NCBI RefSeq assembly: GCF_001412655.1
Contig: NZ_CP012996.1
Location: forward strand, 1,426,001 to 1,490,000
DNA length: 64,000 bases
Direction: 5' to 3'
Source of the DNA: Pedobacter sp. PACM 27299
GTDB lineage: Bacteria > Bacteroidota > Bacteroidia > Sphingobacteriales > Sphingobacteriaceae
Of the stretch, positions 1 to 64,000 are shown one piece after another (position 1 is the stretch's first letter; every line of letters starts with the position of its first letter). The translations under genes were made by a program, and so were the position numbers. A model generated the notes under the pieces. The model saw nothing but the letters and a program-made list of their open reading frames with translations. It was not told where the DNA came from and made no database searches.

Positions 1-279
1 ACCAGACAATACTTTGATCAACATGCTCACTAGACCTTTCACAATCATCGCATCACTATCTGCTTTAAAAAATACTTTCCCATCCTGGTAGGAAGCTATC
101 AGCCATACGCTCGACTGACATCCTTTTATCTTATGATCGTTAGTTTTATAAGCTTCCTCTAATTCCGGTAATTGTTTTCCTAAATCAATCAGGTATTCGT
201 ATTTGTCCTCCCAGCTGTCAAACATGGAAAAATCGGAGATGATTTCTTTTTCTATTTCGGAGATGTTCTTTTGATTCAT
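1..279 (-). CDS. sufE: SufE cysteine desulfurase activator (3' part outside window)
   Basis: The first 93 codons of a SufE-family protein are visible; the rest lies beyond the window edge. SufE accepts persulfide sulfur from SufS and passes it to the SufBCD scaffold in the cytoplasm. The acceptor cysteine is visible at residue 54 in the motif KGCQSSVW, preceded by the family-typical stretch YEYLIDLGKQLPEL. The ATG overlaps the TAA stop of sufS by one base (TAATG), which indicates translational coupling and a place as the last recognised gene of the suf operon. Confidence 0.9.
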   Translation of the reverse strand, partial: MNQKNISEIEKEIISDFSMFDSWEDKYEYLIDLGKQLPELEEAYKTNDHKIKGCQSSVWLIASYQDGKVFFKADSDAMIVKGLVSMLIKVLSG

Positions 280-1586
280 TAGGATAACATTTTAATAGCT
301 TTATAAATTCCTGCAATAAGCCCATCTATTTCTTCTTTCGTATTATAAACTGCAAAAGAAGCCCTTACTGTGCCGGGAATACCAAATCGCTTCATCAATG
401 GCTGAGTGCAATGGTGCCCGGTTCTGACGGCTATTCCCAGGTTGTCCAGTAGGATACCCATGTCTTGAGGGTGGGTGTTTTTGATGATGAATGAAACCAG
501 GCTTACTTTTTCTTTTGCTTTTCCGATGAGTTTTAAACCCGGTATGTTTTCTAGCTGACCTGTTGCATAATGAAGTAATTCATGCTCATGTTTTCTGATT
601 TGATCTTTTCCTATGCTTTTGATAAAGTCGAAAGCTGTTTTTAAAGCAATGGTATCGGCAATATTTGGTGTTCCGGCTTCATATTTATAGGGAAGGTCAT
701 TGTAGGTAGTCAGTTCAAAACTCACTTCTTTAATCATTTCACCACCACCTTGAAAAACAGGCATCGCTTCCAAAAGCTCCTGTTTTCCATAAAGCACTCC
801 TATGCCAGTAGGAGCGTATAACTTATGTCCCGAAAAAGCGAAAAAATCACAGTCCAGATCTAGCACATCAATGTCCAGATGTACTGCGGATTGGGCACCA
901 TCTACCAATACTTTTGCCCCAAATTGATGCGCCATTGCAATCATTTCTTTTACAGGATTAACAGTTCCCAAAGCATTTGAGACATGTACAATGGCAACGA
1001 TTTTTGTTTTTTCGCTGAGTAACTGCTGATATTGGTCCATAGAAAGGGTTCCATCATCCAATACAGGAATCACCTTTAAAACCGCATTTTTCTCCTGACA
1101 TAGCATCTGCCAGGGTACAATATTAGAGTGATGTTCCATTCCTGAGATTAAAATTTCATCTCCGGCTTTGATATTTTGCCTGCCCCAGGTATAGGCAACC
1201 AGGTTGATTGCTTCAGTGGTTCCCCGGGTAAAAACTATTTCTTCTACCATTGCTGCCCCAATGAACTCCTGAACCGCATATCGACTCGCTTCATAAGCTA
1301 ATGTAGCTTCTTCTGCCAACGTATGTATTCCGCGGTGGATATTGGCGTTATAGCGGCTGTAATAATCGCTTAGCGCATCTATGACAGCCTGAGGTTTTTG
1401 AGAAGTTGCCGCGTTATCAAAATAAATCAGATTTTTCTCATTCACCTTTCTACTTAGAATGGGGAATTGTGTTCTGATGGCTTGTACATCAAAAGAGACC
1501 TTTTTGTAATCAGCAATACTGGCTTGTTCGTCTGATTCAATGTGTTTGTCTATTGATAGAGAAGATTTGGAGGCTGGCGTTTTCAT
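279..1586 (-). CDS. sufS: SufS cysteine desulfurase
   Basis: A group II PLP-dependent cysteine desulfurase of 435 residues that releases sulfur from L-cysteine as an enzyme-bound persulfide for Fe-S cluster assembly. The PLP lysine is K255 in SGHKLYAPTG and the catalytic cysteine is C393 in RTGHHCTQPLM, the short-loop motif of SufS rather than IscS enzymes. About 30 residues precede the usual start of the family, and I see no motif in them. It lies one base downstream of sufD and overlaps sufE by one base, inside a five-gene operon. Function is confident from motifs and context. Confidence 0.95.
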   Translation of the reverse strand: MKTPASKSSLSIDKHIESDEQASIADYKKVSFDVQAIRTQFPILSRKVNEKNLIYFDNAATSQKPQAVIDALSDYYSRYNANIHRGIHTLAEEATLAYEASRYAVQEFIGAAMVEEIVFTRGTTEAINLVAYTWGRQNIKAGDEILISGMEHHSNIVPWQMLCQEKNAVLKVIPVLDDGTLSMDQYQQLLSEKTKIVAIVHVSNALGTVNPVKEMIAMAHQFGAKVLVDGAQSAVHLDIDVLDLDCDFFAFSGHKLYAPTGIGVLYGKQELLEAMPVFQGGGEMIKEVSFELTTYNDLPYKYEAGTPNIADTIALKTAFDFIKSIGKDQIRKHEHELLHYATGQLENIPGLKLIGKAKEKVSLVSFIIKNTHPQDMGILLDNLGIAVRTGHHCTQPLMKRFGIPGTVRASFAVYNTKEEIDGLIAGIYKAIKMLS

Positions 1587-1587
1587 T

Positions 1588-2898
1588 TTATGAACTGGCT
1601 AAGTGAGCTAAAATTAATTGTTCAACATGCTTGCGTAAAGGTTCCAGTTTGATTTGATTTAAAATATCTGATGAAAAGGCCTGTAATAATAAGGACTCCG
1701 CGGATTTTAAAGGAATTCCCCTTGCTCTTAAATAGAACATCGCTTCTTCATCCAGCTGTCCAACGGTACAGCCATGAGAACACTTAACATCATCGGCAAA
1801 GATCTCCAGCTGCGGCTTGGCATTTATCGTGGCCAGGTCTGACAAAATGATATTTTTGCTGGATTGATAAGCATTGGTCTTTTGCGCATCCGGCTGTACA
1901 ATGATTCTTCCACTGAAAATTCCGGTTGCAGTATCATTCGCTATTCCTTTGTAAAGCTGATTACTGAAGCAATTTGGCTGCTTATTGTCCACCAAAGTGT
2001 GATGGTCTACATGGCTTTTCCCTTTTAAAAGAGAAAGACCGTATAGGTGTGTTTCATTACCCGGAGAGTCTAAAATGAGGTTCAGGTTGTTACGGATCAC
2101 TCCGCCATTCAGGGAAATCGTTAAGGATTGCACATAGCTTTTTCCAATTTGATGGATCTGTGTACTGCTCAGCTGTGCTGCATTTGGCCCGTCATTTTGA
2201 AGTTTATAATAAGCTAGAAATGCACGCTCTTCCAGGACAATTTCTATAACCTCATTACTAAAACTTTCCATGCTGCCTAGCGTCGTATAGGTTTCTACAA
2301 GCTGTAAATTAGAGTTTTCTGCCAAATAGACGAGGCTGCGTGGCTGGGAAATAATATTTTCTGTAGTGGCCTGAGTAATGTGGTGCAAATACAAAGGCAG
2401 CTCCAATTGCTGCCCCTTAGGAAGGTAAATGAAAACACCTTCTTGTATAAATGCAGTGTTTAGCGCATGAAGACCATCTTTCAGATATTTACTGCTGCTG
2501 CCTAAATGTTCTTTTACGATTTTTTGATAAGGTCCGGCAGCCGCTGTTTCCAATGGTAAAATGACCAGTTCTTTTTCAGAAGAACGGATCTTTGATAAGC
2601 CAGGCATAAATCGTCCATCAATAAAATAGAGCACATTGGCTTCATTTTGTCCAGGTAAATTAAGCGCTTCCAAGGCCGAATAACTAAGCTCTTCCTGGGA
2701 ATTGTCTTTTGAAAACTGATAGTTCTTTTCAAATAAGCTGCTGATGTTCGTGTATTTCCATTCTTCCAGTTTAGACGTTGGTAATCCTGATCGATTAAAG
2801 TTCTCAAAAGCAGCTTTACTCAGTTCCTTTATGGTATCGGTAGAATCATCATCGGCTAAACCTTCAAATTGATCTTTAAAATAAGCGATGTTGGTCAT
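1588..2898 (-). CDS. sufD: SufD, scaffold subunit of the SufBCD complex
   Basis: A 436-residue SufB/SufD-family protein. SufD forms a heterodimer with SufB on which nascent Fe-S clusters are built, with SufC supplying ATP hydrolysis. The conserved C-terminal block is visible (FADDVKCSHGCTVGQLD, about residues 367-383, followed by FYLRARGI), and the middle of the protein has the expected beta-helix-like character. The start follows a repeat-rich 80-bp spacer after sufC. The stop lies directly next to the sufS start, in line with one polycistronic mRNA. Confidence 0.93.
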   Translation of the reverse strand: MTNIAYFKDQFEGLADDDSTDTIKELSKAAFENFNRSGLPTSKLEEWKYTNISSLFEKNYQFSKDNSQEELSYSALEALNLPGQNEANVLYFIDGRFMPGLSKIRSSEKELVILPLETAAAGPYQKIVKEHLGSSSKYLKDGLHALNTAFIQEGVFIYLPKGQQLELPLYLHHITQATTENIISQPRSLVYLAENSNLQLVETYTTLGSMESFSNEVIEIVLEERAFLAYYKLQNDGPNAAQLSSTQIHQIGKSYVQSLTISLNGGVIRNNLNLILDSPGNETHLYGLSLLKGKSHVDHHTLVDNKQPNCFSNQLYKGIANDTATGIFSGRIIVQPDAQKTNAYQSSKNIILSDLATINAKPQLEIFADDVKCSHGCTVGQLDEEAMFYLRARGIPLKSAESLLLQAFSSDILNQIKLEPLRKHVEQLILAHLASS

Positions 2899-2978
2899 TA
2901 TCTTTTCTTTTTAAGGAGATCCTTTTAAGGAGAGCTCATTGTTTTTAAGGAGAATCCATTGTTTTTAAAAAGGATCGC
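2899..2978. repeat. Degenerate short direct repeats in the sufC-sufD spacer
   Basis: The 11-mer TTTTAAGGAGA occurs three times (2909-2919, 2923-2933, 2943-2953), and a diverged fourth copy sits at 2963-2974. On the transcribed strand this reads as repeated TCTCCTTAAAA. It fills almost the whole spacer between the sufC stop and the sufD start; no ORF or terminator is visible. The function is unknown; slippage-driven duplication or an RNA processing or translation-tuning segment are both possible. Confidence 0.6.
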
Positions 2979-3745
2979 TTATGCTTTTGCAGCTAAATCT
3001 GTTTCATCAGTAATGAAATCGTATCCTCTTTCTTCCAGTTCCATGGCGAGTTCTTTACTACCTGATTTAACAATTCGGCCATTGTAAAGTACATGTACAT
3101 AGTCTGGCTGGATATAATCCAGGAGTCGCTGGTAATGGGTGATCAATAGTATCGCACGGTGTTCGTTTCTCAATTGATTGATGCCATTGGCCACAATACG
3201 CAAGGCATCAATGTCGAGTCCGGAATCTGTTTCATCTAGGATGGCAAGTTGGGGCTCCAGCATGGCCATCTGAAATATCTCATTACGTTTCTTTTCTCCT
3301 CCAGAAAAGCCTTCATTAATGGAACGGCTGAGTAAAGATTGATCAATTTCTACCAAAGCCATTTTTTCTTTCATGGTCTTCAAAAAGCGAGGGCATCCAG
3401 GGGTTCCTGTCCATGATACTTGCGCTTTTCATTGACTGCGGCTTTAATAAAATTTGTTGTGCTCAGTCCTGGGATTTCAACAGGATATTGCAGGGCCAGA
3501 AATAAGCCCTCCCTAGCACGGTCTTCAATAGATAAATCCAATAGATTTTTATCTAAAAAGGTAATGCTGCCTTCGGTCACTTCATATTCTTCTCTTCCTG
3601 CAAGTACAGAGGCTAGTGTGCTTTTTCCGGAGCCATTTGGCCCCATAATCGCATGGACTTCTCCGGCTTTGATGTCCAGATTGATACCCTTCAGGATCTC
3701 TTTGCCCTCAATATTTGCGTGTATATTTTTAATAGATAACATCAT
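2979..3745 (-). pseudogene. sufC: SufC ATPase, split by a frame change (two ORFs)
   Basis: Together the two ORFs make a full-length SufC ABC ATPase (about 255 residues). The upstream ORF (3380-3745) has the Walker A motif GPNGSGKST at residues 35-43 and ends in GCT TTT TGA; the downstream one (2979-3383) has the signature FSGGEKKR and Walker [13 protein letters not shown]. They join seamlessly if the ribosome slips back one base, or if the T run (3382-3386 on the minus strand) has six rather than five T: the product then reads [11 protein letters not shown]. The downstream ORF could also begin at a TTG that overlaps the TGA. SufC is needed by the intact SufB/D/S/E around it, so a sequencing error, frameshifting or transcript slippage is more likely than decay. 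I use the pseudogene type only to mark the broken frame. Confidence 0.85.
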
Positions 3746-3769
3746 ATTTGAAATTTTAAGGATTTGAAA

Positions 3770-5215
3770 TTAGCCTACGCTACCTTCCATGCTGATGGCG
3801 AGTAATTTTTGAGCTTCAATAGCAAATTCCATTGGTAATTGATTCATCACTTCTTTAGCAAAACCGTTTACGATCAGTGCGACCGCGGCTTCTGCGTCAA
3901 TGCCCCTTTGACGACAATAGAAAAGTTGGTCTTCTCCAATTTTAGAAGTCGTCGCTTCATGCTCGATAATGGCGGTTTTATTTTTTACTTCTATATAAGG
4001 AAAAGTATGTGCACCACATTTATCACCTAATAAAAGGGAGTCACATTGCGAGTAATTGCGGGCATTAATGGCGCCTTTCGCTGTACGAACCAGTCCGCGG
4101 TAACTATTCTGACTTTGTCCGGCAGAAATTCCTTTGGCCACAATTCTACTTCTCGTATGTTTTCCAAGATGTATCATTTTAGTCCCCGTATCTGCTTGCT
4201 GGTGGTGATTGGTAAAGGCTACTGAATAGAATTCACCAATAGAATAGTCTCCTTTGAGGATCACACTTGGATATTTCCAGGTGATAGCCGAACCGGTTTC
4301 TACCTGTGTCCAGGAGATTTTAGCATAGTCTCCCTGGCAAATACCGCGTTTAGTCACAAAATTATAAATTCCTCCATTCCCTTCCTTATCACCAGGATAC
4401 CAGTTTTGAACCGTAGAATATTTAATTTCTGCCTTTTCCATCGCAATCAGTTCTACCACTGCGGCATGTAATTGATTTTCATCTCTCATTGGTGCAGTAC
4501 AACCTTCCAGGTAGCTCACATAGCTTCCTTCTTCTGCAATGATCAATGTTCTTTCAAATTGACCAGAGTTTTCGGCATTGATTCTGAAATAAGTAGAGAG
4601 TTCCATTGGGCATCGTACTCCTTTTGGAATATAACAGAAAGATCCATCCGTAAAAACTGCAGCATTTAGGGCAGCGAAGTAATTGTCGGTCATTGGCACT
4701 ACCGAGCCCAGGTATTTCTTTACCAGTTCCGGATGTTTTTGAATGGCTTCACTGATGGAACAAAAGATGACCCCAATTTCGGACAACTGTTCTTTAAAAG
4801 AGGTCGCAATCGATACACTGTCCATCACCACATCAACTGCTACTCCTGTAAGCCTCTTTTGTTCATTCAAGGAAATGCCTAGTTTTTCAAAAGTTTTTAG
4901 GAGTTCCGGATCAACTTCATCCAGACTGTTGAGCTGCTCTTTTTGTTTAGGTGCCGCATAATAAATAATATCCTGATAATTAATTGGCGGGTGTTTGATA
5001 TTGGCCCAGTTGGGCTCAGCCAGTTTTAACCAATAAGCATAGGCTTTAAGTCGCCAGGCAAGCATCCAGTCCGGCTCGTTTTTTTTCTTAGAAATGAGTG
5101 TAATCACCCCCTCATTTAATCCTTTTGGGAGGGTATCTGTATCTATTTTTGTAACAAAGCCGTACTTGTAATCATTTAGTGCGGATTGCTCCAACATATC
5201 CAAATCTTCATTCAT
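3770..5215 (-). CDS. sufB: SufB, Fe-S cluster scaffold
   Basis: A 481-residue SufB, the main scaffold of the SufBCD complex, in the cytoplasm. Family hallmarks are visible: [13 protein letters not shown], the block [20 protein letters not shown], and the C-terminal [18 protein letters not shown] whose cysteines belong to the cluster-assembly region. It is the first gene of the suf operon, about 35 bp downstream of the predicted transcription start, and is followed by sufC after 24 bp. I see no sequence abnormality. Confidence 0.95.
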
Positions 5216-5257
5216 GATATTGGTGTTTTATATGGTGCTCACAATAACTGTACCCTA

Positions 5258-5290
5258 TAAAGATACGGCTAAACGCTGGCGCATACAAAA
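5258..5290 (-). promoter_or_regulatory. Promoter of the suf operon
   Basis: On the minus strand, TTTTG (5286-5290) is followed after exactly 20 bp by TATCTTTA (5258-5265). This fits the Bacteroidota housekeeping promoter TTG-N~20-TAnnTTTG with one change in the last base. Transcription would start near 5250-5254, leaving a leader of about 35 nt before sufB. I see no clear IscR- or Fur-like operator. Confidence 0.6.
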
Positions 5291-5501
5291 AATCAAAAAC
5301 AGCTAAATGTAAGATTTATAGTGTGTTCTGTGGTTAAATAGAGTAGGAGAGTCCATTTTTATGCCTGGAATCGAAGCTTGGATTTCCTGTAAAAGTAAAA
5401 AGCCTGATTACAAAATTGCAATGCCCTGATAAAGCGTATAACTTTTTAGGAACATTGACAATCTTATGATCAAGCTTCTTTTTTAGGTGGTAATTTATAG
5501 C

Positions 5502-7184
5502 TTATTCCTGATCAGCAATTAATACACCGGAAACATTCCAGGAGCTGAAGCTGGTGCCTTCAGGTTTTCCAAGAGGAATTGCAACTTGCAGGGTATGTTT
5601 TCCCGGACTTAAGTTCTCCAATGGGATTTCTACAGGAAGGGTTAGTGTTCCAGGGCACCAGTTTGAACGACTTAAATCTGAAGAAGAAAGACCATTTCCG
5701 AAATTACCAGAAGAAGGGTTGCTGAAACGGTACGTTGCACAATCTTCTCTCCAGGGAATAAAGTGATAAACCCTTTTCCCATCTACAAAAAGTTCATTCA
5801 GTTTCGGAACAAATTCATCGCCTTTACCCCAGCCGCCATGGCCGGTTGTGAGGTACCTTAAACGAAGGTTTTTCAAGCCTTGCGGTACATCAATTGTGAC
5901 TGTTAAGGAATCTTTTTCGAACATAGTTCCGTATTCTTGTCCAGCCATCTCCATTAGGTTGGTGGTATTAAATACAGGCATGAGGTAAGATTTTTTTTCT
6001 TTCTCTTTTTCGCCCTCGTATCCTGGATAATAATTTAGATTCAAACTCACCGTGTGTCCACCTTTATCGTAGTTTCCGATAAACACACCAATCCAAACTT
6101 CGCCTTGCAATTTTGGTGCAAGCAGGGTAATGTCTTGTTTGTAAATGACAGAATCTGCCCAGTTGTATCCTTTGATTTTTGCCTGTTCATTGAAATGTTT
6201 TACCCCAAAGGAGGTGAAGAAACGCATCAGTTCCAGCGGTGGTAGATAATTATCTGTCGCAATTACCCCTTGATATTTTTTGCCATTACGGGCACTGTAC
6301 ACTGGTAAAGTCTTTAAGCCATTTTGCAAAGCATCCAGGAAAGAAATAGACTTATCTACCGGAATCATAAATACGGAACCTGTTCTGTCATAAGCATCAC
6401 CATTAGAATTTTGGATCAGTTCAGCAAAAACGGATTGCCCCGCTTTTACGGTTGGAAGTTTTACTTTTTTAAGAATTACCGTACCGCCAGAAAAATGATA
6501 AGTGGCATTCAACTGATCAGCTGCAGGGTTCTCTATTTTATTTCCAAAACTGATCTTTTCCTTATTGAAGATACTGATCGTTTGGTAACGACTTTCAATC
6601 ATTTGACGCTGATAAGCGGCTTCGTCAAGCAGACTGCCCCATTGTTTTGGCCAGGCAAGTTCCTCGGCTTTTACTTTGCGGTAATCCATCTTTTTCGCGT
6701 AAGTTTCTGTATTGCCATTGCGGATGGTTTTTAAAATAAGACCAAGTCCCGGTGCAATAGTCAGGTCGGGCGTTCCCTTAATTTTCAAGTCGTTTGTGTA
6801 CCATATTTCAATGGTATTGGAACGGATAAACACCTTTGCTTTTTTGCAGGGGATACCCATGATGGTATCTATACCTGCAATTAGTTCTGCCGATACATAT
6901 TCAGAGAACGGTTTTTTTAAGGTGTATAGATTTCCGTTGCTATTCAGTACCTGATAGGTAGCTGCTTCCGAAAATTGCAGAAATTGTTCTTGTTTTGCCT
7001 GGCGTTCCTGACCGGAGATTCTGGCTTGACTTCCTTTGATAAAAAGTTTTTTTTCTCCGCCAACTTCTTTGCCGTTACTGCGGGAACCATAAGTGATGAC
7101 TGCTTCTGTGGCTTGTGTGTTTTTTTGTGCGAATAAAGCAGTGCTGATGAATAGCATTGCGATGCTAAATAAATGGGTCTTCAT
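5502..7184 (-). CDS. Secreted PNGase F-type peptide-N-glycosidase with extra N-terminal domain
   Basis: A 560-residue exported protein (signal peptide MKTHLFSIAMLFISTALFAQ). The C-terminal half closely follows PNGase F: a first jelly-roll with ELMRFFTSFGVKHFNE and QDITLLAPKLQGEVWIGVFI, then the second with TTGHGGWGKGDEF, IPWREDCATYRF and SSSDLSRSNWCPG. Such enzymes cleave the N-glycan-asparagine bond and release whole glycans from glycoproteins. About 190 extra N-terminal residues contain TIAPGLGLIL, reminiscent of GLPGLI-family proteins and of the N-terminal bowl domain of type II PNGase F. The catalytic residues cannot be placed with certainty by eye. The gene stands alone, bounded by tRNA genes upstream and the suf operon downstream. 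A role in feeding on host or plant glycoproteins is inferred. Confidence 0.85.
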   Translation of the reverse strand: MKTHLFSIAMLFISTALFAQKNTQATEAVITYGSRSNGKEVGGEKKLFIKGSQARISGQERQAKQEQFLQFSEAATYQVLNSNGNLYTLKKPFSEYVSAELIAGIDTIMGIPCKKAKVFIRSNTIEIWYTNDLKIKGTPDLTIAPGLGLILKTIRNGNTETYAKKMDYRKVKAEELAWPKQWGSLLDEAAYQRQMIESRYQTISIFNKEKISFGNKIENPAADQLNATYHFSGGTVILKKVKLPTVKAGQSVFAELIQNSNGDAYDRTGSVFMIPVDKSISFLDALQNGLKTLPVYSARNGKKYQGVIATDNYLPPLELMRFFTSFGVKHFNEQAKIKGYNWADSVIYKQDITLLAPKLQGEVWIGVFIGNYDKGGHTVSLNLNYYPGYEGEKEKEKKSYLMPVFNTTNLMEMAGQEYGTMFEKDSLTVTIDVPQGLKNLRLRYLTTGHGGWGKGDEFVPKLNELFVDGKRVYHFIPWREDCATYRFSNPSSGNFGNGLSSSDLSRSNWCPGTLTLPVEIPLENLSPGKHTLQVAIPLGKPEGTSFSSWNVSGVLIADQE

Positions 7185-7275
7185 AGGCGATAAAGCTAAG
7201 AATTATTCTGGTAGGGGATAGAATCACCCTTCTGAAATTTCTATTGATTCGCCGCAGGTATTTAAAATTTTAGTC

Positions 7276-7308
7276 AAAAAAAAGCCTCTTTACGGGCTGT
7301 AAAGAGGC
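7276..7308 (-). terminator. Rho-independent terminator after tRNA-Leu
   Basis: A 10-bp stem (7284-7293 with 7299-7308), loop of 5 nt and a run of eight T on the minus strand directly after the tRNA-Gly/tRNA-Leu unit. Confidence 0.85.
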
Positions 7309-7312
7309 AATG

Positions 7313-7397
7313 TACTCAGAGCGGGAATCGAACCCGCACGACTTTTAAGGTCACAGGATTTTAAGTCCTGCGTGTCTACCAGTTCCACCATCTGAGC
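7313..7397 (-). tRNA. tRNA-Leu (UAA anticodon), copy 1
   Basis: An 85-nt cloverleaf with a 7-bp acceptor stem, the long variable arm typical of leucine tRNA, the T-loop sequence GGTTCGATTCC and the anticodon loop CTTAAAA (UAA anticodon). CCA is not encoded. It is identical to the copy at 10146-10230 and is co-transcribed behind a tRNA-Gly. Confidence 0.95.
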
Positions 7398-7419
7398 AGG
7401 TATTAACCTTTTAAATTAA

Positions 7420-7441
7420 ATCCCTTCTATCTGGAAGGGAT
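7420..7441 (-). other. Hairpin in the Gly-Leu tRNA spacer, copy 1
   Basis: An 8-bp stem (7420-7427 with 7434-7441) and 6-nt loop between tRNA-Gly and tRNA-Leu. The second module has a hairpin of different sequence at the same place (10256-10274), so structure rather than sequence is kept. It may guide processing of the dicistronic tRNA precursor. Confidence 0.5.
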
Positions 7442-7444
7442 TAG

Positions 7445-7517
<73 letters not shown>

Positions 7518-7520
7518 GTT

Positions 7521-8058
7521 GATGACGATACGAAGATAGGTATTGTTTTGACTTTTTTATACTCCTCAGGGAAGATTTCACCGAATACACTGGATTTCAA
7601 GTAGAAAAAAATAATTTATTTTTTCTTGCCCTCTATTTTTAACTTAATATATCCAGTTTAAACCCATAAAACAGCCATTGTACTTCGTAAATGAGCTTGT
7701 GTTTTTTAAAGAAAAGCATTATTGTCCCTAAATTTCGGTCATAGCGACAAAAACGCAACAGAAATTCTATTCCTCAGCAATCAATTTTATGCTTTCATAG
7801 GATCAATTATATAGTTTCAGTCTAATGGGTTTAAAATAAATTATATATTAGTAAAACTAACGCAGCCCAGATAAAAACTATCTGGATAAAATGAATAAGT
7901 ACAGAAACGCGATCATCTAAATGAAATACTTAGAAATGTGTATGTATTTCACTTAAATAGTTCCTATTATTTTTATTCCATAAAGGGAAATAAGAATATT
8001 ATGATAGTGCCAGTCGGAAGTATAAATAGTATTGAATTGATAAATAATAAAAGACTAA
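7521..8058. other. Intergenic stretch without recognised gene
   Basis: About 540 bp of AT-rich DNA between tRNA-Gly copy 1 and the small membrane gene. The part next to the tRNA (about 7530-7605) resembles the flank of tRNA-Gly copy 2 (about 8580-8660): both contain a TATCTTCG box just upstream of the tRNA and the string ACTGGATTTCAAG further out. The rest shows no ORF, repeat or stable hairpin that I can defend. Confidence 0.5.
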
Positions 8059-8307
8059 ATGATGAAAAAGAAAATAACTGAAATGAATAATGAAGAGCTC
8101 ATTTTAAATGAAAAAATAGCTAAGACGGCTGCGTTTACTTTTATAGGAATTTTAATCATTTCCTTGGTAGTCATCGTTTCCTTAATGTTCAACAAGGGGT
8201 TTACTGCATTAATCGTGACGCCTATCGCATTACTTCCTATATTGATTCTTCTCCTGAATAACTGGAATGAAACTAAAAAAGAAATAAAGTCCAGGAATTT
8301 ATCATAA
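8059..8307 (+). CDS. Small two-helix membrane protein of unknown function
   Basis: An 82-residue ORF beginning with two consecutive ATG codons, so the start may be 8059 or 8062. A charged N-terminus is followed by two hydrophobic segments, about residues 26-47 and 50-66, and a basic C-terminal tail (WNETKKEIKSRN), which suggests an inner-membrane hairpin. I do not recognise the family. It lies alone on the plus strand between two tRNA-Gly copies. The clear membrane pattern makes it plausible, but no promoter box of the common type is seen. Confidence 0.5.
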   Translation: MMKKKITEMNNEELILNEKIAKTAAFTFIGILIISLVVIVSLMFNKGFTALIVTPIALLPILILLLNNWNETKKEIKSRNLS

Positions 8308-8470
8308 GACTTCCCTGCTGAGTTCAAAATAGCTACTCAGCTTTCAAAGATCCAGGCGAATAGGTGTTTCATCCTGTTAAGAATAGAAGGGCAGCGCTGG
8401 TTTCTGCGCTTTCTTTGCGCTGAGAAAGAAGATTTAGGGATGATTTGCCGAATAATTTCTGGCTGAAAAT

Positions 8471-8498
8471 AAAAAAGCCTTCCAATGGAAGGCTTTTT
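8471..8498 (-). terminator. Rho-independent terminator after tRNA-Gly copy 2
   Basis: A GCCTTCC/GGAAGGC stem extended by A/T pairs with a tight loop and a T run on the minus strand, beginning two bases after the tRNA. Confidence 0.85.
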
Positions 8499-8499
8499 G

Positions 8500-8572
<73 letters not shown>

Positions 8573-8707
8573 TGTTAACGTGCCACGAAGATATGGATAG
8601 TTTTTATTTTTCTGCAAACTCTTTTTAATATTTCATCGAAGCGACTGGATTTCAAGGATTAAAATTTTAATTGCAGTCTTCCCAGCATAACTCAACTGAG
8701 TTTTTTG

Positions 8708-10063
8708 TTATTTTTCTGCAGTTCTAAAGGCAATCAGATAGGCAGCAATCGGAGTTAAATTCGTGTTCATAAACCGCTCTGTCAGGAGCAATTCGTATTC
8801 CTTACCGGGTAAAAGATCCACATCAATAGTGATAGACCTACCATCTTCAGAGAATCCAACCACATTTTTTACACGTAACAGCTTGTCGACACCAGCTGAT
8901 GGTCCTACATCAAATCCTCTACTTTTTTTATTCATTGGGGCAGAGAATTCAATGGTGAGTTGTTTGATAGAGGGATCTACATCCTGGCTGTGATTTTTGA
9001 GCTGTTTAATGCCAACAACCTTTGGAATCTGGCTGTCGTACTCATTTTTCAAGCTTTTTACTGATTTAAAAAAATATCCGGATTGATCTACAAAATTTGC
9101 CAATTTGGTGCTGTCATTGTAGTCTAGTTCTATCATCTCTTTTATAGCTTGTTTTTTATTCTTAGCTTTTTCATAATATTTTTCACAAATGGCATAGCCA
9201 ATATAATACCCTAAATCTCGTTGCCCAAATTGATTTACTGCATTAGTATATAGCCAAAATCCAGTTGAGGGGTTAAACATTTGTAAAGAAAATGCGGCTT
9301 TAATTTTTTCCTCATTGGCTATTCCTTTTTCATCTTTAGTTTTAGCATAGGCTAAAGCGGGTAATGTAGAAGGTTTTCCTGTAGCTTTTACCGCTACATA
9401 TTCGGCAGCACCTTCAAGTGTAGCTTGGCCCAGAAGATAATTTGCTTCAGTAGTTTTCTGTTGTGTATGGACGTATTCATGAACGTTTAGAAATCCGAGG
9501 TCATGTATTGGATTGGTGTTAAAATGAGTTTTTAGGTGCTGGTAGTTACTGGGGAATTCTTTGGTTTCGGTATACTGATCTGCCATGGAAATCTCCGCAC
9601 CGATCAGAACCATTCCGTTCAATGTGGTTCCTCCGGTTTTTAGTGCGCCAATAGTAAAGTAAATATTTGCAGGGTTTAATTCCGGATACAATTTCTTCAT
9701 TTTAAGCACATCCATTTCAATCATTTTAGCAATGCCCTTTGCTTTGAGTGTGTTTTTTCTGATAGAATTCCAAAATAGGGGATAGTTGTTTATGGCGTCA
9801 ATGTATGATTTAGCGGTATAGTTGTTCACCTCTATAATGGCTTTTAGTCCTGGTGACCCCTTTTTAATGAATAGCAGATTTAAATAACGGTATTGTGCAA
9901 TACTATCTTTGGTGCTGGTCACTTTATCATAAGCTGTCCAAAAATTATCAATATCATAAGTCAGCACCTTACCGGTATTTTTTTGTGCAACCAGCTTTAA
10001 GGAGAAAACCAGATTTGTGAAAAGCAGCAGGAGAGCTAAGGGGATAGTGCGAGAGATTTTCAT
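8708..10063 (-). CDS. Secreted zinc metallopeptidase-like protein (HEYVH)
   Basis: A 451-residue exported protein (hydrophobic signal at residues 8-26, ending LVAQ). A zincin-type motif HEYVH is visible at residues 195-199, with EGAAEY at 217-222 providing a candidate third ligand, similar to DUF2268/YjaZ-like predicted Zn proteases. The C-terminal ~100 residues resemble a beta-sandwich appended domain (LTIEFSAPMNKKSRGFDVGP; Big-like). The substrate is unknown. It lies between tRNA-Gly copy 2 and the second Gly-Leu module and has no operon partner. Assignment as a peptidase rests on the motif, and the exact family is uncertain. Confidence 0.65.
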   Translation of the reverse strand: MKISRTIPLALLLLFTNLVFSLKLVAQKNTGKVLTYDIDNFWTAYDKVTSTKDSIAQYRYLNLLFIKKGSPGLKAIIEVNNYTAKSYIDAINNYPLFWNSIRKNTLKAKGIAKMIEMDVLKMKKLYPELNPANIYFTIGALKTGGTTLNGMVLIGAEISMADQYTETKEFPSNYQHLKTHFNTNPIHDLGFLNVHEYVHTQQKTTEANYLLGQATLEGAAEYVAVKATGKPSTLPALAYAKTKDEKGIANEEKIKAAFSLQMFNPSTGFWLYTNAVNQFGQRDLGYYIGYAICEKYYEKAKNKKQAIKEMIELDYNDSTKLANFVDQSGYFFKSVKSLKNEYDSQIPKVVGIKQLKNHSQDVDPSIKQLTIEFSAPMNKKSRGFDVGPSAGVDKLLRVKNVVGFSEDGRSITIDVDLLPGKEYELLLTERFMNTNLTPIAAYLIAFRTAEK

Positions 10064-10109
10064 ATCCTAAAGGACGGATATTTTTTTGAAAGGTTTCAAT
10101 TTTTAGGGT

Positions 10110-10140
10110 AAAAAAAAACCTCTCTACTTTCGTAAAGAGG
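10110..10140 (-). terminator. Rho-independent terminator after tRNA-Leu copy 2
   Basis: A 9-bp stem (10119-10127 with 10132-10140) closed by a GAAA tetraloop on the minus strand, followed by eight or more T. Confidence 0.85.
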
Positions 10141-10145
10141 CTGTG

Positions 10146-10230
10146 TACTCAGAGCGGGAATCGAACCCGCACGACTTTTAAGGTCACAGGATTTTAAGTC
10201 CTGCGTGTCTACCAGTTCCACCATCTGAGC
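10146..10230 (-). tRNA. tRNA-Leu (UAA anticodon), copy 2
   Basis: 85 nt, the same sequence as copy 1 at 7313-7397, with the anticodon loop CTTAAAA and long variable arm. It follows tRNA-Gly copy 3 in the same transcript. Confidence 0.95.
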
Positions 10231-10255
10231 AGGTGTTAACCTTTTAAATTAAATG

Positions 10256-10274
10256 ACTTCATGATAGTTGAAGT
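10256..10274 (-). other. Hairpin in the Gly-Leu tRNA spacer, copy 2
   Basis: A 6-bp stem (10256-10261 with 10269-10274) at the same position as the hairpin of copy 1 but with different bases. The flanking string TTAACCTTTTAAATTAAAT is shared by both spacers. Confidence 0.45.
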
Positions 10275-10281
10275 TATTTAG

Positions 10282-10354
<73 letters not shown>

Positions 10355-10490
10355 ATGGTTTTTATTTTAACATCATCCGATGTTCCCATTTCTTAAAGTG
10401 TATTTTGTAATACCCTTTGTTTCGTTTGGGAATGCAAATATAGGGACTTTTATCTTTCTGTCAAGTTTTTTTTATAAATAATTTGAGTGC

Positions 10491-10979
10491 TTAGTATAAA
10501 TCATTGTCTTTCAGTACTTCCATGATTAAATTATTTTCAAATCCCTTTGTCATTAAGTGTGTAATGAGCTTATTCCTTCTTTTATACGGATCATTTTCCT
10601 TAATTAAATTTGACTTTTTTTCCGCAGAAACCAATATAGCTTTTAAATAATCATCATAATCAATCGTATTTAAAGCTTTTAAAATCATTTTCTCAGGCAC
10701 CTTTTTTATTTTTAAGGCTTGCTTGATTTTTATTTTACCCCATTTCTTGATGTTAAACTTGCCGGAAACATAAGCTTGCGCAAACCTTTCTTCATTTAAA
10801 TAGTTGGTGGTGATGAGTTCAGAAATGTTTTCTTCCACCTCATCGGGCCTCAATCCCCATTCATAAAGCTTATTCCTCACTTCCTGCTGTGCGCGTTCCT
10901 GATAAGCACAATAATGCTCAACTTTGAATAAAGCTGTTTTCTTATCGTATTTGACGGTTTTTTTCTCTGAATTTTCCAA
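10491..10979 (-). CDS. recX: RecX family regulator of RecA
   Basis: A 162-residue RecX-type protein made of three-helix repeats: ALFKVEHYCAYQERAQQEVRNKL, then YLNEERFAQAYVSGKFNIKKWGKIKIKQAL, then the C-terminal repeat ending in FENNLIMEVL. RecX binds RecA filaments and limits strand exchange. The only start that keeps the first repeat is TTG at 10979-10977, because an in-frame TAA lies two codons upstream and no ATG follows before residue 90. recA is not in the window. Family assignment is good. Confidence 0.85.
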   Translation of the reverse strand: MENSEKKTVKYDKKTALFKVEHYCAYQERAQQEVRNKLYEWGLRPDEVEENISELITTNYLNEERFAQAYVSGKFNIKKWGKIKIKQALKIKKVPEKMILKALNTIDYDDYLKAILVSAEKKSNLIKENDPYKRRNKLITHLMTKGFENNLIMEVLKDNDLY

Positions 10980-11200
10980 TGTTTACAATAATACACAATC
11001 AAGATCTACCAGAATTAGAAATCATATCAGCTTTTAATAATATTGACGTTTTTAATACAAATGAAGTATTTAACATCATTAAAGCATGGATCGGCAAAGC
11101 ACTACAGCTGAAAAGTAGAAAATAGTATGGTTATAAAAAAGAACCCTGCTAAAATCATACTTAAATTACAGGCAAGCGATGGTTATCCCTGTAAAAACTT

Positions 11201-11208
11201 TAATTTTG
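11201..11208 (+). promoter_or_regulatory. -7 box of murF-alr, four bases before the ATG
   Basis: TAATTTTG matches the Bacteroidota -7 element TAnnTTTG and is separated from the ATG at 11213 by 4 nt, so transcription would begin at or next to the start codon. No convincing -33 TTG is seen. Confidence 0.5.
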
Positions 11209-11212
11209 AACC

Positions 11213-13672
11213 ATGAGCAGTACCACCTATACTATTGACCATTTTGCGGAAATTCTTCATGCAAAAGCTTTTATTCCTCAGCCGCAACTGATCGTAACCA
11301 GACTGGTAATCGATAGCAGAGCGGTAATTGACCCTGAAAGCTCTTTATTTTTTGCCTTGCAGGCGAAGCGTGATGGTCACGAGTATCTGAAAGAGGCTTA
11401 TGCTAACGGAATCCGTTGTTTTGTGATCAGTGACGAACAGTATTTTAATGTTTTTCCGGATGCAAACATGCTGCTGGTTGAAAGTGTGGGTCAGGCTTTG
11501 CAGACATTGGCCATCGCTCATCGCGATCAATACGACTTAAAAGTACTGGCCATTACCGGAAGCAATGGGAAAACTATTGTCAAAGAATGGCTTTATCAGC
11601 TTTTAGCTGCCGATTACAACATTATTCGCAGTCCTAAAAGCTTTAACTCTCAGATCGGAGTACCGCTGTCGGTATGGAATATCCGGGAGGAACATACACT
11701 TGGGATTTTCGAGGCCGGAATCTCCAAGGAAAATGAAATGGAAGCACTACAACGCATTATCCAACCAACAATTGGAATATTAACCAATATAGGGGAGGCA
11801 CATGCCGAAGGCTTTCCTTCACAGAAGGTGAAATTGCTGGAAAAATTAAAACTATTTAAAGAGGCGGAACTATTTATTTATTCTCCAGAATATACCAGCG
11901 GAATTCCGATTCAGGAACTCCCTGGACAAAGGAAATTCTCCTGGAGCTTAAGCCAAAAAGCAGACCTGCAAATTTCTTTCGTGGAGCCAATTGAAGACAA
12001 GACTTATATTCGTGCGCTCTATAAAGCTGCAGAAATAGAATGTCTGATCCCGTTTAGCGATAGGGCTTCGGTTGAGAATGGCATTATTTGCTGGGCCACC
12101 CTACTTTCAATGGGCTATTCGCCAGAAGAAGCGGATGTGCGCCTCGAGAAATTAAACCGGGTAGGGATGAGGCTAGAATTAAAAAACGGCATCAACCAAT
12201 GTTCCGTAATTGATGATTCTTACATTGCCGATATCCCTTCACTTGCGATAGCACTTGATTTTCTGAACCTTCAAAATCAGCACCCTAAAAAAACATTAAT
12301 CCTATCCGATTTACATGAAACCGGGAAGCAGGAAAGCCTGCTGTATAAGGAAATTGCGGATCTGCTCAAACAGAAAAATCTGCAGCGATTGATTGGGATT
12401 GGTCCTAATATCTCTTCTATGGCCTCCTTGTTTGACCTGGAAGCCTCATTCTTTGAAAGTACACAGGATTTTATAGATCATTTTCCAGCAGTACATTTCT
12501 ACGATGAAACCATTCTGGTAAAGGGGGCGAGAAAGTTTGAATTTGAGCGCATCAGTAAGCTGATTGCCCAGAAAGTTCATGATACGGTATTGGAAATCGA
12601 CCTGAACGGGCTTGCCGGAAACCTACAATTCTATAGGAATAAACTGCAGCCTGGCGTAAAAATCATGGCTATGGTGAAGGCATTTTCGTATGGAAGCGGT
12701 AGCTTTGAAATTGCCAATGTATTACAATACCATAAAGTTGATTACCTGGCTGTAGCCTATACAGACGAAGGTGTAGCCTTAAGAAAAGCTGGGATTACGA
12801 TGCCTATTATGGTGATGAGTCCCGAGCCTTCTGCATTTGATGCCATCGTGAAATATAAATTGGAACCTGAAATTTATAACCTGGATGTCCTGAATAGCTT
12901 TTTAAATTTCCTTCATTTTGAAATCCGGGATTATCCGGTACATCTTAAAATTGATACCGGGATGCACCGTTTGGGATTCGAAGAAACTGAGGTTGATGAG
13001 TTATTGCGTACCCTTCAGGGGACTAAAAAACTTAAAGTGGCCTCCGCTTTTTCTCATTTGGTAGGCAGTGATGAAATCCAACATGATGAGTTTACAAAAC
13101 ATCAAATTGAACGGTTTAAGTCTATGGCGCAACGTATAACTGAGGGACTCGATTATAAATTTATCTGGCACATATCGAATACCTCTGGCATCTCTCGTCA
13201 TCCGGAAGCCCAGTTTGATATGGTGCGTTTAGGTATCGGTTTATACGGACATGATGGTGGGTTAAACCACAATAAAGGGCTGCAAACTGTTGCCGTATTG
13301 AAAACAACGATCACCCAGGTAAAGGAGCTGAAGCCAAATGAAACTGTTGGCTACGGCCGCCAAGGGCTTTTACCAGATGGAGGAACGATTGCAACAGTCA
13401 AAATCGGTTATGCTGATGGCTATACCAGAAGGTTTGGAAACGGGGTTGGAAAGATGCTGGTCAATGGTCAGTTGGTGCCAACCGTTGGTGTCATCTGCAT
13501 GGATATGTGCATGTTGGACGTAACCGGATTGGATGTTAAAACAGGCGATGAAGTGATCGTTTTTAATGGAAAGCTGACCGTAGCGATGCTTGCCGAGCAG
13601 ATTGGAACTATCCCATATGAGATTTTAACGAATATTTCACAAAGAGTTAAACGGATTTATTTTTATGAGTAG
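11213..13672 (+). CDS. murF-alr: MurF-Alr fusion: UDP-MurNAc-tripeptide D-Ala-D-Ala ligase / alanine racemase
   Basis: An 819-residue fusion. Residues 1 to about 455 are a Mur ligase with the ATP loop TGSNGKT (115-121), which adds D-Ala-D-Ala to the peptidoglycan precursor. From about residue 460 it is a PLP alanine racemase, with the PLP lysine K489 in MVKAFSYGSG, the VGYGRQ segment and the C-terminal tyrosine-domain motif GVICMDMCMLDVT. One chain thus makes D-Ala and joins the dipeptide to the precursor. The fusion is known in Bacteroidota; it is not an assembly artefact here because the frame runs through without a break. The next gene's -7 box overlaps the TAG stop. Confidence 0.95.
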   Translation: MSSTTYTIDHFAEILHAKAFIPQPQLIVTRLVIDSRAVIDPESSLFFALQAKRDGHEYLKEAYANGIRCFVISDEQYFNVFPDANMLLVESVGQALQTLAIAHRDQYDLKVLAITGSNGKTIVKEWLYQLLAADYNIIRSPKSFNSQIGVPLSVWNIREEHTLGIFEAGISKENEMEALQRIIQPTIGILTNIGEAHAEGFPSQKVKLLEKLKLFKEAELFIYSPEYTSGIPIQELPGQRKFSWSLSQKADLQISFVEPIEDKTYIRALYKAAEIECLIPFSDRASVENGIICWATLLSMGYSPEEADVRLEKLNRVGMRLELKNGINQCSVIDDSYIADIPSLAIALDFLNLQNQHPKKTLILSDLHETGKQESLLYKEIADLLKQKNLQRLIGIGPNISSMASLFDLEASFFESTQDFIDHFPAVHFYDETILVKGARKFEFERISKLIAQKVHDTVLEIDLNGLAGNLQFYRNKLQPGVKIMAMVKAFSYGSGSFEIANVLQYHKVDYLAVAYTDEGVALRKAGITMPIMVMSPEPSAFDAIVKYKLEPEIYNLDVLNSFLNFLHFEIRDYPVHLKIDTGMHRLGFEETEVDELLRTLQGTKKLKVASAFSHLVGSDEIQHDEFTKHQIERFKSMAQRITEGLDYKFIWHISNTSGISRHPEAQFDMVRLGIGLYGHDGGLNHNKGLQTVAVLKTTITQVKELKPNETVGYGRQGLLPDGGTIATVKIGYADGYTRRFGNGVGKMLVNGQLVPTVGVICMDMCMLDVTGLDVKTGDEVIVFNGKLTVAMLAEQIGTIPYEILTNISQRVKRIYFYE

Positions 13673-13677
13673 TTTTG
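13670..13677 (+). promoter_or_regulatory. -7 box of the DUF502 gene, overlapping the murF-alr stop
   Basis: TAGTTTTG begins with the TAG stop codon of murF-alr and ends 4 nt before the ATG at 13682, the same geometry as at murF-alr, recR and nhaA. Confidence 0.45.
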
Positions 13678-13681
13678 CAGC

Positions 13682-14272
13682 ATGAACAGAATCGGTAGAG
13701 CCTTGTTAAGATACATCATCAAAGGACTCTTAATTGTATTGCCTATTGCGCTAAGTATTTTTATTGTGATCGTTGCTGTAACCACAGTAGACAGCTGGTT
13801 AAACGTGAACAATATCCTGGGTGTTGATCCTCAGACCGGAGCCAGCAGAAACATTCCTGGCCTTGGTTTAGCACTTGTAGTGGCCATCACACTTGTAGCC
13901 GGTATTTTCGTTACGAATTTCGTAACTGAACCTATGTATAATTGGTTTGCCAGAATATTGGACAGACTGCCTATCCTTAAATTTATTTATTCGTCCATAA
14001 AAGACCTTACAGAAGCTTTCGTTGGCGATGAAAAGAAATTCAATAACCCCGTACTGGTAGAGGTAGAAGGTAATTTGAAGCGAATTGGGTTTCTTACTCA
14101 GAGCGACTTATCAGCAATCGGCCTTCCAGGAGAATCTATTGTATATTTTCCCTTTTCTTACTCTTTCGCTGGACAAGTATACGTAGTTAAAAATGAGAAA
14201 ATTAAGCCTTTAAATATGACTGCCGCAGAGGCTATGAAATTGGTTGTTTCAGGCGGAGTAAGTCATTTCTAA
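13682..14272 (+). CDS. DUF502 family membrane protein
   Basis: A 196-residue integral membrane protein with hydrophobic segments at about residues 14-37 and 58-80 and the family-typical stretch RILDRLPILKFIYSSIKDLTEAF in the centre, then a soluble C-terminal domain (RIGFLTQSDL, FPFSYSFAGQVYVV). DUF502 proteins are widespread in Bacteroidota and of uncertain role. It follows murF-alr by 9 bp, so it is probably partly co-transcribed while also having its own -7 box. Confidence 0.8.
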   Translation: MNRIGRALLRYIIKGLLIVLPIALSIFIVIVAVTTVDSWLNVNNILGVDPQTGASRNIPGLGLALVVAITLVAGIFVTNFVTEPMYNWFARILDRLPILKFIYSSIKDLTEAFVGDEKKFNNPVLVEVEGNLKRIGFLTQSDLSAIGLPGESIVYFPFSYSFAGQVYVVKNEKIKPLNMTAAEAMKLVVSGGVSHF

Positions 14273-14353
14273 ATGATTTAAATGCAAATCTAGTAGCCAT
14301 AATTAATCAGAAGCATTCATCAAATGAAACACCTGCGGTCTTAATTATCATCT

Positions 14354-14436
14354 AAAAAAAAGATAGCTGATCGACCGACTTTCAATCTTTCGCCCTTCAG
14401 CGAAAGATTTGAGGAGGGGAGCAACTATCTTTTTTA
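14354..14436. terminator. Large nested stem-loop between convergent genes
   Basis: An outer 11-bp stem (14356-14366 with 14425-14435) with A/T runs on both sides encloses a strong inner hairpin of 10 bp (14384-14393 with 14400-14409, 6-nt loop). The A run on one flank and the T run on the other let it act as a terminator in both directions for the DUF502 and LOG genes. The ~17-nt arms between the stems make it larger than a simple terminator. Confidence 0.6.
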
Positions 14437-14513
14437 ACGTACCGGAGTTAATCCTGCCAAATGCTAAATATGGTGTTCAGCATACTGAAGTTTTAAACAC
14501 CAAGTAGCAAATC

Positions 14514-15221
14514 CTAGAAATTAGGTTTTAACACATATTTATCATAGAACCTGAAAATATGCTCAGCAGCTTCTTCTGCAGTATCTACTAACCTAAACAA
14601 GTTCAGATCTTCCGCATGAATGTTATGTTCTTTATTCAGCATTGTTGAAGTAATCCAATCTACTAAACCACCCCAGTACTCTTTCCCCACTAATACAATT
14701 GGGAATCTGGCAATTTTGCCCGTCTGAATCAAGGTAATCGCTTCGAAAAGCTCATCCATTGTACCCATACCACCAGGTAATACGACAAAACCCTGTGAAT
14801 ATTTCATGAACATCACTTTCCTGATGAAGAAATAATCAAATTCTAATAACTTATTATGGTCAATATATTTGTTGTGGAATTGTTCAAAAGGAAGGTCAAT
14901 GTTTAAACCTACAGACTTCCCTCCATTCATGTGGGCGCCTTTATTTCCTGCTTCCATAATTCCGGGACCACCACCGGTGATCACGCCATATCCACGTTCT
15001 GTAAGTAACCTGCCACATTCTACTGCAATTTCATAGTACTTATTTGTTTCCGCTGTTCTTGCAGATCCGAAGATAGACACGCATGGGCCAATTTTCGCTA
15101 ATTTCTCAAAGCCATCTACAAATTCAGCCATGATTTTAAAGATCTGCCAGGAATCTGTAACTTTTATTTCCTGCCAGTTTTTGTTCTCAAATGCACTTCT
15201 AATTTTCTCTTCACTTGTCAT
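14514..15221 (-). CDS. LOG family protein (Rossmann fold, nucleotide phosphoribohydrolase-like)
   Basis: A 235-residue TIGR00730/LOG-type protein with the diagnostic PGGMGTMDE at 149-157 and RKVMFMK at 134-140, plus ITGGGPGIMEAGNKGA (81-96). Members hydrolyse nucleoside 5'-monophosphates to base and ribose phosphate and are often misnamed lysine decarboxylase. It lies 18 bp downstream of the symporter gene on the same strand, so the two are probably one transcript. The physiological substrate is not evident. Confidence 0.85.
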   Translation of the reverse strand: MTSEEKIRSAFENKNWQEIKVTDSWQIFKIMAEFVDGFEKLAKIGPCVSIFGSARTAETNKYYEIAVECGRLLTERGYGVITGGGPGIMEAGNKGAHMNGGKSVGLNIDLPFEQFHNKYIDHNKLLEFDYFFIRKVMFMKYSQGFVVLPGGMGTMDELFEAITLIQTGKIARFPIVLVGKEYWGGLVDWITSTMLNKEHNIHAEDLNLFRLVDTAEEAAEHIFRFYDKYVLKPNF

Positions 15222-15239
15222 TCTATAGATATTTAGTTC

Positions 15240-16748
15240 TTAAAATCTGGTTTGCAATGCTGTTTTTTTACTGATCAGCAACAGTCCGATAAAGGTGATC
15301 AATCCGTTCACCAGAATCAGTTCCACACTAAATGTATATCCGCCAAGTAAAGTGGCAGAGTTTGCATTGAGCAGGTAACATATCAATGGTGATAGGATAC
15401 ATACTAAAGGTACTAATTTATCATGAAGTCCTCTGTTCTTCATGAAAAGGCCAAAGCTATATAAGCCAAGTAGTGGGCCATAAGTATAGGAGGCCACTTT
15501 AAATATCCCTTTAACGACCGACTCATCATTTAAAGTATTGAAAATAATGATCACCACAAACATCAGCAGCGAAAACGCAATATGTACCAGGTGTCTTTTC
15601 TTTACAGCTCCATCTGCATTGGCATTTTCACTCTTATCCATGTGCAGGAAATCTACACAGAACGAGGTAGTTAATGCGGTTAATGCCGAATCGGTTGTGG
15701 CAAATGTTGCCGCAGTTAAGCCCAGCATAAATACGATGGCCGGTACTACACTTAAATGATTGAGTGCGATTTCCGGAAAAAGAAAATCCGTTCTTGGTTT
15801 TCCGGTGATGTGATCCAAAGGAATCTCAATACCATTTTTAGCCGCATAGATATATAACAAAGCACCTACACTCAGGAAAAAGATGTTTAGGATCACAAAG
15901 ATTCCAGTGAAGGTAAACATGTTTTTTTGTGCCTCCCCAATAGTTTTCATACTCAGGTTTTTTTGCATCAAATCTTGATCCAAACCTGTCATAGCAATCG
16001 TAACAAATACGCCTCCAATGAACTGTTTACTGAAATGGAAGCCATTGGTCATGAAGTCTTCGTAAAAGAAAATCTTGGAATAACCACTTGTCTTAATGGC
16101 TTCGAAAGCTTGCGGGATATTCATATCCAGGCTGCTGCAAATGAAATACAGCGTCAGAAAAACTGACAATACCAGGAAAAATGTTTGTAGCGTATCTGTA
16201 ATAATAATTGTTTTTAATCCACCTTTGAAGGTGTAGGACCAGATGAGGGCCAAAGAAATCAATACGGTTACCCAAAATGGAACCCCATAACTGTCAAAGA
16301 TAAAACGCTGTAAAACAATCACTACGAGATATAAGCGGAAAGCTGAACCTATCGTTCTACTGATTAAAAAGATTGATGCAGCAGTCTTATAACTGTAAAA
16401 ACCCAATCTTTGTTCGATATAACTATAAATCGAAGTCAGCTTCATCCGGTAATATAAAGGCAGTAGTACTGTTGCGATAATGATAAACCCGACCGCATTT
16501 CCCAGTACAAATTGAAAATATTGAAATTGATTGCCGGAAGGTGCGCCTACTTCTCCGGGAACGGAAATGAAAGTCACACCGGATAAAGCAGTACCAATCA
16601 TTCCAAAAGCAACCAGGTACCATTTTGAATTTCTATTTGCAATAAAAAAGGTAGCATTGTCTGATGATTTTTTGGAAGTAGCGAAGGCGATAACGATCAA
16701 TAGCAGGAAATAACCAATCAAAAAAGACAAAAGTATAGCTGGGCTCAT
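15240..16748 (-). CDS. Sodium:solute symporter (SSS family)
   Basis: A 502-residue, highly hydrophobic protein with about 13 transmembrane helices. SSS hallmarks include ATFFIANRNSKWYLVAFGMIG near the N-terminus and GLTAATFATTDSALTALTTSF in the second half. It should couple Na+ entry to uptake of a small organic solute, and the substrate cannot be read from the sequence. Downstream lies the LOG gene at 18 bp. No regulator is adjacent. Confidence 0.88.
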   Translation of the reverse strand: MSPAILLSFLIGYFLLLIVIAFATSKKSSDNATFFIANRNSKWYLVAFGMIGTALSGVTFISVPGEVGAPSGNQFQYFQFVLGNAVGFIIIATVLLPLYYRMKLTSIYSYIEQRLGFYSYKTAASIFLISRTIGSAFRLYLVVIVLQRFIFDSYGVPFWVTVLISLALIWSYTFKGGLKTIIITDTLQTFFLVLSVFLTLYFICSSLDMNIPQAFEAIKTSGYSKIFFYEDFMTNGFHFSKQFIGGVFVTIAMTGLDQDLMQKNLSMKTIGEAQKNMFTFTGIFVILNIFFLSVGALLYIYAAKNGIEIPLDHITGKPRTDFLFPEIALNHLSVVPAIVFMLGLTAATFATTDSALTALTTSFCVDFLHMDKSENANADGAVKKRHLVHIAFSLLMFVVIIIFNTLNDESVVKGIFKVASYTYGPLLGLYSFGLFMKNRGLHDKLVPLVCILSPLICYLLNANSATLLGGYTFSVELILVNGLITFIGLLLISKKTALQTRF

Positions 16749-16814
16749 AGTATGTTTTTAGCAGCTAAATGTAAGAAAATCATATTTTAAAAATCAAATA
16801 ACGGAAGATAAATA

Positions 16815-16822
16815 TAAATTTG
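16815..16822 (+). promoter_or_regulatory. -7 box of recR, four bases before the ATG
   Basis: TAAATTTG matches TAnnTTTG and ends 4 nt before the ATG at 16827; leaderless transcription is predicted. The -33 element is not clear. Confidence 0.5.
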
Positions 16823-16826
16823 TAAA

Positions 16827-17444
16827 ATGAACTTTTCATCCAAGCTTCTCGAAGACGCTGTCAACGAATTTTCTAAGTTACCGGGAGTCGGACAAAAGAC
16901 GGCATTACGCTTGGTATTACACTTGTTAAACAAGGAACAGGAAGAGGTTTCTAACTTCGGCAATTCCATTATTAAACTGAGACAAGAGATCAAGCATTGT
17001 GCGGTTTGCCATAACATTTCAGATCATGTACACTGTGAAATCTGTACCGCTAATAAACGTGATAAAGAAATTATTTGCGTGGTAGAAGATACCAGAGACG
17101 TGATGGCTGTAGAAAATACCTCACAATATTTTGGCGTTTACCATGTGCTGGGAGGTCTAATCTCTCCAATGGATGGCATCGGTCCTGCTGATCTTTTTAT
17201 TGATTCCCTGGTGCAGCGTGTGGCGACCAGTCCTGTTAAAGAAGTGATTTTAGCACTGAGTGCTACCATGGAAGGAGATACTACTCTTTTTTACCTTTAT
17301 AAACGTCTTAAAGATTTTCAAATCCCGATTACCGCTATTGCCCGAGGAATCGCCTTTGGTGGTGAACTGGAATATGCAGACGAAATCACCCTGGGGCGCT
17401 CTATCATTACAAGGGTGCCTTATGAAAACTCATTAATCAAATAA
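16827..17444 (+). CDS. recR: RecR recombination mediator
   Basis: A 205-residue RecR. It shows the helix-hairpin-helix start (LPGVGQKTALRLVLHLL), the four-cysteine zinc finger C58, C61, C70, C73, and a Toprim domain beginning at ICVVEDTRDVMAVE. RecR works with RecO and RecF to load RecA at gaps. It is the first gene of a compact run with the SDR (5 bp later) and esterase genes (3 bp after that), which share no obvious functional link with it. Confidence 0.95.
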   Translation: MNFSSKLLEDAVNEFSKLPGVGQKTALRLVLHLLNKEQEEVSNFGNSIIKLRQEIKHCAVCHNISDHVHCEICTANKRDKEIICVVEDTRDVMAVENTSQYFGVYHVLGGLISPMDGIGPADLFIDSLVQRVATSPVKEVILALSATMEGDTTLFYLYKRLKDFQIPITAIARGIAFGGELEYADEITLGRSIITRVPYENSLIK

Positions 17445-17449
17445 TCAGC

Positions 17450-18265
17450 ATGGATTTTAAGAATAAAGTAGTCATCATTACCGGAGCATCTTCCGGTATA
17501 GGAAAAGCTTGTGCCGAAGAATTTGCCAAACGTGGTGCAAATCTTGTGCTTGCTGCCCGTCAATATGTAACCCTTTGCGAAGTTACTGCCGATCTGGAAA
17601 GTAGATACGGCATTCGTGCAGTTGCTGTTCAAACGGATGTGAGTAAAGAGCAGGATTGTGAGGAATTGAGTAAACAAGCCGTACTCAGTTTCGGTAAGAT
17701 CGACATTCTGATCAATAATGCAGGTTTGTCGATGCGTGCATTATTCAATGACCTTGACCTTTCTGTCTTGAAAAATCTGATGGATGTGAACTTTTGGGGC
17801 AGTGTATATTGTACAAAATATGCTTTGCCAGAGATTTTGAAAACCAAAGGTAGTATTATTGGCGTATCTTCTATTGCAGGCTACCGTGGACTGCCGGGAC
17901 GTACCGGGTATTCCGCTTCAAAATTTGCGATGAATGGATTTATGGAGTCTTTAAGGACAGAATTGTTAAAAACAGGCGTACACGTGATGGTAGCTTGTCC
18001 TGGTTTTACCGCCTCAAATATCCGTGTTACGGCATTGGCAAAAGACGGTGCTGCGCATGGGGAAACTAGTATGGAAGAAGGTAAAATGGTGACTGCAGAT
18101 GTGGTGGCAACCACTATTGTGGACGGCATTGCGTTAAGAAAACGTACATTAATCATGACCGGACAAGGTAAGTTAACCGTCTGGCTTAATAAATTGTTAC
18201 CTGCGTTGACAGATAAATTGGTGTTCAACCACTTTACCAGAGAGAAAAACGCATTGATAAAATAA
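17450..18265 (+). CDS. SDR family oxidoreductase
   Basis: A 271-residue classical short-chain dehydrogenase/reductase with the cofactor motif TGASSGIG (11-18), NNAG (89-92), the catalytic serine near 140-141 and Y154-x3-K158 in YSASK. The C-terminal region has two hydrophobic patches, so loose membrane association is possible. The substrate is unknown. It sits between recR and a secreted esterase in a tight three-gene run. Confidence 0.88.
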   Translation: MDFKNKVVIITGASSGIGKACAEEFAKRGANLVLAARQYVTLCEVTADLESRYGIRAVAVQTDVSKEQDCEELSKQAVLSFGKIDILINNAGLSMRALFNDLDLSVLKNLMDVNFWGSVYCTKYALPEILKTKGSIIGVSSIAGYRGLPGRTGYSASKFAMNGFMESLRTELLKTGVHVMVACPGFTASNIRVTALAKDGAAHGETSMEEGKMVTADVVATTIVDGIALRKRTLIMTGQGKLTVWLNKLLPALTDKLVFNHFTREKNALIK

Positions 18266-18268
18266 CAC

Positions 18269-19111
18269 ATGAAAACCAGGGTATTACTGATGCTATTCGC
18301 TTTCTTCGGACAAATATTCAGTTCGGCTGCCCAGATCAGGGTAGAAAAAGAGGTTGATTATGCTCAGGAAAAAGGGAAGGTCAGTAACCAGCTGAATATC
18401 TATTATCCGGCGGATACGGTCGTTAAAAAAGGTGTGGTTATTTTCATTCATGGAGGATCCTGGAGCAGTGGTAAAAAGGAAACTTACTGGTGGCTGGGTA
18501 GAAATCTAGCACGTAAAGGACTGGTTGCAGTCCTCCTAAATTATGGATTAGCCCCCGATCAGGAATATCCACAAATGGCAGCTGATTGTGCTGCTGCAGT
18601 AACCTGGGTATCTAAAAATATCGTCCGTTACGGTGGAAATCCAGAAAGGCTATTCCTGATGGGACATTCTGCCGGTGGCCATCTTGCAGAACTGATCAAT
18701 GCAGATCCTCAGTATTTAAAAGCTGCAGGCTATCAAGGAAAAATTAAAGGGATGATCTTAAATGATGCTTTCGGCCTGGATATGAATGAATACCTGAGCA
18801 AGGCTGATCACGATGATAATTATTACAATTTCCTGCGCACGTTTACGGAAAATCCGGAAATATGGACCAAAGCCTCTCCACTAAATTATGTGCAGCAAAT
18901 CAAGAACCCTCATCTGATTTTTTACGGAGAAAAAACATATCCAGCGATACAAATACAATCAGAACGCATTCAAAAGCAGTTAACTGCAGAGCAGGTGCCG
19001 AGCTCGATCTATGTGATCAAGGGTAAAAAACACGTAGGCATGATTAGTCAGATGATCTTTGGAAGCAACCAACTGTACCAAAAGATTCTTGATTTTGTAG
19101 CAAAGAATTAA
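18269..19111 (+). CDS. Secreted alpha/beta hydrolase (esterase/lipase-like)
   Basis: A 280-residue protein with a signal peptide ending near SSAAQ (residue 22). It has the oxyanion motif HGGSW (61-65), the nucleophile elbow GHSAGG with S134, and a likely catalytic histidine in KGKKHVGM near the C-terminus, the pattern of BD-FAE/hormone-sensitive lipase-like esterases. It probably acts in the periplasm on an ester, possibly a carbohydrate ester. It starts 3 bp after the SDR stop. Confidence 0.82.
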   Translation: MKTRVLLMLFAFFGQIFSSAAQIRVEKEVDYAQEKGKVSNQLNIYYPADTVVKKGVVIFIHGGSWSSGKKETYWWLGRNLARKGLVAVLLNYGLAPDQEYPQMAADCAAAVTWVSKNIVRYGGNPERLFLMGHSAGGHLAELINADPQYLKAAGYQGKIKGMILNDAFGLDMNEYLSKADHDDNYYNFLRTFTENPEIWTKASPLNYVQQIKNPHLIFYGEKTYPAIQIQSERIQKQLTAEQVPSSIYVIKGKKHVGMISQMIFGSNQLYQKILDFVAKN

Positions 19112-19125
19112 TTTGCAGCAAAGCA

Positions 19126-20091
19126 CTAAAGGTCTTTAACTGAATCTCCTGAATCCGATGGTGCTATTGCTCCGATTTTGGAAAGATCAATGGTAGTTCT
19201 GCCATTGCCATCTTTGGAAAAAATATTTGAAAATTTAGCATCATGCAAAATGTCTTCATCGCGGTAAGAAGTTCTCGTGTGTACAGTTTGCGAAAATGTA
19301 TCATCAAAAGCTTTCAGTAAAACCAGAATTTCTACTTCTGCATTGGCAAGATCCTGGGCTGTTTTCTGGAAAATCGGACTGTGCTCATCAATGGGATGAA
19401 CCACCGTCCAGCTTAAGGTCAGCAGACCAATTTTCGCTCTTTCCAATTCCAGTGGATAAAATCTGCGTGAGACCTTTCCATTGACGGTTTCATTGTAAGA
19501 CAATACGACCTGTACTTCAATCTCTATCAGCTGGTTGTTTCGTAAATTGGCCAGTCTGAACATGAGCCCTTTGCCTTCCTTATAAGGCGCAATCACCATT
19601 TTATCACTGTAAATGATCTTGGCATTAGGTCTGGAAAAACGGCCATACAATAGGCCTGTCGCCAATGCAAAAGCCAGCAGTCCCAGCATCGACTCAAAAG
19701 CGGCCACGCAGCTCGTGATAAAACCATCCGGACTAATGTGTCCATACCCCACGGTAGAAATCGTTTGTGCGGAAAAGAAGAACGCATCAAAAAAATGATC
19801 TCTGGGATTGATTCCACTAGCACCCTGTAAATGTTCGATGCCAATCCACACATAGATCAAGGCGAAAAACGTGTTCACCAACAGGTAAACAATCAGGATG
19901 ATCAGCAGAAACTTTTTCCAGGACATGGAAATCAGCCAGTTATAGGTGTCGGCAGTTCGGAACAATGGAAGTCCAGTTCTTTTGATATTAGAACTGCCAT
20001 CAGCATTCATTAACCTTTGATTCGCGGTAACCGGTTGGTTACCAAATCCTAAATCGTCGTCGATTTGTGATTTCCGTTTAAATAATGCCAT
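19126..20091 (-). CDS. Inward-rectifier (Kir-type) potassium channel
   Basis: A 321-residue KirBac-like channel. TM1 lies at about 61-82, the selectivity filter TVGYG at 113-117, TM2 at about 125-147, followed by the immunoglobulin-like cytoplasmic Kir domain of ~150 residues (FRLANLRNNQLIEIEVQVVLSY, WTVVHPIDEHSP). It should conduct K+ across the inner membrane as a tetramer. It is monocistronic, convergent with the esterase and divergent from the trp operon. Confidence 0.9.
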   Translation of the reverse strand: MALFKRKSQIDDDLGFGNQPVTANQRLMNADGSSNIKRTGLPLFRTADTYNWLISMSWKKFLLIILIVYLLVNTFFALIYVWIGIEHLQGASGINPRDHFFDAFFFSAQTISTVGYGHISPDGFITSCVAAFESMLGLLAFALATGLLYGRFSRPNAKIIYSDKMVIAPYKEGKGLMFRLANLRNNQLIEIEVQVVLSYNETVNGKVSRRFYPLELERAKIGLLTLSWTVVHPIDEHSPIFQKTAQDLANAEVEILVLLKAFDDTFSQTVHTRTSYRDEDILHDAKFSNIFSKDGNGRTTIDLSKIGAIAPSDSGDSVKDL

Positions 20092-20116
20092 AATTCCTTA
20101 CTAATTTTAAGAAAAA

Positions 20117-20148
20117 TTTTGCAATTATTAAAAACTATTACATCTTTG
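20117..20148 (+). promoter_or_regulatory. Promoter of the trp operon
   Basis: TTTTG (20117-20121) and, after 19 bp, CATCTTTG (20141-20148), one base off TAnnTTTG. The leader peptide ATG begins only 6 nt after the -7 box, so the leader mRNA would start at or just before its first codon. Confidence 0.6.
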
Positions 20149-20154
20149 CTTTAG

Positions 20155-20208
20155 ATGATACAAACAAACGTACTTAATCTTTGGTGGTGGCGCAACGCAT
20201 TAGCGTAG
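20155..20208 (+). CDS. trpL: trp leader peptide with three consecutive Trp codons
   Basis: The 17-codon ORF MIQTNVLNLWWWRNALA has three TGG codons in a row at 20182-20190 and ends in TAG at 20206-20208. It sits between the promoter and a terminator hairpin in front of trpD. In the classic attenuation model a ribosome that stalls at the Trp codons when charged tRNA-Trp is scarce leaves the pairing region 20210-20216 free to form the antiterminator. The chance of a WWW triplet in so short an ORF just before trp genes is very small. Too short to be listed by ordinary gene callers. Confidence 0.9.
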   Translation: MIQTNVLNLWWWRNALA

Positions 20209-20209
20209 T

Positions 20210-20279
20210 GTAACCCCCTGTCTGAACGTTTTATTTACATAAAAATATTTTGAGGGTTGCTATTAAGGCAGCCTTTTTT
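20210..20279 (+). promoter_or_regulatory. trp attenuator: antiterminator and terminator
   Basis: Two exclusive pairings are visible. Terminator: GGTTGC (20255-20260) with GCAGCC (20268-20273), then six T (20274-20279). Antiterminator: GTAACCC (20210-20216) with GGGTTGC (20254-20260), a 7-bp helix that uses the same bases as the terminator's 5' arm. The leader stop codon is two bases before the antiterminator arm, so a ribosome at the stop would cover it and allow termination when Trp is plentiful. Confidence 0.88.
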
Positions 20280-20290
20280 GTTTTATACCC

Positions 20291-21277
20291 ATGAAGAAAA
20301 TACTAAACCACTTATTTGAAAACAAGACCTTCAGCAGAGCTGAAGCGCAAAGAATATTGACCGCTATTGCTTTAGGTGAGTTTAATACTTCACAGATTGC
20401 GGCGTTTATTACGGCCTATGGCATGCGTAACATTACGGTGGAAGAGCTGCAGGGATTCAGAGATGCGATGTTGGAGTTATGTGTCAAACTTGATTTCTCC
20501 GACTATGAGCTGGTTGATCTTTGTGGGACTGGTGGTGATGGTAAAGATACCTTTAACATCTCTACACTCGCTTCTTTCGTCGTTGCTGGTGCTGGCCATA
20601 AAGTGGCAAAACATGGTAATTATGGCGTGTCTTCCGGTTGTGGTTCTTCTAATGTGATCGAGTATCTGGGCTATAAATTTACAAGCGATCCTGATACATT
20701 AAAGAGAAGCCTGGATACTTCAGGAATTTGCTTTATTCATGCACCATTGTTCAATCCCGCGATGAAAACGGTAGCTCCAATTCGTAAAGAGCTTGGCGTA
20801 AAAACATTCTTCAATATGCTTGGCCCAATGTGTAATCCGGCACAGCCGAAAAATCAATTGGTAGGTGTGTTTAGTCTGGAATTAGCGCGTTTATATGCTT
20901 ACTTATATCAGGATACCGATAAAAACTATACTATTCTTCATGCGGTGAATGGTTTTGATGAAGTTTCCTTGACCTGCGATTATAAAGTCTTCAATAAAAA
21001 GGGAGAAGCCTTAGTAAAGGTATCAGATATTGGTTTTGAAGAGATGGATGAGGCGCTGATAAAAGGCGGAGATACCGTGGTCTCTTCTGCGGAAATATTT
21101 ATGAACGTATTAAACGGAGCAGGAACAGATGCACAGCACAATGTGGTCTTATGTAATGCAGCCCTGGCTATTCAAACCATCAGCGATACTAAATCTTTTG
21201 CCGATTGTTTCTATGAAGCCGAAGAATCATTGTTCAGTAAAAACGCGTTGAAACGCTTTAAAAGCCTGATTGGGTAA
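20291..21277 (+). CDS. trpD: Anthranilate phosphoribosyltransferase
   Basis: A 328-residue TrpD that joins anthranilate to PRPP, the second step of tryptophan synthesis. The PRPP and metal-binding glycine-rich motif GTGGDGKDTFNISTLASF is at about residues 80-97, with KHGNYGVSSGCGSSNVIE next. It is the first structural gene after the attenuator. No trpE, trpG or trpC is present here, so the early and indole-glycerol-phosphate steps must be encoded elsewhere. Overlaps trpF by one base (TAATG). Confidence 0.95.
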   Translation: MKKILNHLFENKTFSRAEAQRILTAIALGEFNTSQIAAFITAYGMRNITVEELQGFRDAMLELCVKLDFSDYELVDLCGTGGDGKDTFNISTLASFVVAGAGHKVAKHGNYGVSSGCGSSNVIEYLGYKFTSDPDTLKRSLDTSGICFIHAPLFNPAMKTVAPIRKELGVKTFFNMLGPMCNPAQPKNQLVGVFSLELARLYAYLYQDTDKNYTILHAVNGFDEVSLTCDYKVFNKKGEALVKVSDIGFEEMDEALIKGGDTVVSSAEIFMNVLNGAGTDAQHNVVLCNAALAIQTISDTKSFADCFYEAEESLFSKNALKRFKSLIG

Positions 21278-21996
21278 TGAGTACTCCGCAATTGAAAATA
21301 TGTGGGATGTTACATCCTGAAAACCTCAGGGAGGTTGCGGCTCTACAGCCAGATTACCTGGGTTTCATCTTTTTTAAAGGCTCTAAAAGATATGCCGGCG
21401 ACGTGTTACCGGAAGTATTGGCAGCCTTACCTGAAAACATAAAGAGAACTGGCGTTTTTGTGAATGAAACTCTGGAAACAGTGCTCAGCCTAGTTGATAA
21501 ATACCAACTAAATGCGCTGCAGTTACATGGTGCAGAAAGTCCGGAATATTGCAGGGAGTTGAAAGTTAGGTTAAGCGAAATGATGGCATCAGATTCAGCT
21601 GAGCCAAATGCAAATTCAATAGCTGTAAGAACAAAAGCAAGTGAAAAAACTGAAACAATTGGAAAAGTACAGCTGATCAAAGCTTTTGGTATCAGCGAGG
21701 CTTTTGATTTTAGTCGGTTGAATCTATACTTAGGAACTGTAGATTACTTTTTATTTGATACACAGACCCCGGATCATGGCGGTTCAGGCAAAAAGTTTGA
21801 TTGGCAGCTCCTGACAAACTATACCCTGGATCTACCTTACTTTTTAAGCGGTGGAATAGGTGTTGAAAGTGCAGAAATGTTGAATAGCATTGTAGACCAC
21901 AGGCTGTTTGCTATTGATGTAAATAGCAAGTTTGAAATAGAACCAGGGTTAAAAGACCTGGAACAACTGAAAGTATTTAAAAGCAAATTGTTATAA
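21277..21996 (+). CDS. trpF: Phosphoribosylanthranilate isomerase with an internal insertion
   Basis: A 239-residue TrpF, about 30 longer than usual. It shows the N-terminal LKICGM with the catalytic cysteine, LGFIFFKGSKRY, GVFVNET, LQLHG, and the phosphate-binding end FLSGGIGVES. The extra length is in a polar stretch at roughly residues 97-128 (from MMASDSAEPNANS to SEKTETIG), between the LQLHG strand and LIKAFGI. The insertion is rich in S, A, E and looks like a flexible loop. Co-transcribed with trpD. Confidence 0.93.
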   Translation: MSTPQLKICGMLHPENLREVAALQPDYLGFIFFKGSKRYAGDVLPEVLAALPENIKRTGVFVNETLETVLSLVDKYQLNALQLHGAESPEYCRELKVRLSEMMASDSAEPNANSIAVRTKASEKTETIGKVQLIKAFGISEAFDFSRLNLYLGTVDYFLFDTQTPDHGGSGKKFDWQLLTNYTLDLPYFLSGGIGVESAEMLNSIVDHRLFAIDVNSKFEIEPGLKDLEQLKVFKSKLL

Positions 21997-22112
21997 ACTG
22001 ATGCCCTAATTAATACATTAAATAAAGGCCAGTTAACCCATAAAAATGATCCTGGATCATATCTGTAATTAAAAATGAGGTCAGGATCAATAAAAGAAAT
22101 AAGAACAAGATT

Positions 22113-23294
22113 ATGAACTATTTTGTAAACGAAAAGGGATACTTTGGAGATTTTGGAGGAGCGTACATCCCTGAAATGCTGTATCCTAATGTAGAGGAGT
22201 TAAGAACCAGATACCTGGAAATTATCGCTGATGAAGGCTTTCAAAAGGAGTTTCATCAACTGTTAAAAGACTATGTCGGCAGGCCTTCGCCATTGTACCT
22301 GGCAAAACGCTTATCTGAAAAGTATGGAACCAATATCTTTTTGAAAAGAGAAGATTTGAACCATACCGGAGCACATAAAATCAACAATACCATTGGTCAG
22401 ATTTTAATGGCAGAGCGTTTAGGAAAAAAACGCATCATTGCAGAAACCGGCGCAGGACAGCATGGTGTAGCCACCGCTACTGTATGTGCGTTACGCGGAC
22501 TGGAATGTGTAGTTTATATGGGCGAAATTGACATCCAGCGTCAGGCACCAAACGTGGCCAGAATGAAAATGCTGGGTGCAAGGGTGGTTCCTGCTACTTC
22601 TGGCAGTAAAACATTGAAAGACGCGACAAATGAGGCCATGCGCGACTGGATTAATAATCCAATCGATACCCATTATATCATCGGATCTGTAGTTGGCCCA
22701 CATCCTTATCCCGATATGGTGGCTACTTTTCAATCGATCATTTCGGAAGAAACAAAAAAACAATTATTGGAGCAGACCGGTAATGATCAGCCTGATTACG
22801 TATTGGCATGTGTAGGTGGTGGAAGCAATGCCATGGGGATGTTCTATCATTTCATTAACGATGAAAACGTAAAATTGATCGCAATTGAAGCTGCCGGAAA
22901 AGGGGTAGACAGCGGACATTCTGCAGCAACCACTGCTTTAGGGAAAGAAGGTGTATTACATGGGAGCAGAAGCATTCTGATGCAAACAGAAGACGGACAG
23001 GTGATTGAACCTTATTCTGTGTCTGCAGGTTTGGATTATCCTGGTGTTGGCCCTCAGCATGCGCATTTGTTCAAGACCCATAGAGGTCAGTACGTTTCCG
23101 TAACGGACGATGAAGCTTTACAAGCAGGTTTGTTATTGACACAATTGGAAGGAATTATTCCTGCAATTGAAAGTGCACACGCCCTGGCATATTTAGAGAA
23201 AATGGAGTTTACAGGTAAAGAAAATGTAGTGATTTGTTTGTCCGGAAGGGGAGATAAAGACATGGATACCTATATGAAGTATTTTGGATTATAA
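22113..23294 (+). CDS. trpB: Tryptophan synthase beta subunit
   Basis: A 393-residue TrpB1-type subunit that condenses indole with serine. The PLP lysine is K89 in NHTGAHKIN, the phosphate loop is GGGSNAMG, and [10 protein letters not shown] ends the protein. It follows trpF by 116 bp. This spacer holds an inverted repeat (22048-22055 with 22083-22090) but no obvious new promoter, so it is probably read from the trp promoter. Confidence 0.96.
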
Positions 23295-23302
23295 GAACAG
23301 CA

Positions 23303-24070
23303 ATGAATAGAATTAATAAGTTATTTCAAGAGAAAAAAAACATACTATCCATCTATTATACTGCGGGTTACCCGAACTTAGGGGATACAGTGGCCATTGC
23401 AGAGGAGCTGGAAAGATCTGGTGCAGACCTATTGGAAATCGGATTTCCATACTCAGATCCTGTTGCCGATGGACCAGTGATTCAAGCCAGCAGTAAAGCG
23501 GCTTTAGATGCAGGAATGACGCTTAAATTGTTATTTGAGCAATTGAAAGACCTGCGTAAAACTGTGAGTATCCCTGTTTTATTAATGGGATACGTCAATC
23601 CTCTATTACAATATGGCGTAGCTAACTTTTGCAAATCATGTGCAGAAGTAGGAGTAGACGGCTGTATTGTTCCTGACCTTCCAATGGCGGAATACGAAGA
23701 ATTATATGCAGAAGATTTTAAAGCACAGGGCTTAACCAATATCTTCCTGGTTACGCCTCAGACTGCGCCGGAAAGAATTCAAAAGATCGATGGTTTAAGC
23801 AATGGCTTCATCTACCTGCTGTCGTCATCTGCAACCACCGGACAAAATTTAAGCGTATCAGAAGGTACAGAAGCTTATTTCTCCAGAATTGCAGATTTAA
23901 AGCTAAAGAACCCAACTATGATTGGTTTCGGCATCAGCAGCAAAGAAACTTTTGATAAAGCTTGTCAGTATGCTAACGGAGCCATCATCGGGACTGCCTT
24001 TGTGAAAAGCCTGAAAGCCGATGATGTATCCGGTAGTGTAAAAGAATTTATGAAAACATTTAAGCCGTAA
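23303..24070 (+). CDS. trpA: Tryptophan synthase alpha subunit
   Basis: A 255-residue TrpA that splits indole-3-glycerol phosphate and channels indole to TrpB. Catalytic E45 and D56 are visible in LEIGFPYSDPVADGP, and the phosphate-binding loop IGFGISSKET is near residue 212. It follows trpB by 8 bp. Its last 11 bases overlap the 3' end of the convergent nhaA gene and no intrinsic terminator separates them. Confidence 0.96.
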   Translation: MNRINKLFQEKKNILSIYYTAGYPNLGDTVAIAEELERSGADLLEIGFPYSDPVADGPVIQASSKAALDAGMTLKLLFEQLKDLRKTVSIPVLLMGYVNPLLQYGVANFCKSCAEVGVDGCIVPDLPMAEYEELYAEDFKAQGLTNIFLVTPQTAPERIQKIDGLSNGFIYLLSSSATTGQNLSVSEGTEAYFSRIADLKLKNPTMIGFGISSKETFDKACQYANGAIIGTAFVKSLKADDVSGSVKEFMKTFKP

Positions 24071-25241
24071 GCGCTTTCTTTTTGTGGATGGATTTCAGGT
24101 AGATAAAACCTGCTAATCCAGCAATTATGGAGGCACAGAGGATGGCAAATTTGGCCTCCGTCACGTGCATCTCGTCGCTGAAAGACAATAGGGAAATAAA
24201 GATCGACATGGTAAAACCGATTCCGGCAAGCATCCCCAATCCGATGATGTGCTTCCAACCGGATCTGGAAGGTAAAGTCCCTAGTTTGAGCTTTACCGCC
24301 ACCCATGAAAATAAAGTCACCCCTATTGTTTTTCCGACAAATAAGCCCAGGATAATTCCCATTCCAAGCGGCGAAACCAATCCACCTAACATCTCTTTCT
24401 GAAAAGTAATGTTTGTATTTGCCAGGGCAAAGATGGGCATGATAAAGTAATTTACCGGGCCGTTTAACAGGTGTTCAAGTTTTTCCAGCGGAGATTCAAT
24501 ATTTGTCTTGTTGCAAGGAATAGTGAAAGCTAATAATACCCCTGCAATAGTCGCATGAATACCGGAATGATGGATAAAATACCAAAGGAAGACACCTGGA
24601 ATCAGGTAAAAATATAAGGCTTTTAAGTTCAGATAATTGAACAGGAATAAGACGGCCAACACGCCTGCCGCCATTAATAAGTAATCAAAATGAACCTCAC
24701 TGGTGTAAAAAACGGCAATCACCAGAATGGCACCAAGGTCATCTACGATGGCTAAGGCTGCTAAAAATACTTTTAAAGAGGTAGGTACGCTCTTGCCCAG
24801 CATAGAAATAATGGCCAGTGCAAAGGCAATATCAGTAGCCATTGGAATACCCCATCCACTCGCAGTAGGAGATCCTGTATTGAATGCAAAGTAAATTCCA
24901 GCGGGAACCAGCATTCCACCTAATGCAGCAATAACAGGTAAAGAGGCTTTCTTCAAAGAGGACAGCTCTCCTTCCAGTAGTTCTCTTTTGATCTCCAGAC
25001 CTACCAAGAGGAAAAATACAGCCATTAAAGCATCATTGATCCATGCAGATACGGTATAAGAGATGCTGGTGCTGCCAAAATTAATGCCTAATTCGGTAGT
25101 CAGCAGATTTGCAAATCCTGTACTAAAAGAGGAGTTTGCGATAAATAAAGAGATTGCTACACAAACCAGCAGGATAACTCCCCCAATTTGTCCGGAACGG
25201 AAAAAATCCCTGAATGCTTGTAAATTTAATAGTTTCGCCAT
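24060..25241 (-). CDS. nhaA: Na+/H+ antiporter NhaA
   Basis: A 393-residue NhaA with about 12 transmembrane helices. The ion-binding aspartate pair is D167-D168 (IVDDLGAI) and the unwound-helix motif PMATDIAFALAI carries D137; GLEIKRELLEGEL near residue 81 is also diagnostic. It exports Na+ in exchange for H+ at the inner membrane and supports pH and salt homeostasis. A complete promoter lies directly before the ATG. Confidence 0.95.
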   Translation of the reverse strand: MAKLLNLQAFRDFFRSGQIGGVILLVCVAISLFIANSSFSTGFANLLTTELGINFGSTSISYTVSAWINDALMAVFFLLVGLEIKRELLEGELSSLKKASLPVIAALGGMLVPAGIYFAFNTGSPTASGWGIPMATDIAFALAIISMLGKSVPTSLKVFLAALAIVDDLGAILVIAVFYTSEVHFDYLLMAAGVLAVLFLFNYLNLKALYFYLIPGVFLWYFIHHSGIHATIAGVLLAFTIPCNKTNIESPLEKLEHLLNGPVNYFIMPIFALANTNITFQKEMLGGLVSPLGMGIILGLFVGKTIGVTLFSWVAVKLKLGTLPSRSGWKHIIGLGMLAGIGFTMSIFISLLSFSDEMHVTEAKFAILCASIIAGLAGFIYLKSIHKKKALTA

Positions 25242-25245
25242 GTGC

Positions 25246-25276
25246 TAAAGATAAGATTCGAGCTGGAGTTAGGCAA
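25246..25276 (-). promoter_or_regulatory. nhaA promoter abutting the start codon
   Basis: On the minus strand TTG (25274-25276), exactly 20 bp, TATCTTTA (25246-25253), then 4 nt to the ATG at 25241. The -7 box is the same TATCTTTA as at suf. The geometry predicts a leaderless mRNA. Confidence 0.6.
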
Positions 25277-25280
25277 CAGT

Positions 25281-25901
25281 TTAAAGGAGACTTTCCAGAT
25301 CGCCTTTACCTTCACGGATAATTTCAAAGGTTCCGGAAGTACAATCTACTACTGTAGAAGGTTCATTATCACCGTAACCACCATCAATTACCAGATCCAC
25401 ACTGTCTTCATATTTTTCATGGATTAATTCCGGATCTGTAGAATATTCAATCACTTCATCATCGTCCCTAATAGAGGTCGATAAAATCGGGTTTCCCAGC
25501 ATTTTCACAATTTCTCTGGCAATGTCATTGTCCGGTACCCTGATCCCTACTGTTTTCTTTTTAGAACTCAGTAGCTTGGGCACATTGTTGCTCGCATTGA
25601 AAATGAAAGTAAAGGGGCCGGGAAGGGCTTTCTTCAAGACCCTGAAAGTAGCGGTATCTATCGGTTTGACGTAATCTGAGATGTGTCTCAAATCAGAGCA
25701 GATGAACGAGAAATTAGCCTTCTCAGGCTTGATGCCACGTAGTCGACAAATTTTCTCTACTGCTTTTTGATTGGTAATGTCGCAGCCTAATCCATAAATA
25801 GTATCGGTGGGATAAATGATGATGCCTCCTTTTTTCAAGACTTCAACAACTTCTTCAATTGCCTTGGGATTTGGATTTTCAGGATAGATTTTTATGAGCA
25901 T
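25281..25901 (-). CDS. L-threonylcarbamoyladenylate synthase-like (Sua5/YciO/YrdC)
   Basis: A 206-residue YrdC-domain protein. The N-terminal GGIIIYPTDTIYGLGCDI, KAVEKICRLRGIKPEKANFSF and the segment LPGPFTFIF are characteristic. Sua5/YrdC enzymes make threonylcarbamoyl-AMP for the t6A modification of tRNA; this length without a C-terminal Sua5 domain is also found in the YciO branch, whose role is less clear. The ATG lies at the edge of a perfect 16-bp palindrome (25901-25916). Confidence 0.85.
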   Translation of the reverse strand: MLIKIYPENPNPKAIEEVVEVLKKGGIIIYPTDTIYGLGCDITNQKAVEKICRLRGIKPEKANFSFICSDLRHISDYVKPIDTATFRVLKKALPGPFTFIFNASNNVPKLLSSKKKTVGIRVPDNDIAREIVKMLGNPILSTSIRDDDEVIEYSTDPELIHEKYEDSVDLVIDGGYGDNEPSTVVDCTSGTFEIIREGKGDLESLL

Positions 25902-25916
25902 GTGTAAATTTACACA
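25901..25916. promoter_or_regulatory. Perfect 16-bp palindrome at the YrdC-type gene start
   Basis: TGTGTAAATTTACACA is fully self-complementary and includes TAAATTTA, one base off a -7 box, 3 nt before the ATG of the minus-strand gene. It could be an operator covering the promoter; no regulator is assigned. Confidence 0.4.
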
Positions 25917-25978
25917 ATCTTTATACCGATTTTGGTTTATTGTTGTTGTAATGGTATGTTTTCATTAAATTATCCTTT

Positions 25979-27643
25979 ATGAGAAAAGCTTTTATCGCAA
26001 TTGCTGCATTTTTGGTGAGTGCTACGCTGATGATCAGCTTCGCCTGGCCACCTTTTTATTGGGCATTTATTTTTATTGGCCCAATCATTCTGCTTGGTAT
26101 ATATGATTTATATCAGCCCAAGCACAGTATAGTCAGAAATTATCCGGTATTGGGTAGATTAAGGTATCTGGCGGAAGACCTTCGTCCAAAAGTATACCAG
26201 TATTTTGTAGAAAGTGATACCAATGGAAAACCTTTCAGCAGGTTAAACCGATCGCTCATTTACCAGCGTGCAAAGCGGGAGAATGATACGATTCCATTTG
26301 GAACCCAGCTCGATGTTTATGAAAATGGGTATGAATGGCTAAGCCATAGCATCGCAGCGATCAGTCATACCGAATTAGATGAAGATCCGCGAGTATTGGT
26401 TGGTGGCCCTGAATGCAAGCAGCCTTATTCTGCGAGTATTTATAACATATCGGCCATGAGTTTTGGTTCTTTAAGTCAGAATGCAATTCTGGCGTTAAAT
26501 GGAGGGGCAAAACTGGGAAACTTCGCCCACAATACCGGAGAAGGTGGAATCAGTGATTACCACGCCGGGCCCGGCGGAGATTTGATCTGGCAGATTGGTA
26601 CCGGTTATTTTGGCTGCCGTCACCATGATGGGACCTTTAATTTCGAAGCTTTTGGAGAAAAAGCGAAAACAGCGCAAGTAAAAATGATCGAAATAAAACT
26701 TTCCCAAGGGGCTAAACCTGGGCATGGCGGGATTCTGCCGGCCAAGAAAGTGACTCCTGAAATTGCTAGAATTCGTTTGGTAAAAGAAGGTTTCGATGTG
26801 ATCTCTCCACCAGCGCATTCGGCTTTTAAAACACCTTTAGAGTTGGTCGCTTTTGTACAAAAACTTAGGGAATTATCCGAAGGTAAACCCATTGGTTTTA
26901 AACTCTGCATTGGCCGGAGATCAGAATTTTTCGCCATTTGCAAGGCGATGTCTGAAACCGGAATATATGTAGATTTTATCACCGTAGATGGTGGCGAAGG
27001 TGGAACTGGTGCCGCACCGCAGGAGTTTTCAAATGCAGTAGGAATGCCATTAAGAGAAGGCGTTGCCTTTGTTTATGATGTGCTGACCGGCTTTAACTTA
27101 AAACAGCACATTAAGATTATTGCTTCAGGGAAAGTGGCTTCAGGTTTCGATCTGGTAAAAAACATCGCCCTTGGTGCAGATTTATGTAACTCTGCAAGGG
27201 GAATGATGTTTGCCCTGGGTTGTATTCAGGCTTTGGAGTGTAACAGTAATACCTGTCCGACAGGTGTAGCCACACAAGACCCAAGTTTGATGAAAGGTTT
27301 AGTGGTAGAAGATAAAAAGGTACGGGTACATAATTTCCATAAACTGACGGTAGGTAGCGCCGTAGAATTATTGGGTGCTGCGGGTTTACAGCATACTTAT
27401 CAGCTCAGCAGGGCTTATATCAACAGGAGGATCGCTCCAAATGTGATGCAGTCTTATATGGAAACTTTCCCTTATATCCCGGAAGGAAGTTTATTGAAAA
27501 CGCCTTATCCGCTGCGTTTTGAACTGGGAATGGCTTTAAGTACTTCCAGCAGTTTTGCACCTACAGATTACAAGGTTTCAATTGTAGATTACGCACATGC
27601 GAATTCCTTTAATGATAACCTGCCAACTGCAGCACAAAGTTAA
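25979..27643 (+). CDS. FMN-binding glutamate synthase family protein
   Basis: A 554-residue protein with two N-terminal membrane segments (about 2-21 and 24-42) followed by the FMN and Fe-S synthase domain of GltB. Cysteines C415, C421 and C426 (CIQALECNSNTC) match the 3Fe-4S ligand spacing of glutamate synthase, and GEGGISDYHAGPGGDLIWQIG plus VDGGEGGTGAAPQEF are FMN-site motifs. There is no glutaminase domain, so classical GOGAT activity is doubtful; proteins of this type are archaeal-GltB-like and of uncertain reaction. Monocistronic. Confidence 0.85.
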   Translation: MRKAFIAIAAFLVSATLMISFAWPPFYWAFIFIGPIILLGIYDLYQPKHSIVRNYPVLGRLRYLAEDLRPKVYQYFVESDTNGKPFSRLNRSLIYQRAKRENDTIPFGTQLDVYENGYEWLSHSIAAISHTELDEDPRVLVGGPECKQPYSASIYNISAMSFGSLSQNAILALNGGAKLGNFAHNTGEGGISDYHAGPGGDLIWQIGTGYFGCRHHDGTFNFEAFGEKAKTAQVKMIEIKLSQGAKPGHGGILPAKKVTPEIARIRLVKEGFDVISPPAHSAFKTPLELVAFVQKLRELSEGKPIGFKLCIGRRSEFFAICKAMSETGIYVDFITVDGGEGGTGAAPQEFSNAVGMPLREGVAFVYDVLTGFNLKQHIKIIASGKVASGFDLVKNIALGADLCNSARGMMFALGCIQALECNSNTCPTGVATQDPSLMKGLVVEDKKVRVHNFHKLTVGSAVELLGAAGLQHTYQLSRAYINRRIAPNVMQSYMETFPYIPEGSLLKTPYPLRFELGMALSTSSSFAPTDYKVSIVDYAHANSFNDNLPTAAQS

Positions 27644-27670
27644 GTGCAGCTGTGCCATTAAAGACAAAAC

Positions 27671-27705
27671 AAAAAGGGCCGGATTTTTGAAGATCCGGCC
27701 CTTTT
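27671..27705. terminator. Bidirectional intrinsic terminator
   Basis: A GC-rich hairpin (AGGGCCGGAT paired with ATCCGGCCCT) framed by an A run and a T run, between the convergent GltB-like and asnS genes. It can serve both. Confidence 0.85.
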
Positions 27706-27724
27706 AAATGAAAATATATACAGC

Positions 27725-29173
27725 TTAAAATTCCGCGTTTTTTGGGAAGCGAGGGAAAGCAATTACGTCTCTGATATTCGTCATACCACTTACAAAAAGT
27801 ACCAGTCTTTCGAAACCTAATCCGAAGCCGGAGTGTGGTGCAGATCCAAAGCGTCTGGTGTCTAAAAACCACCACATTTCTTCCTGAGAGATGTTTAACT
27901 CATCCATTCTTTGTGTCAGCTTGTCTAAGCGTTCCTCTCTTTGAGAACCACCAATCATTTCACCGATTCCAGGGAAAAGAATGTCCATTGCGGCCACTGT
28001 TTTTCTACCTTGAGCATCAGGCTCATTCTGGCGCATATAGAAAGATTTAATATCTGCAGGATAATCGGTTAAGATCACTGGTTTTTTGAAATGTTTTTCT
28101 ACCAGGTAGCGTTCGTGTTCTGATTGTAAATCTGCTCCCCATTCGTCAATAAGATACTTGAATTGTTTCTTTTGATTCGGTTTAGAAGACCTTAAGATCG
28201 CAATCGCTTCCGTATAAGTTAAGCGCTCGAAGTCATTGTCTAAACAGAAGTTCAGTTTGTCAATTAAGGAAAGTTCAGAACGCTCATTCTGAGGTTTAGT
28301 TTTTTCTTCTTCTAACAAGCGGTTGTTTAAGAAGTCGATTTCCTCTTTACAATTCTCTAAAGCATATTTAATCACATACTTCATCATGTCCTCGGCCAAT
28401 TGCATGTTGTCTTCCAGGTCTGCAAAAGCAACCTCTGGCTCAATCATCCAAAATTCAGCAAGGTGACGGGTAGTATTTGAATTTTCCGCTCTGAAAGTAG
28501 GGCCGAAAGTATAAATCTGTCCAAAAGCCATAGCAGCAAGCTCACCTTCTAATTGTCCGGAAACGGTTAGGTTAGTTGCACGGGCAAAGAAATCCTGTGA
28601 GAAATCTATTTTACCATCTTCAGTTTTTGGTGGATTCTCTAGGTCTAAATTGGTTACCTTAAACATTTCGCCAGCACCTTCTGCATCAGAAGCGGTAATG
28701 ATAGGAGTGTGCATATAAGTAAACCCTCTGTCATTATAAAACTGGTGAATAGCAAAAGCTAAAGCATGACGCAATTTAAATACCGCATTGAAAGTATTGG
28801 TACGGAAACGTAAATGCGCGATTTCTCTTAAAAACTCCAGACTGTGTTTCTTAGGCTGTAATGGGAATTTCTCCGGATCACTATCACCTAATATTTCAAT
28901 TGTATTCGCTTTAACATCAACTCTCTGTCCTTTACCAACAGATTCTACGATTGTACCAGTTACTGCAATGGCAGCGCCAGTAGTAATGCGTTTCAATAAA
29001 TCTTCAGGGGTATTATTAAAGTCAACAACAATCTGGATGTTTCCCATGCAGGAACCATCATTGATAGCAATAAACTGATTGTTGCGGAAAGTACGCACCC
29101 AACCCATCACTGTTACTTCTCTGTCGAACTGCTCTGTCTCTAACAGGCTTTTTACTTTTTCTCTTTTGATCAT
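27725..29173 (-). CDS. asnS: Asparaginyl-tRNA synthetase
   Basis: A 482-residue class IIb aminoacyl-tRNA synthetase that charges tRNA-Asn. It has the N-terminal OB fold ([22 protein letters not shown]), the motif 2 region [21 protein letters not shown] and the motif 3 arginine region [27 protein letters not shown]. The ending [14 protein letters not shown] is typical of AsnRS. A -7 box lies 20 nt upstream of the ATG. Confidence 0.95.
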
Positions 29174-29193
29174 GATTTTATTGTGGAGAGGTT

Positions 29194-29201
29194 CAAAAAT
29201 A
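29194..29201 (-). promoter_or_regulatory. -7 box of asnS
   Basis: TATTTTTG on the minus strand matches TAnnTTTG, with 20 nt between it and the ATG. Confidence 0.45.
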
Positions 29202-29210
29202 AGGATTTAA

Positions 29211-30608
29211 TTGATTTTTTTTATGTTTCTTATTGTATTAAGTTTGCGAAGCGACATCTCAATCTTAATTAGCGTGCAATCGAATCATATCAAATCTTTT
29301 TGGCAAAAGGCCATAGGCGACATCGGGGAATTTTCTTTAGAGGAGCGTATTTTTAATACTATATGTATTTTTGCATTTTTTGCCCTGATGGTGGAAGCGC
29401 CATATAATTATTTAATGGAGCTTAAAGAATTGGCTTGGCTATGCTTTCTAGGCATGGTCTTTATTGTTGGACTGTATTACCTTTCCAAGATAAAAAGGAA
29501 AGCCAATCTGGCCATTACGCTTTTCTGCATCATCAGTAACATTACTTTTACCTATTGCTATTTTTATAATTCTGGAATTCTTGGGCCAAATGTGCTGCTT
29601 TTTGCACTTTCTTTTTTCCTCGTCATCACCATCATCCCAAGAGCACAGTATAAATTTTGGGTGCCGGTCAATATATTTATAGTATTGGCAGTACTGGCAT
29701 TGGAATATCATCAGCCGCAATTAGCACCTGATCTGTATTACAGTCCTTTTGCAAGAGTTATTGATTTTGCGGTCACTTATATCGTTTCTACGGTTTTAAT
29801 TTTTCTGTCTATCAGTTACATGCGGAAAAATTACGACTATGAGCGTTTGTCTGTAGAGCAGCGTAACCGGGAAATTGAGGCGCAAAAAGATGAGATTCTA
29901 TTGCAAAAGGGGGCACTGGAATACTTGAACAGAGAAAAGGATCGCCTGTTGTCTATCGTAGCGCATGATGTACGGATGCCTTTGAGTTCCATTCAGGGCT
30001 ATTTGGAAATTCTGAATTCCATCGGACTGGATGAAGCGGAAAAGCAATTGATTGAAGGACAGCTATTGCAAATTACCAGAGATACTTCTGAAATGCTCAT
30101 GAATCTGCTTTCCTGGTCGAAGACGCAGCTGCAAGGGGGGAACGTGCAGTTGAAGGCCTTAGATGTAAATGAAGCCCTTCAGGGCTGGTTAAAAATAGAA
30201 AATACCATTGCTAATAAAAAAGGAATCCGTTTGCGAATGCTCACTGCCGGACAACTTTATTTAATGGCTGATCATGATATGCTTCATCTCGTAGTTCGGA
30301 ACCTGGTTTCTAATGCTATTAAATTTACCCCTGAGGGGGGAGAGGTGATCGTTTCCACGCGTTATCGCGGAACCAGCGGAATGATCATTATATCTGATAA
30401 TGGAATCGGCATCACGCCCGAAAAACAGGAACATCTGTTCCAGCTCAATGCTTCCGCTACTTATGGAACCAATAATGAAAAAGGGATTGGTCTTGGCTTA
30501 CTCTTGTGTAAGGAGTTTACGGAAAAACAGCAAGGAAATATCTGGTTTGAAAGTGAAACGCAAAAAGGTTCCGTTTTTTATGTTTCCTTGAAATTAGGAG
30601 GTATTTAG
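29211..30608 (+). CDS. Membrane sensor histidine kinase
   Basis: A 465-residue kinase with about six hydrophobic segments between residues 50 and 205, a coiled linker (EIEAQKDEILLQKGALEYLNREKD), then HisKA with phospho-acceptor H252 in LLSIVAHDVRMPL and HATPase_c (N box RNLVSNAIKFTPEGG, G1 DNGIGI, G2 GIGLGLLL). No periplasmic sensor domain is evident, so it probably senses through its membrane region. No response regulator is adjacent. The first start is TTG at 29211; the ATG at 29223 gives a protein four residues shorter and is equally likely. Confidence 0.88.
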   Translation: MIFFMFLIVLSLRSDISILISVQSNHIKSFWQKAIGDIGEFSLEERIFNTICIFAFFALMVEAPYNYLMELKELAWLCFLGMVFIVGLYYLSKIKRKANLAITLFCIISNITFTYCYFYNSGILGPNVLLFALSFFLVITIIPRAQYKFWVPVNIFIVLAVLALEYHQPQLAPDLYYSPFARVIDFAVTYIVSTVLIFLSISYMRKNYDYERLSVEQRNREIEAQKDEILLQKGALEYLNREKDRLLSIVAHDVRMPLSSIQGYLEILNSIGLDEAEKQLIEGQLLQITRDTSEMLMNLLSWSKTQLQGGNVQLKALDVNEALQGWLKIENTIANKKGIRLRMLTAGQLYLMADHDMLHLVVRNLVSNAIKFTPEGGEVIVSTRYRGTSGMIIISDNGIGITPEKQEHLFQLNASATYGTNNEKGIGLGLLLCKEFTEKQQGNIWFESETQKGSVFYVSLKLGGI

Positions 30609-30855
30609 TGTCTTTATTTTAGTCTTTTGTTAAAATAATTGTAAAATAATCTATTTTAACCTCATTTTTTAACTCATTTTATGAATTATGTGTTTTAAAA
30701 TCTATTTATGTCAGTTATTTATGGTAAAATATTAATATTTCAATCGATTATTCGGTGTTTTTCTTCTATTTTTTGGTTTTAGTGTTAATTCTGAGGTGTT
30801 TTTTGTTTAATTTTTACTGTTTAATCATTTTTATTGCAATTTATTTTTAAATAAA
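30609..30855. other. AT-rich intergenic stretch
   Basis: About 250 bp of very AT-rich DNA after the histidine kinase, with many T runs. I see no ORF, no hairpin with a T tract and no promoter of the usual form until the element at 30856. Confidence 0.5.
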
Positions 30856-30886
30856 TTGGGAATTGTCTGTTTAACTTCTATATTTG
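30856..30886 (+). promoter_or_regulatory. Orphan promoter in front of a terminator
   Basis: TTG (30856-30858), exactly 20 bp, TATATTTG (30879-30886): a consensus Bacteroidota promoter. No coding gene follows; a terminator begins about 28 bp later. Confidence 0.65.
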
Positions 30887-30891
30887 TGTCA

Positions 30892-30955
30892 GCTCGTTTA
30901 ATTTATATTTGGTTAAAGAAGCCTCAGGTTGGATGACCTGAGGCTTCTTTTGTTT
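30892..30955 (+). ncRNA. Candidate small RNA of about 60 nt
   Basis: The transcript from the promoter at 30856-30886 would start near 30890-30893 and end at the perfect 15-bp hairpin (30915-30929 with 30936-30950, loop TGGATG). It contains about 23 unpaired nt followed by the terminator stem. No ORF with a start codon is inside. The hairpin could instead be only the distant terminator of the histidine kinase gene, and then the promoter match would be chance. Confidence 0.4.
30915..30955 (+). terminator. Strong intrinsic terminator
   Basis: A perfect 15-bp stem with 6-nt loop and a T-rich tail (CTTCTTTTGTTTT). It would end the candidate small RNA and any read-through from the histidine kinase gene. 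Confidence 0.85.
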
Positions 30956-31037
30956 TATAGGCGAAATAAATGCAGTAAAAGCTCAGGATAAATTCAGTAC
31001 CGAGCTTTTTAGCTTTAAGAACCAAAATTTCAGGTAT

Positions 31038-31080
31038 AAAAAAAGGCCAATTGAATAAACAATTGACCTTTTAGATTTTT
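31038..31080 (-). terminator. Intrinsic terminator of sucC
   Basis: AAAAGG-C-CAATTG paired with CAATTG-A-CCTTTT (one mismatch) around a 6-nt loop, with a T run on the minus strand, just after the sucC stop codon. Confidence 0.75.
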
Positions 31081-31096
31081 AACTAAGAACTGGTAC

Positions 31097-32287
31097 TTAT
31101 GCCAATACTTTAGTTACTAAATCTGCAGCATCTTTCAATGCAATTGCAGAATATACTTTTAATCCTGACTCATCGATTAACTGTTTCGCTTCAGCGGCAT
31201 TAGTACCTTGTAAACGACAGATGATTGGTACAGGAATATCACCGATTTCTTTATAAGCATCAATTACACCTTGAGCAACACGGTCGCAACGAACGATACC
31301 ACCAAAGATGTTAATTAAGATCGCTTTCACATTTGGATCCTTAAGGATAATGTTGAAACCTGCTTTTACAGTTTGTGCATTCGCAGTTCCACCTACATCC
31401 AGGAAGTTAGCTGGCTCACCACCTGCAATTTTGATGATGTCCATGGTCGCCATTGCTAAACCAGCACCGTTCACCATACAGCCAACGTTACCATCTAATT
31501 TCACATAGTTTAAGTTAGACTCACTTGCTTCCACATCTGTTGGATCTTCTTCCAATTTATCACGCATTGCTGCATAATCAGGATGACGGAATAAAGCGTT
31601 CTCATCTAAGTCAACTTTAGCATCAACAGCGATGATTTTGTCATCAGAAGTTTTTAATACCGGGTTAATCTCAAACATCGCAGAGTCGGTAGCGTCATAA
31701 GCTTTGTAAAGCGCAGTGATAAATTTCACCATGTCTTTATGAGCAGCACCACTTAATCCTAGATTAAAGGCAATTTTACGAGCCTGGAATCCTTGAAGAC
31801 CAACTTTAGGGTCAATCTCTTCTTTGAATATTAAATGAGGAGTTTTTTCTGCAACCTCTTCAATGTCCATTCCACCTTCGGTAGAATACATAATGATGTT
31901 AGTTCCAGTTGAACGGTTTAAAAGCACGCTCACATAGAATTCTTTAGTTTCAGATGCTCCAGGATAATAAACATCCTGTGCCACTAAAATCTTGTTCACT
32001 TTCTTTCCTTCCGGGCCAGTTTGAGGAGTAACCAATTGCATACCTAAAATGTCGGTTGCTCTTTGTGCTACTTCTTCCAGGTTTTTCGCAAGCTTTACGC
32101 CACCGCCTTTACCTCTTCCGCCTGCATGGATTTGTGCTTTAATCACAACCCAATCAGAATTGTAGTCAGTTTTCATTTTTTTAGCCGCTTCTACAGCCTG
32201 CTCAACCGTGTGGGCAACGACGCCTTCTTGTACGGCTACACCAAAACTTTTAAGTATTTCTTTACCTTGATATTCGTGGATATTCAT
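31097..32287 (-). CDS. sucC: Succinyl-CoA synthetase beta subunit (ADP-forming)
   Basis: The beta subunit of the TCA-cycle enzyme that interconverts succinyl-CoA and succinate with ATP formation. An ATP-grasp domain starts the protein ([35 protein letters not shown]) and the CoA-ligase domain follows ([29 protein letters not shown]). I place the start at the ATG at 32287 (396 residues): it gives the family-standard MNIHEYQG, and the -7 box at 32306-32313 overlaps the seven-codon-longer alternative. sucD is not adjacent. Confidence 0.95.
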
Positions 32288-32305
32288 TTGCTGAAAAAAT
32301 TTGTC

Positions 32306-32313
32306 CAAATCTA
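32306..32313 (-). promoter_or_regulatory. -7 box of sucC
   Basis: TAGATTTG on the minus strand, 18 nt upstream of the ATG at 32287. It forms a back-to-back promoter pair with the lolD box in a 65-bp gap. Confidence 0.55.
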
Positions 32314-32339
32314 CAATTTCAGATTGGTTTTAAAAACAG

Positions 32340-32347
32340 TAAGTTTG
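32340..32347 (+). promoter_or_regulatory. -7 box of the lolD operon, five bases before the ATG
   Basis: TAAGTTTG ends 5 nt before the ATG at 32353, which predicts a leaderless or nearly leaderless mRNA. Confidence 0.5.
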
Positions 32348-32352
32348 CATTT

Positions 32353-33003
32353 ATGCTAAAAGCAACAGGTATAAAGAAAGCTTATGGAAATTTACCCATC
32401 CTGAAAGGGGTAGATTTTGAGGTGGAAAAGGGAGAAATTGTCAGCATTATCGGCGCCTCTGGTGCAGGTAAAAGTACCCTGCTGCACATATTAGGGACTT
32501 TAGACAAGCCAGATCAGGGAACTGTCGAATTAAATGGTGCTAAGGTAAATCAACTTTCCGGAGAGCTGCTGAGTGTATTTCGTAACAAAAATATAGGCTT
32601 TGTTTTTCAATTTCATCATCTGCTGCCTGAATTTAGTGCTTTGGAGAATATCTGTATCCCTGCATTTATCGCTAAGACCAGTAAAAAAGATGCAGAGCGC
32701 CGCGCAATGGAGCTTTTGGATTTGCTGGGATTGAAAGATCGGGCGGCGCATAAACCCAATGAATTGTCGGGAGGGGAGCAGCAGCGGATTGCCGTAGCGA
32801 GAGCACTCGTGAACCATCCCGCGATTATTCTGGCTGATGAACCTTCCGGAAATCTGGACTCCGCCAATGCCAATGCCCTGCACGAATTTTTTATCACCCT
32901 CCGCGATAATTTTAAACAGACCTTTGTGATTGTTACCCACAACGAAGGACTGGCAGAAATCAGCGATAGGGTAGTCACCATGAAAGACGGATTAATCATA
33001 TAA
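32353..33003 (+). CDS. lolD: LolD-like ABC transporter ATP-binding protein
   Basis: A 216-residue ABC ATPase of the LolD/MacB group: Walker A GASGAGKS (34-41), the Q-loop [16 protein letters not shown], signature LSGGEQQR, Walker [15 protein letters not shown]. LolD drives release of lipoproteins from the inner membrane together with LolC/LolE permeases, which are not in this window. The Q-loop [10 protein letters not shown] favours LolD over MacB or FtsE, but substrate assignment is by similarity only. It is followed after 4 bp by an unusual gene pair. Confidence 0.85.
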
Positions 33004-33007
33004 CATT

Positions 33008-33505
33008 TTGAAAATACTAATTACAGGAGGTAAATCTGCCTCAGCATTAAAGCTGCTGAAAGCTTTTGCCAACCAACCTATATTACTTGCCGATTACGGA
33101 GATATGCCTGCTTTTTCTTCTGCGGCTTATCAAATGCACTCCTTGGGGACTAGAAATGACGATACCACTGCACATACTTTGCTCAATAACTGTCTGGACG
33201 AAAATGTAGAAATGCTATTGCCAATCCATGATTTTGAAATTGAAGCAGTAGCCAAATCCATGGTCTTATTCGAGGAATTTGGGATTGAGGTGTTATTGCC
33301 GCAGCCAGCAGATTTGCCTAAATACCTCAGCACTGAGAAACAAAGCGGAGATTGGGCATTGTACCAGAAAGGCATATTGCTATTCCCTGAAAACGCGAAC
33401 GAAGCACAAAAAAAATTAGGCATTAAAGAAAAATTGAATGGTGTATTTTACACCATTGACAGTCCTGAAGGCCTGAAACCAGTTTTATTTACCATTAATT
33501 CCTAA
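33008..33505 (+). CDS. Stand-alone pre-ATP-grasp domain protein
   Basis: A 165-residue protein starting at TTG. It begins with a Rossmann-like strand and loop MKILITGGKSASALKLLKAF and continues like the N-terminal domain of ATP-grasp enzymes such as CarB-like or PylC-like proteins (PILLADYGD; LPIHDFEIEAVAKSMVLFEEFGIEVLLP). The ATP-grasp domain that should follow is missing: the chain ends after about 50 more residues. It may act as a binding or partner subunit. It sits in a likely operon lolD - this gene - HAD-like gene, with gaps of 4 and 11 bp. Confidence 0.65.
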   Translation: MKILITGGKSASALKLLKAFANQPILLADYGDMPAFSSAAYQMHSLGTRNDDTTAHTLLNNCLDENVEMLLPIHDFEIEAVAKSMVLFEEFGIEVLLPQPADLPKYLSTEKQSGDWALYQKGILLFPENANEAQKKLGIKEKLNGVFYTIDSPEGLKPVLFTINS

Positions 33506-33516
33506 TCATTTTACCC

Positions 33517-34128
33517 ATGAGGCCAGAAGAATTACTAAAAAACAAACAAGCATTCGTTTTTGAACTGGACAATGTCATTTATCCTGAAAAGGATTATTTA
33601 TTGCAGGTTTACTACCTGTTCGCACAATTTATTGAATACGGCGAACAATTAAATGCCAGTGATATTGTAAAATATATGCAAGAGGAATACCATGGTCATG
33701 GCACTGTAGATCTATTTGAGAAAACTGCTGCAGAGTTCAAAATTCCAGAGAAGTATAAAGTAAATTATGATCTGGTCATGCAAAATGCAAAACTTCCATT
33801 AAAGCTACTAATCTATAATAAAGCGCTTACTTTCTTACAGGAAATTGTTGCCAATGGCAAACAAGTGTTTTTATTTGTAGATGGTGATTCCCTGATGCAA
33901 TTAAATAAAATTAGACAAATAGAATGGAACGGATTGGAAAAGAACCTGATCGTTTATTTTTCTGAAGAATCTGAACCTAAACCTAGTACAAAAGGAATAG
34001 AAATGATCCTGGAACGCCATGATTTAAACCCAGAGCAGATGGTGTTGATTGGTGCTAAATCCGCAGATCAGAAATGCGCTCTGAATGCAGAAATTGAATT
34101 TTTAGCCATCGAAGAAGTGCTGGTATAA
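33517..34128 (+). CDS. Degenerate HAD-superfamily protein, probably not a phosphatase
   Basis: A 203-residue protein with the HAD fold pattern but altered motifs. Motif I, normally DxDx(T/V), reads FELDNV (residues 15-20): the nucleophile aspartate is a glutamate (E16) while D18 remains. Motif II is replaced by FLFVDGDS, the motif III lysine may be K154 in SEPKPSTKG, and motif IV reads VLIGAKSADQ instead of GDSxxD. The overall shape (IYPEKDYLLQVYYLFAQFI) resembles pyrimidine 5'-nucleotidase-like HADs. Loss of the nucleophile suggests a non-catalytic or regulatory role. Operon with the preceding gene. Confidence 0.7.
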   Translation: MRPEELLKNKQAFVFELDNVIYPEKDYLLQVYYLFAQFIEYGEQLNASDIVKYMQEEYHGHGTVDLFEKTAAEFKIPEKYKVNYDLVMQNAKLPLKLLIYNKALTFLQEIVANGKQVFLFVDGDSLMQLNKIRQIEWNGLEKNLIVYFSEESEPKPSTKGIEMILERHDLNPEQMVLIGAKSADQKCALNAEIEFLAIEEVLV

Positions 34129-34235
34129 CCTGCTTATGTTTAAACAGCTTGGTTTATGATGAAAAAAATTAAGCTGTTTGAAATAAAATACCTGTTAAAT
34201 TGCTGATCATCATCAGGTAATGAGTTTTTTTATTA

Positions 34236-34243
34236 TAGATTTG
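34236..34243 (+). promoter_or_regulatory. -7 box of the S41 peptidase gene
   Basis: TAGATTTG with 21 nt to the ATG at 34265. Confidence 0.45.
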
Positions 34244-34264
34244 TAATAGAAAACCTGACTAAGG

Positions 34265-35932
34265 ATGATAAAACGATTGAACTCTAGAAAGTACATTTTA
34301 ATCGCATTGGCACTTGTTCCTGTGCTATTCAATGCTTGCAAAAAAAGCAAGGTCAATCCAGAAAGTCCTGACACTGAGCAGCCGCAGCCTGGTGTTGGAA
34401 ATACCAAACAAACGCCCACCTCAGACCGAAGATCGCTGACCAACGATTCACTATTTTTATATGCCCAGCAGATTTATTACTGGAACGATAAACTGCCTAC
34501 CTATGATGTTTTTGATCCTAGAACTTACACAAAATTAGGTACTGATCTGGCCAATTTCAATAATGAGCTGTTCAACATTACCAAACTTTCCGGATTTGAA
34601 ACGGTCGCTGGTTCCTCTTTCCCAAAATACGCATTCATCAGGGATGAAAATACCGCAAATGGCAGTCAGAGCACTGCTCCAGATAGATCATCCAGCGTAG
34701 ACCTGTCGGACATTGGTTTTGATATGGGCTTTTTAAATTTTCAAGGTTACGGTGATAACACAGGATATGAACTTTTTGTGAAGGCTGTTTATCCGAATTC
34801 ACCTGCTGATCTTGCAAAGATTACACGCGGAACGAAGATTACCAAAATTGGTAGTCGTGCTATTGGAACTAATTTCGATGCAGAAGTAGCTCTCATCAAT
34901 AATGTCTTAAATGGGAGCACCAGCAGCACCACTTTTTCTGGGATCAGACCGGATGGAACAACTTTCAACGATGTGGCACTTAGTGTTAAAAAATATACGA
35001 GCAGTCCGATATTTGCTTCGAAAGTAATTGATCAAGGAGGGAAAAAGGTTGGCTATCTAGCTTATTCGCTCTTTTCAGTATTGACAAATCCTGATAGTAA
35101 AAATCCAACGGATACTCGAATAGATCCAGTTTTTGCCAATTTTTCGGCTAATAATATCACAGATTTAGTGATCGATTTACGCTATAATGGGGGAGGTTCT
35201 GTGGAAACGGCAGAGTATCTGTTGAATCAGCTCGCTCCAGCCAATACCAATGGAGTGATGTTTTCTGAAACTTACAATAGTGTGATGAAGAGTGGGAAAG
35301 CCAGCATACTCAAGAACCAACCTTTAACAGATTCCAAGGGGCAAATTCAATACAGCAGTTCAGGTAAAATGTATACATTGAATGATGTGGACTGGTCTGA
35401 TGCCGGAAATATATACTCATTTTCAAAAAAGGGACCTTTAAACGGATTGAAAAATATTGTGTTTCTGGTTTCCAGTAATACTGCATCTGCAAGTGAATTG
35501 CTGATCAATAGCATTAAACCTTATATGCAGAGTGTAAAATTGGTCGGTACTACCACTTATGGCAAGCCTGTCGGATTCTTTCCAATCGTCCTGGACAAAC
35601 ACTATTCTGTGTATTTGCCAAGTTTTGAAAGTAAAAATAAAAATGGGGAAGGTGGTTATTATACTGGAATGAAGCCAGATTTTGCGGATACAGGAGGATC
35701 AGATCTTTATGATGATGCTGAGCATGATTTTGGGGACCCTAAAGAGAGTTATTTAAATAAAGCACTTTCTCTTCTTGCCCCGGTGGCTCCATCAGTTTTG
35801 GCTAGCCGAATCTCTTCAAAAGGGATAGCCGGCGCTACTGCTAATTCGGTAAAACTCATGAAGACAGATTATTCAAATAGCAACATGGCTGCCGCGGGTA
35901 TGGTGGAAACACGTTACCGATTAAAAAAATAA
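34265..35932 (+). CDS. S41 family C-terminal processing peptidase, lipoprotein
   Basis: A 555-residue lipoprotein (lipobox LFNAC, cysteine near residue 25) followed by a disordered acidic linker. A PDZ domain lies at about residues 140-235 and the S41 domain after it, with LRYNGGGSVETAEYL and the catalytic pair S410 (SASELL) and K434 (TYGKPVG). Unlike housekeeping Prc proteases it is attached to the envelope by lipid. The substrate is unknown. It is monocistronic with its own -7 box. Confidence 0.88.
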   Translation: MIKRLNSRKYILIALALVPVLFNACKKSKVNPESPDTEQPQPGVGNTKQTPTSDRRSLTNDSLFLYAQQIYYWNDKLPTYDVFDPRTYTKLGTDLANFNNELFNITKLSGFETVAGSSFPKYAFIRDENTANGSQSTAPDRSSSVDLSDIGFDMGFLNFQGYGDNTGYELFVKAVYPNSPADLAKITRGTKITKIGSRAIGTNFDAEVALINNVLNGSTSSTTFSGIRPDGTTFNDVALSVKKYTSSPIFASKVIDQGGKKVGYLAYSLFSVLTNPDSKNPTDTRIDPVFANFSANNITDLVIDLRYNGGGSVETAEYLLNQLAPANTNGVMFSETYNSVMKSGKASILKNQPLTDSKGQIQYSSSGKMYTLNDVDWSDAGNIYSFSKKGPLNGLKNIVFLVSSNTASASELLINSIKPYMQSVKLVGTTTYGKPVGFFPIVLDKHYSVYLPSFESKNKNGEGGYYTGMKPDFADTGGSDLYDDAEHDFGDPKESYLNKALSLLAPVAPSVLASRISSKGIAGATANSVKLMKTDYSNSNMAAAGMVETRYRLKK

Positions 35933-35993
35933 AACCTTGTTAATCAGCGTTTTTTGATCATTGTAAAATCCTATTTACAATAGGATGTCAAAA

Positions 35994-36001
35994 TGACTTT
36001 G
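35994..36001 (+). promoter_or_regulatory. Possible -7 box for the 36006 gene
   Basis: TGACTTTG, one base off TAnnTTTG, ends 4 nt before the ATG at 36006, the same spacing as at murF-alr, recR and nhaA. It supports the upstream start. Confidence 0.3.
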
Positions 36002-36005
36002 ATCT

Positions 36006-36335
36006 ATGGCTTTTAATTGCGATTTTAAATTAAGAAACGCATATTTATTACAATTTAGCCAGAGTATTATGATTGGGGAATTAATCGAGAAAGAATCAAT
36101 AGACATCAGTCAGATCATACCTGCTGACCAGAACCATACCGAAGAATTAAGAGATAAGTTGAATTCTGCACAACGCCTGGGGAATGAATTTAAATCAAAA
36201 GCAGATATTTCCTTTAATACAAAAGAAGGACCTAAAACTGTTTCTACTACCGTATGGCAGGTGACAGAAAAATACTTACAATTGAAAAATGGAATTCATA
36301 TTCCTTTAAACAGCCTTTTAGCCATAGAGTTCTAA
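36006..36335 (+). CDS. Small protein of unknown function
   Basis: A 109-residue soluble protein. I do not recognise the family. It has a predicted helical, acidic centre (DQNHTEELRDKLNSAQRLGNE) and a beta-rich end (TVSTTVWQVTEKYLQLKNGIHIPLNSLLAIEF) that would suit a small SH3-like or barrel fold. Two starts are possible: 36006, supported by a -7-like box 4 nt upstream, and the internal ATG at 36069, which gives an 88-residue form beginning MIGELIEKES. It ends 2 bp from the convergent M28 peptidase gene. Confidence 0.6.
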   Translation: MAFNCDFKLRNAYLLQFSQSIMIGELIEKESIDISQIIPADQNHTEELRDKLNSAQRLGNEFKSKADISFNTKEGPKTVSTTVWQVTEKYLQLKNGIHIPLNSLLAIEF

Positions 36336-36337
36336 TC

Positions 36338-37300
36338 CTATTGCTTTTTCATCTGTAGTTTTTGTCTGAAAATAGACTGCAGATCACGTTCTTTATCAAT
36401 GTTGTTAATGATTTCCAGAATGGAAGCAGCAGCATTGGTAAAGAACTTTTTGTTGATATTCTGATACTTATCCGAGGCCTGGTGGTAATCTTTATGGTCT
36501 TCTACTCCGAAATATAAGAAGGGAATGTTTTTCGCATTAAAAGAGCCCTGATCACTTTGATTTGTCCAGTCTTCATGGCCGGTTTTTGGATCATCATGGC
36601 CCATGATTACTTTAACGGTCGGTTTACTGGTAATGAAATACTTTTTTAATTGCGGGTATTTAAAAGTGCCGCAGGCATACAATTCGTTTTTGTCATTGTG
36701 ACTGATCATGTCCATATTCACATTCATCCGGATATTCCCTAGCGGAATCGTTGCTAACTCTACAAAAGCCTTTGAACCCTTCAATCCCATTTCTTCGGCA
36801 TCAAAAGCGGCAAATACCATACTGTAATTAGGTTGATGCTTTTTAAAGTAAGCGGCAAAGTTCAATAGCGCAGCTACACCGGAGGCATTGTCGTCTGCCC
36901 CATTATAAATTTGGTCTTTTATGATCCCTACATGGTCATAATGTGCAGAAATTACGATCACTTCTGTGTTTCGCCCCGGCACATAAGCCAGCATGTTTTT
37001 ACCTGTAATGTCCAGCCCAGCCCTGTCTTTGAACGTAAAAATCTGTTCATAATTACCAAGGTGTGGGAGCGGCGCTAAGCCTATTTCCTGAAATCGCTGT
37101 TCGATATATGCTCTGGCCATTTCAGCGCCCTTAGTGCCTGTTTTACGTCCCTCAAAACGATCAGAAGATAAGGTCTCTACATCCTTTAATAGTTGTTGTT
37201 CCGTTTTACTGATAGGTTTGCTGATTTGTGCCTGCGAGGGATTTTTTTGAGCATTACAGCTCAATAAGGCAATTAAAGGGATTAGCAGGTGAATTCTCAT
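36338..37300 (-). CDS. M28 family zinc aminopeptidase, lipoprotein
   Basis: A 320-residue exported protein with a lipobox at LLSC (residue 15). All M28 zinc-ligand motifs are visible: SAHYDHVG, GADDNASGVAALL, FDAEEMGLKGS, NMDMISHND and the last histidine in DHKDYHQASD. It should remove N-terminal residues from peptides in the periplasm or at the cell surface. The two-zinc site appears complete. No operon partner. Confidence 0.9.
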   Translation of the reverse strand: MRIHLLIPLIALLSCNAQKNPSQAQISKPISKTEQQLLKDVETLSSDRFEGRKTGTKGAEMARAYIEQRFQEIGLAPLPHLGNYEQIFTFKDRAGLDITGKNMLAYVPGRNTEVIVISAHYDHVGIIKDQIYNGADDNASGVAALLNFAAYFKKHQPNYSMVFAAFDAEEMGLKGSKAFVELATIPLGNIRMNVNMDMISHNDKNELYACGTFKYPQLKKYFITSKPTVKVIMGHDDPKTGHEDWTNQSDQGSFNAKNIPFLYFGVEDHKDYHQASDKYQNINKKFFTNAAASILEIINNIDKERDLQSIFRQKLQMKKQ

Positions 37301-37462
37301 TCTATGGGAGCTTGTGTTATATAAAGGTAAAAATATTATCGGAAAAGCCCCGATGCTCCAAAAAAGAAAACTTAATGATAGGAGTGGTGTTTTTGTAATA
37401 CTTTAAAAAACACGAATAAGACAAATAAATGAACATATCAATTCATTAAAATATAAAATTAG

Positions 37463-38446
37463 ATGGAATATAGACGTTTAGGAAAATCAGGATTGCAGGT
37501 GAGTGCGCTTTCATTGGGCAGCTGGCTTACTTTTGGTCAACAGATTAGTGACCAGACTGCAGATGAACTGATGGGAATTGCTTATGATGCAGGAGTCAAC
37601 TTTTTCGACAATGCCGAAGGTTATGCGGAAGGGAAATCTGAGGTCGTAATGGGAAAGATTCTTAAAGCCAGAAAATGGGAACGGGAATCTTTTGTCGTCT
37701 CGAGTAAGGTGTTTTTTGGAACAGAAAATAAGGGCCCAAATCGGATGGGATTGTCCCGTAAACACGTAATTGAGGCCTGTCATGGGGCATTAAAAAGGCT
37801 ACAGGTAGATTATCTGGATCTTTATTTCTGCCACAGACCTGATAAGAACACGCCGATTGAAGAAACGGTTTGGGCGATGAATACCTTATTACAACAGGGA
37901 AAAATCCTATACTGGGGAACTTCAGAATGGAGCGCTTCAGAGATTATGGAAGCCATTCGCGTAGCTAAACAGTACAATTTAATCGGTCCTACGATGGAGC
38001 AGCCGCAGTACAATTTATTGGAACGCAATAAAATGGAAAATGAATATTTACTGCTGTTTAAAGAGTATGGACTGGGAACTACGATCTGGTCGCCCTTGGC
38101 TTCCGGCTTATTGTCAGGTAAATACACTTCAGGAGTGACTAAAGATACGCGACTGGAACTCAAAGGAATGGAATGGTTGAAAGATGTGGTATTAAATGAA
38201 GATAAGCTGAAAAAAGCAGAAAAACTTCAGGGACTTGCAGATCAGTTGAACATTCCTCTGGCGAAATTATCTCTGGCCTGGTGTTTAAAAAATCCAAATG
38301 TCAGTACAGTAATTTTAGGCGCTTCGAAAACCGCGCAATTAAAAGAAAACCTGACCACTTTAGAAGTACTGCCATTGCTTACTGAAAAAGTGTTGACAGA
38401 TATTGAGGACATCATGAAGACGAAGCCTCATTTGCCACAGTTTTAA
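37463..38446 (+). CDS. Aldo/keto reductase (Kv-beta / YghZ-like)
   Basis: A 327-residue TIM-barrel NADPH-dependent reductase. The catalytic tetrad is visible: D and Y in FFDNAEGYAEG, K in VVSSKVFFG and H in LYFCHRPD. The layout YRRLGKSGLQVSALSLGSW and TIWSPLASGLLSGKY groups it with potassium-channel beta-subunit-like and YghZ aldo/keto reductases, which reduce aldehydes such as methylglyoxal. A Kir channel is present in the window but 17 kb away, so a link is not supported. Confidence 0.9.
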   Translation: MEYRRLGKSGLQVSALSLGSWLTFGQQISDQTADELMGIAYDAGVNFFDNAEGYAEGKSEVVMGKILKARKWERESFVVSSKVFFGTENKGPNRMGLSRKHVIEACHGALKRLQVDYLDLYFCHRPDKNTPIEETVWAMNTLLQQGKILYWGTSEWSASEIMEAIRVAKQYNLIGPTMEQPQYNLLERNKMENEYLLLFKEYGLGTTIWSPLASGLLSGKYTSGVTKDTRLELKGMEWLKDVVLNEDKLKKAEKLQGLADQLNIPLAKLSLAWCLKNPNVSTVILGASKTAQLKENLTTLEVLPLLTEKVLTDIEDIMKTKPHLPQF

Positions 38447-38540
38447 ATTAGTATTGCTGTTAAAGAACTTTAATATCAAGGAATTTTAAGAACTGCGATT
38501 GTTGAGGTATTAATGCTAAATAAACAGTGCTGATGCCAAC

Positions 38541-38575
38541 AAAAAAAAGGGCTTTGTTTTAACAAAGCCCTTTTT
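38541..38575. terminator. Bidirectional intrinsic terminator
   Basis: AAAGGGCTTTGTT paired with AACAAAGCCCTTT, flanked by A and T runs, between the convergent aldo/keto reductase and gap genes. Confidence 0.85.
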
Positions 38576-38597
38576 AATTAGGTGTTTTTTTGAAATT

Positions 38598-40046
38598 CTA
38601 ATAATATGTTAACCTCACTACCCCCGCTAATTTCTTAGCCAGCCGGATCACTTGTCTGGTGTAACCATATTCGTTGTCATACCAGGCATATAATACTACT
38701 GATTTATTGTCTTTGGCCATAATCGTAGCTGGTCCGTCGATAATGGAAGCATGACTGTTGCCAATTAAATCCGTACTTACCAGTTCATTTGAAATAGAGT
38801 ATTCGATTTGCTCTGATAAATCTCCGAACAAAGATGCCTGTCTGAGTATTTCTGATACTTCTTCTTTAGACGTGACCGTGTTCAATGATAAGTTTAAAAT
38901 GGCCAATGAAACATTTGGCGTAGGAACCCGCACCGCATTTCCGGTCAGCTTGCCGCCTAAATGAGGGATTACTTTTGCCACCGCTTTATCCGCGCCGGTT
39001 TCTGTGATCACCAGGTTTAGCGCAGCAGCTCTGCCTCTTCTATATTTTTTATGGTAATTGTCTAGTAAATTTTGATCGTTCGTATAAGAGTGAACGGTTT
39101 CTATGTGTCCTTTTTCAATACCAAAAGCATCGTCAATCAGTTTTAAAACAGGGACAATGGCATTGGTGGTACAAGAGGCATTCGATAAAATTGTTTCCGA
39201 TTCATAATCAATCCCTGCATCGTTGATTCCAGCCACAACATTCAGGATATCTCCTTTGGCAGGGGCAGTAAGCAATACTTTACTGATTCCATTGGCATTC
39301 AAGTGTCTGCTCAAACCTTCGCGGTCACGGAAAACGCCAGTATTGTCAATCAATAAGGCGTCATGAATATCATATAAGGTATAATCTACCTCTTCTGGTT
39401 CTTTGGCTACGATAAAATAGATGGTTTGTCCATTAATAATCAAGGCTTTATTTTCAAAGTCTTCGGTAATGGTACCATTAAAAGGACCGTGAACAGAATC
39501 TGTTCGTAAAAGTTCTGCTCTTTTGATCAGTTCTTCATCACTGTAGCTACGAGTTACAATTGCCCTTAAGCGCAATTGCTCACCTTTACCTGCTTGTAAG
39601 ATCAACTCACGTGCGGCAATTCTGCCAATACGGCCAAAGCCATACAGGACTACATCCTTAGGAACTAAATTTCTTTTGTCTTTACCAATGTGTTTGCTGA
39701 GTTTACTCACTACAAAATCATGAATGGTAGGATAGTGGTCATTGTCGTCCAGCCATTCTGAAGCTAATCGGCCAATGTCAATGCGGGAAGGGGCAAGGTT
39801 ACATTTTGATATGGTCAAAGCCAGTTCCAGGGTTTCGTAAATACTGATGTCTTTTCCGCTGATTTGTTTCGCATATTGGTGGTGCGAAAGGATTTCGCTG
39901 CTGCCAACATCAAATAAAGGTTTGCGGAACAATACAAGTTCGATAGATCTGTCGAACCAGAGCTGGCCTACGACGTTAATCAGCTCAATGGCTTTTTTCT
40001 CTTTTTCAATCCAACTTTGGAATTCGGATTGGTACTTCTTTAGCAT
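38598..40046 (-). CDS. gap: Glyceraldehyde-3-phosphate dehydrogenase with long N-terminal extension
   Basis: A 482-residue GAPDH-family enzyme. The first ~135 residues are an extra, mostly helical region; the NAD-binding start VVLYGFGRIGRIAAREL follows and the active-site motif SNASCTTNAIVP has its cysteine at residue 292. The end has WYDNEYGYTRQV. The extension, also found in other Bacteroidota GAPDHs as far as I recall, makes it distinct from the ~335-residue glycolytic form; a gluconeogenic or NADP-linked role is possible. I choose the ATG at 40046 because the longer version would start with TTG inside the -7 box. Confidence 0.88.
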   Translation of the reverse strand: MLKKYQSEFQSWIEKEKKAIELINVVGQLWFDRSIELVLFRKPLFDVGSSEILSHHQYAKQISGKDISIYETLELALTISKCNLAPSRIDIGRLASEWLDDNDHYPTIHDFVVSKLSKHIGKDKRNLVPKDVVLYGFGRIGRIAARELILQAGKGEQLRLRAIVTRSYSDEELIKRAELLRTDSVHGPFNGTITEDFENKALIINGQTIYFIVAKEPEEVDYTLYDIHDALLIDNTGVFRDREGLSRHLNANGISKVLLTAPAKGDILNVVAGINDAGIDYESETILSNASCTTNAIVPVLKLIDDAFGIEKGHIETVHSYTNDQNLLDNYHKKYRRGRAAALNLVITETGADKAVAKVIPHLGGKLTGNAVRVPTPNVSLAILNLSLNTVTSKEEVSEILRQASLFGDLSEQIEYSISNELVSTDLIGNSHASIIDGPATIMAKDNKSVVLYAWYDNEYGYTRQVIRLAKKLAGVVRLTYY

Positions 40047-40073
40047 GTGGCAATATTTTTGGTTAGAATGCCA

Positions 40074-40105
40074 CAAAAGTAAAAAAGATTGAGCGAGATA
40101 CCCAA
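40074..40105 (-). promoter_or_regulatory. Promoter of gap
   Basis: TTG (40103-40105), 21 bp, TACTTTTG (40074-40081) on the minus strand, with the ATG 28 nt downstream of the -7 box. Confidence 0.6.
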
Positions 40106-40156
40106 CCTTTTTACTTTATAAATTTATCACACAAGGTGTTAAATGGAACTAATAGA

Positions 40157-41017
40157 CTAGCCCAAATATGATTTTAAGATTTTACTTCTTGAAGTATGAC
40201 GTAAACGTTGTAACGCTTTGTCTTTAATCTGACGTACACGCTCACGTGTCAGGTTAAATTTCTCACCGATCTCTTCTAAAGACAGTGGATGGTTTGTGCT
40301 CAATCCGAAGAAAAGTACAATAATCTCGCGCTCACGCTCAGTTAAAGTTGAAAGAGAACGTTTGATTTCCTCAGAAAGAGATTCATTGATCAAACTGCTA
40401 TCCGTATTTGGCTCATGATTTTCCAATACATCTAACAATGTATTTTCTTCTCCCTGAACAAATGGTGCATCCATTGATACGTGACGGCCGGAGTTACTTA
40501 AAGTATCAGAGATTTTATCTACTGTAGTTTCTAAGATATCTGCCAATTCTTCCGGAGAAGGCTCACGTTCAAATTCCTGCTCTAATTTAGAAAAAGCCTT
40601 GCTGATTTTGCTTAATGAACCGACCTGGTTTAATGGCAAACGTACGATACGACTTTGTTCAGCAATAGCCTGCAATATAGATTGACGAATCCACCAAACA
40701 GCATAAGAGATAAATTTGAAACCCTTAGTCTCGTCAAAACGCTTTGCAGCCTTAATTAAACCCAGGTTACCTTCGTTGATTAAATCTCCTAGTGTTAAAC
40801 CTTGATTTTGATATTGCTTTGCTACTGAAACCACAAAACGTAAATTCGTTTTGGTTAAACGCTCTAATGCGGCCTGATCTCCCTCGCGTATTTTTCTTGC
40901 TAATATTACTTCTTCTTCGGCGGTGATTAAATCTACTTTACCAATTTCGTGAAGGTATTTGTCTAAAGATTGACTTTCGCGATTGGTAATGGATTGCGTG
41001 ATTTTGAGTTGTCTCAT
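40157..41017 (-). CDS. rpoD: Primary sigma factor RpoD (SigA), short Bacteroidota form
   Basis: A 286-residue sigma-70 factor without region 1.1, as usual in Bacteroidota. Visible are region 1.2 ([21 protein letters not shown]), 2.1-2.4 ([38 protein letters not shown], then [10 protein letters not shown]), region 3 and region 4.2 ([29 protein letters not shown]). It should read the TTG-N~20-TAnnTTTG promoters listed here. Its own -7 box lies 36 nt upstream of the ATG. Confidence 0.95.
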
Positions 41018-41053
41018 TTATATGCTTTGGTACTCGTTATGTGTTTGAACTTG

Positions 41054-41061
41054 CAAAAGTA
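41054..41061 (-). promoter_or_regulatory. -7 box of rpoD
   Basis: TACTTTTG on the minus strand, the same box as at gap, 36 nt before the ATG. Confidence 0.5.
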
Positions 41062-41517
41062 AGAATTTAAAAGCAATTTGAAAACATAAATTCCTGAAAA
41101 TGTTACAGTTTACAACTGCTATTTCTACGGAATTTAAGTAGCAATAATTATTCCAAAATACTTTTGTCAGTATTTTATGGCGGTATTATGAATATCAAGA
41201 TGTGTATTGTTATTCAATAAATAAATATTGATAAACAATAACAAATCAGTTATGTTTGTACTTAATTAGAGATTGTCTAGCATAAGTCAGAATGTGAAAA
41301 TGTTTATTGCGGAATATTAATTTCGGGAAAGATAGCGAAACTGTCAGTTGACATAAAGCAAAAAGAACTGAAAAAAAGTACAAAAAAATGTTATAGCGGA
41401 GAAGAATGCGGAAAAATTAAGAATTATTGGCAGATGAAGATTTTATTATTGTGCTTTTAAGGGTCCTGTTTTTTGGACAATAGTGTAAAATGATAGTTTT
41501 TGTACGCAGGATCAGCC

Positions 41518-41525
41518 TAACTTTG
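41518..41525 (+). promoter_or_regulatory. -7 box of the XRE regulator gene
   Basis: TAACTTTG, 48 nt upstream of the ATG at 41574. Confidence 0.45.
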
Positions 41526-41573
41526 CAGCGATAGCAATACCGAAGCAATTTAAGCGTAAATAAGGAAATAAAT

Positions 41574-41828
41574 ATGGCAATAGTAGTAAATTTAGACGTG
41601 ATGCTGGCCAAGCGAAAAATGTCGTTGACTAGTTTAACACAGGAAGTAGGAATCACAATGTCAAACTTGTCAATTTTGAAAACAGGAAAAGCAAAAGCAA
41701 TTCGATTTGAAGCGCTGGACGCTATCTGTCGGGTATTGGATTGTCAGCCTGGGGATTTGCTGGCTTACCAGCAGGAAGAATTAAATGAAGAAGAGAGAAA
41801 AAAAGTAAAGCCTGTCCGCTTTCGATGA
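41574..41828 (+). CDS. Small XRE/Cro-type helix-turn-helix regulator
   Basis: An 84-residue protein made almost only of an HTH domain: VNLDVMLAKRKMSLTSLTQEVGITMSNLSILKTGKAKAIRFEALDAICRVLDCQPGDLLAYQ, the HTH_26-like form common in small Cro-type regulators. The C-terminal tail is short and charged (EEERKKVKPVRFR). The target is unknown. Its terminator overlaps the last codons: the stop codon lies in the loop of the hairpin 41801-41849. It converges with the DUF1508 gene, 42 bp away. Confidence 0.85.
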   Translation: MAIVVNLDVMLAKRKMSLTSLTQEVGITMSNLSILKTGKAKAIRFEALDAICRVLDCQPGDLLAYQQEELNEEERKKVKPVRFR

Positions 41829-41850
41829 AAAAGAACAGGCTTTACTTTTT
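41801..41850. terminator. Bidirectional terminator overlapping the XRE stop codon
   Basis: A 15-bp stem (41801-41815 with 41835-41849) whose loop contains the TGA stop of the XRE gene, with A and T runs on either side. It also ends the convergent DUF1508 gene. Confidence 0.85.
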
Positions 41851-41870
41851 TATGCTGAGTTTTATCAAGC

Positions 41871-42200
41871 TTAGCTGAGATCCACAACCTCCGCATCTGG
41901 TGCATTCTTTTTAACGGATTCAATGCCATTTTCGCGACTGGCCTCCGATTCATACATTTCGCTGGTACCAATTACCTGTCCGTTGGTTGCCTTTAGATTG
42001 AAATATGGTTTGCCATTACTGGAAGTCTTTCTTTCAAATTTGCTGTCATCTTTAGCGTTTTTCTTAACGGATTCAATGCCGTTATGACAATTAGCTTTTG
42101 CAGTATAGCCTTCACTAGTGAGTATGACCTGGCCATTGCCTGCTTTCAAATCGAATTGAAATTCGCCGTTTTTCCTTGTTTTGATTTCGAATTTTCCCAT
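41871..42200 (-). CDS. YegP/DUF1508 family protein, two repeats
   Basis: A 109-residue protein built from two DUF1508 repeats: FEIKTRKNGEFQFDLKAGNGQVILTSEGY with NGIESVKKNAKDD, then FERKTSSNGKPYFNLKATNGQVIGTSEMY with NGIESVKKNAPDA. Each forms a small beta-sheet/helix unit. The biochemical role of the family is not established. A perfect 10-bp inverted repeat lies 62-86 bp upstream of the start. No operon partner. Confidence 0.88.
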   Translation of the reverse strand: MGKFEIKTRKNGEFQFDLKAGNGQVILTSEGYTAKANCHNGIESVKKNAKDDSKFERKTSSNGKPYFNLKATNGQVIGTSEMYESEASRENGIESVKKNAPDAEVVDLS

Positions 42201-42677
42201 AATCGTTTAATTGGTTTTTTGTATCCAGGTTGAAATTTTTATTTCAATATATAAAAAAATGGATATCAAAACAATATTTTGATATCGATCATTCTATTCA
42301 TTATCAGGATTTAGCGCGGAAATTGGGCCAGCTTTGGCAGGACTGTGTTTGTTGTTTAAGAAATAAATTAGGGTAATTAGAAATGTTTATTTCTAGTTGA
42401 TTTCCTGGTTAAAATTCAAATTTCAAAAAATGACAGAATTTAGCGACTTTAAAATCAATAAAAGGAACTGAAAATCAGGGATAGTTGCTGGGGAGAGATT
42501 GGGATTTGTTCGCTATCTGTTTTGCTATTGTTTTGCTTTTCTTTTGCTATTGTTTTGCTTTTCTTTTGAGGCAGCAAAACAATAGCAAAACAATAATAGG
42601 TTTTGGGGAAAGGCCAATAAGATGAGAATCCGATTTAAGTAGGCGTTAAATGGAGGCTTGATTGAGGTTTAGTGAAG
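42201..42677. repeat. Intergenic region with inverted and tandem repeats
   Basis: Two elements stand out. First, GATATCAAAA (42262-42271) and TTTTGATATC (42277-42286) form a perfect 10-bp inverted repeat. Second, a 22-bp unit starting TTTTGCTATTG is directly repeated at 42520-42541 and 42542-42563, and its inverted form follows at 42574-42595; the second copy and the inverted copy can make a 17-bp perfect hairpin (42542-42558 with 42574-42590, 15-nt loop). No ORF is visible in the region. Confidence 0.75.
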
Positions 42678-43517
42678 CTATAGACTGGCGAGATCGAATG
42701 TACGATCCAGCTTGATGCCTTTTTCCGTTTGCTGAAGCGTGCAACATTCATTTACTGCATCGTGTTCCAGGAATAAGATGTATTGTTTTTCAGCGGCTTC
42801 CTCTAGGAATGATTTTTTTTCAGTCAGTGTTTTCAAAGGAAACATATCATAAGCCATCACATAAGGCAAAGGGATGTGTCCTACGGAAGGCAGTAAGTCG
42901 GCCATATATACAATAGTATGCCCTTTATATTGAATCTGTGGCAGCATCATGGCATCAGTATGGCCATAAGCAAAACGAATATTGATGCCTTCATGAAATT
43001 GAACGCCTTCTTCATCAGCAACAAAACGCAATTGTCCGCTTTCCTGGATAGGGAGGATGTTTTCTTTTAAAAAAGATGCTTTCTCTCTGTCGTTTGGGTT
43101 TACTGCCCAATCCCAATGTTTCGCATTGCTCCAATAAAACGCATTGTTGAAGGCTGGTCTGAGTTTATCGCCCTGGCGGATAATAGAGCCCCCGCAATGG
43201 TCAAAATGTAGATGGGTCAAGAAAACATCGGTAATGTCTGCTCTGGAAAATCCTTTGGCAGCCAGTGATTTGTCAAGGGTATCCTCACCATGAAGGTAAT
43301 AATGGCCCATAAACTTCTCATCCTGTTTATCACCAATCCCATTGTCGACTAAAATCAATCGGTTTCCGTCTTCAATTAGCAGGCAGCGCATGGCCCAGGT
43401 ACACATATTATTGGCATCGGCAGGCGTAGTTTTCTGCCAGATCGATTTTGGCACTACTCCAAACATGGCACCGCCATCTAATTTAAATAAACCGGTATTG
43501 ATGGTATGTAATTTCAT
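42678..43517 (-). CDS. MBL fold metallo-hydrolase
   Basis: A 279-residue metallo-beta-lactamase fold protein with HLHFDHCGG at residues 102-110... the metal-binding H102 is preceded by T101, then H104, D106 and H107; FAYGHTDAM, VYMADLLPSVGH and a final FLEHDAV provide the remaining ligands. The layout resembles N-acyl homoserine lactonase/PNGM-type hydrolases, but the substrate cannot be inferred. Cytoplasmic (no signal peptide). Monocistronic. Confidence 0.85.
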   Translation of the reverse strand: MKLHTINTGLFKLDGGAMFGVVPKSIWQKTTPADANNMCTWAMRCLLIEDGNRLILVDNGIGDKQDEKFMGHYYLHGEDTLDKSLAAKGFSRADITDVFLTHLHFDHCGGSIIRQGDKLRPAFNNAFYWSNAKHWDWAVNPNDREKASFLKENILPIQESGQLRFVADEEGVQFHEGINIRFAYGHTDAMMLPQIQYKGHTIVYMADLLPSVGHIPLPYVMAYDMFPLKTLTEKKSFLEEAAEKQYILFLEHDAVNECCTLQQTEKGIKLDRTFDLASL

Positions 43518-43554
43518 GCGCAGCTAGAATTAGTAATTGAAAAAGATAAAAGTA

Positions 43555-43590
43555 AAAAAAAAACCTGTTGAAAAACTCAACAGGTTTTTT
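43555..43590. terminator. Intrinsic terminator of lpd
   Basis: AAAACCTGTTG paired with CAACAGGTTTT around a 6-nt loop, T run on both strands; it lies just downstream of lpd on the minus strand. Confidence 0.85.
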
Positions 43591-43630
43591 AAAACAATCA
43601 GCCTATCTTAAGAAAAGGCGATTTTATAAT

Positions 43631-45019
43631 TTATAAATGAATCACTTCACCGTAAGCATCAGCTGTAGCTTCCATAATAGCCTCACTCATAGTCGGGTGT
43701 GGGTGAACCGCTTTTAACATTTCGTGTCCTGTAGTTTCCAGTTTACGGGCAACTACGATTTCAGCGATCAGTTCAGTTACATTGGCACCAATCATGTGAG
43801 CACCTAGTAATTCGCCGTATTTTGCATCATAGATCATTTTAATAAAACCATCTTTAGCGCCTGCTGCACTTGCCTTACCTGAAGCTGAGAATGGGAATTT
43901 ACCAATTTTCAATTCATATCCGGCAGCTCTTGCTGCTTTCTCCGTATAACCAACAGAAGCAATCTCAGGACTGCAATAGGTACATCCAGGGATGTTATTG
44001 TAATCTAAAGGTTCTGGTTTCTGACCAGCAATTTTCTCTACACAGATGATTCCTTCTGCAGAAGCTACATGAGCCAATGCCTGACCAGGAACAATATCAC
44101 CAATTGCATAGTAACCTTTAACGTTAGTGCTGTAGAATTCATCTACGATCACTTTACCTTTTTCAGTTTTAATGCCAGTTTCTTCTAAACCGATGTTTTC
44201 GATGTTTGCAACTACACCAGCAGCAGAAAGAACGATGTCGCATTCTAGAGTCTGCATACCTGAAGCTGTTTTTACCTGAACTTTACAGCCAGTGCCACTA
44301 GTGTCTACAGATTCTACGCTGGAAGAAGTCATCACTTCGATGCCTGCTTTTTTAAAGCTGCGCAGCAATTGTTTAGAAACGTCTTCGTCTTCAACCGGAA
44401 CAATATTGTCCATGAATTCTACTACCGTTACTTTAGTACCTAAAGTAGCATAGAAGTAAGCAAATTCAACACCAATAGCACCAGATCCAACTACCACCAT
44501 AGATTTAGGCTGCTCAGGTAATACCATCGCCTGTCTGTATCCAATGATTTTTTTACCATCTTGTTTCAGGTTCGGCAATTCTCTTGATCTACCACCAGTA
44601 GCTAGAATTATGCTGGTTGCAGTGTAGTCTTTTATAGTACCATCCGCTGCTTTCACTTCCACCTTGTTTCCAGGTTTAGCTTTACCAGTGCCCATGATCA
44701 CGTCAATTTTGTTCTTTTTCATCAAGAATTGAACACCCTTGCTCATGCCATCAGCAACACCACGGCTACGTTTGATTACTGCTGCGAAATCGGCCTCAGC
44801 CTCCGCAGTTTTAATACCGTATTCAGCAGCATGATTGATATATTCAAAAACCTGTGCACTTTTCAATAAGGCTTTGGTTGGGATACATCCCCAATTAAGG
44901 CAGATTCCGCCTAAAGATTCGCGTTCTACTACCGCAGTTTTTAAACCTAACTGAGAAGCTCTTATTGCAGCTACATATCCACCAGGACCGCTGCCAATTA
45001 CAATTACATCGTAGTTCAT
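43631..45019 (-). CDS. lpd: Dihydrolipoyl dehydrogenase (E3)
   Basis: A 462-residue flavoprotein that reoxidises the dihydrolipoyl groups of 2-oxo acid dehydrogenase complexes. FAD motif GSGPGGYVAA (9-18), redox pair C40/C45 in GGICLNWGCIPTK, NAD motif VVGSGAIGVEFAYFY and the active-site base in HPHPTMSEAI near the C-terminus are all present. It is monocistronic here, with no E1 or E2 nearby, so it may serve several complexes. Confidence 0.95.
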   Translation of the reverse strand: MNYDVIVIGSGPGGYVAAIRASQLGLKTAVVERESLGGICLNWGCIPTKALLKSAQVFEYINHAAEYGIKTAEAEADFAAVIKRSRGVADGMSKGVQFLMKKNKIDVIMGTGKAKPGNKVEVKAADGTIKDYTATSIILATGGRSRELPNLKQDGKKIIGYRQAMVLPEQPKSMVVVGSGAIGVEFAYFYATLGTKVTVVEFMDNIVPVEDEDVSKQLLRSFKKAGIEVMTSSSVESVDTSGTGCKVQVKTASGMQTLECDIVLSAAGVVANIENIGLEETGIKTEKGKVIVDEFYSTNVKGYYAIGDIVPGQALAHVASAEGIICVEKIAGQKPEPLDYNNIPGCTYCSPEIASVGYTEKAARAAGYELKIGKFPFSASGKASAAGAKDGFIKMIYDAKYGELLGAHMIGANVTELIAEIVVARKLETTGHEMLKAVHPHPTMSEAIMEATADAYGEVIHL

Positions 45020-45055
45020 ATCTTATATAAAGGAATTTTTAACTTAAGTAATTGC

Positions 45056-45063
45056 CAAAATTA
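45056..45063 (-). promoter_or_regulatory. -7 box of lpd
   Basis: TAATTTTG on the minus strand, 36 nt upstream of the ATG. It occupies one end of the 334-bp gap between lpd and the TonB receptor; the rest of the gap is AT-rich and shows only the receptor's own -7 box. Confidence 0.5.
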
Positions 45064-45290
45064 AAAAAATTGTTCATTAATACCGCCTGTTAGATTTTTG
45101 TACACTGCTTTTCAGGGCTTTAATTTAAAAAGGGGCCTCTAAACACAGATGTTGTATTTATTTTGTAATTTAACAAAATACTGACAAACTGTACGTTAGA
45201 TATGTTAAAGAAGATGTTAAATGTTGAAAATTATTGTGATATTTAATAATAATTTAACATTGGAATCATGATCCTGGATGATTTAATTTT

Positions 45291-45298
45291 TACCTTTG
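45291..45298 (+). promoter_or_regulatory. -7 box of the TonB receptor gene
   Basis: TACCTTTG matches TAnnTTTG, 55 nt upstream of the ATG at 45354. Confidence 0.5.
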
Positions 45299-45353
45299 TG
45301 CCGTTATATTGTATTGTAGTATCATAAAAAAACAAACATTAATTAAAAAAAGT

Positions 45354-48300
45354 ATGAAGAAATCTTTACTATTTAAGGTTGCGGTAATCATTTTTGCTTT
45401 CGTTGGATTCATCACCAATGTAAATGCTCAGGTTACTACATCAAATTTAAATGGAGTTATTGCTGATGCAAAAGGTCCATTGCCGGGAGCAACCATAGTA
45501 GCTGTTCACAATCCTACAGGAACGCGTTATACTGCGTCTTCTAATACAGATGGAAGGTACAATTTTGTAAACATTAATACTGGTGGTCCTTATACCATAA
45601 CTGCTAGTTATATCGGTTACAAAGTAGAGAAAATTGAAGGTATTTATTTGAAATTAGGCGAAACATTTACGCTTAAAATTAAAATGACTGAAGGCGGACA
45701 AGAATTACAGGAAGTACAGGTTGTAGGAAAAAATAGCACCGTATTGAACAGTAAAAGAACAGGCGCTTCTACTACTATCGGCAAAAAACAAATTGAAGAA
45801 ATGCCAACTTTGAGCAGAAGTCTTTCTGATATTACGCGTTTAACACCTCAGGCTAACGGTAACTCTTTTGCTGGTGCCAACAATCGTTTCAACAACATCA
45901 CTATTGATGGTGCGGTAAACAATGACGTTTTTGGTTTATCTGCAAATGGTACTCCAGGTGGACCTGCCGGTACACAACCAATCTCTTTAGATGCAATTCA
46001 AGAAGTTCAAGTAGTAGTTGCACCTTACGATGTAACTCAAGGTAGTTTTACAGGAGGTGGTGTAAATGCAATTACCCGTTCAGGTACTAATACAGTAGAA
46101 GGTTCTGCTTATTTCTTAGGTAGAAACCAGAATACAATTGGTAAAAGTGTAGATGGTTTGAATACCAAAGCAAGTGATTTTTACAATACTACTTACGGTG
46201 CACGTATTGGATTACCAATCGTTAAAAACAAATTATTCTTATTTACAAGTGTAGAAGCAACTCGTATTCAAGCGCCGACTTCTTTTAATGCTGGTGATCC
46301 TAGAGCAGTGCTTACTACAGATGAGGCACAGAAAATCTCTGACTTTGTTAAAAAAGAGTATGGTTATGATGCAGGTTCTTATGGTGAAACTCAGAATCAG
46401 ACGCAAAGCAATAAATATTTCGCACGTTTAGATTGGAATATTAGTGATAAACATCAATTGACTTTACGTCACAATTACATCAATGCATTTGATGATAACC
46501 TTTCAAGAAGTACAACTGGTTTCCGTTTCGGAAATAACGGTTACAGATTCAAAAACAGTCAAAATGTATCTGTTTTAGAATTGAGAAGCCGTTTCAACGA
46601 GAATCTTTCTAATAACCTGATCGTAGGTTATTCAAGAATCAGAGACAGCAGAGCTATAAATGGACAGTTATTCCCTCAAATCACGATCAATAACATCGGT
46701 AATGTTTCTGGACAATCTGTAACTTTAGGTTCAGAAAGAAGTTCTGGAGCGAATGAATTAGATCAGGATATCTTTGAATTCACAGATAACCTTAAATTAT
46801 TTGCAGGTAAACATACCTTCACTTTAGGTACGCACAATGAGTTCTTTAAATTCAGAAACTTATTCATCAACAACATCAACGGTTTCTATCAGTTCAACAA
46901 TATTACAGATTTTAACAATAAAATTCCTAGCAGAGTTCAGGCCGCATATTCAATCGTTCCAGGTGATGATCGCCCGGCAGCTGAGTTTGCAGCAGCACAG
47001 TTAGGTTTCTATTTCCAGGATGAAATCGAAGTTGATGAAAGCTTTAAATTGACAGCTGGGTTAAGAGTTGATGTACCTCTATTCTTCGATAAACCAGCAC
47101 TTAATCCCCTAGTTCCAACAACTTTCCCTGGATTAAATACAGATCAGTTGCCAAGTGGACAAATCCTTGTTTCTCCAAGAGTAGGCTTTAACTGGGATTT
47201 ATCGGGTAACAGAACGGTTCAATTAAGAGGTGGTATTGGACTATTTACTGGTAGAGTTCCTTTTGTTTGGATGGCCAATCAGTTTACTAACAGTGGTATG
47301 TTATATGGTAGTGTAGATCAAAACAATCCACCTGCTTTTGTACCAGATCCAAATCAACAAAGTACTGCAGGTACTCAAGGTAAAACTTATGAAGTGAATT
47401 TATTAGCTAGTAAGTTTAAATTACCACAAGTATTACGTTATAGCTTAGGAACAGATATTAAATTACCAGGTGGTGTTCTTGCTACTATAGATGGTATTTA
47501 CTCTAAAACTGTAAACAACGTTACTTATTCTAACATCAACATCAAAGGTCAGACAGGTACGCTTCCTGCAAACCTTTCAGGTGGACAAGATAACAGACCT
47601 GTTTATGGTGGAAAAGTGAATTCAACTTTCACGAACGTACTTTTATTAGACAATACGGATAAAGGTTCATCATACAGTTTAAGTGGACAACTGTCTAAAT
47701 CATTCAACTTTGGTTTAAGTGCAATGGTTGCTTATACCTATGGTAAATCTGAAGACGTAAATAGTGGAGCAAGCAGTACTGCTTATTCGAACTGGCAGTT
47801 CTTACAAATCGTTAACGATCCAAATAATGCACCGGTTTCTTATTCAAACTTTGACTTAAGACATCGTGTAATTGGTAGCTTAAGCTATGGTATCAACTAT
47901 GGTAAAAACAAAACTTTCGGAACTTCGATCTCTATGTTCTACGTGGGTAAATCTGGTTCACCATTCACTTACCTTTATTTAGGTGATATTAACGGTGACG
48001 GCGCGAATCAGAATGATTTATTGTATGTACCAAGAAATGCAAGTGAAATTAAGTTAGTTCCTTTCTATGCAAGAGATAAAGACAATAAAGTAATCATTTC
48101 ACCAAATAGTGCTACACCTGCAGAACAGTGGACTGCGCTTGATAACTACATCAGCAACGATCCTTACTTAAGCAAACACAGAGGTGAGTATACTGCACGT
48201 AATGCAGCTAGAATGCCTTGGGAGCACCAATTTGATGTTCGTATCATGCAAGATCTAGGTGGCATGATCAAGGATACAAAAAACAGATTACAATTATCTG

Positions 48301-48515
48301 TTGACATTATCAACTTTGGTAACTTATTGAACAAAGCTTGGGGAAGAAAATACTTTGTACCAAACAGTGCAAATACTGTAGTGAACTACAATACTACTCA
48401 GGCTACTGATAGAGGCTTTAACTTTAAAGCACCTTCAGATGGTCTACCATATAGCGTATCAGCATTTGATTCAAGATGGCAAGCACAAGTTGGTCTTAGA
48501 TATATCTTCAACTAA
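45354..48515 (+). CDS. Oar-like TonB-dependent receptor
   Basis: A 1053-residue outer-membrane protein. A signal peptide (about residues 1-25, ending NVNAQ) is followed by a carboxypeptidase-regulatory-like domain (NLNGVIADAKGPLPGATIVA, DGRYNFVNI), a plug domain (TSTVLNSKRT to the AYFLGRNQ region) and a 22-strand-type barrel ending in a terminal phenylalanine-containing strand (QVGLRYIFN). The GTRYTASSNTDGRYNF pattern and VTQGSFTGGGVNAITRSGTN are typical of the Oar branch rather than SusC; no susD neighbour is present. The ligand is unknown. I use the ATG at 45354, not the earlier in-frame TTG, because only this puts the signal peptide at the N-terminus. Confidence 0.9.
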   Translation: MKKSLLFKVAVIIFAFVGFITNVNAQVTTSNLNGVIADAKGPLPGATIVAVHNPTGTRYTASSNTDGRYNFVNINTGGPYTITASYIGYKVEKIEGIYLKLGETFTLKIKMTEGGQELQEVQVVGKNSTVLNSKRTGASTTIGKKQIEEMPTLSRSLSDITRLTPQANGNSFAGANNRFNNITIDGAVNNDVFGLSANGTPGGPAGTQPISLDAIQEVQVVVAPYDVTQGSFTGGGVNAITRSGTNTVEGSAYFLGRNQNTIGKSVDGLNTKASDFYNTTYGARIGLPIVKNKLFLFTSVEATRIQAPTSFNAGDPRAVLTTDEAQKISDFVKKEYGYDAGSYGETQNQTQSNKYFARLDWNISDKHQLTLRHNYINAFDDNLSRSTTGFRFGNNGYRFKNSQNVSVLELRSRFNENLSNNLIVGYSRIRDSRAINGQLFPQITINNIGNVSGQSVTLGSERSSGANELDQDIFEFTDNLKLFAGKHTFTLGTHNEFFKFRNLFINNINGFYQFNNITDFNNKIPSRVQAAYSIVPGDDRPAAEFAAAQLGFYFQDEIEVDESFKLTAGLRVDVPLFFDKPALNPLVPTTFPGLNTDQLPSGQILVSPRVGFNWDLSGNRTVQLRGGIGLFTGRVPFVWMANQFTNSGMLYGSVDQNNPPAFVPDPNQQSTAGTQGKTYEVNLLASKFKLPQVLRYSLGTDIKLPGGVLATIDGIYSKTVNNVTYSNINIKGQTGTLPANLSGGQDNRPVYGGKVNSTFTNVLLLDNTDKGSSYSLSGQLSKSFNFGLSAMVAYTYGKSEDVNSGASSTAYSNWQFLQIVNDPNNAPVSYSNFDLRHRVIGSLSYGINYGKNKTFGTSISMFYVGKSGSPFTYLYLGDINGDGANQNDLLYVPRNASEIKLVPFYARDKDNKVIISPNSATPAEQWTALDNYISNDPYLSKHRGEYTARNAARMPWEHQFDVRIMQDLGGMIKDTKNRLQLSVDIINFGNLLNKAWGRKYFVPNSANTVVNYNTTQATDRGFNFKAPSDGLPYSVSAFDSRWQAQVGLRYIFN

Positions 48516-48530
48516 TCTAATTACAACTAT

Positions 48531-48572
48531 AAAAAAATCCCCGCCCTTGAAAAAGGAGCGGGGATTTTTTTT
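48531..48572. terminator. Intrinsic terminator
   Basis: AAATCCCCGC paired with GCGGGGATTT around a 13-nt loop, followed by eight T. It serves the TonB receptor and, with its A run, may also serve the convergent GH123-like gene. Confidence 0.9.
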
Positions 48573-48602
48573 GACTTTTATTTTAGTGTAAAATGGAGTT
48601 GG

Positions 48603-51590
48603 TTACTTTTCTTTGATGACCAACATCCAGCCTTTTCCTGCGGTAACAGGGATCTCCTGATCTGCATTAAAGCTTGCTGCGGGCTGGAAGTTTTTAATCT
48701 CCGCTGCGGTAATGCTGGCTTTCGCAGGATCGATATTTAATGCTTTCCAGTCGATCGTTAAACGAATGCTGACATCAGTTGGTGCCCAGCTCGCCAAAGA
48801 CACCAATGCCGTTTTATCTTTCTTATAAATAGTAACCGGTACATTGGTATCATTGCTCTTCACTGGATTGTTTTCTACCCAGTAACCGATCATTTTGCTG
48901 CCCTGCATGCCAAAGTTATCCCATGCTTTCCAGATCGGACGAGGGTCTGCACCATCACTCCATGGCATTCTGTTGGTCATGCCATACAGCATTCCTCTCC
49001 AGGCATTCCCGCCATCCTGCAGCATCTCGCCCATCAGGCCAAAAGGAATACCAGAGACTTCTGTTAAAAAGAAATCAGGACTGTTCTTGTCGTAATAGAA
49101 ATATTCGCCGAACCATAACCTGTTCAGATAAGGGAAATGCTCCATATATAAGTTGGCACTGTTGTTAAAACCATCGCTTTTATTATACTGATTTGCAGAG
49201 TGTAAATCGATGATTCCCGGATGACCGTCTTTTGTCAATACTCTTTTTATTCTTTTCATAGTGGTACGGTCAAAAGCAACATCATCCAGGTAAATCCCGT
49301 CGATGCCTACATTTTCTACCAGCCAGTTCATACCTTCCACATAGTAGTTGTGCCACCTGCTCATGCCACTGTTCACCACCGCTGCATCTTTGATTTCCGG
49401 TACATACCAGGCAGCGATATAATCCTTGCCCAGGTGCTCTTGCAGCCAGGAATAACCTCCGCCATTTCCAGGGGAATAAATCTCATGTCCCAGACTCCTT
49501 AAGGGGAAAGTTTCATAAGCACTGTTGGATAGCTCACGAACAGTATTGTAGATCTTTACTTTTAAACCTTTCAGATGTGCTTCATTGAGGTATGATTTCA
49601 TCTCTTTATGCGCGATAAAGGGATAATTGATATAAGGGTTGATCGGAGTGGCATGGTGGATATTGATCAGGTTGGCACCAGTAGCTTTGATCGTATCAAG
49701 ATTATCATATTTATGATAAAAGCGGTTGCTCCATTGAAAATCGGTATTGATTGGGTGGAAAGGAGTAATGAGCAAATTAAAGTTGTAATACAGCGTATCT
49801 CCCTTTTTCATGATTTGCTCTCCGCTGTAGTTGTCGGCTAAAATCGCTTTTCCTTTTTTAAACACCTGGATGCCTCCTTTACCCTCATTTCCCCAGGAAG
49901 TAGGGAGCAGCAAAGGTTTTTGTAAATAGAAATTGGTATTGAGCGGGCGGACATAATGGTTGTCTTTTAAGGTGTATTGCAAGCCCGCGTTGACGTCGCC
50001 AATCCATGCCCCATCCTGATTTTTGTGGGCTACATCCCATTTCCATTTTAAGGAATCCGGCATGTTACCGCCTTTTAAGCCAAGACCCATCATGTATTTG
50101 GAAGCCTCTGGAGTAAAAGGAATGTGCAGGCGGACATCGTTCAGTTTCAGGTCCTGCAGGGCAATCAATTTCACGGTATAAGAAAGAAAGCCATCAAATT
50201 CTATCGTAGCTCCTACTTCCATTTTTAGACTGTCGGAAGTGTTTGTGTTATTCCATTTTACCGTTCCCGGCTGCTGTTCGGTAAAGGTTAATGGACCGTT
50301 TTTCCATACGAAATCTTTGTTCTTGCTGTTTTTTACATGGAAATGGATCGGTTCGGTTAGGATATCTTTTCCAGTTTTGGAAAATTCCGTCATTTCCGGC
50401 GTAAAGAAAGTCTGGATTTGCGCTGGAAAGCCGTCTTTGTTTAAAGTTACTTTTCTACCCAGTAATGAAATACTTTGGTCTTTGACCAGCAATGGAACAT
50501 AAGGGGCAATGACGTCATTTTTTTGTGCAAGGGTAGAGTTTAGCCAGGTTAAACGAGTTTGCTTCCAGGGTTCGTTGATGCCACCATCTGCTAAGGTTTG
50601 GTTGCTAACAGTTAGGTTCAGCTGGATTGGGGTAGCCGGAACGCCATTGGCAGTTACGGTGACCGTACTAGTATACGTTCCGGGAGCCGTATTTTTAGGC
50701 AAATTAGCCAATACCCAAAGGGCTTGAACCTGAGCTTTGGCAACATCTACCGTTTTATGTAAGGTTTGTGTGTTCCAATCTTTGCCATCCGTATTCAGGC
50801 AGGAGAGTATGCTGGCGGGCAGGCGCGCTCCGCTTTTACTTTTAAGGTCGGTAAATTTTAGCTGTACATTTTTTAAGTCCTGTTTCACTGGATAAATGCC
50901 CAGTTGAAATGCGTAGTTTTCTCCCTTTGCCGCGGTACCTGAAAACAGCGGTTTCCAGCCTTTCATGATCCAGCGCTGCGGCAGATCATCGGTCATTTTT
51001 ATTGGATTCAGGCGGTCTTCCGGAAATACAAAATAAGCTTGCTGCGGATGTGCTTTGATCAGGTCTTTAGTTTCTTTTGCTGTCGCGATCACCTCCATCG
51101 GATAATTGCTGTTCATGGCATTCACCGATTCAATTTCCTGGATTTTTACGGTAGCCAGGTTTGCTGCTGCCGATGGCCAGGAAGTATTCGCGCTGGTTTT
51201 TCTCTGCAGGTAAATGGCATTCGGGTAATTAGAACGGCCATCTACTTTGTAAGGTTGGTAATATACATAGTAAGTGCCAATTCCAGAACTCGGTTCAAAA
51301 TAAATGGTGCCTTGTTCCCTATTGATTTCGCCAATCTTCAGTTGTTTTACCATCTGGTTGGTTTTTGCATCTACCACCCAAATTTCTTTTAGTTCTGGTT
51401 GCAGGTCCCTTCTGCGCCATGGAATGACAGCCTTTGCAACGGCTCCACTGCTGGTCACCTGGAGCACCACACGGTGGTTGCCCAGGGAGTCTGGATTCCA
51501 GGTATCCTTTCCATTGGTATATTTCAGCTCCTGTGCCGATGCAGCCCCGGCGAGAAAAACCAAAATAAATGGGACAAAGTATTTTTTCAT
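48603..51590 (-). CDS. Large secreted glycoside hydrolase-like protein (GH123/DUF6067-like)
   Basis: A 995-residue exported protein (signal MKKYFVPFILVFLAGAASAQ). It has a beta-sandwich-like N-terminal half with repeated carbohydrate-binding-type segments, then a TIM-barrel-like region from about residue 640 (TGANLINIHHATPINPYINYPF, GLKVKIYNTVREL, VGIDGIYLDDVAFD, GIIDLHSANQYNK). The acidic cluster YLDDVAFD and WYVPEI are candidate active-site parts. This layout matches DUF6067/GH123-like glycoside hydrolases as I remember them; the sugar is not known. It stands alone, not in a PUL. Assignment moderate. Confidence 0.6.
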   Translation of the reverse strand: MKKYFVPFILVFLAGAASAQELKYTNGKDTWNPDSLGNHRVVLQVTSSGAVAKAVIPWRRRDLQPELKEIWVVDAKTNQMVKQLKIGEINREQGTIYFEPSSGIGTYYVYYQPYKVDGRSNYPNAIYLQRKTSANTSWPSAAANLATVKIQEIESVNAMNSNYPMEVIATAKETKDLIKAHPQQAYFVFPEDRLNPIKMTDDLPQRWIMKGWKPLFSGTAAKGENYAFQLGIYPVKQDLKNVQLKFTDLKSKSGARLPASILSCLNTDGKDWNTQTLHKTVDVAKAQVQALWVLANLPKNTAPGTYTSTVTVTANGVPATPIQLNLTVSNQTLADGGINEPWKQTRLTWLNSTLAQKNDVIAPYVPLLVKDQSISLLGRKVTLNKDGFPAQIQTFFTPEMTEFSKTGKDILTEPIHFHVKNSKNKDFVWKNGPLTFTEQQPGTVKWNNTNTSDSLKMEVGATIEFDGFLSYTVKLIALQDLKLNDVRLHIPFTPEASKYMMGLGLKGGNMPDSLKWKWDVAHKNQDGAWIGDVNAGLQYTLKDNHYVRPLNTNFYLQKPLLLPTSWGNEGKGGIQVFKKGKAILADNYSGEQIMKKGDTLYYNFNLLITPFHPINTDFQWSNRFYHKYDNLDTIKATGANLINIHHATPINPYINYPFIAHKEMKSYLNEAHLKGLKVKIYNTVRELSNSAYETFPLRSLGHEIYSPGNGGGYSWLQEHLGKDYIAAWYVPEIKDAAVVNSGMSRWHNYYVEGMNWLVENVGIDGIYLDDVAFDRTTMKRIKRVLTKDGHPGIIDLHSANQYNKSDGFNNSANLYMEHFPYLNRLWFGEYFYYDKNSPDFFLTEVSGIPFGLMGEMLQDGGNAWRGMLYGMTNRMPWSDGADPRPIWKAWDNFGMQGSKMIGYWVENNPVKSNDTNVPVTIYKKDKTALVSLASWAPTDVSIRLTIDWKALNIDPAKASITAAEIKNFQPAASFNADQEIPVTAGKGWMLVIKEK

Positions 51591-51801
51591 AAAAACGGTT
51601 GTGTTGATTTTTATATTAAAATTAGGTGTTATTTATCACTGCTGTGGAAAAAAAAATAGCGCAACCGTTTGATTTGGAGTTGAAAGTAGGTTTGTGATGA
51701 AAATACAGGCCATCAAAACAATGATGATACTGCTGATGTTGTATGGAAAGTTTAGGATGGGGGAAGGTGATTAAAGAGAACTATTTAAACCTGATCTTGT
51801 G

Positions 51802-52029
51802 ATGAAAAGAACAAGTATAATGCTCGTCATTCTGGGGATTGTCATGGCTATCGCCGGTATACTAATGATTCAAGATTTAAACTATGTAAACACCGTTGAT
51901 GGACATACCAGACCAATGTATATCCAGGGAATCAGAACTTTCCCCTGGCTCGCTTTTCTGGGTGGTTTATTTATAGTCGTTGGTGTATTTTTTTACATTA
52001 CTGATCTCCGGAAAGATCCTAAAGATTAA
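51802..52029 (+). CDS. Small two-helix membrane protein
   Basis: A 75-residue protein with hydrophobic segments at about 6-22 and 48-66, joined by a polar loop (LNYVNTVDGHTRPMYIQGIRTF). I do not recognise the family. ATG at 51802 is preferred to the GTG one codon earlier. Its last 11 bases overlap the 3' end of the convergent DUF417 gene. Confidence 0.6.
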   Translation: MKRTSIMLVILGIVMAIAGILMIQDLNYVNTVDGHTRPMYIQGIRTFPWLAFLGGLFIVVGVFFYITDLRKDPKD

Positions 52030-52606
52030 CTGGCTGCTTATTTCTGATCAGGTATTGTCTGGCAGAATCACATAAGGCAGTAAAAGCCCCTGCCATCATG
52101 ATCAGGTCTTTTATGACCAGTCTGCCGCGTGCGGAAAGGAGTGGAAATCCATGGTTAGGATCTCCAAGATCCGGTACCCAGGATTCTTTTGTGCTGATTA
52201 AAAAGGATAGGGTAACTACCGACATGAGGATCACCAATGCTGCTCCAGCCATCCCAATCCCTGGATGATAATGGTTTAATAATAAGGTGATGCCCATTAA
52301 AACGAGTACCGTACCTAATCCATAAGAAAACAGATAGGTGTGGTTGGCGCTATGCCAGGCGATTTTTTCGGGATTTGCTTCTCCTTCTTTCTGCATGTAG
52401 GGTTTATATCCGGTTGGATCTGCATAAAAGAAAGACATCAGTGCTGAATTGGCCACAAATGGCACAATCCCCTCTGCTTCATAGTGATAAACTTTTAAAC
52501 CGCCAATCCAAATCAGGACGATGGCAATTGCAATTCGAATTAAACGGATACTCAGGGAAGATAAACCCGCAAGGGTTTGAAGGAGGGTAGTAAATTGACC
52601 AGACAT
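52019..52606 (-). CDS. DUF417 (YkgB/RclC-like) membrane protein
   Basis: A 195-residue protein with about four transmembrane helices and family signatures IAIVLIWIGGLKVYHYEAEGIVPFVANSALMSFFY and GFPLLSARGRLVIKDLIMMAGA. YkgB-family proteins include E. coli RclC, which helps resist reactive chlorine. It lies 66 bp downstream of an AraC-type regulator on the same strand, a setting that recalls RclR-RclC and suggests stress induction by that regulator; this is inference. Confidence 0.85.
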   Translation of the reverse strand: MSGQFTTLLQTLAGLSSLSIRLIRIAIAIVLIWIGGLKVYHYEAEGIVPFVANSALMSFFYADPTGYKPYMQKEGEANPEKIAWHSANHTYLFSYGLGTVLVLMGITLLLNHYHPGIGMAGAALVILMSVVTLSFLISTKESWVPDLGDPNHGFPLLSARGRLVIKDLIMMAGAFTALCDSARQYLIRNKQPVNL

Positions 52607-52672
52607 AGCATATATATTGAGCTGGTAAAGGTCGGGATAGTATAAGGATCAGACCATGGACTATACCTCCGA

Positions 52673-53539
52673 TTAGATGGACAAATCAGCCACTATTGAA
52701 ATTCCGGTCTTTTCCCTGAAGATTTGCGGTGATACCCCTGTCATCTTTTTGAAGAAGCGGCTGAAATAGTATTCATCTTCAAAATTAAGTGCGTAAGCAA
52801 CTTCTTTAATGCTTTTTCTGGTCAGATGCAGCAGTTTTTTAGCTTCCAGTATCAGGCGTTCCTGAATCAGGATGGTTGGTGTTTTACCGAAATACCTTTT
52901 ACAGCGTTTGCTAAAGGTATTGGGGTTGAGGTGGAGCAGCTCTGCATAATCTGCAGGTTTACGAAGGCTCAGGAAGTTCTCTTCCAATGCGCTTTGAAAG
53001 GCTTCCATCAATTCTTCTTTTACCGGCTGTATTGCTGCTGGTTTTGATTTTAATTTAATGCGGCTGGATTGTGCCAGAAACAACTGCAGGTATGCCGTGA
53101 GTACTACCTCATTGGGCTGTTCCTGGTTTAGCTCTGCTTGTAGCTGCCCTAACAAATGATCAAATGATTGTGCTTCCTCTTGGTTTAAATTGATGGATGG
53201 CTCAAGAAAAATGTTGTTAAACAAGAGACCATTGCAGGCTACTTCCGCTTTATGGTAGGCGATACAGTAAAAATCACCATGAAACTGCAGCATCATCACT
53301 TTCGTTTTTGGAATATCTTTAAAATAGATGGTCTGAAAAGGGGTGGCAAAAAAGATGATTGGTCCTTCAAAAGAGAAGTTGCCGAAATCAGCCTGAAAAG
53401 AACCCTTCCCTTTTGGAATAAACAGAATGGTATAAACCGGATAGGATACAGGCTCGCCAAGCTGCTTCGCATCAACCTGCTGAAGTGATAACAAAGGGGC
53501 GCCTGATACTGAAATGATTTTTTTTTCTGTATATTTCAA
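52673..53539 (-). CDS. AraC family transcriptional regulator
   Basis: A 288-residue regulator with a cupin-like N-terminal domain (VYTILFIPKGKGSFQADFGNFSFEGPIIFFATPFQTIYF) and a double HTH AraC domain at about residues 185-285 (LHLNPNTFSKRCKRYFGKTPTILIQERLILEAKKLLHLTRKSIKEVAYALNFEDEYYFSRFFKKMTGVSPQIFR). It lies directly upstream of the DUF417 gene and probably controls it. I see no cysteine pair resembling the RclR sensor, so the signal may differ. Confidence 0.9.
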   Translation of the reverse strand: MKYTEKKIISVSGAPLLSLQQVDAKQLGEPVSYPVYTILFIPKGKGSFQADFGNFSFEGPIIFFATPFQTIYFKDIPKTKVMMLQFHGDFYCIAYHKAEVACNGLLFNNIFLEPSINLNQEEAQSFDHLLGQLQAELNQEQPNEVVLTAYLQLFLAQSSRIKLKSKPAAIQPVKEELMEAFQSALEENFLSLRKPADYAELLHLNPNTFSKRCKRYFGKTPTILIQERLILEAKKLLHLTRKSIKEVAYALNFEDEYYFSRFFKKMTGVSPQIFREKTGISIVADLSI

Positions 53540-53724
53540 GGTCTGGTGTTTTGAACAATTGGCTAAATTTAGGCAATAATTAAAGGTTAGTCAATCTAAA
53601 TCTGTGATTACTCTTTCACTTAAGCTTATTCTTAACTGAATTCTAAACTTAGAATTTGGGGATAGCAATAAGTACTAAATCCAGTAATAAGTTTAAAGCA
53701 TCAGCAATACTTCAAAAAGAATAT

Positions 53725-54366
53725 ATGAATTCCTCAAATATCAGTCATTATATAAATACGCTTTTTCCTCAGTTTGAACCGGCTTTAAAAAAGACGTTAA
53801 TTGAGCAGGTTACGATCAAATCGGTTAAAGCTGGAGAACACCTGATGCAAACCGGGCAATATTTTAGGTCTACAGTTTTAATTGTAGAAGGACGGGTGAA
53901 GCTGTATCGGGAAGGCACCGATGGGAATGAGTTTTTTATGTATTACCTGCAGCCAGGTGATGCCTGTGCGTTATCGATGATTTGCGCTGCAAAACAGGAG
54001 TCCAGCGGGATTATGGGGAAAGCAATTGAAGACAGTACCATTTTAATGGTGCCTATTGCCTTGATGGATGAGCTGATGAAGCAATTTCCAAGCTGGTATT
54101 ATTTTGTAATGGAAACTTACCGTTCTAGATTTGAAGAGCTGCTGGAGGTGATTGATGGCATCGCTTTTAAAGGGCTGGACGAAAGGTTAAAGTTTTACTT
54201 AGAAAAACAACAGCAGCAAGTCCAAAGCAATGAGCTTCATCTGACTCATCAGGAGGTGGCCAGCGACCTGAATTCTTCGAGAGAGGTGATCTCCCGATTA
54301 CTGAAGAAGATGGAGCAAAGGGGTGAAATCAAGTTGTACCGAAATTATATTGAAATGATAAAATAA
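53725..54366 (+). CDS. Crp/Fnr family regulator with two cysteines
   Basis: A 213-residue Crp/Fnr protein: cyclic-nucleotide-type sensor barrel (residues ~15-130), long helix and winged HTH with recognition helix SSREVISRLLKKME (184-197). R186, E187 and R191 line up with R180, E181, R185 of E. coli CRP, the residues that read GTGA. The only cysteines are C81 and C87 (GDACALSMIC). I take the ATG at 53725; the longer frame from TTG 53656 adds 23 residues not typical of the family. It heads a sulfur gene cluster, and two GTGA-N6-TCAC sites lie downstream before its likely targets. Confidence 0.88.
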   Translation: MNSSNISHYINTLFPQFEPALKKTLIEQVTIKSVKAGEHLMQTGQYFRSTVLIVEGRVKLYREGTDGNEFFMYYLQPGDACALSMICAAKQESSGIMGKAIEDSTILMVPIALMDELMKQFPSWYYFVMETYRSRFEELLEVIDGIAFKGLDERLKFYLEKQQQQVQSNELHLTHQEVASDLNSSREVISRLLKKMEQRGEIKLYRNYIEMIK

Positions 54367-54372
54367 TACTGC

Positions 54373-54386
54373 GTGACTTTTGTCAC
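54373..54386. promoter_or_regulatory. GTGA-N6-TCAC operator before the TauE/SafE gene
   Basis: The perfect palindrome GTGACTTTTGTCAC. Its start is 36 bp before the -7 box at 54409, so its centre lies near -41 of the expected transcription start, the place of a class II Crp/Fnr activator site. Confidence 0.65.
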
Positions 54387-54408
54387 CGTAAGTCAGGTGC
54401 AGAATCTA

Positions 54409-54416
54409 TAGCTTTG
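54409..54416 (+). promoter_or_regulatory. -7 box of the TauE/SafE gene
   Basis: TAGCTTTG matches TAnnTTTG, 17 nt before the ATG at 54434. No -33 TTG is present, as expected for an activator-dependent promoter. Confidence 0.55.
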
Positions 54417-54433
54417 TTCTAAAGGAATAAAAT

Positions 54434-55228
54434 ATGGAAGTTATTGCATACCTGGCCTCAGCGCTGATTGGTATTTCATTAGGTTTAGTAGGCGGCGGCG
54501 GGTCGATTTTGACGGTGCCTGTATTGGTGTATTTATTTGGCGTTTCTCCATTGCTGGCCACTTCATACTCCTTGTTTATTGTGGGGAGTACGAGTTTGGT
54601 GGGTGCCTTCCAGAATTATAGAAATGGCCATGTACAGGTAAAAACAGCATTATTGTTTGGATTGAGCTCCGTGACTACGGTATGGCTGACCAGAAAGTTT
54701 TTAATTCCAGTGATCCCGCATCAAATTGCTTCTTTTGAGCATTTTCAATTGACCGAAAGGATGTTGATGATGGTACTTTTTGCCATACTGATGGTGATTG
54801 CTGCAATTGCCATGATCAGAAGTGGGAAGGATAATACTGCGGAATCTGTTGCTGTAAAAAGTCCAAACCTTGCGAAATTGACTTTTTTTGGCATTGGAAT
54901 CGGCTTAACCACTGGTTTGCTGGGTGCCGGAGGAGGATTTTTACTCATTCCTACATTGGTGGTATTATTGGGATTGCCTATGAAAGAAGCGATCGGTACT
55001 TCTCTGTTCATCATCGCACTCAATTCCTTAATTGGGTTTTCCGGAGATTTTGGTCATTTCGAAATCAATTGGGAATTTTTATTAAAGATTACACTGATTG
55101 CTATTGCCGGGATTTTTATAGGAGGTAATATCAGCAGGAAGGTAGATAGCAGGAAGCTGAAAATTGGCTTTGGATGGTTTGTGCTGATCATGGGGCTGTA
55201 TATCCTGACTAAAGAGATTTTTCATTAA
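54434..55228 (+). CDS. TauE/SafE family sulfite/organosulfur exporter
   Basis: A 264-residue membrane protein with eight or so helices in two inverted halves, each beginning with the repeat seen as GISLGLVGGGGSILTVPVLVYLFG and GIGLTTGLLGAGGGFLLIPTLVVLLG. TauE/SafE proteins export sulfite, sulfoacetate or related anions. It lies 67 bp after the Crp/Fnr gene and 60 bp before the YeeE genes; with the MBL-rhodanese it forms a sulfur-handling group. Confidence 0.9.
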   Translation: MEVIAYLASALIGISLGLVGGGGSILTVPVLVYLFGVSPLLATSYSLFIVGSTSLVGAFQNYRNGHVQVKTALLFGLSSVTTVWLTRKFLIPVIPHQIASFEHFQLTERMLMMVLFAILMVIAAIAMIRSGKDNTAESVAVKSPNLAKLTFFGIGIGLTTGLLGAGGGFLLIPTLVVLLGLPMKEAIGTSLFIIALNSLIGFSGDFGHFEINWEFLLKITLIAIAGIFIGGNISRKVDSRKLKIGFGWFVLIMGLYILTKEIFH

Positions 55229-55288
55229 AAAGTATTGCAGTCAACATTTTAAATGGTGTCTACTGAAACGTAAATAATTAACAGAAAT

Positions 55289-55855
55289 ATGAATATGATA
55301 ATAGAGTTTATAAAACAACCCTGGCCTTGGTACTTTTCGGGTTTGATGATTGTGGTAGTGATGTTGTTACTCAATTTTTGGGGTAAGTCCTTTGGATTTT
55401 CTTCTAATCTAAGGACAATCTGCAGTATGGCTGGAGCAGGTAAAAAAGTGAAATTCTTTGATTTCAACTGGAAAGCGCAGCGCTGGAATCTGATGTTTTT
55501 GATAGGTGCTATCATTGGAGGCTGGATTTCTAAAGAATTCCTGGCCAATCCCAATGCGCTGGATTTATCAGCAGCTACCATAAAAGATCTTCAGGCGATG
55601 GGCATTCATTTTAACGGAGGTCTAAATCCAGATGAGCTGTTTTCTTTAGAGGCATTAGCTTCGCCGAAAACTTGGATTTTATTGCTTTCAGGAGGGATTT
55701 TGGTTGGTTTCGGTTCCAGATATGCTGGTGGCTGTACTTCTGGTCATGCGATTTCAGGCTTATCAAACCTACAGCTGCCTTCTTTGATTGCCGTCATTGG
55801 TTTTTTTATCGGCGGATTATTGATGACCTGGCTGATCCTGCCTTCCCTGATTTAA
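55289..55855 (+). CDS. YeeE/YedE family sulfur transporter, half 1
   Basis: A 188-residue membrane protein with about four helices and the motif SRYAGGCTSGHAISG, whose cysteine is residue 149. YeeE/YedE proteins take up thiosulfate through conserved cysteines, and in many Bacteroidota the transporter is split into two proteins as here. The partner half is encoded at 55927. Confidence 0.88.
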   Translation: MNMIIEFIKQPWPWYFSGLMIVVVMLLLNFWGKSFGFSSNLRTICSMAGAGKKVKFFDFNWKAQRWNLMFLIGAIIGGWISKEFLANPNALDLSAATIKDLQAMGIHFNGGLNPDELFSLEALASPKTWILLLSGGILVGFGSRYAGGCTSGHAISGLSNLQLPSLIAVIGFFIGGLLMTWLILPSLI

Positions 55856-55926
55856 GGAATCATCAGTAAAGCCAATTTGATAGATAGTTTAGTAAAATAA
55901 CGATTGTAAATTATTAAAGAAACAAC

Positions 55927-56340
55927 ATGAAAACATTAAAATATATCCTTGCCGGCATCCTTTTCGGCATCATCATGAGTAAATCTGAAGCCGTTTCCTG
56001 GTTTCGAATCCAGGAAATGTTCCGTTTTCAATCATTTCATATGTATGGAATCATTGGAACGGCAGTGGTGCTTGGTGTGATTGCCGTGTTCCTGATTAAA
56101 AAGTTCCATCTGAAAGATTCTGAAAATCAGCCGATTGTTTTTCCTGATAAAGACAGGCAGTATAAAAAATACATCATTGGAGGAACAATTTTTGGTCTGG
56201 GCTGGGCCCTAACCGGTGCCTGTCCGGGCCCGATGTTTGTAAACCTTGGTTATGGTTATTTAACCATGGTCATTGTCATTTTTGGCGCTTTACTCGGAAC
56301 TTACCTTTATGGATTGTTAAAAAATAAATTGCCGCATTAA
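55927..56340 (+). CDS. YeeE/YedE family sulfur transporter, half 2 (DUF6691-type)
   Basis: A 137-residue membrane protein with about four hydrophobic segments and the second cysteine motif LTGACPGPMFVNLGYG. It complements half 1, 71 bp upstream. Together they resemble one full-length YeeE. Confidence 0.88.
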   Translation: MKTLKYILAGILFGIIMSKSEAVSWFRIQEMFRFQSFHMYGIIGTAVVLGVIAVFLIKKFHLKDSENQPIVFPDKDRQYKKYIIGGTIFGLGWALTGACPGPMFVNLGYGYLTMVIVIFGALLGTYLYGLLKNKLPH

Positions 56341-56383
56341 AAGAAACATAAAAAAGCAGTATTGACCAGGTACATGCTGCTAT

Positions 56384-56397
56384 GTGATATAAGTCAC
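56384..56397. promoter_or_regulatory. GTGA-N6-TCAC operator before the MBL-rhodanese gene
   Basis: GTGATATAAGTCAC has the same half-sites and spacing as 54373-54386. It starts exactly 36 bp before the likely -7 box GAAATTTG (56420-56427), the same distance as at the TauE/SafE gene. Confidence 0.65.
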
Positions 56398-56419
56398 AAA
56401 ACAACTGCTTTTTTATACT

Positions 56420-56427
56420 GAAATTTG
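56420..56427 (+). promoter_or_regulatory. Likely -7 box of the MBL-rhodanese gene
   Basis: GAAATTTG differs from TAnnTTTG in the first base. It lies 56 nt before the ATG at 56484. Confidence 0.45.
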
Positions 56428-56483
56428 TATATGATCAACGCTAATAAGGCATAGATTAAGTTTTTAATTTAAATAAATAAAAG

Positions 56484-57839
56484 ATGATTATAGAACAGTT
56501 TAAAGATGAGTTTTTAGCCCATTATAGCTATGCAATATTGAGCGAATGTGAGCAAAAAATCGTATTGATTGATCCTGCGCGTAATCCTGAACCGTATTAT
56601 GAATTTGCAAAGAAATTTGAGGCTCAGATTATTGGGGTAATAGAAACACATCCTCATGCCGATTTTGTGAGCAGCCACCTGGAAATTCATGAAACTACCG
56701 GTGCTAAAATATATGCACATAGCTTAACTGGTGTCGCTTATCCGGTGCATCATTTTGATGAAGCAGAGACGCTTAGCTTTGGTAAAATAAAACTGACCAG
56801 TATTCATACGCCAGGTCATTCTCCAGATAGTATTTCGGTATTGCTGGAACATGATGGCAAAGCTACAGCGGTTTTTACTGGTGATACCTTGTTTATCGGT
56901 GATTGCGGCAGACCGGATTTAAGAGAATCGGCAGGCAACTTACAAGCGAAAAGAGAAAAACTCGCCCTGCAAATGTACCACTCACTAAGGGATAAATTGA
57001 TGGTGTTAGGAGATGAGGTAATCGTATACCCTGCTCATGGTTCGGGTACATTATGCGGTAAGGCCTTAAGTACGGCAAATTCGAGCACTATCGGAGCGGA
57101 AAAAATCAGCAACTGGTCACTGCAGGAAATGACAGTGGATGATTTTATTAAAGAGCTGACCACCGATCAGCCATTTATTCCTAAATATTTTGGTTATGAT
57201 GTAGACCTGAACAGAAAAGGTGCAGCTCCTTTTAAGCCCTTAGTAGATCAGGTTGAGCTCATCAAACAGCCGGAACTGGAAGAAATTAATGCCACCATTA
57301 TCGTGGTAGATGCCCGTCCCGAAGCTGAATTTAAAGCTGGTCATTTTCCTGGAGCAGTTAATATTGTATATGGTAAAAAGTTCGAAACCTGGCTGGGCAG
57401 TATCATCAGACCCGGAGAACACTTCTATTTAACAGCTTCAAGTCCGGCACATTTAAAGGAATTAATTGAGCGGACTGCAAGTATCGGATATGAAGGCTTT
57501 ATTGAAGCCGCTTTTGTAACGCATTCCGGTGATGTATTGATGCCTGTATTACCTTTGGAATGCTTTATCGCCAATCCTGAAGAGTTTACCATTATCGATG
57601 TCAGGAATGAAAATGAAGTGAAAAAGAAAAAGGTATTCGCCAATTCGACAAACATTCCTTTAGGAGAGCTTAGAGAAAGGATCAAAGAGGTTCCTGCTGA
57701 TAAACCGATTGTGGTGCATTGCGCAGGTGGCAGCAGAAGTGCTGCTGGAAGTAGTATTATTGCTGCTGAACTTGGCTCGAGGACCCCTGTTTACGATCTT
57801 GGTACAGTGGTTAAAGATTTCGCAAAAGCAGAGGATTAA
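56484..57839 (+). CDS. MBL-pseudorhodanese-rhodanese fusion (persulfide dioxygenase-like)
   Basis: A 451-residue protein. Residues 1-235 are an ETHE1-like metallo-beta-lactamase domain (ETHPHADFVSSH with H56, H58, D60; PGHSPDSISV; FTGDTLFIGDCGRPDL). A first rhodanese domain (about 250-355; VVDARPEAEFKAGHFPGAVNI) lacks an active-site cysteine, having YLTASSPAH where the loop should be. A second (360-451) has the loop HCAGGSRS with C413. This order matches CstB-type persulfide dioxygenases/sulfur transferases, which oxidise persulfides to sulfite or thiosulfate. It completes the sulfur cluster: exporter, importer, converting enzyme. Confidence 0.9.
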   Translation: MIIEQFKDEFLAHYSYAILSECEQKIVLIDPARNPEPYYEFAKKFEAQIIGVIETHPHADFVSSHLEIHETTGAKIYAHSLTGVAYPVHHFDEAETLSFGKIKLTSIHTPGHSPDSISVLLEHDGKATAVFTGDTLFIGDCGRPDLRESAGNLQAKREKLALQMYHSLRDKLMVLGDEVIVYPAHGSGTLCGKALSTANSSTIGAEKISNWSLQEMTVDDFIKELTTDQPFIPKYFGYDVDLNRKGAAPFKPLVDQVELIKQPELEEINATIIVVDARPEAEFKAGHFPGAVNIVYGKKFETWLGSIIRPGEHFYLTASSPAHLKELIERTASIGYEGFIEAAFVTHSGDVLMPVLPLECFIANPEEFTIIDVRNENEVKKKKVFANSTNIPLGELRERIKEVPADKPIVVHCAGGSRSAAGSSIIAAELGSRTPVYDLGTVVKDFAKAED

Positions 57840-58018
57840 CTGCTTTAAATTCCTGCAGCCAATTAAATAAGTCCCAATGAATTTGTTTGTATGTTGCTCA
57901 TAATTAACAGTTTATTTGGGCTTAACAATTTGTTCATACTGCTATGGACTGATTTTTACAGAAAAAATAATTAATATTGAGGAGGATCTTTCTGAAAAAT
58001 GGGAATAAATCCTGAATA

Positions 58019-58597
58019 ATGACTTCGTACACCGCCTTAGCTGATATTGATTTAGTTGCCCATTTGAAAGAGGGTGACAAGGCTGCTTTTACCGAAATTT
58101 ACAACCGGTATAAAGGCTTATTGTACATCCACGCCTATAACAAACTCAGAAATCAGCCAGAAGCGGATGATGTAGTTCATGAGCTTTTCGCCAGTCTCTG
58201 GACCAAAAGAAATGACCTGATTTTAAAAACACATCTTTCTGGTTACCTTTATCAGGCAGTTAGAAATCGGATTATAGATTTGATTTCTCATAAAAAGGTA
58301 GCTTCGGAATACATGGTTTCCCTACAGTATTTTATTGACCATAGTGAAGGCCAGACTGACCATTTAGTAAGGGCTAATGAACTGACAGCCCTGATCGAAA
58401 AAGAAATCACCGCATTGCCGCCAAAAATGAAAGCAGTTTTTGAACTGAGTAGAAAGGCTAACCTTAGTCATAAGGAGATTGCTGTGCAATTGGATCTTTC
58501 AGAATCTACCGTCAAAAAGCATGTCAATAATGCACTTAAAATCCTCAGAGGGAAGTTCGGTATTGTTATTTATCTGCTGTACATCAGCTATAGATAA
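58019..58597 (+). CDS. ECF sigma-70 factor (Bacteroidota PUL type)
   Basis: A 192-residue ECF sigma factor with region 2 (DKAAFTEIYNRYKGLLYIHAYNKLRNQPEADDVVHELFASLW) and region 4 (LPPKMKAVFELSRKANLSHKEIAVQLDLSESTVKKHVNNALKILRGKFG). It precedes a FecR anti-sigma factor by 71 bp and a SusC with an STN domain, the standard trans-envelope signalling set for glycan- or siderophore-responsive uptake. A purine-rich GAGGAGGA lies 30-40 bp upstream of the ATG, too far to be a usual ribosome-binding site. Confidence 0.92.
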   Translation: MTSYTALADIDLVAHLKEGDKAAFTEIYNRYKGLLYIHAYNKLRNQPEADDVVHELFASLWTKRNDLILKTHLSGYLYQAVRNRIIDLISHKKVASEYMVSLQYFIDHSEGQTDHLVRANELTALIEKEITALPPKMKAVFELSRKANLSHKEIAVQLDLSESTVKKHVNNALKILRGKFGIVIYLLYISYR

Positions 58598-58668
58598 AAA
58601 AAATCATTTTTTTTTACGCCCAAGGTCCAGGCTAACCGTCTATAAGGTAATTAGCGGTTAAAATTGGT

Positions 58669-59820
58669 ATGCAGGCAAAAGAATTATTAGACAAATATAA
58701 AGCAGGAAATTGTACAGATGCGGAAAAAGCAATTGTAGAAACCTGGTATCTGAAATTCTCAAAAGAAGGAGCGGAGTTAGCGTCCTCAGATCTCGAAGCG
58801 GCGACGGATAGGATCTGGGACAGATTACCCATCCATGAAACAGCAGAAATGCCAGTTAAAAAAACTGTTTTATGGCCGCGTATTGCCACCGCTGCTGCCG
58901 TGCTAATGGTTGCAGGAATCGCTTTATATCTTTTTAGCAATAACAACGCTGCTCATAAACTTGCTGATTTATCCACGGAAGAGAATTATGGCATTAAAAA
59001 GCCCATCCTTCCAGGCGGCAATAAAGCAGTGTTAACCCTTGCCGATGGTCAGCAGATTACGCTGGATGAAGCTGGAAACGGTAAACTAGCAGAACAATCT
59101 GGCATCACCATCACTAAAACCAAGGACGGTCAGCTGGTGTATACGGTTTCAGCAGCGCTAAAATCGAACACCGTAAAAACGGCGATGAATACGATTGCTA
59201 CTCCTAAAGGTGGACAATACCAGATCAATCTTCCTGATGGGACTAAGGTGTGGCTGAATGCTGCATCTTCTTTACGTTACCCTACCGCCTTTACTGGAGA
59301 AAACAGAGAGGTGAGCCTAACTGGAGAAGCGTATTTTGAAGTAGCTAAAGCAAATCCTGCACAGTCATTCAAGGTGTCTACCAGCACACAAACGGTAGAA
59401 GTACTCGGTACTCATTTTAATATCAATGCTTATACGGATGAACCAAGTACGAAAACCACGCTATTGGAAGGTGCAGTAAAAGTATGGAGTAAAGAAAGAG
59501 CAGACCGTTCTTTAATATTGAAACCAGGACAGCAAGCTGCATGGACTGGAAATCAATTCCTTGTTAATTATGACAAAGAAGATGAAGCTGTGGCCTGGAA
59601 AAATGGGGTGTTTAAATTTGAAGACGCCAATCTGGAAAGTGTGATGCGTTCTGTAGCCCGTTGGTACGATTTAGACGTAACCTATGAAGGGGCACTTCCT
59701 GCCAGACAATTTTCAGGAGAAATTGACAGAAACAGTAACCTCTCGCAGGTGCTGGATATCCTTAGCTTCTTTAAAGTGCATTTCCGCGTAAATGGAAAGC
59801 AAATTATAGTAACCCCTTAA
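58669..59820 (+). CDS. FecR-type anti-sigma factor with DUF4974 domain
   Basis: A 383-residue inner-membrane protein. The N-terminal ~60 residues (LLDKYKAGNCTDAEKAIVETWY) would bind the sigma factor, one transmembrane helix lies at about residues 68-88 (RIATAAAVLMVAGIALYLFS), then the periplasmic FecR domain (YQINLPDGTKVWLNAASSLRYP, GEAYFEV, TVEVLGTHFNINAY) and the C-terminal DUF4974 domain (FKFEDANLESVMRSVARWYDLDV). It should receive the signal from the STN domain of the SusC protein downstream. Confidence 0.93.
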   Translation: MQAKELLDKYKAGNCTDAEKAIVETWYLKFSKEGAELASSDLEAATDRIWDRLPIHETAEMPVKKTVLWPRIATAAAVLMVAGIALYLFSNNNAAHKLADLSTEENYGIKKPILPGGNKAVLTLADGQQITLDEAGNGKLAEQSGITITKTKDGQLVYTVSAALKSNTVKTAMNTIATPKGGQYQINLPDGTKVWLNAASSLRYPTAFTGENREVSLTGEAYFEVAKANPAQSFKVSTSTQTVEVLGTHFNINAYTDEPSTKTTLLEGAVKVWSKERADRSLILKPGQQAAWTGNQFLVNYDKEDEAVAWKNGVFKFEDANLESVMRSVARWYDLDVTYEGALPARQFSGEIDRNSNLSQVLDILSFFKVHFRVNGKQIIVTP

Positions 59821-60066
59821 ACAGGGACCCCGATTGAACTTATAAATACCAAACCATACTCACCAAAACAAACCCATTTAAGATGAAAACAAGACTACGA
59901 GAGCATTGACACCACAAGGGATAAACAGCGTCTTTTTCAAGATATAAAGAACCGCAGAAGTGTTCGAGCACAACTGCGGTAAATGCTGAGTTAACCCTTC
60001 CCGGCAAAGATCCGGGACAAACAATTTGCAAACTATTCACGGTATTAACCCAAACATTACAAAAGT
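59821..60066 (+). promoter_or_regulatory. Structured 246-bp spacer before susC
   Basis: Two hairpins are visible. One has CCGCAG, two A, GTG, loop TTCGAG, CAC, two A, CTGCGG (59952-59979), fully symmetric apart from the A-A pairs. The other pairs TCCCGG with CCGGGA (59999-60017). Neither is followed by a T run, so they are not simple terminators. They may form the mRNA leader of susC or an RNA that controls it. No ORF of note. Confidence 0.55.
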
Positions 60067-63000
60067 ATGAATTTTAATGCTATTACTACAGCTATGTCCA
60101 AGACTTGGCTGCCCCCTAAATTGCTACTGATTATGAAGTTGACCACCATCTTGTTGTTTCTGGCTTTTATGCAGGCCAGTGCAAAGGGATATAGCCAAAT
60201 CAATTTAAAAGAAAAGAATGCACCGCTGGAAAGGATTCTAGAATCTATCAAAAAGCAGACGGGTTATGTTTTCTTTTATGACAGCAATGATGTCCGCCAA
60301 ACCAGGATGTCTATTGAGGTGAAAAATGCTTCTCTTGAAACGGTATTGAGAGAATGTGCAAATGTGCTTCCCTTAACTTTTAAAGTGGTTGGTAATAATG
60401 TATTGCTAAGAAGAAAAGATCTGGCCATTGCGATGACTAATGATGCCTTCAAAATGATGGTATTAAAAGGAAAAGTATTAGATGAGATCGGAAAACCTCT
60501 TCCAGGTGTGAGCATTGTGCTGACCAGCGATGATTTTAAACAAACTGCGCAAACTAATGGTAATGGAGAATACTCCTTCAACCTTTCAAAATCTGGTAAA
60601 TATCAGATGACTGCTTCATTTGTTGGTTATGAGAAATTTGTATCTCAAATAGAGGTTAAAAACACAGATGTAATGGCCAACATTAACATGGTTCCTTCTA
60701 ATCAGGACCTTGCAGAGGTAATGGTGGTTGCCTATGGCACTCAAACAAAAGCTTCTTATACAGGATCTGCGAAAATGTTAAAAGCAGCCGTGATCAACGG
60801 TAATCCAAATGTGAGCATTCAGGAAACTTTACAAGGAAATGTAGCTGGTGTAGCTGTTTCCAGTGGATCAGGGCAACCAGGTGCAGTGCCTAATGTAAGG
60901 ATTCGTGGTATTGGTTCTGTTTCTGCAGGTAGTAGCCCACTTTATGTAGTGGATGGTATTCCTTTGGAATCTGGACAAATCAATAGCTTGAATAATTTTG
61001 ACGTAGAGTCGGTAACAGTATTGAAAGATGCTGCAGCTGCTTCAATGTACGGTTCCAGAGCGGCAAATGGGGTGATTTTAATTACTACCAAGTCTGGCGT
61101 TGCTGGTAAAACAGTGATCAGTGCTTCTGCTCAGGTAGGTACAAATAAGGTAACTAAAGTGAAAGGTCATGACTTGTTAAATACCAATGAAATGTTGGAG
61201 TTGTTGAGAGAAGGATGGGCGAACAAGAAAAATGACCCGGCACTTTTTGATAAACAAATGGTTACTGATGGTGTAAATTCTAATGTAAATACAGATTGGT
61301 ATGATTTACTGACACGTAATGGAAACTATTCTCAATTTGATCTTTCTGCAAGTGGTGGTACTGAAAAAACGAAGTTCTATATTTCAGGAAGTCATTACGT
61401 GGCTAAAGCAGCTTTATTAGGCTCAGAATTTACACGCAGTACAGGAAATCTGAAATTGACTAACCAGGCTACAGACAAACTGTCGTTTTCTGGTGGATTA
61501 CAAGTGAATTACCGCAAAAATCAAACTCAGGCAGATGGTGGAACTTTCGGAAATCCAGTACGTATGTATACGCTTTATCAGCCTTGGCTAAAAGCTTATA
61601 ATGATGATGGTACTTACGATTTCAGTTATTACAACAGATATAATCCAATGGCTCAGGTAAAAGAGAGTTATGATAAAAGCAATGCTTATGGAATGCTGGG
61701 TAATTTCTTGGTGAAATATCAGATTCTTCCTTCTTTATCTATTGAAAACCAGAGTAACATCAATTTCTTATACAGAGAGATGATCAGCTATAATAAATCT
61801 GGGGTTGGTACTTCGCGTACTGATGGTGGAAGAGCTACCAATTCTACAGATAGAATGAGCAATTTCGTCAACACCTTGATCCTTCGTTACAACGAAACTT
61901 TCGGTGATTTTGGCTTGAAAACTTATGCGGGTTATGAAGAACAAAGCGTGGATGAAGTAGGAAATTATGTTTCTAAACGTAACTTCCTGCCTAATACTTA
62001 TACTTTAGACAATGCTTCTATTTTAACTGCTGGTGGATCTACTGCAACAGGTAATTCTTTGAGTTCAGTTTTCTTCAATGCTTCATTTGATTATTTATCG
62101 AAGTATTATTTAAGTGTTTCTGCACGTCGTGATGGTTCTTCCAGATTCGGTTCAGAAAAAAGATATGGTAATTTCTTCGCCCTTGGTGCTTCATGGAACA
62201 TCAGCAAAGAAAACTTTATGCAGAAACAAGATGTGATTTCTGATTTACGTTTCCGTACCAGTTATGGTGTAAATGGAAACCAGGACATTGGTAACTTTGA
62301 TTCCAGAGCATTATACAATGGTTCCAGCTATGACAATGCACCAGGTTTAGTTTTCTCTAACTATGGTAATAATTTGCTGACCTGGGAGAAAAATAAACCT
62401 TTCAATGTGGCCCTTGATTTCGGTGTATTGAACAATCGCTTAACAGGTACTTTTGAGTATTATACCCGTGCGACTTCAGATTTGTTATTGGACAAACCAA
62501 TTTCATCAACCAATGGCGTAACCAGCTTCACGGATAACATCGGTGCCATGAAAAACTCAGGATTGGAACTGGAATTAAATAGTGTCAATATTAAACCTGA
62601 TAATGATGGTTTTGGCTGGAATACCAGTTTCAACATCTCTACAATGAAAAACAAAATTACCGCATTAAACAATCCGATTGTAAGCGGTGGTTACAACCGT
62701 TTTGTAGGTGGCGATTTCTATCAATTGTATCTGGTAGGGTATGCAGGTGTAGATCCTTCAAACGGAGATGCATTGTGGTATAAAGATGGTTCAAAAACTG
62801 AAACCACAAACGATTATAACAAGGCTACTCAGTTTAACCAAGGCAGTGCTTTACCGAAAGTATTTGGAGGTTTAACGAATACGCTTTCTTATAAACGTTT
62901 CTCATTGAGCTTCATGCTATACTTCAACTTAGGTAATAAAATCTTTGATAACTACGGTGCAACAAGTTTCAGCGATGGCTCAGGAGGCTTTGCCCCAACT

Positions 63001-63363
63001 ACGAAGATGACACGTTACTACTATGAGAACAGGTGGACACATGAAGGTCAGATCACAGATCAGCCTAAAGTGGTATTCAACGGAACACAATCAGGTTCTT
63101 CTTCTCAGAGCTCAACACGTTTCATGTATGATGGAGACTATGTGCGTTTGAGAGATGTAACCTTAGGTTATCAATTGCCAAATCAGTGGATCAAAAAACT
63201 AAACTTATCTAGTGCAAGGATTTATTTCAGAGCAAATAACCTGTTTACTTACATCAGAGATAAACGCATCAGCTTCGACCCTGAAGTAGGTATTGAAGGA
63301 TTTGCAGATAAAAATATCCCGATTTACAAAACTGCACTCCTAGGTCTTGATCTTAAATTTTAA
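60067..63363 (+). CDS. SusC/RagA-family TonB-dependent transporter with STN domain
   Basis: A 1098-residue outer-membrane transporter. After a long N-terminus (a hydrophobic signal at about residues 24-39, ending AKGYS) come an STN domain (KNAPLERILESIKKQTGYVFFYDSNDV; about 45-115), a carboxypeptidase-like beta domain (KVLDEIGKPLPGVSIVLTSDD; 135-210), the plug with VVAYGTQTKASYTGSA and VLKDAAAASMYGSRAANGVILITTKSG, and the barrel. The STN domain is the mark of transporters that signal through FecR to an ECF sigma factor, both encoded upstream. It is followed 12 bp later by susD. Confidence 0.95.
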   Translation: MNFNAITTAMSKTWLPPKLLLIMKLTTILLFLAFMQASAKGYSQINLKEKNAPLERILESIKKQTGYVFFYDSNDVRQTRMSIEVKNASLETVLRECANVLPLTFKVVGNNVLLRRKDLAIAMTNDAFKMMVLKGKVLDEIGKPLPGVSIVLTSDDFKQTAQTNGNGEYSFNLSKSGKYQMTASFVGYEKFVSQIEVKNTDVMANINMVPSNQDLAEVMVVAYGTQTKASYTGSAKMLKAAVINGNPNVSIQETLQGNVAGVAVSSGSGQPGAVPNVRIRGIGSVSAGSSPLYVVDGIPLESGQINSLNNFDVESVTVLKDAAAASMYGSRAANGVILITTKSGVAGKTVISASAQVGTNKVTKVKGHDLLNTNEMLELLREGWANKKNDPALFDKQMVTDGVNSNVNTDWYDLLTRNGNYSQFDLSASGGTEKTKFYISGSHYVAKAALLGSEFTRSTGNLKLTNQATDKLSFSGGLQVNYRKNQTQADGGTFGNPVRMYTLYQPWLKAYNDDGTYDFSYYNRYNPMAQVKESYDKSNAYGMLGNFLVKYQILPSLSIENQSNINFLYREMISYNKSGVGTSRTDGGRATNSTDRMSNFVNTLILRYNETFGDFGLKTYAGYEEQSVDEVGNYVSKRNFLPNTYTLDNASILTAGGSTATGNSLSSVFFNASFDYLSKYYLSVSARRDGSSRFGSEKRYGNFFALGASWNISKENFMQKQDVISDLRFRTSYGVNGNQDIGNFDSRALYNGSSYDNAPGLVFSNYGNNLLTWEKNKPFNVALDFGVLNNRLTGTFEYYTRATSDLLLDKPISSTNGVTSFTDNIGAMKNSGLELELNSVNIKPDNDGFGWNTSFNISTMKNKITALNNPIVSGGYNRFVGGDFYQLYLVGYAGVDPSNGDALWYKDGSKTETTNDYNKATQFNQGSALPKVFGGLTNTLSYKRFSLSFMLYFNLGNKIFDNYGATSFSDGSGGFAPTTKMTRYYYENRWTHEGQITDQPKVVFNGTQSGSSSQSSTRFMYDGDYVRLRDVTLGYQLPNQWIKKLNLSSARIYFRANNLFTYIRDKRISFDPEVGIEGFADKNIPIYKTALLGLDLKF

Positions 63364-63375
63364 TTACAGCTACAG

Positions 63376-64000
63376 ATGAAAATGATAAAATATACTTCAA
63401 AAATATTACCATTAATTGTGGTAGCCTTATCCTTTGGCGCTTGTAAAAAGGACTTGCTGAACATCAATCCCCAGCAGCAAACTGATGTGGAATTGGTAGT
63501 GATTGATTTACCAACTACCAAAGCTGCGGTAATGGGTACTTATGGTCTTTTACAGTCCTCTGCCTATTACGGACGTACCATGATGATTTTGCCGGATCTA
63601 ATGGCAGATAATATGTATATCAGTAAGAAGAACTCTAAAAGATATACCAATTACGATCAATATACAGTAGCCACAAATGATAGTTATTCAGCTGCAACCT
63701 GGAATATCTTGTACCGTACTGTGGTGAACGCGAACATCATCATTTCTAAAGGAAAAGCATTGACCGTTCCGGAAACCGAAACTGCCGAAGTAAATCACCT
63801 GATTGGGGAAGCTCATGTGTTAAGAGCATTGGCTAATTTTGATTTGGTACGTCTATATGCTGCACCTTATAATGCGACTCCAGATGCCAGCCATATTGGT
63901 GTGCCGGTAGTGAGCGTAAGTGGTACGAGTAAGGAAGATATCATCAGCCCAAAAAGAAATACGGTAAAAGAAAGTTATGATTTGATCGTAGCTGATTTGA
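63376..64000 (+). CDS. SusD/RagB-family surface lipoprotein (3' part outside window)
   Basis: The first 208 codons of a SusD-like protein, the glycan-binding lid of the SusC pore. It begins with a lipoprotein signal (IVVALSFGAC, lipobox cysteine at residue 23), then DLLNINPQQQTDV and the TPR-containing N-terminal region with GEAHVLRALANFDLVRLYAAPYN. The frame remains open to the window end. The start ATG lies 12 bp after the susC stop. The glycan specificity must be judged from genes downstream of the window. Confidence 0.93.
   Translation, partial: MKMIKYTSKILPLIVVALSFGACKKDLLNINPQQQTDVELVVIDLPTTKAAVMGTYGLLQSSAYYGRTMMILPDLMADNMYISKKNSKRYTNYDQYTVATNDSYSAATWNILYRTVVNANIIISKGKALTVPETETAEVNHLIGEAHVLRALANFDLVRLYAAPYNATPDASHIGVPVVSVSGTSKEDIISPKRNTVKESYDLIVADL

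Follow-up and report, generated by a model that had tools for sequence, protein, structure and literature searches.

A Crp/Fnr-family protein as a probable class II activator of a cst-like sulfur gene cluster in Pedobacter

In Pedobacter sp. PACM 27299, a Crp/Fnr-family regulator is encoded next to a set of sulfur genes, and it very probably acts as a class II activator of the neighbouring tauE and MBL-rhodanese promoters through two putative operators. We analysed a window of 64,000 nt (GCF_001412655.1, NZ_CP012996.1, 1,426,001-1,490,000 of the forward strand) together with related genomes; sites, spacing, conservation, specificity pairing and gene families were read directly from the sequence. 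In window positions, the features are:

53725-54366, + strand: Crp/Fnr-family regulator, 213 aa (Pfam, above cut-off)
53965-53985, + strand: Cys81-to-Cys87 stretch in the cNMP-type domain, hypothetical candidate for the sensing thiols (from conservation)
54274-54303, + strand: recognition-helix segment SSREVISRLL, residues 184-193, including R186, E187 and R191
54373-54386, + strand: putative operator 1, GTGACTTTTGTCAC, exact match to GTGA-N6-TCAC, before tauE
54409-54416, + strand: -7 box of the tauE promoter, TAGCTTTG; predicted +1 is the A at 54421 (numbering from PMC6847099)
54434-55228, + strand: TauE/SafE-family exporter (tauE), PF01925, 148.2 bits, cut-off 32.6
55289-55855, + strand: YeeE/YedE half transporter, PF04143, 62 bits; best stretch matches the C-terminal end of Sulf_transp
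55927-56340, + strand: second YeeE/YedE half (DUF6691), PF04143 53.1 bits, PF20398 38.3 bits; N-terminal part of Sulf_transp
56384-56397, + strand: putative operator 2, GTGATATAAGTCAC, exact match to GTGA-N6-TCAC, before the MBL-rhodanese gene
56420-56427, + strand: -7-type box of the MBL-rhodanese promoter, GAAATTTG (from sequence)
56484-57839, + strand: CstB-type protein with MBL-fold and rhodanese domains (two matched stretches; Lactamase_B, Rhodanese)

The regulator combines a cNMP-type sensor domain with a Crp-type HTH and scores above cut-off for cNMP_binding (PF00027, 42 bits), HTH_Crp_2 (PF13545, 36.8 bits) and Crp (PF00325, 24 bits), as expected of the Crp/Fnr superfamily; its top-scoring solved relative is 3dv8. 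It falls well short of CRP proper (45 bits vs an equivalog cut-off of 266) and of FNR proper (36.8 bits vs a subfamily cut-off of 228). In an ungapped alignment made by eye, L83 and S93 stand at the places of CRP's cAMP-contacting residues, which we take to be E72 and R82, and by this alignment the regulator appears to lack those contacts. FNR carries N-terminal Fe-S cysteines; the first cysteine here is C81, with none before it. R186, E187 and R191, equated in the first-pass annotation with the CRP residues that read GTGA, are indeed present when numbered from the ATG at 53725.

The MBL-rhodanese protein matches 3tp9 (228.7 bits, residues 2-428 of 451) and 3r2u, which we take to be staphylococcal CstB (177.1 bits, residues 1-426 of 451). 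It has the MBL-then-rhodanese order and the THxHAD and Cys motifs of the CstB type, its THPHADF, CGK and C-terminal HC...RS aligning with both structures, and by homology may be persulfide dioxygenase/sulfurtransferase-like. The earlier label "persulfide-dioxygenase-like fusion" is accordingly trimmed to a statement of homology. The protein scores far below Blh (NF040641; 36.3 bits vs an equivalog cut-off of 625). Likewise, the YeeE/YedE halves belong to Sulf_transp at family level and score 41.7 and 24.7 bits vs the 400 of the thiosulfate transporter TsuA (NF052577). Clusters of relatives also hold SQR-like, SoxB-like and SoxA/TsdA-type genes.

Both GTGA-N6-TCAC sites are exact, and the claimed 36 bp from site start to box start is the same for TAGCTTTG (54409) and GAAATTTG (56420), the latter deviating from TAnnTTTG in its first base. 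The window holds three matches to the motif (0.56 expected; 3 of 100 shuffles reach that number), the third (31716-31729) being absent from the output of the own-genome search for motif plus spacing. Across the 6.147-Mb genome the bare motif is near background, with 66 sites vs 51 for the reversed control, and requiring TTTG at the expected spacing (+/-1) as well leaves four cases vs none in the control. Two of these are the tauE and MBL-rhodanese sites, the third lies within an 857-codon open frame, and the fourth has no ATG-started ORF of more than 80 codons starting within 400 bp. Judged from the own genome alone, the pattern is only suggestive; with relatives added, we regard the case for it as strong.

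Absence of motif and spacing from orthologous clusters would have spoken against the proposed local regulon, and the opposite was found: in all 20 same-genus loci, one site precedes tauE and one the MBL-rhodanese gene (a fragment in two), with TTTG at offset 40 or 41 for 37 of the 40 sites. Four of these loci (L036-L039) are >99% identical, so the locus counts are inflated. Site and spacing occur before tauE in 65/66 sequences (0/66 antisense, 2/3300 shuffles), before the MBL-rhodanese gene in 45/63 (3 antisense, 1/3150 shuffles) and before the second yeeE half in 0/55. Five loci with sulfur genes opposite to the regulator were scanned separately and show a site at 7 of the 11 genes tested, the other four being yeeE halves. 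Beyond this family, a scan of further families of the class that allowed only offsets 40 and 41 gave a fit at 23 of 25 scored promoters, with no candidate at three more genes; the phylum search covered 29 of 42 non-own matches.

The half-sites point to the adjacent regulator as the protein that would read them. Where the residue at the CRP-181 position is Glu, the half-sites are GTGA; in two separate clades it is Val, and there they are GTAA. In the main Glu group, 84 of 90 sites have two GTGA halves and six have one; for Val regulators, 23 of 24 have none and the remaining site has one. One Glu clade of five members (TTREV/TTPEV) combines a GTAAC half with a GTCAC half in 5/5 sites, and Glu-type sites from the other families of the class mostly carry a single GTGA half. 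The underlying table covers 72 of 110 loci (120 sites); it omits the five opposite-strand loci, regulators that are duplicate, broken or <170 aa, and loci in which no site on the same strand both scores >=7 and has TTTG at 39-42, a rule that also removes poorly fitting promoters. The tree, a quick one with long-branch warnings, shows only two Glu/non-Glu changes, too few for the pairing test to reach significance; their number is the same with that column left out. Earlier genetics on CRP Glu181 reportedly exists. Glu/Val readout is known from CRP (PMC11253593) and from CprK/FNR (PMC2610375). Because Glu/Val goes with GTGA/GTAA, the link between adjacent regulator and sites proposed in the first-pass annotation is strengthened.

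The pairing bears on the possibility that the sites are real and used by another Crp/Fnr paralog, with the adjacent gene a bystander. An initial pass of the genome search yielded 21 candidates in this genome, and one relative has a broken regulator next to intact sites but a second full regulator elsewhere. Strict motif plus spacing follows the presence of the regulator, occurring in 17/19 same-genus genomes with an ortholog vs 7/60 without (raw counts, kinship included); the seven leave room for another reader, and one strict site in such genomes precedes a catalase gene, another a glyoxalase-family gene. With half-sites that follow the recognition residue of the adjacent regulator, and relatives of that regulator adjoining tauE or the MBL-rhodanese gene in several families of the class, we consider a bystander role unlikely.

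Across the wider regulator family, TTTG starts 40 nt from the site start in 113 and 41 nt in 9 of 132 distinct promoters, 10 having no TTTG at 39-42; the site-to-ATG distance ranges from 49 to 128 among the 113. An A stands at -11 in 96% and at +1 in 79% of the 113, neither position having served for selection. By published Bacteroidetes promoter numbering (PMC6847099), the box offsets put the operator centre at -41.5 of a predicted start site, which supports the class II position near -41 proposed earlier. Of the 113 boxes only 30% retain the T at -12, which may be a better hint of weak, activator-dependent promoters than the missing -33 TTG once taken as such a sign. The latter is uninformative and carries little weight, because in Flavobacterium johnsoniae promoters the -33 element is far less evident than the -7 element (PMC6847099). 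Neither the sigma-70 promoter scan (18 vs 12.9 in shuffles) nor the terminator scan (6 vs 3.6) was used as evidence.

A repressor released by reactive sulfur would have precedent in BigR and the staphylococcal cst regulator CstR, both repressors according to PMC9774590 and PMC7315123. Such a mode is improbable here, since a site fixed at -41.5, upstream of the -7 box and not over it, and a degraded first box base fit class II activation better. That the spacing is chance or an alignment artefact of few related genomes, as the near-background motif in the own genome alone and the four near-identical loci might suggest, is highly implausible given the shuffle and antisense controls, the same offset in other families and the offsets across the 132 promoters, all of which weigh strongly against it.

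As a class II activator, the regulator dimer would bind GTGAC-N4-GTCAC-type sites whose centres lie at -41.5 in each of the two sigma-A (TAnnTTTG-type) promoters, and recruit RNA polymerase through a presumed contact. This would turn on tauE, probably with the two downstream yeeE halves, and the MBL-rhodanese gene. In this scheme we infer that the protein binds, that it activates and does not repress, how far the operon reaches, and that reactive sulfur (sulfide, persulfide, polysulfide or thiosulfate) is the inducer. The encoded proteins would deal with persulfide sulfur by oxidation or transfer, and would export sulfite or thiosulfate. Autoregulation was rejected as a rule, since only 2/110 loci carry a fitting site in front of the regulator gene.

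C81 is present in 192/192 aligned regulators and C87 in 170/171 of the main Glu group, and a Cys81/Cys87 persulfide switch is possible. More tentatively, and with some doubt, the protein could be a reactive-sulfur sensor of Bacteroidota in which a Cys81-Cys87 di- or polysulfide bridge gives the DNA-binding form. It would then serve as class II activator for a cst-like regulon, which in some relatives would also take in genes for the oxidation of sulfide and thiosulfate. As a sulfur-specific mark Cys81 was rejected, being shared by relatives for which the stretch examined showed no counterpart of the query sulfur genes. Both cysteines lie near where CRP's nucleotide pocket lies.

Known sulfur regulators include ArsR-family proteins (BigR, SqrR kin), the cst repressor and the sigma-54 activator FisR (PMC9774590 and PMC7315123). 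We recognised no description of a Crp/Fnr regulator of such a cluster among the literature matches listed, a scope mostly outside subscription papers. If the proposal holds, a Crp/Fnr protein in several families of the class would add a class of sulfur regulator with a defined local regulon, and would cleanly illustrate how CRP-type class II architecture works on a promoter as divergent as TAnnTTTG. Since Glu and Val occur naturally as alternatives, the protein-DNA code could be tested by exchanging a single residue and, in each half-site, a single base pair, and the fixed sites and spacing make a sharp prediction of reactive-sulfur control in this bacterial group.

Escherichia coli CRP is known to act from the class II position. 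As in CRP, the operator centre here lies at -41.5 and Arg-Glu...Arg would read GTGA halves (PMC11253593); unlike CRP, the cAMP-contacting residues seem by eye not to be kept and the promoter is of the Bacteroidetes TAnnTTTG type. In CprK of Desulfitobacterium, also Crp/Fnr, Val at the FNR Glu209 position goes together with T in place of the C that FNR-like proteins read (PMC2610375), the pairing also seen between the Val and Glu groups here. CprK differs in that its ligands are o-chlorophenols and its target is halorespiration. As a whole, the genes are reminiscent of the cst and BigR sulfur systems, with a Crp/Fnr protein as the probable regulator. The Staphylococcus aureus cst operon consists of CstR, TauE, CstA, CstB and SQR, CstR being of the CsoR type. 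The present cluster shares TauE and an MBL-rhodanese protein with it, and differs in having yeeE halves and, in place of the repressor CstR, a Crp/Fnr protein with putative class II sites. BigR-type yeeE-yedE-pdo2 operons of Acinetobacter and Serratia similarly join paired YeeE/YedE and a persulfide dioxygenase to a local sulfur regulator; theirs is a repressor of the ArsR family that carries a dithiol pair (both points from PMC7315123), and here it is a Crp/Fnr protein.

The genome around the window, 6.15 Mb in a single contig, lies near Pedobacter: among named relatives of its Crp/Fnr-family regulator, the best is 92% identical and comes from Pedobacter polysacchareus. Regulator and sulfur genes form one cluster:

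53725-57839, + strand: Crp/Fnr-family regulator, TauE/SafE exporter, two YeeE/YedE transporter halves and MBL-rhodanese protein

TauE is, at the family level, a member of the sulfite exporters. The MBL-rhodanese protein (451 residues) aligns with the solved 3tp9 (residues 2-428, 228.7 bits) and 3r2u (residues 1-426, 177.1 bits), the latter being CstB, and its metal and cysteine motifs are in register with both. The YeeE halves matched Sulf_transp and gave no match at model level to the TsuA equivalog. The own genome has another MBL-rhodanese gene, which shares 35% identity with that of the cluster, at G000:C1:5672443-5673747 (- strand; L052). At least one MBL-rhodanese match at 1e-40 or better is present in 78 of the 79 same-genus genomes. 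An AraC-type regulator and an RclC-like membrane protein (253.6 bits, slightly below the cut-off of 275) adjoin the sulfur cluster at 52019-53539 (- strand), as they do in several relatives; the pair is a possible reactive-chlorine neighbour.

The two GTGA-N6-TCAC operators (54373-54386, before tauE; 56384-56397, before the MBL-rhodanese gene) and the -7 boxes beginning 36 bp after the site starts lie exactly where the first-pass annotation placed them. The bare motif occurs 66 times in this genome versus 51 in a reversed control. With TTTG at the right distance it occurs four times, twice in the sulfur cluster, and never in the control. The other two occurrences do not look like promoters: one is inside an 857-codon open frame, and the other has no ORF of more than 80 codons beginning within 400 bp. 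On this genome alone the sites barely exceed chance; it is conservation of the sequences among relatives that settles that they do.

A full-length regulator ortholog (58-87% identical) is present in 18 of the 78 other same-genus genomes searched. With the own locus and an additional, broken copy that one of these genomes carries, the loci compared number 20, four of which (L036-L039) are more than 99% identical to one another. The first-pass annotation named absence of motif and spacing from orthologous clusters as one refuting outcome, and the opposite was seen. The motif stands upstream of tauE in 20/20 loci, a second site precedes the MBL-rhodanese start in 20/20, and TTTG begins 40 or 41 nt after the operator start (offset 40 or 41) in 37 of the 40 sites, the three exceptions all being second sites (L041, L042, L047). 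The MBL-rhodanese frame behind the second site is a fragment in two loci (L041, 72 codons; L044, 78 codons). In one relative, at L049 (the same place as L134), the regulator copy (around 5895-6573) lacks its N-terminal part, lies in two overlapping pieces and abuts a partial RclC gene; both operators are intact, and another locus of that genome encodes a complete regulator.

Sense promoters were set against antisense strands and shuffles in a joint test (operator score of at least 7, TTTG at 40 or 41). For tauE, 65/66 sense sequences passed, against 0/66 antisense and 2/3300 shuffles; for the MBL-rhodanese gene, 45/63 against 3 and 1/3150; for the first yeeE half, 13/56 against 1 and 0/2800. 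The second yeeE half gave 0/55 sense, 0 antisense and 1/2750 shuffles. Where regulator and sulfur genes are on opposite strands, a site scoring at least 6 precedes 7 of the 11 genes tested; the four with no such site are all yeeE halves. Strict motif and spacing occur in 17/19 same-genus genomes with the ortholog versus 7/60 without it, counts uncorrected for kinship. In five of these seven ortholog-free genomes the gene behind the strict site could be assigned: it encodes a catalase once (L059), a glyoxalase-family protein once (L068) and an L-PSP-family protein once (L065); two further sites (L060, L070) precede proteins that by eye resemble the L068 one. The strict sites of L060, L068, L070, L065 and L059 (position 1501) read GTGAC-N4-GTCAC with TTTG at offset 40 or 41, and possibly belong to a further Crp/Fnr regulon built in the same way. 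Beyond the family, a match at 1e-45 or better was obtained in 41 of 395 phylum-sample genomes (own included). Among the 29 of 42 non-own matches read, in a scan allowing offsets 40 and 41 only, 23/25 scored promoters have a site scoring at least 6, every one at offset 40; two reach just 4, and three additional genes have no candidate.

Promoter geometry was compared across 110 loci, some duplicates. Upstream of tauE, MBL-rhodanese or first-yeeE-half genes, 132 distinct sequences have an operator score of 7 or 8 of 8. In 113 of them TTTG begins at offset 40 and in 9 at 41, and the remaining offsets between 33 and 49 are empty; in the 113, the distance to the start codon ranges over 49-128. The base is A in 96% at -11 and in 79% at the expected +1, neither feature having been used for selection. 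In CRP, an operator centred at -41.5 occupies the class II position. In Flavobacterium johnsoniae the -7 element covers -12 to -5, and transcription starts 4-5 nt beyond it (PMC6847099); read with this numbering, the fixed offset puts the centre here at -41.5. The T that F. johnsoniae keeps almost without exception at -12 is found in only 30% of the boxes here, a rarity that suggests weak promoters in need of help. The lack of a -33 TTG carries little weight, since in F. johnsoniae promoters the -33 element stands out far less than the -7 one (PMC6847099).

In E. coli CRP, G2 of TGTGA is contacted by Arg180 and the G4:C4 pair is read by Glu181 and Arg185 (PMC11253593). In CprK, Val at the FNR Glu209 equivalent pairs with a T in place of the C that FNR-like proteins recognise (PMC2610375). 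We classed regulators by the CRP-181 residue (E187 in the own regulator). The main Glu group (50 regulators) has two GTGA halves in 84/90 sites and one in 6/90; the Val regulators (n=16) have none in 23/24 (left half GTAAC) and one in 1/24. One GTGA half is found in 5/5 sites of a small Glu clade (TTREV/TTPEV, 5 regulators) and with the single Ala regulator; Glu-type sites in other families mostly combine one GTGA and one GTAA half. In a tree carrying long-branch warnings, Val regulators form two separate groups, also with the CRP-181 column left out, and therefore represent two residue changes. A formal pairing test was not significant, significance being out of reach with two events. The pairing of Glu/Val with GTGA/GTAA is consistent and chemically expected, short of statistical proof.

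Model score ruled out that the regulator is CRP or FNR, and in a by-eye alignment the positions of the CRP cAMP contacts hold other residues. Cys81 is present in 192/192 aligned regulators, and it is also found in relatives whose examined stretch shows none of the query sulfur genes. Cys87 is present in 170/171 of the main group (120 database proteins included), 0/5 of the small Glu clade and 8/16 Val regulators. A Cys81/Cys87 thiol switch is a fair hypothesis for sensing, no more.

Several relatives have extended clusters with SQR-like, SoxB-like and SoxA/TsdA-type genes, some with their own operator:

L042, 8182-12499
L125, 11863-15483
L133, 12478-15266

The additions comprise an SQR-model match (220.4 bits, below the cut-off of 525), SoxB matches (307.6 and 240.2 bits, cut-off 550), a SoxA/TsdA-type cytochrome, DsrE, a single rhodanese and a YgaP-like membrane protein. 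A site stands in front of the YgaP-like gene (L042, L125), a rhodanese gene (L159) and a SoxB-like gene (L133). This gene content points to a probable role in handling sulfide, persulfide and thiosulfate.

The cluster very probably forms a local, conserved regulon in which a Crp/Fnr protein governs reactive-sulfur genes from class II sites; in substance the first-pass annotation was right. A parallel gene set is reportedly controlled by CstR. BigR governs one as well (PMC7315123). Among the papers listed in the literature searches, none was recognised as describing a Crp/Fnr regulator paired with such a sulfur gene set. Both the activator architecture and the kind of gene set are known; their pairing may be new.
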